Source of the DNA: a virus
Direction: 5' to 3' (one strand)
Virus record (IMG/VR): IMGVR_UViG_3300050821_000310
Coordinates: 1-25,036 of that record
DNA length: 25,036 nucleotides
The stretch's first letter is position 1; each line of letters begins with the position of its first letter. Of the stretch, positions 1-25,036 are shown in pieces. The translations under genes and the position numbers were made by a program. The notes under the pieces are model-generated. The model was not told the DNA's origin, did no database searches, and was given only the letters and a program-made list of their open reading frames with translations.

Positions 1-257
1 TCGATTCGCGCGGCGGCGAGATCACCGTGGCCGCGAAGCCGAACACAGGCATCATCGTCAGCGAGGCTTGGACGAAGTCTATCAACTTCATCAAATTCAG
101 ATCGGGCTCGCGCGATCATCCGGTCAAGCAAACCAAGGACAACTGCAAATTCGCCATCGCCGTCGAGACCGAAGGCAGCGCCCCGGCTACTGCATCAGCG
201 TCGCGGCAGCAGCCGCAGCGCGACACCGGCCACAAGGACCGAGAAGCCGGGAGATGA
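1..257 (+). CDS. 5'-truncated phage protein, C-terminal part, unrecognised
   Basis: The reading frame is open from the left edge (codons begin at base 3) to a TGA at 255-257, giving about 84 residues of a protein whose start lies outside the window. The visible part begins with a mixed, probably folded stretch (ITVAAKPNTGIIVSEAW, then SINFIKFRSGSR) and ends in a charged, Gln/Arg-rich tail that looks disordered. I do not recognise a family. Its position just before the prohead protease-capsid gene is where a terminase or other packaging protein often lies, but no terminase motif is visible. A GTG at base 27 could be read as a start, but the open frame upstream makes a truncated longer gene more likely. 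Confidence 0.45.
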   Translation, partial: DSRGGEITVAAKPNTGIIVSEAWTKSINFIKFRSGSRDHPVKQTKDNCKFAIAVETEGSAPATASASRQQPQRDTGHKDREAGR

Positions 258-261
258 GCGG

Positions 262-669
262 TTGCCGATTCTGCAATGGCGTTGCGCGCATGGTGAAGCA
301 CCAGCTGTCGTTATGGCGTGCGGTCGCACCGTCGAAATTGCGCCGCCCAATGATGCGGTCGATTCCAACCTCGTCCGCATCGAGGGCGATGGCACCATCG
401 AATGGTTCGGCGAAGCACCGCCTGTCATCAAGCGAGTCCTCTTCCAAGCCGGGATCACGCTGAAGCACAACCCGCCGCTTCTATCGCTGCTCTGCTGCGC
501 GGATCGCATCATCACCACCCCGGCCATCGGCCTCTATGCATCTGGCGGCGACGGCTGCTGGAGCGAAGTGCATTTCACCGAGACCGGCGCGCGTGAATTG
601 TCGCGCCGCCTGGACCAGATCGAAGAACGCCTCGCCGACATCGAGCGCCGCTTAGACCGCGACATCTGA
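262..669 (+). CDS. Small phage protein with C-terminal coiled coil, unrecognised
   Basis: This frame encodes 135 residues from a TTG at 262, preceded by GGGAG at about 249-253 with suitable spacing. An in-frame ATG at 313 (residue 18) is the alternative start. Residues 1-105 look globular, with hydrophobic segments such as IKRVLFQAGITLK and several Cys residues. The last ~28 residues (ARELSRRLDQIEERLADIER) form a heptad-patterned helix, probably an oligomerising coiled coil. No family is recognised. It sits 4 nt after the preceding stop and 53 nt before the capsid gene, so it is likely part of the head operon. An out-of-frame ORF at 254-463 overlaps it but lacks the coiled-coil signal and is judged a shadow. 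Confidence 0.6.
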   Translation: MPILQWRCAHGEAPAVVMACGRTVEIAPPNDAVDSNLVRIEGDGTIEWFGEAPPVIKRVLFQAGITLKHNPPLLSLLCCADRIITTPAIGLYASGGDGCWSEVHFTETGARELSRRLDQIEERLADIERRLDRDI

Positions 670-722
670 TCCCCGACACCGTCAACGCAATCGACCACCT
701 GCAGCCTGCGGGAGGAGTAGCC

Positions 723-2825
723 ATGCTCAAAAAAGCGAACGCCACCGTCACGCGCGACGACATCGAGCCTGATGATGACGAGTCCTACGAGGACTTCATG
801 GATCGCTGCTCCGACGAGATCGGCGACGATGATGTCTGTCAGATCATCTGGGACAACCGCGCCGCCGAAGGGCTGCGCTACAAGACCGTGGCCGAAAAGG
901 GCGACGGCCTTGAGTTCGTGCTGTCCGACGAGACGCCGGATCGCATGGACGATGTGATCATGTCCGATGGCTGGGACCTCGCGAATTTCAACAGGAACCC
1001 CATCGCGCTGTTCGGCCATCAGAGCAGCTTCCCCATTGGCAAATGGAAGAACGTCCGCGTCGTCGATAAGCAGCTGCGCGGCTTCCTTGAGCTGGCCCCG
1101 GAAGGCACATCGGATCGCATCGATGAAATCAGGCGGCTGGTCGCCGCCGACATTCTGCGCGCCGTCTCGGTCGGCTTCAGGCCGAAGGAGAGCAAGCCGC
1201 GCGCCGAATCCGATTGGGGCCTGTTCTTCACCAAGAGCGAGCTGGTCGAGACCAGCCTTGTGTCGGTGCCAGCAAATCCGAATGCGCTGGCAGTCGCCAA
1301 GTCGCTGAAAATTTCCCCCGCAACAATCGATCTGGTCTTCGTCGGGAAAGACGCAAGGGACGGGATCGAGCGGCGCGGGATCACTGGCGGGCAAGCCAAC
1401 AAATCATCGCTTGTGAGAAAGGGCGCGACAATGTCGTTCGCTCAAAGGATCACTGCTGCCGAGCAGCGCCTCAATGGCCTGCGCGACCAGCTGTCGGCAC
1501 ATTGGGAAAAGACCGACGAAACGAATGTCAGCGACGATCAGCTGAAGATCGCCACTGATCTTGGAGAGGCCATCGCGCGGGAAGAGCGCACGCTCGAAGC
1601 CCTGCGCGCTGCTGAAAAGAGCCTCGGCCAGCAATCCGATGATGGCCGCACCGTCGTCATATCGCGCGGCCAGCAGGTTCAGCGGATCGCTGAGCCGGTG
1701 CGACCGTTCGCGGTGGCAAGGAAGAAGATCGAACCGCAAGAGTTGCTGGTTCGCATGGGCGTCGTCACGCTGCGTGCGCATCAGACCAAAAAGCCCATCG
1801 ATGTCGTCATGCGGGAGACCTATGGCGACGACGAGATGCTTCGCGGGATGTTCGATTGGTACGCGAAGGCCGCCACTGCTCCAGCCATGACCAATGTCCC
1901 CGGCTGGGCGCAGGAGCTTGTTCAGCAAATCTATGTCGCGTTCATGGAAACGCTGATGCCGAAGTCGGTCTTCCCCCGGCTTTCCGGTTACGGGCTCTCG
2001 CTGCAGTTCGGCAACAACGGCAAGATCGTGATCCCGACCCGCGCGACGACGCCGACAATCGCTGGCTCGTTCGTCGGTGAAGGTTTGCCGATCCCCGTTC
2101 GGCAGGGCGCGTTCACTTCGCAGACGCTCCTGCCGAAGAAGATGGCGGTCATCACCACATGGACGCGGGAGATCGGTGAGCACAGCGTGCCTGCCATCGA
2201 GGGCTTGCTGCGCAACGCGATCCAAGAGGACACGGCAATCTCGCTCGATACCGTGCTGCTCGACAGCAACGCGGCAACGCTGGTACGGCCCGCTGGCATC
2301 CTGAACGGCATCGTCGGCCTGCCGCCTACGGCTGGCGGCGGCTTCAATGCGCTGGTCGGCGACATCAAGCAGATCAGCGGCGCGCTGCTGACCGGCACCA
2401 AGGGCAACGTCCGCACGCCGGTCTGGCTGATGAACCCGCAGCAGGTCAACAGCATCGGCCTGACGGCGGCTCCCGGCATGGGCGTGTTCCCGTTCCGCGA
2501 GGAAGTTAGCGCGGGCAACCTCGGCGGCTGGCCGATCATCGACTCGGGCACCGTGCCGCTTGGCACAGTGATCGCGCTCGATGCTGCCGACTTCGTGTCG
2601 GTCGGCGACGAGGCTCCTCGCTTCGAGATCAGCGATCAGGCAACGCTGCATTTCGACGACACCGCTCCTGCCGACATCGTCGGCGGCGCGGACCCCGGCA
2701 CACCCGCCAACCCGGTCAAGTCGCTGTGGCAAACCGACAGCCTCGCACTGCGGCTGATCCTGCCCATCAACTGGACCGTTCGTCGCGCTGGTGTCGTCGC
2801 TTACGTCTCTGGCGTCACCTGGTAA
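723..2825 (+). CDS. Fused HK97-type prohead protease and major capsid protein
   Basis: This 700-residue protein joins two head proteins that are normally separate. Residues ~45-205 match a prohead maturation protease: a conserved His in ALFGHQ (His99), the likely nucleophile Ser149 in AVSVGF, and the family signature ELVETSLVSVPANPNALAVA. Residues ~237-310 are a charged, helical, scaffold-like delta region. Residues ~390-700 are an HK97-fold major capsid protein, with a capsid-entry segment near MTNVPGWAQELVQQI and later LLRNAIQEDTAISLDTVLL. The protease would cleave the delta region and itself during capsid maturation. The ATG at 723 follows a strong GGAGGAG. A second in-frame ATG at 1431 could yield capsid precursor alone. 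Family assignment is firm; the cleavage site cannot be read from the sequence. Confidence 0.93.
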   Translation: MLKKANATVTRDDIEPDDDESYEDFMDRCSDEIGDDDVCQIIWDNRAAEGLRYKTVAEKGDGLEFVLSDETPDRMDDVIMSDGWDLANFNRNPIALFGHQSSFPIGKWKNVRVVDKQLRGFLELAPEGTSDRIDEIRRLVAADILRAVSVGFRPKESKPRAESDWGLFFTKSELVETSLVSVPANPNALAVAKSLKISPATIDLVFVGKDARDGIERRGITGGQANKSSLVRKGATMSFAQRITAAEQRLNGLRDQLSAHWEKTDETNVSDDQLKIATDLGEAIAREERTLEALRAAEKSLGQQSDDGRTVVISRGQQVQRIAEPVRPFAVARKKIEPQELLVRMGVVTLRAHQTKKPIDVVMRETYGDDEMLRGMFDWYAKAATAPAMTNVPGWAQELVQQIYVAFMETLMPKSVFPRLSGYGLSLQFGNNGKIVIPTRATTPTIAGSFVGEGLPIPVRQGAFTSQTLLPKKMAVITTWTREIGEHSVPAIEGLLRNAIQEDTAISLDTVLLDSNAATLVRPAGILNGIVGLPPTAGGGFNALVGDIKQISGALLTGTKGNVRTPVWLMNPQQVNSIGLTAAPGMGVFPFREEVSAGNLGGWPIIDSGTVPLGTVIALDAADFVSVGDEAPRFEISDQATLHFDDTAPADIVGGADPGTPANPVKSLWQTDSLALRLILPINWTVRRAGVVAYVSGVTW
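1415..1433 (+). promoter_or_regulatory. Internal ribosome binding site and in-frame ATG for capsid precursor
   Basis: GAGAAAGGG at 1415-1423 lies 7 nt before an ATG at 1431 that is in frame with the protease-capsid fusion (codon 237). The ATG falls at the boundary between protease and the charged delta region, where a separate capsid gene would begin. Initiation here would give a 464-residue capsid precursor in excess over the full fusion, as expected from the stoichiometry of capsid to protease. Internal initiation is inferred from spacing and position only. Confidence 0.5.
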
Positions 2826-2855
2826 GCGGCCCCTTTGGCAACAGGAGAAAGCAAC

Positions 2856-3212
2856 ATGACGAACCAAGACCACAAGGGCGGCGAAAAGCACAGCACTGAC
2901 ACCAAAAAGCGACTCGCCGACGAGAAGACGGCCCGCGAGAAAAAGCAGGCCGAGCAACGCGCTGCGTCGGCGGGCGTGAAGCCGACGCCAACGCAGGAAG
3001 AAAATGATCTCGCCGCATCGGGCGAGCATCTGACCGAGCACGAGCCGGATGGCTCGCCGCCCGATCCGAACGTGACCCAGCCGCCGACCGAACCTCCGCC
3101 GACCGAAGGCGAAGGCGGCGCTGGCACCACTTCGCGCGAAGCGAAGCCCGCTGCACATAATCAGCGTGGCGACTATTCGACGCGAGCCGCTGCACCCGCG
3201 AAGCATGAATGA
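2856..3212 (+). CDS. Small charged, Pro/Glu-rich phage protein
   Basis: The start is set at the ATG at 2856 because AGGAGA at 2843-2848 lies 7 nt upstream; an in-frame TTG at 2835 has no such site. The 118-residue product is very hydrophilic. Residues 1-40 are Lys/Glu-rich and likely helical (KRLADEKTAREKKQAEQR); residues 60-95 are Pro/Glu/Thr-rich and probably disordered. No family is recognised. It lies between the capsid and portal genes and overlaps the portal start by 4 nt (ATGA), so translation of the two is probably coupled. A head-assembly accessory role (scaffold-like or decoration) is a guess from location and composition. Confidence 0.7.
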   Translation: MTNQDHKGGEKHSTDTKKRLADEKTAREKKQAEQRAASAGVKPTPTQEENDLAASGEHLTEHEPDGSPPDPNVTQPPTEPPPTEGEGGAGTTSREAKPAAHNQRGDYSTRAAAPAKHE

Positions 3213-4559
3213 GCAATCGCGGTTGGCTGGCGCGCATCGCCAACCAGTTCGTGCGTCGGGGTGAAGGCGACTATCACCCCGGCCCGTGGCTATTGCCGAT
3301 CACCGGAGGCTGGTTGCCTTCCGGGGTCGGCGAGAGCATCAACTGGTGGCAGCGCGGCTTTGATCCTATCGGGCTTTCAACGCAGTCGGCGATGGTTGAG
3401 GCATGCGTCTCAGCCTATGCGCAGACCGTCGCGATGTGCCCCGGTGATCACTGGCGGCTGAACGACAAGAACGGCAGGGACCGAGTGAAAAACTCGGCCC
3501 TGTCCCGCATCCTGCGCCACCCGAATGACTACCAGTCGATCAGCGACTTCCTGCTGAACGCCACGCGCTCGCTCTACCTCGACGGCAACGCCTATGCGCT
3601 GGCGCTGCGCAATGATCGCTTCGAGATCGACGAGCTGCATCTGATGGACCCGAAGCTGTCCTATCCCCGGCTGGCGACAACCGGCGACATTTTTTATTCG
3701 CTGTACGGCAACGACGTGATCGAGAAGCGCCTCGGCTACGAGCAGCTGGTCGTGCCGCAGCGCGACGTGCTTCATATCCGTCTGCACACGGTGCGGCATC
3801 GCTTCCCGACACCGCTGATCGGCGAGTCGCCCATCGTCGCGGCCTACAGCGATGTCGGCATGAGCAGCGCCATCGCGGCGCAGCAGCTGAAATTTTACAT
3901 GAACGAGGCGCGGCCATCGGCGGTGCTCTCGACCGATCTGCAGCTGGACAAGGATCAGGTTCAGGCGCTGCGGGATCGCTGGAATGAGCAGGCCAAGGGC
4001 CTGCATCAGGGCGGCACGCCGATCCTCACCGCAGGGCTGAAAGTGCAACCATGGGCGCAGGGCGGCAAGGATGCCGCCACAGCGGAGATGCTGAAGCTGA
4101 GCAACGAGCATATCGCGCTCGCCTTCCGCATCCCGCTGCAGGTGCTCGGGCTTGGCGGCACGAACCTTTCGTCGACCGAGCTGCTGATGCAGAGCTGGGT
4201 CGCATCGGGCCTCGGCTTCGCGCTCAATCATATCGAGGAAGCCATCGGCCTGCTGTTTCAGCTGAAGGGCCAGCCCGACGAATATTGCGAGTTCGACACC
4301 GCAGCGCTGCTGCGCTCGGCGATGAAGGACCGCATCGAAGCGCTGGCGCGTGGCGTTCAGGGCGGCATCTTCGCGCCCAATGAGGCCCGTCAACAGGAGG
4401 GCCTCGACGCCGTCAAGTTCGGCGATGAGCCGCGCGTGCAGCAGCAGGTCGTGCCCTTGAGCGCTGCGGCCAATATTCCAGCCGCGCCAGCGCCCGCCGC
4501 CGCGCCGCCGGCTGCTGCTTCAGACGACAAGCCACCGCCTCCAGAAAAGGGCGACCGCG

Positions 4560-5791
<1,232 letters not shown>

Positions 5792-5792
<1 letters not shown>

Positions 5793-6436
5793 TGGCCGAC
5801 ATCTGGGTCAAGGTGCTGGAGCCGGCCGACAGTTACGCGCTGCTGACGCTGGATGAGCTGAAGGGAATCCTCAACATCTCCGAAAGCGACACCAGCGAAG
5901 ACGAGCAGCTGAATATGTGGATCGACCAGTATTCCGATGTGATCGCCACCATGTGCAATCGCGTCTTCGCCAAGGAGAAGGTCGCAGAGACTTGGCGTGG
6001 CGACACCATGCCGTTCGATTGTCCCCGGCTGTTCCTGACGCACTATCCGGTAGCCGACGCCGATATCGAAACGGTGGAGTCGCCGCGAGGCGCGCTAGTC
6101 GATCCCTCGCGCTACGAGATCGAGAACGGCTCGGGCAAAATGCGGATCGAGGGCGCATGGTCGGAGCCGGTCACCGTCACGTATACGGGCGGATATGATC
6201 TGCCGGATGAAGCGCCCGACGCGCTGAAGACCGCTGCAGGCCTTTTGATCCAGGCCGCGCGCATTCAGGCTCGGCTGAACGCCACCAGCGGCATCAAGTC
6301 GATCTCGCATCGCGAGAGCCGCGTGATGTTCTTCGACGTGCAGCAGATGACCGGCGCGACCGGATCGGGGCCGCTTGCGGAAGCCGCCAGCACCGTCAAC
6401 GCGCTGCTCTACAAGTACATGCGCTTTTATGTTTGA
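5792..6436 (+). CDS. Gp6-like head-tail connector (neck adaptor)
   Basis: The 214-residue product looks like a Gp6/phage connector protein, the adaptor ring that binds below the portal. The N-terminus has the usual pattern, a short strand followed by LLTLDELKGILNI and an acidic helix (EDEQLNMWIDQYSDVIATM) with a second helix around NRVFAKEKVAETW. The middle is beta-rich, with VTVTYTGGYDLPDEAPDALK, the motif typical of the family, and a C-terminal helix follows (ALKTAAGLLIQAARIQARL). Its start overlaps the preceding stop by 1 nt (TGATG). Placement after portal agrees with a neck role. Confidence 0.85.
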
Positions 6437-6845
6437 GGCAAAGCTCGACGGCCTCGACCAGCTGCTGCGAAAACTCGACACCTTCAGCGGGCAGATCGAG
6501 GCGCTGCACAAGGCGGTCCCGCAGGAGCTGTTGGAATGGCAGCGCGACGACATGCGCCGCAAATTTCCAACCGTGAATGTCGAAGCGAGCGAGACCGAGA
6601 CAGCGGCCAGCACTGAAATCTGGCCGCGCTCGCGGATCGACGAGGGGCACCATCCTTCTGGCGGCCCGAAGCAGCACGCCGTTGGCCGCACCGCACCGAG
6701 GCAGCACCGGATCAACCGCGCGCCGCCGAAGCAACATCGCGGCCCGCTGCCGCGATCCAATCGACCTGTCCTGCGCGAGGAGCTGGTGCAGAAGCTGCAC
6801 GACCGCATGCTCAAGCTGGCAAGCGAGGCGATGAAATGGCCGTAA
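6429..6845 (+). CDS. Putative neck / HK97 gp10-like protein
   Basis: I chose the ATG at 6429, which overlaps the connector stop by 8 nt, giving 138 residues. The open frame extends upstream to 6375 but that part lies inside the connector gene and looks like a shadow. The N-terminus FEAKLDGLDQLLRKLDTF resembles the start of HK97 gp10-type and related neck proteins, followed by helices (ALHKAVPQELLEWQRDDMRRK). The middle is unusually rich in Arg, His, Pro and Gln (residues ~75-115) and basic, and the C-terminus is helical (REELVQKLHDRMLKLASEAM). Family assignment is tentative; gene order supports a head-tail joining function. Confidence 0.6.
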   Translation: MFEAKLDGLDQLLRKLDTFSGQIEALHKAVPQELLEWQRDDMRRKFPTVNVEASETETAASTEIWPRSRIDEGHHPSGGPKQHAVGRTAPRQHRINRAPPKQHRGPLPRSNRPVLREELVQKLHDRMLKLASEAMKWP

Positions 6846-7180
6846 ACCTCGACGTGCTGCTGCAGAGCCCGACATTCGATTTTTGGGCGGTGCCTGTGAC
6901 GTTCATGCCGGTTGGCCTCGACCCGTTTGATGGGCGCGGCATTCTCAATACCTACACCACCGATGTGGTCGGCATCGACGGCTCGCTCTATTCCGACCAG
7001 CGCACCATCCTCGACATTCGCGAGAGCGAGTTCGCGGTGCTGCCCAGGCAGAACGACCACATCGTCATCCCGCTCGACTGCAACAACGTGCCGAAGGGCG
7101 AGTACGTCATCGTCGATGCGTCGAGCGACGGCGGGGGCCAGACCATGCTGACCATCAAGAAGTATCAAACGATCATGTGA
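6836..7180 (+). CDS. Putative head-tail joining (stopper-like) protein
   Basis: The 114-residue product is beta-rich and compact, with strands around FWAVPVTFMPVG, FAVLPRQNDHIVIPLD, GEYVIVDASSDGGGQ and TMLTIKKYQTI. Size, fold pattern and position between the gp10-like and terminator-like proteins fit a head-completion/stopper or FII-like joining protein, which closes the portal channel or bridges to the tail. No diagnostic motif is visible, so this rests on size, predicted beta content and synteny. The start overlaps the upstream gene by 10 nt. Confidence 0.55.
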   Translation: MAVNLDVLLQSPTFDFWAVPVTFMPVGLDPFDGRGILNTYTTDVVGIDGSLYSDQRTILDIRESEFAVLPRQNDHIVIPLDCNNVPKGEYVIVDASSDGGGQTMLTIKKYQTIM

Positions 7181-7183
7181 GCG

Positions 7184-7816
7184 ATGGGCATCACCGACAC
7201 GCAGAGCTTCGCGCTGGTGATCCGCGACGTGTTCTACGATGCCCTGAGTTCAGATCCATTTTTCGCCGGTTATACCTGCCGCAAGAACAAGATGCTGTCG
7301 GTGCAGCCGCAGCTGCTGCCGTATCTCGGCGTCTACATCCTCGACGAGACCATGCTGCCAGACGGCGATGCCAACGCCGGCCATATCCGGTTCTCGCACA
7401 CACTGCGCGTCGGCTTCTCGGTGATGATCGCGAACAACGATCAGGTGGTCGCAGAGCAAGGCGTCGACGCGGCGTGGTGGAAGATCATGAACCGGCTGTG
7501 GCCGGATCAGAACATCATGAACCTGCTGAACAGCAGCAATCCCGACAACACCCGGATTGAAGGCGTCACGCGCGGCGTGCGCCGGCATGTGTTCGGCACC
7601 GCTGGGCTCAACAACGAGACGCCGCTCGCCGAGATGCAATACGACGTCTCGATTTTCTACCGCACCGGCTGGCCGCCGATCATCACCGACACGCTGGACG
7701 AGATCGATGTCACGACCGGCATCAAGATCGGCGACACGCAGGACGAGATGGATCAGCGCCAGCAGGTCACGCGCAGATACCTGTTCGACATTTCCAAGAA
7801 GGAGAAGCGACGATGA
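7184..7816 (+). CDS. Putative tail terminator (Mu gp37-like position)
   Basis: The 210-residue product starts with a helix (FALVIRDVFYDALSSDPFF) and has a beta-rich middle (LPYLGVYILDE, SHTLRVGFSVMIANNDQ), a helix with WWKIMNRLW, and a strand-rich end (MQYDVSIFYRTGWPP). This alternation resembles tail terminator proteins, which cap the tail tube and sheath at the end facing the head. Its place directly before a DUF2635-like gene and the sheath gene matches the Mu order (gp37, gp38, gp39/L). The start at 7184 lies 3 nt after the previous stop. Function is inferred mainly from synteny. Confidence 0.6.
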   Translation: MGITDTQSFALVIRDVFYDALSSDPFFAGYTCRKNKMLSVQPQLLPYLGVYILDETMLPDGDANAGHIRFSHTLRVGFSVMIANNDQVVAEQGVDAAWWKIMNRLWPDQNIMNLLNSSNPDNTRIEGVTRGVRRHVFGTAGLNNETPLAEMQYDVSIFYRTGWPPIITDTLDEIDVTTGIKIGDTQDEMDQRQQVTRRYLFDISKKEKRR

Positions 7817-8160
7817 GAGTTAAGAGCAAGGTGGCGCTGCGTGGCCTTCGTCATCGCGAGCGTGTTGCGAAGTTGAATGAGGCGGCGGCTCCTGGCATTC
7901 GCGTCGTGCCTGCCAAGGACGAGTATCGCAAAGTGCTGAAGCATCCCAAGGCTGGCGGCTTCCCTGAGACGGGTAGCAAGGAATGGCCGGATGATCGCTT
8001 CACCAAGCGCAGGCTGGCCGATGGTTCAGTGACGCGCGAGGCCCAAGAGAAGGTCGAGCAGCACCACGACAATGGCGAGCACAGACAGCGCGACCAGCGG
8101 TCGCAATCGCGCCACCGCGTAGAGCACCAAAGCACGGATGATCCGAAACCCGCCGCCTGA
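7813..8160 (+). CDS. DUF2635-like (Mu gp38-like) small tail protein
   Basis: The 115-residue product overlaps the preceding gene by 4 nt (ATGA). Residues ~27-74 carry the pattern of the DUF2635 family found before the sheath gene in Mu-like phages: PGIRVVPAKDEYRKVL, then GGFPETGSKEWPD, then FTKRRLADGSV. The N-terminal 26 residues are basic, and the C-terminal ~35 residues (many Gln, His, Arg) look disordered, longer than usual for the family. The function of this family is not known to me. The stop codon lies inside the terminator-like palindrome that follows. Confidence 0.6.
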   Translation: MRVKSKVALRGLRHRERVAKLNEAAAPGIRVVPAKDEYRKVLKHPKAGGFPETGSKEWPDDRFTKRRLADGSVTREAQEKVEQHHDNGEHRQRDQRSQSRHRVEHQSTDDPKPAA

Positions 8161-8174
8161 TCAGGCGGCGTTTT
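8151..8174 (+). terminator. Perfect palindrome plus T-run between neck and tail genes
   Basis: CGCCGCCTGA (8151-8160) is followed directly by its exact reverse complement (8161-8170) and then TTTTCATTTT. As RNA this folds into an 8-bp GC-rich stem with a GAUC loop followed by U residues, the form of an intrinsic terminator. The stop codon of the DUF2635-like gene is in the apex. The sheath gene follows with AGGAGG 5 nt before its ATG. It may partly attenuate transcription into the tail genes or define mRNA ends; no new promoter was recognised between it and the sheath. Confidence 0.7.
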
Positions 8175-8194
8175 CATTTTGACAGGAGGCTTCA

Positions 8195-9769
8195 ATGCCG
8201 ATCAGCTTTGCCAACATCCCCGCCAACATCAAGGTGCCGCTCTATTGGGTCGAGATCGATCCGTCGATGGCAGGCCTGCCGACCATCAATCTGCGGGCGC
8301 TGCTGGCCGGCGTGATGACAGCCGATGGAAACGCGCCGCACGACATTGCGCTGCCCATCGGGAGCCAGGCGCAGGCTGACGAGGCCTTCGGCGAAGGCTC
8401 CGAGCTGGCGCGGATGTTCAAGGCCTTCTTCGCCAACAATTTTGCGAACGAAGTGTGGGGATTGCCGCTGCAGGAGCCGAGCGGCGCGTCAGCTGGCACC
8501 GGCAGCATCGGCATCACCGATGCGCCGACCGCCGCTGGCACGATCCATCTCTACATCGCAGGCGATCATGTTCCTGTGAATGTCGCGACCACCGACACTA
8601 CAGCCGGCATCGCGCAGGCCATCGCGGACGCGATCAATGCCGATGTGACATTGCCTGTGACTGCATTGGTCAGTGCTCCGGGCGGTTCGGACGTCGATCT
8701 GACTTCGACCTTCAAGAGCGTCAACGCCAACGAGATCACCGTGTCGCTGAACTACTACGGCAGCCGTGGTGGTGAGCAGACCCCGGTTGGCCTCGGCATC
8801 ACGCTTCCGGCCAATGGCTTCCTGACTGGCGGCGTCGGCACGCCAGACATGGACACGGCGATCATCAACCTCGGCGAGGAGCCGTTCGAGTACGTGGCGA
8901 TGCCCTACACCGACAGCGACAGTCTGTTCGCGTGGGATCAGGAATACGGCTTCACCGATCAGGGCCGATGGGGCTGGCAGCGCGAGCTGTTCGGCCATGT
9001 GCTCTCGGCCAAGCGCGGCACCTATGCCGATCTGCTGCTATTCGGCGATCAGTACAACAGCGGCGTCGAGACCATCATGTCGTTCGAGGTCGCGAGCCCG
9101 TCGCCTGCGTTCGAATGGGCTGCGGCCTATACCGCGAAAGCGCAGCGTGCCTTGATCAACGATCCGGCGCGACCGCTGCAGGCGCTGACGTTGAACCAGA
9201 TCAAGGCCGCGCCGATCCATCAGCGTTTCGACTTCGTCGAGCTGAACTCGCTGGCATCGAACGGCCTCGCCATCCAGAAGATCGGCGGCGACAACCAGCC
9301 GATGATCGCGCGGGAGCAGACGACCTATCAGGTCAACCAGTACGGCCAGCCCGACGACGCTTACGAGCTGGTGACCACGCTGGCAACGCTGGCGAAGCTG
9401 CTGCGCAATCAGAAGCAGGCGATCACGTCGAAATATCCGCGCCACAAGCTGGCTGATGACGGCACCAAGTTCGGCCCCGGTCAGGCCATCGTCACTCCCG
9501 GCATCATCAAGGCCGAGCTGATCTCGGAATATCAGCAGGATATGTACAACGGCCTCGTCGAGAACCTTGCGGCGTTCAAGCAGTACCTGATCGTCGAGCG
9601 CGATCCCAACGACCCGAACCGATGCAACGTCCTCTATCCGCCTGACCTGATCAACCAGCTCCGCATCTTCGCCGTGCTGGCGCAGTTCCGGCTGCAATAC
9701 GACCGGGGCATCGACACCCAGATCATCGGTCAGGCGCAGCCGCCATACAACGCGGCCTCGGGCCTCTAA
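8195..9769 (+). CDS. Contractile tail sheath protein (Mu gpL-like)
   Basis: The 524-residue product matches the Mu-type tail sheath, which surrounds the tube and contracts on infection. Landmarks are the N-terminal ISFANIPANIKVPLYWVEID, the segment LPIGSQAQADEAFGEGSELA, a variable outward domain (~105-215), EPFEYVAMPYTDS, and the conserved C-terminal domain with RPLQALTLNQIKAAP, VERDPNDPNRCNVLYPPDL and the final strand region LAQFRLQYD. Length is normal for Mu-like sheaths. A strong AGGAGG at 8184-8189 sets the start. It presumably is one of the most highly made tail proteins, consistent with that ribosome site. Confidence 0.95.
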   Translation: MPISFANIPANIKVPLYWVEIDPSMAGLPTINLRALLAGVMTADGNAPHDIALPIGSQAQADEAFGEGSELARMFKAFFANNFANEVWGLPLQEPSGASAGTGSIGITDAPTAAGTIHLYIAGDHVPVNVATTDTTAGIAQAIADAINADVTLPVTALVSAPGGSDVDLTSTFKSVNANEITVSLNYYGSRGGEQTPVGLGITLPANGFLTGGVGTPDMDTAIINLGEEPFEYVAMPYTDSDSLFAWDQEYGFTDQGRWGWQRELFGHVLSAKRGTYADLLLFGDQYNSGVETIMSFEVASPSPAFEWAAAYTAKAQRALINDPARPLQALTLNQIKAAPIHQRFDFVELNSLASNGLAIQKIGGDNQPMIAREQTTYQVNQYGQPDDAYELVTTLATLAKLLRNQKQAITSKYPRHKLADDGTKFGPGQAIVTPGIIKAELISEYQQDMYNGLVENLAAFKQYLIVERDPNDPNRCNVLYPPDLINQLRIFAVLAQFRLQYDRGIDTQIIGQAQPPYNAASGL

Positions 9770-9801
9770 CCCACCACACCATCAGCAAACAGGAGTGACC
9801 A

Positions 9802-10167
9802 ATGGCCCAGAGAATGGCGGGCATCGCCTTCCTGACAGTGGACGGCGATCAACTTGCGTTGCGCGGCAACTTCACCGTCAGCCCATCGCCTGTCGAGCGA
9901 ACGATGATCGCTGGCCAGGACGGCGTGCACGGCTATCAGGAGCTGCCGCGCGTGCCCTACATCGAGGGCGACCTATCGACGGTCCCCGGTCTTTCGCTGG
10001 AAACGCTGCTGACCGAAACCGACGTCACGGTTGTCGCCCAGCTCGCCAACGGCATGCAGTACGTGCTGACCAGCGCCACCTGCAAAGGCGGGTTCGAGAA
10101 CAACACCCGCGATGGTCAGGTCCGCGTGCGCTGGGAAGGCCTGACCTGTGAGGAGATGAGCCTGTGA
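9802..10167 (+). CDS. Tail tube protein (Mu gpM-like)
   Basis: The 121-residue product lies directly after the sheath, as in Mu, and has the size and features of the tube subunit: an N-terminal AGIAFLTVDGDQLALRGNF, a central PYIEGDLSTVPGLSLETLL, and a C-terminal strand pattern VRVRWEGLTCEEMSL. Stacked rings of it would form the inner tube through which DNA passes. The ATG at 9802 follows CAGGAG at good spacing. It overlaps the chaperone gene by 4 nt (GTGA). Confidence 0.88.
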   Translation: MAQRMAGIAFLTVDGDQLALRGNFTVSPSPVERTMIAGQDGVHGYQELPRVPYIEGDLSTVPGLSLETLLTETDVTVVAQLANGMQYVLTSATCKGGFENNTRDGQVRVRWEGLTCEEMSL

Positions 10168-10619
10168 ACGTCTCTCCTAAACGCGAGGGCTTCGTTGACG
10201 ACAGCAAGCCGACGCTGGAGCACGAACCGGCACCGGCCCCGGCTGCGCCTGCAGGCACCAAGCGCGCGGTGCCGCCGCCCGAGATCGAACCGTCGCCCGA
10301 CGAACTACCGCCGCTGCTGCAGGACGAATGGCCGATCACCGTCAAGCTGCTTTACAAGGCGATCCGCAATAACAAGGGCGAGGACACTCGGATCATCACA
10401 CTGCGCGAGCCGCGTGCCGGCGACATCAACCGCTACGGAAATCCGATCCGCGTCAATCAGGACGGCGACGTGCTGATCGACGAACGCAAGATGACTTACA
10501 TGATCGCCGCGCTATCGGGAGTGCTGCCGCCGTTCATCGAGGACATGGACCCTCGCGACTGGAACAGCTGCGCATATCGGCTACGGCGTTTTTTTCTTCC
10601 CGATCCAGCGGCTTGGTAG
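10164..10619 (+). CDS. Tail assembly chaperone, short form (Mu gp41-like)
   Basis: The unshifted product is 151 residues from a GTG overlapping the tube stop. Residues ~18-50 are Pro/Ala-rich. Residues ~55-145 match the gpE/gp41-type tail-assembly chaperone, with WPITVKLLYKAI, then RIITLREPRAGDINRYG, a KMTYMIAALSGVLPP helix and a MDPRDWNSCAYRLRRFF end. Chaperones of this type coat the tape measure during tail assembly. A slippery T TTT TTT near the end (10589-10595) allows a -1 shift into a longer form, described separately. Confidence 0.85.
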   Translation: MNVSPKREGFVDDSKPTLEHEPAPAPAAPAGTKRAVPPPEIEPSPDELPPLLQDEWPITVKLLYKAIRNNKGEDTRIITLREPRAGDINRYGNPIRVNQDGDVLIDERKMTYMIAALSGVLPPFIEDMDPRDWNSCAYRLRRFFLPDPAAW

Positions 10620-10780
10620 GCGGCGAGGAAGAAGTGATCCTCGACTGCTACCGCTTGGCGCGCTGGTATCACGTCAGCCCCGAGGTGTTTTTGGCGATGC
10701 CACTGAGTGACGTTTCGTTGCATCTGCATCGCACGGCCCAGTGCGACCGCGCGCAGCGCTCTGCAACAGGCGATGACTGA
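10164..10780 (+). CDS. Tail assembly chaperone, -1 frameshift long form (Mu gp41/gp42-type)
   Basis: Reading 10164-10595 in frame 0 and continuing at 10595 in the -1 frame gives 144 plus 61 residues, 205 in all. The extension contains GGEEEVILDCYRLARWYHVS followed by PEVFLAMPLSDVSLHLHRTA, a helical pattern like the second chaperone domain (E/T or gpE' type) that binds the tape measure. Its stop overlaps the tape-measure ATG by 1 nt. The extension has no early start codon of its own, only an ATG at 10697, so it is best explained as a frameshift product. The frameshift is inferred from the sequence and from its conservation at this position in other tailed phages. Confidence 0.75.
10589..10595 (+). 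other. Programmed -1 ribosomal frameshift site T TTT TTT
   Basis: Seven T residues are in exact X_XXY_YYZ register with the chaperone frame (codons TTT at 10590 and 10593, preceded by T). Slipping back one base opens a frame running to a TGA at 10778-10780. TTCTTCC (10594-10600) is complementary to GGAAGAA (10627-10633), so a stem could form nearby, but it would overlap the slippery bases and its role as stimulator is doubtful. Confidence 0.8.
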
Positions 10781-13281
10781 TGGCCACTGAACAGGAAGAG
10801 CTGCGCTTAACCGTCACGCTGATCGACAACGCTTCGGCTGGCCTGGACAAGCTGAAGGACAGCCTGAAGGAGATCGGCGGCGGCGGCAGCGGCGGCGGCA
10901 ATCGTCATATCCAGAAGTTCAACGACGAGACCAAGTCGCTCACCGAGAACATCAAAAAGATGGGCGGCGAGGTTGGCGAGGCTTTCAAGGGTCTCGGCAT
11001 GTTCCGGCTGGGCCTGCTTGGCGGCATCGGCGGGCTTGCCGCATTCGGTGCCGAAGTCAAAAAGCAGATGGTGGACCTCGCCGAGTACACCGACAAGCTG
11101 CGGGGCGTGAACCAAGCGGCGCGGCAGATCGGCGTCGATCCGGGCCAGCTGAAAAACATCATCGAGCAGTTCAAGGCTGTCGGCGTCTCGGGCGACACTG
11201 CGGTCTCGTCCATTGACGCCATCAGCGCCAAGATCGCCGAGCTGCAACGCTCGGGCAGTCAGCTTCGTCTCGATCTGATGCGGCAGGCCGGTCAAGACCC
11301 GCAAGCGCAGCGGAACATGGAGGACTATCTCAACCGGCTGACGCACGCCAAGACGCTGGCTGAAGAGCTGAACGTTATCCGCAAGGGCGGCGAGGATGTC
11401 TACCAGAACGCGCTGCGGCAGCATTTTTCCGAACAGGAAGCAGCGAACCGGCGCAACCGCTTCTGGCAGATGCAGGGCTACGACGCGCAGCTGCTGGCGC
11501 TGAACAGGGCCAAGGAGCTGTCAAAAGAGGAGCAAGAGCGCGAGAACGAGCGCATCAGCAACGCCAAGGTTTACTCGGATGCAATGGGCGACGTGCTCGG
11601 CAAATGGGACACGCTGGTCGAGCACTTCAAGTCACCGTTGTTCGGCCCGGACAGCCCGTTCCTGTGGACGCTGAAGCAGGCCTCTGCGCTGCTCGACAAG
11701 ATCAACAACGATCTGGAGCAGCACGAGGCGCGCGTCAAGGAAGCCGACAAGACAGCGCCAGCGCCGGAAGGCTTCTGGAGCAAACTCAATCCGTGGAACC
11801 AGCGCAACATCGACCGCGAGCGCATCATCGAACCGGGGCTGCATCCCGAGAAGAGCATCGAGGAAAACACCAAGAAGCTGGACGAGAGCACCAAGGCGCA
11901 GCGCGAGTTCATCGACGCGATTAAGAACGGTTACACGCCGATGAGCTACAGCGGCGGCGGAATCGGTGGCGGCGGTGGCATCATCCCCGCTGCCTATCAT
12001 CCAGACGGCGGCAGCCCGTTCGGCCCTCGCGGTGGTGGTGGCGCTCGGTTCGGCAGCGCGGAATATCCAAACCTCGGCCAGAGCACAGGCGATGGTGGTG
12101 GCCGCAGTGGTGGCGGTGCGCCCTATGGCAGCGACACAGGCGGCGCGACCGGGACGCCATCGTCTGGGCCTGCCGGCGATCCCTCGGTGCCGTCCGAGGT
12201 GCTTGATAAAGCCAAAGCGGTCGCGCTGCACTCCGGTCCCGGTGGCGTTGAAGCCTTCATGCGCAATCAGGGTTATCCGAAAGCAGGCAATTGGTGCGGC
12301 GAATTTGCTGCATCGGTTGTCAAGTCGGCCGGTGGCACGCCGCCGAAAAATCCGGCCATCGCATCCAACTGGCGCAACTGGGGCACCGAGGTCGATACGC
12401 CGCAGCCTGGGGACGTTGCTGTCCGCAGGGGCGCGCGCACTGGCGCAACGGGAAGCCACGTCACCTTTGTCGAAGGCGTCAACGCAAAGGGCGGCACCTT
12501 CACCGGCCTCGGCGGCAATCAGGGAGCGTGGGAGTCGACGCAGAAGACGGGCCGCTATCAGTTCTTCCGTGGCGGCATGCCGAACGGACAGACCGCAGGC
12601 GCTGGCACTGGCGCTGGTGCTGGCTCGACGCCGGTCAACGAAGCGATCCGCTCGACGGCCGGCACGGCCGGAATGGACGAAGCGCACTGGAAGGCCATCG
12701 CGGGGATCGAGAGCGGCCTGGACCCGTCGAGCAACGCCAACAGGTCGACGCAGTACAAGGGCCTGTTCCAGATCGGCACGCGCGGCGCTGACTCGGAATG
12801 GGCTCGCCGAGGCCAGGGCAGTCCCTACGACGCGCAAGCCAACGCCGAGGCGGCTGCGAAGCTCGCCTCCGACAACAACGCTTGGTTCAAGGGCAAGTAC
12901 GGTCGCGATCCGACGCCGACCGAAACCTACATGATGCACCAGCAGGGCCGAGGCTTCTATTCGCGCGGCTCGATGACCAACATCGGCGGGAATCCATATC
13001 CCGGCATGCGTGGCCCGCAAACGCACGAGTCGTTCGAGGCCGGCTGGGGCCGCGAGATCGAGCGCCGCGCCGCCCGTAATCAGCTCGATGGCTCGCAGGT
13101 CGCATCCACGAGGGTCGAAGGCACCGGCAAGCTGACCGTCGATGTCAACGCACCGAAGGGCACCAACGTCGGCGCTGAAGGCGGCGGGCTGTTCAAGAAG
13201 GTCGAGATGAACCGGCAGACCCAGATGTCGCCGGCCAGACGCGGACCCGAGGGCGGCTACGCCACGGAGTCGATGCTGTGA
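10780..13281 (+). CDS. Tape measure protein with two peptidoglycan-hydrolase-like domains
   Basis: The 833-residue product follows the chaperone genes, the usual place for the tape measure. Residues 1-385 are mainly helical, with one hydrophobic segment (~75-95, GLLGGIGGLAAFG). Residues ~388-470 are a Gly-rich linker. Residues ~475-595 resemble a CHAP/NlpC-type amidase, with Cys506 in GNWCGEFAAS and His560 in GSHVTFVEG. Residues ~625-750 resemble an SLT lytic transglycosylase, with likely catalytic Glu644 in IAGIESGLDPSSN and the family motif YKGLFQIG. The enzymatic part would open the cell wall during DNA entry. The C-terminal ~80 residues probably contact the baseplate hub. Confidence 0.88.
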   Translation: MATEQEELRLTVTLIDNASAGLDKLKDSLKEIGGGGSGGGNRHIQKFNDETKSLTENIKKMGGEVGEAFKGLGMFRLGLLGGIGGLAAFGAEVKKQMVDLAEYTDKLRGVNQAARQIGVDPGQLKNIIEQFKAVGVSGDTAVSSIDAISAKIAELQRSGSQLRLDLMRQAGQDPQAQRNMEDYLNRLTHAKTLAEELNVIRKGGEDVYQNALRQHFSEQEAANRRNRFWQMQGYDAQLLALNRAKELSKEEQERENERISNAKVYSDAMGDVLGKWDTLVEHFKSPLFGPDSPFLWTLKQASALLDKINNDLEQHEARVKEADKTAPAPEGFWSKLNPWNQRNIDRERIIEPGLHPEKSIEENTKKLDESTKAQREFIDAIKNGYTPMSYSGGGIGGGGGIIPAAYHPDGGSPFGPRGGGGARFGSAEYPNLGQSTGDGGGRSGGGAPYGSDTGGATGTPSSGPAGDPSVPSEVLDKAKAVALHSGPGGVEAFMRNQGYPKAGNWCGEFAASVVKSAGGTPPKNPAIASNWRNWGTEVDTPQPGDVAVRRGARTGATGSHVTFVEGVNAKGGTFTGLGGNQGAWESTQKTGRYQFFRGGMPNGQTAGAGTGAGAGSTPVNEAIRSTAGTAGMDEAHWKAIAGIESGLDPSSNANRSTQYKGLFQIGTRGADSEWARRGQGSPYDAQANAEAAAKLASDNNAWFKGKYGRDPTPTETYMMHQQGRGFYSRGSMTNIGGNPYPGMRGPQTHESFEAGWGREIERRAARNQLDGSQVASTRVEGTGKLTVDVNAPKGTNVGAEGGGLFKKVEMNRQTQMSPARRGPEGGYATESML

Positions 13282-13826
13282 CGGAAATACTGGAGCTGCC
13301 TTCGGCGTGGCGCAACTCCCTGTTGCCTGCGTCATTCAACGGAGCGCGCTTCCACTGCGAGACCAATGCGCGCGAGAGCGGGCGCAGGACGGTCGAGCAC
13401 CAGTTTCCGAAAAAGGAATTGCCCTATGCCGAGGACATGGGGCGGCAGGCGCGCGAGTTTACCGTGCGCGGCTACTGCATCGTCTATCCCTACGACCGCG
13501 ACGATCTCAACCAGCGCGACTACAGGGTCGCCCGCGATGCACTGCTGCTGCAGCTGGAGCAGGAAGGCCCCGGCGTGCTGCAGTTGCCGACGCAGCCTTC
13601 GCAGATGGTGGTCTGTCCGCGCTTTCGGATGACAGAGGAAGATCGGTTCGGCGGCTACTGCGTCTTCGACATGACCTTTCAGGAGTACGGCGTCGATCCG
13701 AGCACCGTCGCGCCAACCCAATCCACGGCTGCGGCCATCGCTTCAACCAGTCAGGCATTGACCAATCAGGTGCTGCGTTCGCTGACGCAGCCGGCGCTGC
13801 CGCCGCCAGCAGGACTCAACGTATGA
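13278..13826 (+). CDS. DNA circularisation protein N-terminal domain (Mu gpN-like)
   Basis: The 182-residue product starts at a GTG that overlaps the tape-measure stop (GTGA). It matches the N-terminal domain of Mu gpN (DNA_circ_N): LPSAWRNSLLPASFNGARF, HQFPKKELPYAEDMGRQARE, then FTVRGYCIVYPYDRDDL and a VARDALLLQLEQEGPGVLQL segment. Despite the name, proteins of this type in Mu-like phages are baseplate/hub components below the tape measure. It is much shorter than full gpN; the remainder seems to be encoded by the next gene. The last ~30 residues are Ala/Thr/Ser-rich and probably a flexible tail. Confidence 0.85.
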   Translation: MTEILELPSAWRNSLLPASFNGARFHCETNARESGRRTVEHQFPKKELPYAEDMGRQAREFTVRGYCIVYPYDRDDLNQRDYRVARDALLLQLEQEGPGVLQLPTQPSQMVVCPRFRMTEEDRFGGYCVFDMTFQEYGVDPSTVAPTQSTAAAIASTSQALTNQVLRSLTQPALPPPAGLNV

Positions 13827-14491
13827 AGCGAGCCGACGCCATCGAGGCCGCACCGCTTGTCCAGCGGATGCTGACGAACCTAATCGCGACTGTTCCATCG
13901 CAGGGCCGCGCGGGTTCGGATGCCCGCACAACGATCAACGATACCCGCGTTGCCGCGCTTGCGCTGTGCGTTGATGATGAGATGGGGCCGCCGCTGGCCA
14001 ACTGCTTCACGCTGGCGCAGCAGGCCGGTTCGACGATGCAGCAGATCGATGTGGTGCGTCAGCTGGTCGAACAGGAAGCGCCCGTCAGCCTGGGCGGCCG
14101 GCTGATGCAAAATGCCTGCATCCTCCTCTGCCTCTCCACCGAGGCCAGCATCATCGCCGGCATGACCTTCGTCAGCCGCCAGGATGTCGAGAGCATCAAG
14201 CTGCAGCTGTACCAGCCATTTCAGGACGCGGAAGAGATTGCCGCCGACGACATGGATCAGATGACGTTTCAGGCGCTGATCGCGCTGCACGGTGCCGTGA
14301 CCAATCATCTGGTCGCAACAGCGCGACCGCTTCCGAGGATGGTCACCTTCATGTTTTACGAACCTCTGCCGTCGTTGGTGATGGCCTACAAGCTTTACGA
14401 CGACGCCTCGCGCTGCGACGAGCTGCGCGAAGAGAACAAGGTCGTGCATCCGGCATTCTGCCCGCCGACCGGCCAAGCGCTGTCGGCCTGA
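13823..14491 (+). CDS. Probable C-terminal half of a split gpN-like protein
   Basis: I set the start at the ATG at 13823, overlapping the previous stop by 4 nt (ATGA), giving 222 residues. The open frame continues upstream to 13307, but that part is an Arg-rich shadow of the gpN gene. The product is helical, with LALCVDDEMGPPLANCFTLA, SLGGRLMQNACILLCLS, TFQALIALHGAVTNHL, and a tail FYEPLPSLVMAYKLYDDASR resembling the C-terminal region of full-length gpN (phage DNA circularisation/baseplate). Position and coupling with the gpN N-domain gene support one functional unit made from two polypeptides. A separate baseplate component is the alternative. Confidence 0.7.
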   Translation: MKRADAIEAAPLVQRMLTNLIATVPSQGRAGSDARTTINDTRVAALALCVDDEMGPPLANCFTLAQQAGSTMQQIDVVRQLVEQEAPVSLGGRLMQNACILLCLSTEASIIAGMTFVSRQDVESIKLQLYQPFQDAEEIAADDMDQMTFQALIALHGAVTNHLVATARPLPRMVTFMFYEPLPSLVMAYKLYDDASRCDELREENKVVHPAFCPPTGQALSA

Positions 14492-14493
14492 TC

Positions 14494-15039
14494 ATGGTCA
14501 GCCTGCACCGCGTCGAGATCGTCTTCGGCAACGTCCTGAAGATCATGGAAGTAGCGGAGGAGCCGCGCCCTCGCGGCTGCTCGAAACTCACGATGACGTT
14601 CGAGCAGTTCGTCGTCACAGCAGAAGGAGATCACGTCATGTATAATCTACCCATCGACCACACCGTGAAGATGCAAGTCTCCTACACCGACGCTGCAGGC
14701 AATCCAGCGCAGGTCGATGGCGAGGTGGAATGGTTTCCGGCCAACCCGGAGATTGCAGCTATCGAGGTCGATGCCAACGACGGCACGATCTGCAAGGTGA
14801 TCCCGGTGGCGTTGGGCCGCACGCAAGTCAGCGCCAAGGCCGATGCCGATCTCGGCGAAGGCGTGCGCGAGCTGCTCACGGTTTGCGACATCATGATCGT
14901 CGCGGGCGAGGCTGTGGCCGGCTCGATCCAGCCTGCGGGCGAGCAAGAGCCGATGACGCCGAGCGGCGGCGTTGGCGGCGCACATCCCGATCAGGGCCTC
15001 CCAGCCGGCCAGCCGCATCCCGAGCCGCACAAGCGGTGA
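14494..15039 (+). CDS. Ig-like baseplate-region protein
   Basis: Reading from the ATG at 14494, 2 nt after the previous stop, gives 181 residues. An in-frame ATG at 14638 has the better ribosome site (AAGGAG at 14624-14629) and would give 133 residues. Third-position G/C bias continues through 14497-14637, so I kept the longer form. Residues ~55-145 look like a bacterial Ig-like (Big-type) domain: HTVKMQVSYTDAAGNPAQVD, VEWFPANPEIAAIEVDA, then a strand-rich end LLTVCDIMIVAGEAVAGSI. The last ~35 residues are Gly/Pro-rich. No Mu counterpart is known to me at this place; a surface decoration or baseplate accessory role is inferred. Confidence 0.65.
   Translation: MVSLHRVEIVFGNVLKIMEVAEEPRPRGCSKLTMTFEQFVVTAEGDHVMYNLPIDHTVKMQVSYTDAAGNPAQVDGEVEWFPANPEIAAIEVDANDGTICKVIPVALGRTQVSAKADADLGEGVRELLTVCDIMIVAGEAVAGSIQPAGEQEPMTPSGGVGGAHPDQGLPAGQPHPEPHKR
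14624..14640 (+). promoter_or_regulatory. Alternative ribosome site and start of the Ig-like gene
   Basis: AAGGAG at 14624-14629 lies 8 nt before an in-frame ATG at 14638, a clearly better match than anything before the ATG at 14494. A short 133-residue form containing just the Ig-like part and tail could be made from here, alone or alongside the longer form. Confidence 0.45.
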
Positions 15040-15042
15040 TGC

Positions 15043-16119
15043 TTGCCGAAGCCGCAAGAAACTGCGCTCCTGATCGTTAACGGTCAGGAGTTCAGCGATT
15101 GGGAGTCGGTTTGGGTTCAGCAGCGGTGGGCCGACAGCTTCACCTATTTCCGCTTCACCGCAGCCGAGCGCGATCCGATCTTCACGAAGCAGGGCTCGTT
15201 TCCGCTGTGGCAAAAGCTGCAGTTCAAACCCGGTGACACCTGCACGGTGGTGCTTGCAGGCCAGTTGGCCGTCACCGGGTACATCGAGACGCGGCAGGTT
15301 GCTTACGATGCGCATCAGCACGGCGTGATGCTGATCGGCAAAAGCAATACCGCTCCAGCGGCCCGCTCCAGCGTCAACACCAAGACCGGCAACTTCGACA
15401 AAAAGAACATCGTGCAGGTCGCACAGGAAGTGCTGCAGGGCTATCCGGTCGGCGTCAGGGTGGTCGGCGCACCGGACATGACGCCGTTCGACAAACTGCA
15501 GAACGAAAAAGGCGAGCTGATCTGGGACTTCCTTGAACGCATCGCCCGGCCTCGCGGTGTGGTGATGGGGTCGGACGAGAAAGGCAACTTCTTGCTGATC
15601 GGCGATCACTCGACCAGTTCCGTCGCCGAGCTGGTCGAGGGCCGCAATATCAAATCTTGCCAGTGCACGATCACCATCGAGCACATCTATGAAGAGATGC
15701 GCGTCGATGCGCAGACGGCGGCGAGCGACGACAATTCCGGCACCGCTGCCAGCGAGCTGACCGCACAGGTCGGGAGCGCCGTCGGCACACCGCTGAAGAG
15801 CTTCCTGCTCACTGCAGCAGAACAGCCGGTGAAAACGCAGGCCGAGGTTCAGTCCCGCGCAAGGAACGAAAGCATCTGGCACGACTACACGCAGGTGCAG
15901 GCGACCATCATCACGCAGGGCTGGCTCAGCGATGGCGTCACTCTCTGGCACGCAGGCGACAAGGTGTTCGTCAACTCGCCGATGGCGATGCTGAACAACG
16001 ACATGAAAATTCAGAATTGCACGTTCACGCAGGACAGCAACAACGGCACGCAGACCACGCTCGATGTCGTGATGCCTGGGCTGCTGCGTGACACCGAAGG
16101 CTTCAATCCGGGGAGCTAA
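15043..16119 (+). CDS. Baseplate hub protein (Mu gpP/gp44-like)
   Basis: The 358-residue product resembles the Mu gp44 hub (T4 gp27-like), the ring between tube and spike. The N-terminus carries the usual strand ETALLIVNGQEFSDWESVWV, later GDTCTVVLAGQLAVTGYIET, a middle IVQVAQEVLQGYPVGVRVV and WDFLERIARPRGVVM, and the C-terminal WLSDGVTLWHAGDKVFVNSP motif typical of the family. No in-frame ATG precedes the conserved part; a TTG at 15043, 3 nt after the upstream stop, is the only suitable start. An ATG at 15039 opens only a 13-codon out-of-frame ORF. Confidence 0.88.
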   Translation: MPKPQETALLIVNGQEFSDWESVWVQQRWADSFTYFRFTAAERDPIFTKQGSFPLWQKLQFKPGDTCTVVLAGQLAVTGYIETRQVAYDAHQHGVMLIGKSNTAPAARSSVNTKTGNFDKKNIVQVAQEVLQGYPVGVRVVGAPDMTPFDKLQNEKGELIWDFLERIARPRGVVMGSDEKGNFLLIGDHSTSSVAELVEGRNIKSCQCTITIEHIYEEMRVDAQTAASDDNSGTAASELTAQVGSAVGTPLKSFLLTAAEQPVKTQAEVQSRARNESIWHDYTQVQATIITQGWLSDGVTLWHAGDKVFVNSPMAMLNNDMKIQNCTFTQDSNNGTQTTLDVVMPGLLRDTEGFNPGS

Positions 16120-16122
16120 AAA

Positions 16123-16929
16123 ATGCATCGCGCCACTCCGCTCAACACTTCGATCCGCGCCTATACGGCAGGCGGATCGCGCAGCGTCGTCGATAAGGTC
16201 GATGACACCAAGCTGATGCAGGAGATGGGCGGCAACTTCATGGCCAACGAGACTCGCGACGCCATCGAGTCCGCGCAGAACTACGGCTTTTCCAGTGTGG
16301 TGTTCGACTCCGAGAAGGGACAGGACGGCAAGATCGCCGCGAGCGCGGAGACCTTCATCGGTTTCATGGGCGGCAATCGATCATTCCCCTCGGCAGGAAA
16401 CATGGATGATCGACGCCACCGCATGTTCAAGCTGGACAAGGGCGACACCGCGATGTTTCGCGGGCGCGGCGACAAGCAGCAATTCCACATGACGCAGGAT
16501 GGCGGCTTCTGGACCGCGCCGCAGAACAAGACCGTGCGCATGGCGCTGATCGATCAGGACAGCGAGAGCAACGCCACGGTCCAACAAGGTGGTGGCAGCT
16601 CTGGCAGCAGCGGCGGCGCAGCACCATCGTTGCGCGACACGAGCAGCGGCGGCAACGGCAGCTCGGGCCAGCAGAGCGGTGGCCAGCAGCGCGGTCAGCA
16701 GTCGCTGAAACAGAACAACCAGAAAGCAACTCGTTTCATCGATGTGACAGCCGACAAGACGCGGATCGCAGGCAAGACCTCGCACATGATGCTCGATGAC
16801 GGCAACACCTACGTGCACGTCAATTCCGACAAGAATGTCTATGTCGGCGGTGCTGCCGGGAACGGTTCGTTCTCGATGCTGGTGACGCTTGCGGGGCCGT
16901 GCGTCAACAGTCAGGGCAAGATCGGCTGA
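16123..16929 (+). CDS. Baseplate spike protein (Mu gp45-like)
   Basis: The 268-residue product fits Mu gp45, the trimeric spike (gpV type) at the tail tip that pierces the outer membrane. It has the family motif QNYGFSSVVF at ~52-60, followed by an OB-fold-like segment with AETFIGFMGGNRSFPSAGNM and GDTAMFRGRGDKQQFHMTQD. Residues ~155-202 are a Gly/Ser/Gln-rich insertion, which looks disordered. A beta-rich C-terminus (RFIDVTADKTRIAGKTSHMM, then TYVHVNSDKNVYVGG) would form the spike shaft. No His-x-His iron site is seen at the tip. The ATG lies 3 nt after the hub stop. Confidence 0.82.
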   Translation: MHRATPLNTSIRAYTAGGSRSVVDKVDDTKLMQEMGGNFMANETRDAIESAQNYGFSSVVFDSEKGQDGKIAASAETFIGFMGGNRSFPSAGNMDDRRHRMFKLDKGDTAMFRGRGDKQQFHMTQDGGFWTAPQNKTVRMALIDQDSESNATVQQGGGSSGSSGGAAPSLRDTSSGGNGSSGQQSGGQQRGQQSLKQNNQKATRFIDVTADKTRIAGKTSHMMLDDGNTYVHVNSDKNVYVGGAAGNGSFSMLVTLAGPCVNSQGKIG

Positions 16930-16932
16930 GCG

Positions 16933-17448
16933 ATGCCGACCTACAGTGTCCCCGACATCCGGCTGGTCCAGAACGACATCTTCCCGAAATACTCGGTCAC
17001 GCTGGACTGGCAGCTGCTGCCGAACGGCACGCTAGATGACACGCAGGCCTTGGCCACCGCTGTCTGCGTGGCGCTCGGCACCAACGCGCTGGCGTCGGAT
17101 CATGATGTGCTGCCCGATCCCGACAGCAACGACCGCTGCGGCTGGTGGGGCGATCTCGATGCCGACCTGATCTGGAATGGTTGGCCCATCGGCTCGAAGC
17201 TTTGGCTGCTGCGCAGGTCCAAGATCACCCCGGCGACAGCGAGCGAAGGTGCAACGCTGACGCTGATCGAGAACTACATCCGCGATGCCGTGCAGCCGTT
17301 CGTTGATCGCAAAATCTGCTCCAGCTTCGCGATCTGGCTGACGCGCGTGGACAAGCAGCGCATCGACGCACTGCTCCGCATCTATCGCGGGCCGCGACCG
17401 GAAATCGATCTTCGCTACGCCATCCTCTGGGATGCAATGGGGCCGTAG
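16933..17448 (+). CDS. Baseplate protein, Mu gp46-like
   Basis: The 171-residue product carries the hallmark of the phage gp46 family: CGWWGDLDADL at ~69-79 followed by GSKLWLLRRSK at ~87-97. A C-terminal part like the gpW/gp25 fold follows (IENYIRDAVQPFVDRKIC, then AIWLTRVDKQRIDALLRIYR). It should form part of the baseplate inner ring that initiates sheath assembly. Gene order (spike, gp46, J) is as in Mu. Confidence 0.9.
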   Translation: MPTYSVPDIRLVQNDIFPKYSVTLDWQLLPNGTLDDTQALATAVCVALGTNALASDHDVLPDPDSNDRCGWWGDLDADLIWNGWPIGSKLWLLRRSKITPATASEGATLTLIENYIRDAVQPFVDRKICSSFAIWLTRVDKQRIDALLRIYRGPRPEIDLRYAILWDAMGP

Positions 17449-17463
17449 AGGACCGTTCACAAC

Positions 17464-18582
17464 ATGCCTTGGTCAACACCGCCACTGCGAGACGTGCGCT
17501 CGCTGGTGCGCGATGCCGTGAATGCATCGCTGCCAGGAGCTGACGCCAACATTCCGAACAGCGTGCTGCGCGTGATGTCGGACAATCAGGGCGCGCTCTG
17601 TCATCTGACGCTGCAATATGTGGACTGGCTGGCGCTGCAGCTGCTGCCCGATACAGCAGAGACCGAGTGGCTGGACCGCCACGGCAACATCTGGCTGGTC
17701 AATTCGGACGGCACCAAGGGCCGCAAGATGGCCACGCTATCGACGGGCACAGCCAGCTTTCAGGGTATCGTCGATGGCAGCGTGCTTCCAGCTGGCACGC
17801 AGCTGCAAAGCGCCGTTGGCATGCCGCAGGGATCGGACTCGCCGAACCAGCTGGTCGGCTTCGAGACGATGGCAGATATCACGACATCGGCCTTCGTGCT
17901 GGTCAGCGGCCCTGTCCGCGCTCTCGATACCGGCTCGGCCGGCAACGTCCCCGATGGTACAGGCGTGACGATGTTGACGCCTGTCGACGGTGTCAGCCAG
18001 ACCGGCTTCATCGTGCAAGTCGATGGTGGCACCGACGGCGAGACCGACGATCAGCTGCGCGCCCGCATCCTGCAGCGCATCCGCAATCCGCCGATGGGCG
18101 GCTCCGAGTCGGACTATGTCCGGTGGGCGCTATCTGTCCCCGGTGTCACGCGCGCCTGGGCGGCGTCGGAGATGGGCATCGGCACCATCACGGTGCGCTT
18201 CCTGATGGACGACCTGCGCGCCGCCGACGACGGCTGGCCGAATACGCAGGATGTCGCGACCGTGCAGGCCTACATCGATACGCAGCGGCCCGTCACCACC
18301 AAGGACTGCTTCGTCACGGCACCAATCAAAGAGTTCATGGATGTCACGATTGCTGCGCTGGTGCCGAACACCCCGGAGATGCAGGCCGAGATCGAGGCGA
18401 GCATCCGCGACATGCTGTTCGCCCTCGCGGCACCGGGCCAGACCATCTTTGCCGCTTGGGTTTCCTACGCGATCATGAGCGCACCGGGCGTGGTGTCGTT
18501 CAGGCTTGTCACCGACCAAGACCTCGTGATGCCGTCTCTCGGGCACATGGCTGTGCTGGAGACGATCCTGTACGAGCCGTGA
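17464..18582 (+). CDS. Baseplate wedge protein J (Mu gp47-like)
   Basis: The 372-residue product matches the baseplate J family (T4 gp6-like), which forms the wedge ring. It has an N-terminal helical part with WLALQLLPDTAETEWLDRHG, a beta-rich middle including GIVDGSVLPAGTQLQ, and the signature DGGTDGETDDQLRARILQRI at ~187-206, then GGSESDYVRWALSVPGVTRA. The C-terminus alternates helix and strand and ends in MAVLETILYEP. AGGA at 17449-17452 precedes the ATG. Confidence 0.93.
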   Translation: MPWSTPPLRDVRSLVRDAVNASLPGADANIPNSVLRVMSDNQGALCHLTLQYVDWLALQLLPDTAETEWLDRHGNIWLVNSDGTKGRKMATLSTGTASFQGIVDGSVLPAGTQLQSAVGMPQGSDSPNQLVGFETMADITTSAFVLVSGPVRALDTGSAGNVPDGTGVTMLTPVDGVSQTGFIVQVDGGTDGETDDQLRARILQRIRNPPMGGSESDYVRWALSVPGVTRAWAASEMGIGTITVRFLMDDLRAADDGWPNTQDVATVQAYIDTQRPVTTKDCFVTAPIKEFMDVTIAALVPNTPEMQAEIEASIRDMLFALAAPGQTIFAAWVSYAIMSAPGVVSFRLVTDQDLVMPSLGHMAVLETILYEP

Positions 18583-18588
18583 TCTGCG

Positions 18589-19293
18589 ATGGACAAACAC
18601 GTTCGCAGGAGCGGCAGCGACTACACCGAAGCCTTCCTGACGCTGCTGCCTCAAGGGCAGGCGTGGCCGAAGCATTCGCCAGACAGCACGCTGGTCAAGG
18701 GCGTCACCGGGCTGTGCGACTATTGGGGCTTCGTCGATGGCCGCGCTGCCGACCTGCTGGAGCGCGAGAGCGATCCGCGCTCGACCATCGAGCTGTTGCC
18801 CGACTGGGAGCGCAACTGGGGCCTGCCTGATCCCTGCTATGCGGGGCCGCTGACGATTCACGACCGGCAAATTGCGCTGGTGCTGCGCATGACGATGGTC
18901 GGCGGACAATCGCGCGAGTTCTTCATCGGTGTCGCGGAGTCCATCGGCTACACGATCACCATCACGGAATATGCGCCGTTCATGGTTGGCGTTTCCAACC
19001 TCGGCGACACGCGCACGCCGCCGCTCGATCCTGATCCGTTGGTTGGCGACTATCGCTGGTACATCGGGCCGCCCGAGATGCGGTTCTACTGGACGGTGCA
19101 CGTCACTGGCGCGCGGCTGACGTGGTTTCGCGCCACGCAGGGACAGCTCGGCGTCGATCATCATCTGGAGATCGGGCTCGCTGAAGATTTGGAATGCCTG
19201 CTCAATCGCTGGAAGCCAGCGCACACCGAAATCATTTTCGACTACTCGAACATCGGCGGTCACACCGACGACCCGATGGCTGGCACACCTTAA
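18589..19293 (+). CDS. Baseplate protein, Mu gp48-like (DUF2313/YmfQ type)
   Basis: The 234-residue product follows baseplate J and has the DUF2313 start: YTEAFLTLLPQGQAWPKHSP, then a helix through LLERESDPRSTIELLPDWER and NWGLPDPC. The rest includes LRMTMVGGQSREFFIGVAES and a beta-rich segment. These proteins occupy the tail-fibre-proximal baseplate position of gpI in P2. The C-terminal region with ECLLNRWKPAHTEIIFDY is typical. The start is 6 nt after the J stop. Confidence 0.9.
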   Translation: MDKHVRRSGSDYTEAFLTLLPQGQAWPKHSPDSTLVKGVTGLCDYWGFVDGRAADLLERESDPRSTIELLPDWERNWGLPDPCYAGPLTIHDRQIALVLRMTMVGGQSREFFIGVAESIGYTITITEYAPFMVGVSNLGDTRTPPLDPDPLVGDYRWYIGPPEMRFYWTVHVTGARLTWFRATQGQLGVDHHLEIGLAEDLECLLNRWKPAHTEIIFDYSNIGGHTDDPMAGTP

Positions 19294-19311
19294 CGCAAGG
19301 GGACGAAGGCG

Positions 19312-20538
19312 ATGAAATATCAGCCGCCTTACGGCATCACCGATCCGAACGCGCCGTACATCAACGGCAATCCTGCCGCTGGCATTGAAGGTTCGATCCC
19401 TCCCGCCGCGTCGATTGAATTTCCGATGCGCGAGATCGTGGCCGCCATTCAATATTCGAACTTCGTGCCGAACGACGGCGATCTGCAGCAACTGGTGAAG
19501 GCGATCCGCAGCCAGTTCCTCAACTTCGCTATCGACACTGGCGTTGCGAACGCGATGCAGGTCAATCTGAACCCTGCACTCGATGCCTATTCGGCTGGCA
19601 CGCCATTGCATGTGCTGGTCGCGCATAACAACACCGGGGCCACCACGATTGTTGCCAACGGCCTCGGCCCGCGTGGCGTGAAGCGGCCCGATGGCTCGGA
19701 CCTTCAAGCTGACGATGTTGTCGGCGGCATGATCGCAACCCTGATCGACACAGGATCGGTCTTTCAGCTTCAGAATGCCGTCCAGGGATCGACTGGCGAG
19801 TCGAGCACCTTCACGGTCGGCATCCCCTATGCTGGCGATACCGGCGCGGTCAACGCAATCGTTGCGATCTACTCGCCCGCGCTGACTTCGATCACCGAAG
19901 GACAATTTCTCGCGGTCAAGGTCGCCTTCACCAATACCGGCGCGGTGACCTTCAAACCGAACGCGCTTCCGGCGCTGCCGCTCAATCGTCAGGATGGAGC
20001 GCCGCTTCAAGCCAACGACATTCTGCAGAACGAAACGCTGCTGCTCGAAAATCACGGCACGTACTATCAGATGGTCACCTACGTGCAGTCGCAATTCCCG
20101 GTCGCGCCGCTGCTGCGCGGCTGGCGCGCCGATGCGCAGGGCTATGGCGCTCAAGGCATCCCGAGTTCGGTCGGTGTGACGCTGGCGAATTACCACGTCA
20201 CCGACAACTCGATGGTGACCTCGACCTTCGATGGTTTCACGATGACAGTCGGCGCTGGTGAAGCCGGCTTGTGGGACCTGATGGCGCAATGGGTCTTCCC
20301 GCAGACTGGTGGCGGCGCGAACAATATCTCGACCCTTCTGCTCGTGAACAGCAACAACGTAGCGATGTCGACCGACGAAACACCGGGAGGCACAGCCGCC
20401 ACCTGTTACGTGGCTTCGACGATCAGGCTCAAGGTTGGCGATAAGGTGACAGTGCAGGCCTACCACCAAGCTGGCATTACGATCACGTCGGAAAACAGCC
20501 CCCGCCAATATTTCTCCGGTTATCTGATCTCGCGGTGA
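19312..20538 (+). CDS. Tail fibre protein with internal repeat and possible C1q/TNF-like tip
   Basis: The 408-residue product has a conserved baseplate-anchoring N-terminus (PPYGITDPNAPYINGNPAAG, then IPPAASIEFPMREIVAAIQY). Two related ~58-residue modules follow, ~96-154 and ~197-255: both contain NTGA, a PDG/QDG turn, LQADD/LQAND and a final Gln-rich strand. The C-terminal ~130 residues read like a C1q/TNF-type jelly roll: AGLWDLMAQWVF, STLLLVNSNNVAMSTDE, IRLKVGDKVTVQAYHQAG, and a closing FSGYLISR. That would be a trimeric receptor-binding tip. The tip assignment is by pattern only. It is the first gene after the baseplate block. Confidence 0.82.
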   Translation: MKYQPPYGITDPNAPYINGNPAAGIEGSIPPAASIEFPMREIVAAIQYSNFVPNDGDLQQLVKAIRSQFLNFAIDTGVANAMQVNLNPALDAYSAGTPLHVLVAHNNTGATTIVANGLGPRGVKRPDGSDLQADDVVGGMIATLIDTGSVFQLQNAVQGSTGESSTFTVGIPYAGDTGAVNAIVAIYSPALTSITEGQFLAVKVAFTNTGAVTFKPNALPALPLNRQDGAPLQANDILQNETLLLENHGTYYQMVTYVQSQFPVAPLLRGWRADAQGYGAQGIPSSVGVTLANYHVTDNSMVTSTFDGFTMTVGAGEAGLWDLMAQWVFPQTGGGANNISTLLLVNSNNVAMSTDETPGGTAATCYVASTIRLKVGDKVTVQAYHQAGITITSENSPRQYFSGYLISR

Positions 20539-20542
20539 TCAC

Positions 20543-20887
20543 ATGACCATCGTCAACATCATGACCGCGAGCGATGCCGACTTCTATCGCGGCTTCGCCT
20601 ATCAGGACATCAACGGCGTCGGCATCGATCTGACCGACAGCAAGATGCACATGGGCGTGCGCAAGAACGCTGAGGACGCGATAGAAATCTTTCTGCTGAC
20701 CACCGAGAATGGCGGCATCACCATCACCGATGCGGTCAACGGGCTGTTCACCGTCTGGATCACGCAAGCGCAGCTGATGGAGCTGCCGCCCGACACCTAC
20801 GTCCACTCGATGATCCGCGACTTCGGGCCGCTGCATCTGGAGATGTGGTCGGGCACGATCACGCATGAAGCTGGCCCGAGCCGATGA
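20543..20887 (+). CDS. Small beta-rich fibre-associated protein
   Basis: The 114-residue product is beta-rich ([58 protein letters not shown]) and ends with [10 protein letters not shown]. The pattern resembles small N-terminal modules of receptor-binding or BppU-type proteins encoded next to collagen-like fibres in other phages, here as a free-standing gene. It lies 4 nt after the first fibre and overlaps the collagen-like fibre by 4 nt (ATGA), so it may serve as an adaptor for that fibre. The role is inferred. Confidence 0.65.
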
Positions 20888-21651
20888 CGAGCAACGTCAC
20901 CATCCTGCCCGAGCCGGATGATGTCACCGTCATCCTGAGTGGTGATCAGGGGCCACCTGGGCCGCAAGGGATTCCGGGTCCGGTTGGACCGGGAGGACCG
21001 CAAGGCATACCGGGCGGCATCGGCATAACCGGCCCGCAAGGTCCTGTTGGCCCAAAGGGCGATCCCGGCGATGTTGGCGCTGTCGGGCCTGCAGGTCCGC
21101 AAGGCCTTCCGGGCGGCACCTTCCCTGACGCGCCGTCTGACGGCAACACCTATGGCCGCAACAACGCGGCGTGGATGATCGTCTCTGTCGCCGATCTCAG
21201 CGTCTTCCTGCGCAAGGCTGGCGATACGATGGCCGGTGCGTTGATCCTAAACGCCGATCCGACTGCCGCGCTCGGTGCAGCGACCAAGGAGTATGTCGAT
21301 AACAGCATACTCAACACGCTCAGCACGGCTGGTGGCCAGAATATAAGCGGCGGATTCTCGCTGACGCCGAAAAATCTCGGCACGCCTGGCTCTTTCACTC
21401 CGAGCCCGCTGCTCGGCAACTACCAGTTCTTCACCAACAACGGTGCGCTGACACTGCACGCGCCAGTCGTCGATTGCGCGATGGACCTGTTGATGACCAA
21501 CGGCGCGACGGCTGGCGCTGTGACGTTCGCCGGCTTCACTGTCGGCGCGAGCGTCGGAGATGCGCTGACCACGACGAATGGCAACAACTTCATCATCTCG
21601 ATTCGCCGCATCAACGCCGTCGCGACCTACACGATCAAGGCGCTGCAGTAG
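20884..21651 (+). CDS. Collagen-like tail fibre A
   Basis: The 255-residue product has a short N-terminal strand region, Gly-X-Y triplets at ~20-78 (GPPGPQG, GPKGDPG), the linker [17 protein letters not shown] (~81-97), then the common tail-fibre motif [19 protein letters not shown] with [10 protein letters not shown], and a beta-rich C-terminus ([40 protein letters not shown]). It should form a trimeric fibre. Its N-terminal half is related to that of fibre B at 22308, at both protein and DNA level, pointing to duplication. It ends with TAG overlapping the next gene's GTG by 1 nt. Confidence 0.8.
20974..20996 (+). repeat. Direct repeat, copy 1, shared by the two collagen-like fibre genes
   Basis: These 23 bases are identical to 22371-22393, and similarity continues on both sides with scattered mismatches (for example the following CCGCAAGGCAT is shared). 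They encode the same Gly-Pro-rich segment in the two fibre genes. The repeat could promote recombination deleting or swapping the 1.4 kb between, including the glycine-rich gene. Confidence 0.75.
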
Positions 21652-22295
21652 TGACGCAGATCGTCCTCCAATCCGGCAGCAGCTGGATTGTCCCGGCCGA
21701 CTGCTTCTTGATCGACAAGGTCGAGTGCTACGGCGCTGGCGCACCGGGTACGGCAGGCACGCCAAATTTTGGTTCAACAGCGGGCGGCGGCGGTCCCGGT
21801 GGCGGCTCCGGTGCCTCCGCTAGAAAGAACAGCGTGCCGGTTACGCCGGGTGCCAGCATGTCGACTTCCATCGGCATCAACAGCACCGCGACGAATTTTG
21901 CCAACCTCTGCGTCGCGGCGGCAGCATCCGGGCAGAGCGGCGGCGCTGCAGGTTCTTGCATCGGAGATGCAGCAACGGGCGGCAACCCCGGTGCGGCTGG
22001 GCAGGCTGCACCGGGTTCTGGCCCAGGCGGCAACGGCGGCAACGGCGGGACGGCTCCTGCCCCATACGGCGGCGCTGGCGGCGCGGGCGGCGCTGGCGGG
22101 ATACCATTCAACGTTGGCGGCGCTGGCGGCGGCGGCAATGCCTACGGCGGTGGCGGCGGTGGTGGTGGCGGCGGCGGCAACCAAGCGACTGGTGTAGGCG
22201 CTGGTGGCGCACCGGGCCAAGGCGTCATCGTCATCAACTACACGCCGCAACAGCCCTCCAAATCGATCTTCAACATGCCGATGCTCGGAATGTAA
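21651..22295 (+). CDS. Glycine-rich adhesin-like tail protein
   Basis: The start is the GTG at 21651, overlapping the previous TAG by 1 nt; the open frame upstream of it is shadow. The 214-residue product begins with strands (QIVLQSGSSWIVPADCFLID), and residues ~30-195 contain many Gly-rich patches (GGAGGAGG, a run of 11 Gly near 168-178) separated by short strands, closing with GQGVIVINYTP. This is the layout of the phage glycine-rich domain and of polyglycine-helix receptor adhesins such as those of gp38 type. Receptor recognition at the fibre tip is the likely role. Placement between two collagen-like fibres supports this. Confidence 0.75.
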   Translation: MTQIVLQSGSSWIVPADCFLIDKVECYGAGAPGTAGTPNFGSTAGGGGPGGGSGASARKNSVPVTPGASMSTSIGINSTATNFANLCVAAAASGQSGGAAGSCIGDAATGGNPGAAGQAAPGSGPGGNGGNGGTAPAPYGGAGGAGGAGGIPFNVGGAGGGGNAYGGGGGGGGGGGNQATGVGAGGAPGQGVIVINYTPQQPSKSIFNMPMLGM

Positions 22296-22307
22296 AAGAG
22301 GGCGCGA

Positions 22308-23465
22308 ATGACCGTGGCCGTCGAAGTCATCACTGTCCCCGAGCAGGGACCACCGGGGCCGCAGGGACCACCGGGTCCGGTTGGACCGGGAGGGCCGCAA
22401 GGCATTCCGGGCGGAATGGGGCCGACCGGCGCTCAAGGGCCGAAGGGCGACACCGGCGCTGCATCGACGGTGCCTGGACCGCCCGGTCCAGCTGGTCCGC
22501 AGGGCGATACCGGCGCGGACTCGACGGTGCCGGGGCCGCAAGGCCCGCAGGGCGATCAGGGACCGCAAGGACCGAAAGGCGATCCGGGTCCTACAGGCCC
22601 AGCAGGCGGTCTGCCTGATGCTCCGTCCGATGGCAAAACCTACGGGCGTCTGAACAGCGCATGGAGCCAAGTGCTGCCGATTGGCGGCGGCACGTTGACG
22701 GGCGCGCTGACAGTTCAGGGGCTGATCAAGGCCACGACGCCCGCCATCGCCGACAACTCCACGAACGTCGCGACAACAGCGTTCGTCAACCAAGACAAGT
22801 TCATTCCAGCGGCGACCGATCTCAACACAGTCCTCGCTCCCGGCACCTATGCCTGCCAAGACAACACCTGCACCAACGGCCCATCGGCTGGCGGTCAATG
22901 GTATCTGCACGTCCAGACCTATGCTGGCGCGCCGAGCTACCTGATGCAGCGCGCCGTCGATCTCACGGCCAACCCTCCCTCGTTGTATGTGCGAACGAGA
23001 ATCAACAACACTTGGTCCCCTTGGGTTCGTGTTGGCTCACCTCCCGCAGGCCACATCCCCGGCGATCTGACAGGCGGCGCGGCTGCTGCGGGCGAAGTCG
23101 GCGAAGTTATCTCCGCGAGCAATAGCAGCGTGGGCTTTTCCAACGGTGTGTCCTTCAACGTCTGCTCGATCCCGCTGACACCCGGAGATTGGGACGTTTC
23201 ATCGTTCCTCTTGCTGAACGGCACGCCACTGACGATGCAGACGTTCCAATCCGCTGTCTCGAACGCATCGGGCACACTGACCAACACGGCTGGCACCAAT
23301 TCCTTCGTTGGACCTTTCGTGCAGTATTACAATTGCGGTCTGCCAACTATTCCGACGCAAATCAGAACCGCAGCGAACCTCACACTCTGGCTCGTCGGAA
23401 ACATCACCTTCAACGCGGGCGGCGGCACGGTCAGCGGCACCCTTCGCGCGAGGCGCATGCGATGA
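22308..23465 (+). CDS. Collagen-like tail fibre B with pyocin-knob-like and tip domains
   Basis: The 385-residue product has interrupted Gly-X-Y repeats at ~14-101 (with two ASTVPGP/DSTVPGP interruptions), the linker [17 protein letters not shown] shared with fibre A, a fibre motif [19 protein letters not shown] (~143-161), a pyocin-knob-like module (~169-242, from [17 protein letters not shown] to [10 protein letters not shown]), and a beta-rich C-terminal module (~264-385, including [20 protein letters not shown]), common at phage fibre ends. It is likely a trimeric receptor-binding fibre. GAGGG before the ATG at 22308 supports the start. Confidence 0.85.
22371..22393 (+). repeat. Direct repeat, copy 2, shared by the two collagen-like fibre genes
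   Basis: This is identical over 23 bases to 20974-20996 in fibre A, and lies in the collagen-coding part of fibre B. The spacing between copies is about 1.4 kb. Confidence 0.75.
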
Positions 23466-23490
23466 TCTCGGACGCGAGGATTTAGAACCG

Positions 23491-23742
23491 ATGCCTTACG
23501 TTGCACGCGATCAGTTCGGCTTCATCGGCTGTCTTTTTGGGAACGAGCAGCCCGGCGTTGCCGAAGAGTTCTTGCCTGACGACGACCCCGAAGTGGTGGC
23601 GTATCTCAGCCCAAAGCCGCAGCCCGAGAGTGTCGTGCTGTACGATCACGAGAATCGTATCCGCGCGCAGGAGGGCCTGCCGCCGCTGACACCTGAGGAG
23701 TTCGTGATGTCGATCAACCAGCGCGCGACCAAGAGTCGTTGA
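23491..23742 (+). CDS. Small tail-fibre-assembly-like protein
   Basis: I chose the ATG at 23491, giving 83 residues, because the open frame upstream (to 23308) lies in the fibre B gene and is shadow, and GAGGA at 23476-23480 lies before it. The product is acidic and begins PYVARDQFGFIGCLFGNEQP, then EEFLPDDDPEVVAYLSPKP, and ends with a helix. This short layout (a strand-turn start followed by an acidic DDDPEV motif) is common in small proteins encoded just after phage fibres, often called fibre assembly proteins. It is the last gene of the late operon, 25 nt before the terminator. Confidence 0.65.
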   Translation: MPYVARDQFGFIGCLFGNEQPGVAEEFLPDDDPEVVAYLSPKPQPESVVLYDHENRIRAQEGLPPLTPEEFVMSINQRATKSR

Positions 23743-23767
23743 GCCGACACTTCCTCCCTGACTACAC

Positions 23768-23798
23768 GGCCCCGCAGATCGCGGGGCCTATTTTTTTT
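23768..23798 (+). terminator. Strong intrinsic terminator of the late operon
   Basis: GGCCCCGC (23768-23775) pairs perfectly with GCGGGGCC (23781-23788) around a 5-nt loop AGATC, followed by TA and eight T residues (23791-23798). It stands 25 nt after the last structural stop codon and is the clear end of the late transcript. Confidence 0.9.
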
Positions 23799-23846
23799 GT
23801 GCAGAACTCAATAGGCGAATTGTGACACCAGCCGAGCACACGCTCG

Positions 23847-23881
23847 AAAAAAAATGCCTGCCTCAAAAGCTGAAACAGGCA
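23847..23881 (-). terminator. Leftward terminator-like hairpin
   Basis: On the minus strand TGCCTG (23881-23876) pairs with CAGGCA (23860-23855) around a 15-nt loop, followed directly by eight T residues (23854-23847). The stem is short (6 bp) and the loop large, so it is weaker than the late terminator facing it. It would stop transcription entering the structural operon from the right. Confidence 0.55.
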
Positions 23882-23931
23882 AAGTTTTCCGTCCACCAAA
23901 CAATGGGCCAGCGTGTGACCGCACTCCCATC
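23847..23931 (-). ncRNA. Candidate ~85-nt leftward small RNA
   Basis: The region is bounded by a possible extended -10 on the right and a terminator-like hairpin with T8 on the left, with no open frame of interest between. No known RNA family was recognised. It is proposed purely from the signal arrangement. Confidence 0.22.
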
Positions 23932-23937
23932 GCCGAA

Positions 23938-23946
23938 AGTATAACA
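23938..23946 (-). promoter_or_regulatory. Possible leftward extended -10 promoter
   Basis: The minus strand reads TGTTATACT, a TGn extended -10 with TATACT. No good -35 hexamer stands at 16-18 nt; a TTGTAT is 20 nt upstream. Transcription would begin near 23931 and meet the leftward hairpin. Confidence 0.3.
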
Positions 23947-23980
23947 GCGAAATTGCCGTTGCTATACAACCGCCACTATT

Positions 23981-24007
23981 CGACCTAAGGTGGTGCCACC
24001 TTGGTCG
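23981..24007. promoter_or_regulatory. Large dyad, probable operator
   Basis: CGACC, one unpaired T, then AAGGTGG (23981-23993) is mirrored across a TG spacer by CCACCTT then GGTCG (23996-24007). Twelve base pairs match, with one bulged base. The 2-nt centre is too small for a good RNA loop, so a protein-binding site is more likely. It lies ~165 nt before the winged-helix gene, near a TATACA (23963-23968) that could be a rightward -10 without a good -35. Confidence 0.55.
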
Positions 24008-24014
24008 GATCGTT

Positions 24015-24028
24015 GTTGCCAAGGCAAC
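24015..24028. promoter_or_regulatory. Second dyad, possible operator
   Basis: GTTGCC (24015-24020) and GGCAAC (24023-24028) are perfect inverted arms around AA. The form matches the nearby larger dyad (short centre, between the late terminator and the regulatory genes), though the arm sequences differ. Confidence 0.4.
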
Positions 24029-24170
24029 GAGCACCGTCCTCGGCCACCAAAAGTGCTGTGTGACGAAGGGCGAGGAAATCTTAGCGCGGCAAATCAAGCC
24101 GAAGTCGAAAACCGACCCCGCAAAAAATCGCACATCGCTGAACCTTCACTCGCACCACGAGGGACATGCG

Positions 24171-24839
24171 ATGCCCAAAACTTTTCCCATCAATATCGAA
24201 GTCGAAGAGATTGCGCTCGGCGCAGTGCTGCGCAAGCTCAATGAAATGCCTGGAATAGTGAAGATCGATCTTAACCTCGGCCATGGCGGCCAAGGCGCAG
24301 ACCGCAGGCGGCTGGAGCAGCACGCTGCCGAAGCGAGAGTCCAGAACGGCAGCAGAGAGCCGATTGCGCTCAAGATGCTGATGCAAGGACCGAAACACAT
24401 CCGCGAAATCAGCGCAGCTCTTGGTGGCGCGAAGTCGCGCGCCTATGGCCTGATGAACTCACTTAGTAAGAAGGGGCTGACGAGATCAGTCGGCAAAGGC
24501 ATGCACGAGCTGACCAAGAGGGCGGCGGCACAGCTTGGGCACGCGATGAAAGCAGTGCCAGCGCTGCCTGCGCCAGCACCACAGGTAAAGCACGGTCCTG
24601 CCGGCCGCGCGACACCCGGTTCGGGGCCGATCATCTTGCGCGCCGTGCTCGATGCAGGCCCGACGCATCCGTCCGATCTGCGCAAGCAGCTGGCTGACCG
24701 TGGCATGTCAACAAAGAGCATCTCCGGCGTGCTGGATCGCGGCAAGAAGCACGGAATCATCAAGAAGAACGGCTCGGACCTGTACGAGCTGACGACCAAG
24801 GGGATGAAGATCGAGCTGGGAGCGCAACACAATGGCTAG
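24171..24839 (+). CDS. Phage regulatory protein with two winged-helix-like domains
   Basis: The ATG at 24171 is chosen because GAGGG at 24159-24163 precedes it; an in-frame GTG at 24060 would add 37 residues. The 222-residue product has an N-terminal beta-alpha-beta-like part (~5-37, FPINIEVEEIALGAVLRKLN then IVKIDLNLG), a basic linker, a first winged-helix-like domain (~62-118, PKHIREISAALGGAKSRAYG, LMNSLSKKGLTRSV, HELTKRA), an Ala/Pro linker (~125-150), and a second such domain (~152-212, THPSDLRKQLADRGMSTKSI, VLDRGKKHGIIKKNG, YELTTKG). It probably binds DNA, perhaps the dyads upstream. It overlaps the next gene by 8 nt. Confidence 0.7.
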   Translation: MPKTFPINIEVEEIALGAVLRKLNEMPGIVKIDLNLGHGGQGADRRRLEQHAAEARVQNGSREPIALKMLMQGPKHIREISAALGGAKSRAYGLMNSLSKKGLTRSVGKGMHELTKRAAAQLGHAMKAVPALPAPAPQVKHGPAGRATPGSGPIILRAVLDAGPTHPSDLRKQLADRGMSTKSISGVLDRGKKHGIIKKNGSDLYELTTKGMKIELGAQHNG

Positions 24840-25036
24840 AGGGTTCATCAGAACGTATCGGACCTATAGCTACATCGACAAGAACCCGGTGATCGACAAG
24901 GTGAGGACGCTGGTTCAGGACGAAGGCCTGATGAAAGACCTCTCCGCTATGCACGAGATCAGCGGCGTCGCTACGGCAACGCTGCGCAACTGGTTCTTCG
25001 GCGATACCCGCAACCCGCAGCACAGCACAGTCGCCG
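24832..25036 (+). CDS. XRE-type helix-turn-helix protein, 3'-truncated
   Basis: The ATG at 24832 overlaps the stop of the previous gene by 8 nt, and the frame is open to the window edge (68 residues). After a basic start (RGFIRTYRTYSYIDKNP) comes a helical region VIDKVRTLVQDEG and the helix-turn-helix segment LSAMHEISGVATATLRNWFF followed by GDTRNPQHSTVA. This is the usual XRE pattern, in which the second helix and NWFxG(D/E)TRxP loop contact DNA. It is likely co-expressed with the winged-helix protein. The C-terminus is outside the window. Confidence 0.75.
   Translation, partial: MARGFIRTYRTYSYIDKNPVIDKVRTLVQDEGLMKDLSAMHEISGVATATLRNWFFGDTRNPQHSTVA

Follow-up and report, generated by a model that had tools for sequence, protein, structure and literature searches.

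A nested in-frame start codon inside a protease-capsid fusion gene very probably serves to make the capsid precursor, as judged from its conservation and nucleotide context. The gene, a single open frame of 700 codons, occupies positions 723-2825 of a 25 kb virus record (the full stretch is hereafter called the window), on the + strand as are its parts described below. The nested ATG at position 1431 is its codon 237. From this we infer that one gene gives rise to two proteins with an identical C-terminal part: initiation at ATG 723 would yield a protease-scaffold-capsid fusion and initiation at ATG 1431 the scaffold-capsid part alone, an ordinary HK97-type capsid precursor. If true, this explains how a phage with fused protease and capsid escapes a one-to-one ratio of protease to capsid chains and gets the protease into the prohead; the annotations of the relatives examined, which give the long CDS only, would then lack the second product. 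What is new is the nested product, which would be the capsid precursor itself, across a wide family, together with a pair of hairpins in the linker; if their proposed role is true, these represent a new candidate RNA element in head genes.

Domain organization of the fusion protein

The frame encodes, in this order, an S78 prohead protease, a disordered linker, scaffold-like helices and an HK97-type capsid protein. Pfam Peptidase_S78 (PF04586) matched residues 73-191 (32.2 bits, cut-off 21) and Phage_capsid (PF05065) matched residues 423-629 (37.1 bits, cut-off 24.2), which confirmed the unbroken protease and capsid frame proposed by an earlier sequence-only reading of this DNA. PHROG 617 ("major head protein") aligned with residues 45-700 over profile positions 10-626 of 626 (E 1.5e-78). 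Since this profile spans nearly the whole protein, the fusion itself is of a known kind, as the same reading had stated, and PAJU2 and MD8 are further examples. The NCBIfam model for protease/capsid fusions (NF045541) scored 36.4 bits, below its curated cut-off of 525.

The domain borders were refined with an AlphaFold model built from a 69-row alignment, with one phage-collection row left out (mean pLDDT 79); a first model was poor (pLDDT 51) and was discarded. The protease domain (residues 61-206, positions 903-1340), delimited by Pfam, the alignment and the model, was predicted with confidence. It contains H99 and S149, which show no variation across 71 aligned sequences and may be the active-site His and Ser. 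The linker (residues 207-236, positions 1341-1430) is predicted to be disordered, with pLDDT below 50 for residues 207-235, and is hypervariable: 18 different lengths were found among 122 fused relatives. The linker sequence flanking the nested start is variable and rich in indels. The scaffold-like domain (residues 239-306, positions 1437-1640) is modeled as helices 239-263 and 271-306, and the capsid domain (residues 338-700, positions 1734-2822) is supported by Pfam, by the model and by sequence matches to PDB entries 9d9w and 8gta.

The nested ATG was said to lie exactly at the domain boundary, and the model agrees: the linker ends at residue 235 and the first scaffold helix begins at residue 239, so that the nested start stands two residues before it, at the linker/scaffold border. 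In this region the family profile also matched a major head protein that stands alone, 9gyi, over its N-terminal residues 3-76. Weak when taken alone, this match would make the nested start coincide with the beginning of an ordinary capsid precursor.

Conservation of the nested start codon

Scans yielded 332 loci, 316 of them scorable, and in 299 of these protease and capsid are fused. Among 223 non-redundant fused relatives, the codon at the nested-start position was ATG in 220, GTG in 2 and TTG in 1, counting four genes in which an ATG a few alignment columns off was assigned by proximity. Hence, all three non-ATG cases are other bacterial start codons, and a start codon is present in 223/223 relatives. 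Methionine conservation in this column is 95%, and that of neighboring linker columns is mostly 20-60%. The putative capsid precursor encoded by the nested frame (positions 1431-2825) is 464 residues long. One of the relatives, the Sphingomonas aerophila copy (L095), carries GTG as its nested start codon and a capsid frame whose 3' end is altered.

Shine-Dalgarno sequences of the two starts

The nested start is preceded by the Shine-Dalgarno (SD) sequence GAGAAAGGG (positions 1415-1423), 7 nt upstream of ATG 1431 as the sequence-only reading had it, with a pairing energy of -9.2 kcal/mol. The fusion start has GGGAGGAG (positions 710-717; -11.5 kcal/mol). Both energies refer to an alphaproteobacterial anti-SD, the 3' tail of Bradyrhizobium 16S rRNA, CCUCCUUUCU; the Bradyrhizobium 16S gene ends in CCTCCTTTCT, and the mature 3' end is assumed. 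With the Escherichia coli anti-SD the site had read as weak (-4.4), a reading that was dropped given the value of -9.2 with the Bradyrhizobium tail. Codon 237 ranks second among the 33 in-frame ATG, GTG and TTG codons, after codon 1 (-11.5) and ahead of the next codon at -6.9. Its SD is thus more than a chance occurrence.

The SD block is also conserved. Purines make up at least 91% at positions -13 to -9 before the nested start (143 clusters at 85% identity), with the block weak in one subclade comprising L034, L037 and their kin. The SD energy at the nested start averages -6.3, whereas 2177 other in-frame ATGs average -2.4 (p 4e-43); out-of-frame ATGs also have poorer energies. Recoding the peptide with synonymous codons gives weaker SDs than the natural one (p 6e-12). 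Arginine codons within the block are AGA, AGG or CGA in 95% of cases versus 16% elsewhere, and CGC is absent from them, compared with 49% elsewhere; GC3 around the site falls from 0.74 to 0.56. The comparison with recodings and the arginine codon bias indicate that the SD has been selected at the nucleotide level, beyond the demands of the peptide. Among relatives, the ATG and the SD block thus persist while the remaining linker peptide varies, which was the check suggested for the nested capsid start; together with the start codons and the restarts of split genes described below, it gives that proposal strong support.

The SD strengths do not predict an excess of capsid over fusion. In 58 Bradyrhizobium-type genes the mean energies of fusion and nested start did not differ (-8.8 versus -8.7, p=0.80); they were equal on average in the PAJU2 group, and in the Sphingomonas group the fusion-start SD was somewhat stronger than the nested one. 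That the fusion is the minor product and the capsid precursor abundant is nevertheless plausible by analogy, because capsid exceeds protease in the proheads of HK97 (~60 proteases per 415 capsid chains) and D3 (~90 proteases per prohead) (PMC12749128). As here, these phages have a protease and a capsid precursor with an N-terminal scaffold domain, but the two are encoded by separate genes and the protease enters the prohead as its own protein. In the fused case, fusion and capsid precursor would co-assemble and, as the N-terminal scaffold domain of HK97-like proheads points to the interior, the fusion would bring the protease inside.

Tandem hairpins upstream of the nested start

The linker contains a pair of tandem hairpins that was absent from the first reading and was found in the follow-up. 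In the Bradyrhizobium-type clade, the 22 nine-codon windows with the highest excess of synonymous-codon identity, out of 677, all have first codons within 202-225, a region that adjoins the nested start upstream. The alignment of this region revealed two interrupted palindromes of the form G-N-C-RRGNNN-G-N'-C, at positions 1341-1352 and 1386-1397. Hairpin 1, GTC-GGGAAA-GAC (positions 1341-1352), covers codons 207-210, and hairpin 2, T-GGC-GGGCAA-GCC-A (positions 1385-1398), covers codons 222-225 plus a flanking pair. The stems are short (3-4 bp), and the minimum-energy structure of the window RNA includes both hairpins (z -2.8).

Across 91 loci, the exact motif pair has 88 occurrences in the 130 nt before the start, as against 5 on the remaining sense strand and 10 on the opposite strand of 609 kb. 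A looser search located the pair in 89/91 Bradyrhizobium/Sphingomonas-type clusters, and the remaining two, L048 and L222, have compensated stems (AGC..GCT and GGG..CCC), bringing the count to 91/91. In 61 sequences of hairpin 1, the outer and inner pairs are invariant and the middle pair is CG, GC or UA, with no mispairs. Paired cells and covariation scored above 500/500 shuffles in three clades, these shuffles ignoring the relatedness of the sequences. PAJU2-type phages carry what by its sequence is a cognate pair: the stem of their hairpin 2 consists of five pairs, all of which show changes on both sides, and GCG opens most of its loops. Whole-gene hairpin scans gave hairpin 2 the top rank of 9120 in the PAJU2 clade and put hairpin 1 at ranks 2, 3 and 6 in the Sphingomonas clade; neither leads in the Bradyrhizobium clade because the hairpins hardly vary there. 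Four lineages (L023, L090, L231 and L305) keep hairpin 2 intact although its reading frame is shifted, and compensating indels bring the fusion back into frame. Thus, the linker peptide is free to vary while the fusion frame and the nucleotide element are kept.

No match to the hairpin region was found in Rfam 15 up to E 1 (window 1200-1600), and no published description of the pair was found in the accessible literature. A tandem-motif scan of viral contigs placed 96 of the 232 matches listed with the protease-capsid fusion family. The other 136 matches listed show no common capsid context and look mostly like chance.

Located 33-90 nt before ATG 1431, the hairpins probably act as an RNA element that controls capsid initiation, and one factor would bind both copies. 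We regard a role in translation as the simplest conjecture, given that the position of the element follows the nested start; most often, 30 or 33 nt separate the end of hairpin 2 from the start codon. The two loops within a genome agree above the shuffled level (0.64 versus 0.33; 0.82 versus 0.46), which suggests a single binding factor, although shared ancestry may contribute. More tentatively, and with somewhat less confidence than doubt, we propose that the linkers of the fusions in many alphaproteobacterial phages carry an undescribed tandem-hairpin RNA operator, with a cognate in PAJU2-type phages, at which one phage factor would set the output of nested capsid versus fusion. The candidate factor is perhaps the scaffold domain of the capsid precursor itself.

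Two other functions for the hairpins have to be weighed. The near-fixed distance to the start would also fit a site of RNA processing or of internal transcription giving rise to a separate capsid mRNA, on which ATG 1431 would be an ordinary 5'-proximal start, and terminator-like hairpins with T-runs occur at the same place, inside the open fusion frame of L129 and L141 and in the intergenic DNA of L130, L164 and phiKM1. We consider such a site unlikely, since no sigma-70-like promoter was found in window 600-3300 and stems of 3-4 bp are too short for typical RNase III sites. Terminator-like hairpins of this kind lie directly before the capsid start, and L104 has one as well.

Pairing by itself cannot tell RNA from DNA, and interrupted palindromes ~45 nt apart would fit a dimeric DNA-binding protein, so that the inverted repeats might be a double-stranded DNA site unrelated to translation. 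The probability of this is low, in our judgment: the site has an orientation, since almost every genome of the type has purine-rich sequence in both loops of the sense strand; the hairpin spacing follows the start codon; and the window RNA folds into both hairpins at the z score given above.

Relatives with separate protease and capsid genes

In some relatives the frame is broken in the linker and the capsid gene restarts at the codon aligned with the nested start. Among phages, the first codon of the separate capsid gene coincides with the nested-start point in Moraxella phages Mcat7 and Mcat9 and in Stenotrophomonas phage SOVA965. Viral contigs whose linker is broken by a stop or by intergenic DNA show the same restart (L139, L142, L143, L227, L130, L134, L152, L154 and L164), with an apparent TTG as the restart codon of L142. 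L041 and L073 were not counted as splits, as their break lies inside the capsid part. On a capsid-domain tree, obtained by a fast method and containing long branches, the fused or split label changes 9 times, at least 7 of which are forced by well-supported branches.

The repeated gain or loss of this separation shows the fusion to be dispensable in some lineages, and would suit a scenario in which the nested start supplies nearly all capsid and the fused product is a functionless leftover of a lost stop codon. Three observations make this quite improbable: the fusion is retained in 299/316 loci, the 18 linker lengths are all in frame, and compensating indels have restored the frame in four lineages. 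That, conversely, only the fusion is made, its protease cleaving itself in the linker and Met237 being kept as a cleavage or contact site or for another reason at the protein level, is hardly credible, for although the HK97 and D3 protease processes the capsid precursor (PMC12749128) and the linker, being predicted as disordered, may be cleavable, the substitutes for Met237 are limited to GTG and TTG codons, rare arginine codons form the SD at the synonymous level, and the capsid gene of split relatives starts at the equivalent of codon 237. Production of both fusion and nested capsid precursor is the reading that we retain.

Among the split genomes, L143 retains both hairpins upstream of its stop, and L227 retains the hairpin 2 sequence between protease stop and capsid start; in this Sphingomonas-type contig an insertion apparently parts hairpin 1 from hairpin 2. 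In L134 and L154, hairpins with GTGA loops upstream of the capsid start replace the usual pair, two of them in tandem in L134.

Comparison with known systems and gene neighborhood

In phage lambda, the scaffold protein Nu3 starts in frame inside the protease gene C. A conserved internal start codon with an SD at the domain border, as in arrangements of the C/Nu3 kind, is found here too. In Mu I/Z and the Mu-like phage PaMx73, the shorter C-terminal product likewise starts in frame after the protease domain, and the nested product of lambda C/Nu3 and Mu I/Z is the scaffold only, with a separate capsid gene, whereas here it would be the whole scaffold-capsid precursor. Gifsy-2 reportedly has a tripartite gene for protease, middle domain and capsid, with a ClpP-like protease (Effantin et al. 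2010). For PaMx73 and Mu, an internal start with an SD has been described, at Val177 in PaMx73 (PMC4378225).

PAJU2 and MD8 combine protease, scaffold-like part and capsid in one frame, as here. PAJU2 is annotated with a "prohead protease fused capsid protein," and the MD8 report presents gp5 as a single gene encoding protease, scaffold and capsid (PMC8508860). These sources describe one gene product, the word "internal" being absent from the MD8 text (PMC8508860), and the portions of the PAJU2 and MD8 descriptions consulted make no mention of hairpins. A literature search, with subscription literature mostly outside its reach, found no earlier account of nested starts in protease-capsid fusions.

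The fusion gene precedes the portal gene (window 723-4633), the reverse of the HK97 order, and the same holds for PAJU2 and JLK-2012. Upstream of the fused gene, L090 (3279-4415) and L053 (692-1750) each have a further coding stretch that resembles an HK97-type capsid. Between the portal and head-tail adaptor genes, the window contains a collagen-like Gly-X-Y ORF (4560-5792; Pfam Collagen, E 3e-30).

Follow-up and report, generated by a model that had tools for sequence, protein, structure and literature searches.

A probable receptor-binding cassette with two collagen-stalked tips, one of them built from two genes, in a Mu/SfV-type myophage

The window analyzed here, i.e. the whole stretch of DNA that was studied, is a viral contig of 25,036 bases from IMG/VR without an attached host genome. 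Its genes constitute a Mu/SfV-type myophage set, including a fused prohead protease and capsid protein, a GpP/gp44-like hub, Baseplate_J, and Gp48, and the latter three are found in the contractile-tail order, all upstream of the fibre genes. The prohead protease and the major capsid protein are fused in a single 700-aa ORF (723-2825; PF04586 + PF05065), and the ORF in the tape-measure position (10780-13281) carries CHAP and lysozyme-like domains. Because all ten matches of the window gp48 in the genome collection (10/10) fall in Bradyrhizobium, we infer a host of the Bradyrhizobium type, and the source is a soil phage, probably with a Bradyrhizobium host.

Two fibre genes, which are on the plus strand like all other parts of this region (20543..23742), are located downstream of Baseplate_J and Gp48, and PHROG tail families were matched. 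Fibre A (20884..21651, 255 aa) has an orthologue in L167/L082, and fibre B (22308..23465, 385 aa) matches phrog_5073, phrog_3971, and phrog_11393. Both exceed the Pfam Collagen gathering score of 27.2 bits (fibre A with 28.7 bits and an E value of 1.2e-6, fibre B with 29.6 bits), and by their sequences they belong to the known kind of collagen-like phage tail fibres. The preliminary description of this DNA had counted two collagen fibres, both of which are present; it did not mention a third collagen ORF (4560-5792), which is longer than these two (410 aa; Pfam Collagen E 3e-30) and has the portal gene on one side and the next head/tail-joining genes on the other.

Fibre A is composed of an A-type leader, a Gly-X-Y stalk, a linker, a coil/repeat segment, and a C-terminal domain that comprises its last 106 residues and ends with TYTIKALQ (21331..21648), termed A_tip in the following. 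Fibre B is composed of a B-type leader, a Gly-X-Y stalk, a linker, a knob-like domain, and a terminal beta domain. The two linkers (21129..21176 in fibre A, as read from the sequence, and 22617..22664 in fibre B) share the motif DAPSDGxTYGRxNxAW, and the regions behind them are unrelated (best BLASTP E 0.26). The motif is widespread among phage fibres: 35 loci contain 47 distinct copies, and 27 copies immediately follow a Gly-X-Y tract. For the knob-like region of tip B no Pfam match was found, and residues about 150-245, a putative pyocin-knob-like domain, match only phrog_3971, a family of unknown function. Tip B also did not match any solved structure in the PDB by sequence or any entry of the annotated phage collection.

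Between the two fibre genes lies a glycine-rich gene (21651..22295, 214 aa, about 30% Gly), which starts with GTG, overlaps the fibre A stop by one nucleotide, and ends with the heptapeptide NMPMLGM (22272..22292). Fibre A is preceded by the small conserved gene o114 (20543..20887; phrog_1084, function unknown), the stop codon of which overlaps the fibre A start in an ATGA, and the last fibre is followed by the small gene o83 (23491..23742). In addition, the two fibre genes share an identical 23-bp segment, CCGGGTCCGGTTGGACCGGGAGG, which is in frame 0 in both genes (20974..20996 and 22371..22393), is the longest exact direct repeat of the window, and is embedded in a 101-nt block with 81% identity (20944-21044 / 22341-22441). 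The preliminary description was right about the positions of the 23-bp identity and of both linkers, about the lack of relation between the tips, and about the glycine-rich gene that separates the fibres.

About 90 related tail regions were gathered by profile scans with gp48. In these regions, gp48 is usually followed by a C1q-like fibre, in many cases a gene of ~150-200 aa, o114, a collagen fibre, and, in several loci, o83. The collagen fibre begins at the same ATGA overlap with o114 as in the window. The chaperone-like gene between the C1q-like fibre and o114, which encodes DUF4376 in L165 (3305-3823), is found in many relatives and is missing from the window (20538-20543) and from the close relative L162. 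A single collagen fibre ahead of o83 is present in L181, L203, L213, L215, L216, and L233, and two collagen fibres are present in L165, L003, L007, and L008; o83 was not seen in the latter three. L165 shows both fibre loci most clearly, with an A-type leader (MTSNATV), a B-type leader (MTVGVTVITV), and then o83; its two tips are 50% identical to each other and resemble neither of the window tips. In L167, the tip of fibre A is retained with 83.5% identity, and the beginning of the glycine-rich gene is found at the same position.

Two relatives contain mosaic tips. In L162 (91% identity in gp48), an A-type leader directly behind o114 is combined with the tip of fibre B. The L162 tip has 88% DNA identity to the window tip B, more than the about 75-80% of the shared backbone, which points to a tip exchange later than the split of the backbones. 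The high-identity block begins at window position 22735, before the linker motif PAIADNS...ATTAFV, and this position was used as the left edge of tip B (22735..23465); ahead of the shared block, between linker and knob, L162 carries an extra domain that is missing in the window. L352 is on a 43-kb contig without a gp48 homologue and has an unrelated backbone. It contains a fibre with A_tip and a tailed glycine-rich gene, a further fibre, a tip of the B type, and o83, and its DNA homology to fibre B extends from 22617, at the start of the DAPSDG linker, to 23702 inside o83. Furthermore, the two parts of tip B were found separately on other fibres in Bradyrhizobium genomes. Taken together, these comparisons show that phages exchange such tips and that the visible boundaries are inter-domain linkers and not the 23-bp repeat. 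Mosaic tips, the lack of which among relatives had been named in the preliminary description as evidence against its proposal, do exist in L162 and L352.

An alternative view is that the two fibres serve one virion in parallel as receptor-binding proteins and that their similarity stems from an old duplication that has no role in exchange. The homologous tips of the two L165 fibres, both encoded between o114 and o83, and the tandem fibres of L003, L007, and L008 would fit this view; against it, the same tip is found at more than one locus and also in another backbone. We consider this explanation unlikely, and duplication and exchange are compatible because parallel fibres can be swapped, too.

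The A_tip domain and the glycine-rich gene turned out to be associated far beyond the window. A_tip is directly followed by an overlapping or adjoining glycine-rich gene in the window, L167, L313, and L314, and in most relatives the adhesin gene overlaps or adjoins the fibre gene directly upstream of it. The followers vary in head and length, yet they end in a common tail, most often NMPMLGM. In L317 the head is not glycine-rich, and the tail is kept. In five further followers (L324, L332, L333, L334, L337), what by eye appears to be an IPT/TIG-like domain precedes the tail and replaces the usual final strand, so the head varies and the tail is constant. There are 26 distinct A_tip ORFs that are complete at the end and have >1.5 kb of downstream sequence, and 23 of them have a tailed follower; the A_tip ORFs of L331, L338, and L339 lack one. 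The distant A_tip proteins of L272 and L273 have apparent signal peptides, and their glycine-rich followers lack the NMPMLGM tail. Conversely, the tail pattern occurred in 26 of 12,010 distinct ORFs of at least 100 aa, and 25 of these 26 follow an A_tip gene.

A_tip had served in part to collect the loci that contain these 12,010 ORFs. Two further scans were therefore made blind to this domain, and only these two escape that bias. In the first, a DNA pattern of the tail was used to scan 266 Bradyrhizobium genomes and yielded two hits and no control hits (0); each hit is located just downstream of one of the two strongest A_tip genes. The second, a scan of IMG/VR, yielded 32 hits, 21 of which were testable, i.e. 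had a long ORF and upstream sequence. An A_tip ORF overlaps or adjoins the tailed gene in all 21 of these stretches (15 distinct). Of the remaining hits, nine are truncated too far for this comparison, and two, L442 and L444, were rejected as chance hits because no long ORF ends there. Upstream matches of the A_tip and glycine-rich queries in L169 were also discarded, as they are glycine-rich repeats in another protein and not pairs.

Judged by this gene order, fibre A and the glycine-rich gene are one two-gene unit. Window-type gp48 was found on only one of 20 A_tip contigs that were searched, and therefore the unit travels among different phage backbones. Some A_tip contigs are podovirus-like in gene content, as judged by eye, and one phage contig (L323:1387-6959) harbours two units of A_tip and tailed adhesin. 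The 28-member alignment of A_tip did not match any Pfam or PHROG family, a text search of the literature with the tail peptide returned no paper, a scan with the glycine-rich protein alone as query found no relative, and the annotated phage collection contained no relative of this protein either. The pairing of A_tip with the tail is absent from the family libraries and the literature searched and thus appears undescribed.

Structure predictions were obtained for both partners. The model of A_tip has a pLDDT of 91.4. No PDB fold stood out among its matches, the weak ones including T4 gp9 and CBA120 TSP4; predicted viral tail-fibre proteins have the same fold, and therefore the missing PDB match does not indicate a new fold. 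In the model of the glycine-rich protein, the beta sandwich is confident, the glycine loops are less so, and the tail is uncertain. A fold comparison matched this model to gp24, the fibre protein of Pam3 (E 4.1e-6), and a profile match to the same protein was obtained (E 1e-8). In the profile search of solved structures only the Pam3 fibre was returned, and T-even gp38 was not among the matches listed. The adhesin-like character that had been proposed for the gene is thus borne out by the resemblance of both fold and profile to the Pam3 fibre.

Genes directly behind fibre genes frequently encode assembly chaperones, and three of nine members of the glycine-rich family have weak matches to a PHROG with the name 'tail fiber assembly', so the product could in principle be a chaperone of fibre A instead of an adhesin of the virion. 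This is quite unlikely, however, because the fibre of Pam3 itself is the match by both fold and profile, while the chaperone of Pam3 is the separate gp25 (PMC9608196), and because the heads are variable, as should be the case for adhesins.

The preliminary description had proposed that the 23-bp repeats mediate a deletion that serves as a host-range switch. A deletion between the repeats would join codon 30 of fibre A to codon 22 of fibre B, so that the A leader is fused with the B tip and the entire A unit is lost. The fusion would be in frame and open for 394 aa. In principle, the repeat might yield such an in-frame, irreversible deletion, and no recombinant of this kind was seen. The repeat itself did not turn out to be special. 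In a codon-resampling control, both proteins were fixed and the codons were redrawn in 400 simulations according to gene-wide or collagen codon usage. The longest shared exact run reached at least 23 bp in 6.5% (gene-wide usage) or 2.5% (collagen usage) of the simulations, and the 81% identity over 101 nt was attained in 13% or 0.75%, respectively. The repeat is thus near expectation and its significance is weak; because resampling gives such runs, the likeness of the two genes mostly reflects the shared collagen protein sequence and codon bias. Duplicate prophage regions in two Bradyrhizobium genomes (L298/L299 in G199 and L300/L301 in G101) were considered as a test of recombination and discarded as uninformative, because the copies are too alike, with 100% identity along 14.9 kb in G199 and 98.8% along 9.3 kb in G101.

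The genes of L162 are arranged as expected after the deletion, as far as its contig reaches. The contig stops inside the tip, so L162 is not demonstrably a deletion product and may carry an imported tip; when sequence beyond the L162 end was sought by a scan with the B tip, the only strong tip match was the same L162 contig. A role of the exact, in-frame repeats in removing the distal part of fibre A and the adhesin is very improbable, since their length is near the resampled expectation, the observed tip boundaries map elsewhere, and the extra L162 domain speaks against a simple product of the window arrangement. The term 'switch' is an overstatement because such a deletion is one-way and could not be reversed.

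Several known systems can be compared with the window. In Pam3, the TNF-like and glycine-rich domains of gp24 are reported to recognise the host, and the protein docks on the baseplate via its own N-terminal helices (PMC9608196). Pam3 gp24 (7ypx, 7yfw) is like the window adhesin in combining a beta sandwich with glycine-rich loops and is its best fold and profile match; the profile match to the Pam3 chain ends ahead of the NMPMLGM tail. In the gp37-gp38 tips of long tail fibres of the T2, S16, and PP01 type, a fibre gene likewise stands ahead of a second gene, which encodes a variable, glycine-rich tip adhesin, and in T2 gp38 attaches to gp37 through its N-terminus (PMC12892980). In contrast, it is the C-terminal tail that stays constant in the window-type followers, and a different domain, which carries no name, forms the fibre end. 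Attachment of the window adhesin to the fibre end is suggested here by gene pairing only, and would amount to a gp37/gp38-like tip docking via a C-terminal tail. Collagen-like prophage tail fibres, for example those of E. coli O157 prophages, have Gly-X-Y stalks with interchangeable domains (PMC3368898) and thus the same build of stalk plus exchangeable domain as the window fibres; unlike them, the window pairs two fibres in tandem around a tip adhesin gene, and the swaps map to linkers. The antireceptors of Streptococcus thermophilus phages have collagen-like repeats between domains and a variable host-range region (PMC5601072). They belong to siphophages of another host group, and the comparison with the window is one of described domain layout.

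Considering all results together, the region is probably the cassette for receptor binding in a Mu/SfV-type myophage that has relatives of the Bradyrhizobium type, with two alternative collagen-stalked tips that are exchanged at linkers. Tip 1 would be encoded by two genes, namely fibre A, which ends in the constant A_tip, and the overlapping glycine-rich adhesin gene; tip 2 would be a one-gene fibre with the knob-like domain and the terminal beta domain. The gene pairing suggests that the NMPMLGM tail of the adhesin most likely docks on A_tip, which would allow the head to be replaced while the fibre is left unchanged. Over evolution, as the comparison of relatives shows, tips recombine at the conserved inter-domain linkers. 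Both fibres presumably bind receptors, and an exchange of tips would be expected to change the host range.

Collagen-like fibres and the shuffling of their tips are of an already known kind, and the pairing of A_tip with the tail appears to be the new part. We give even chances to a more general proposal, in which A_tip is a socket and NMPMLGM the plug, so that any adhesin with the seven-residue tail could clip on a common fibre end, and myophage-like and podovirus-like environmental phages could exchange heads of unrelated folds. How receptor-binding heads can be changed without breaking the fibre is both a practical and an evolutionary question. If the proposal is true, a short portable docking tail and one fibre-end domain would provide a simple rule for the exchange of adhesins among unrelated phages, and the seven-residue signature would reveal exchangeable heads in metagenomes.
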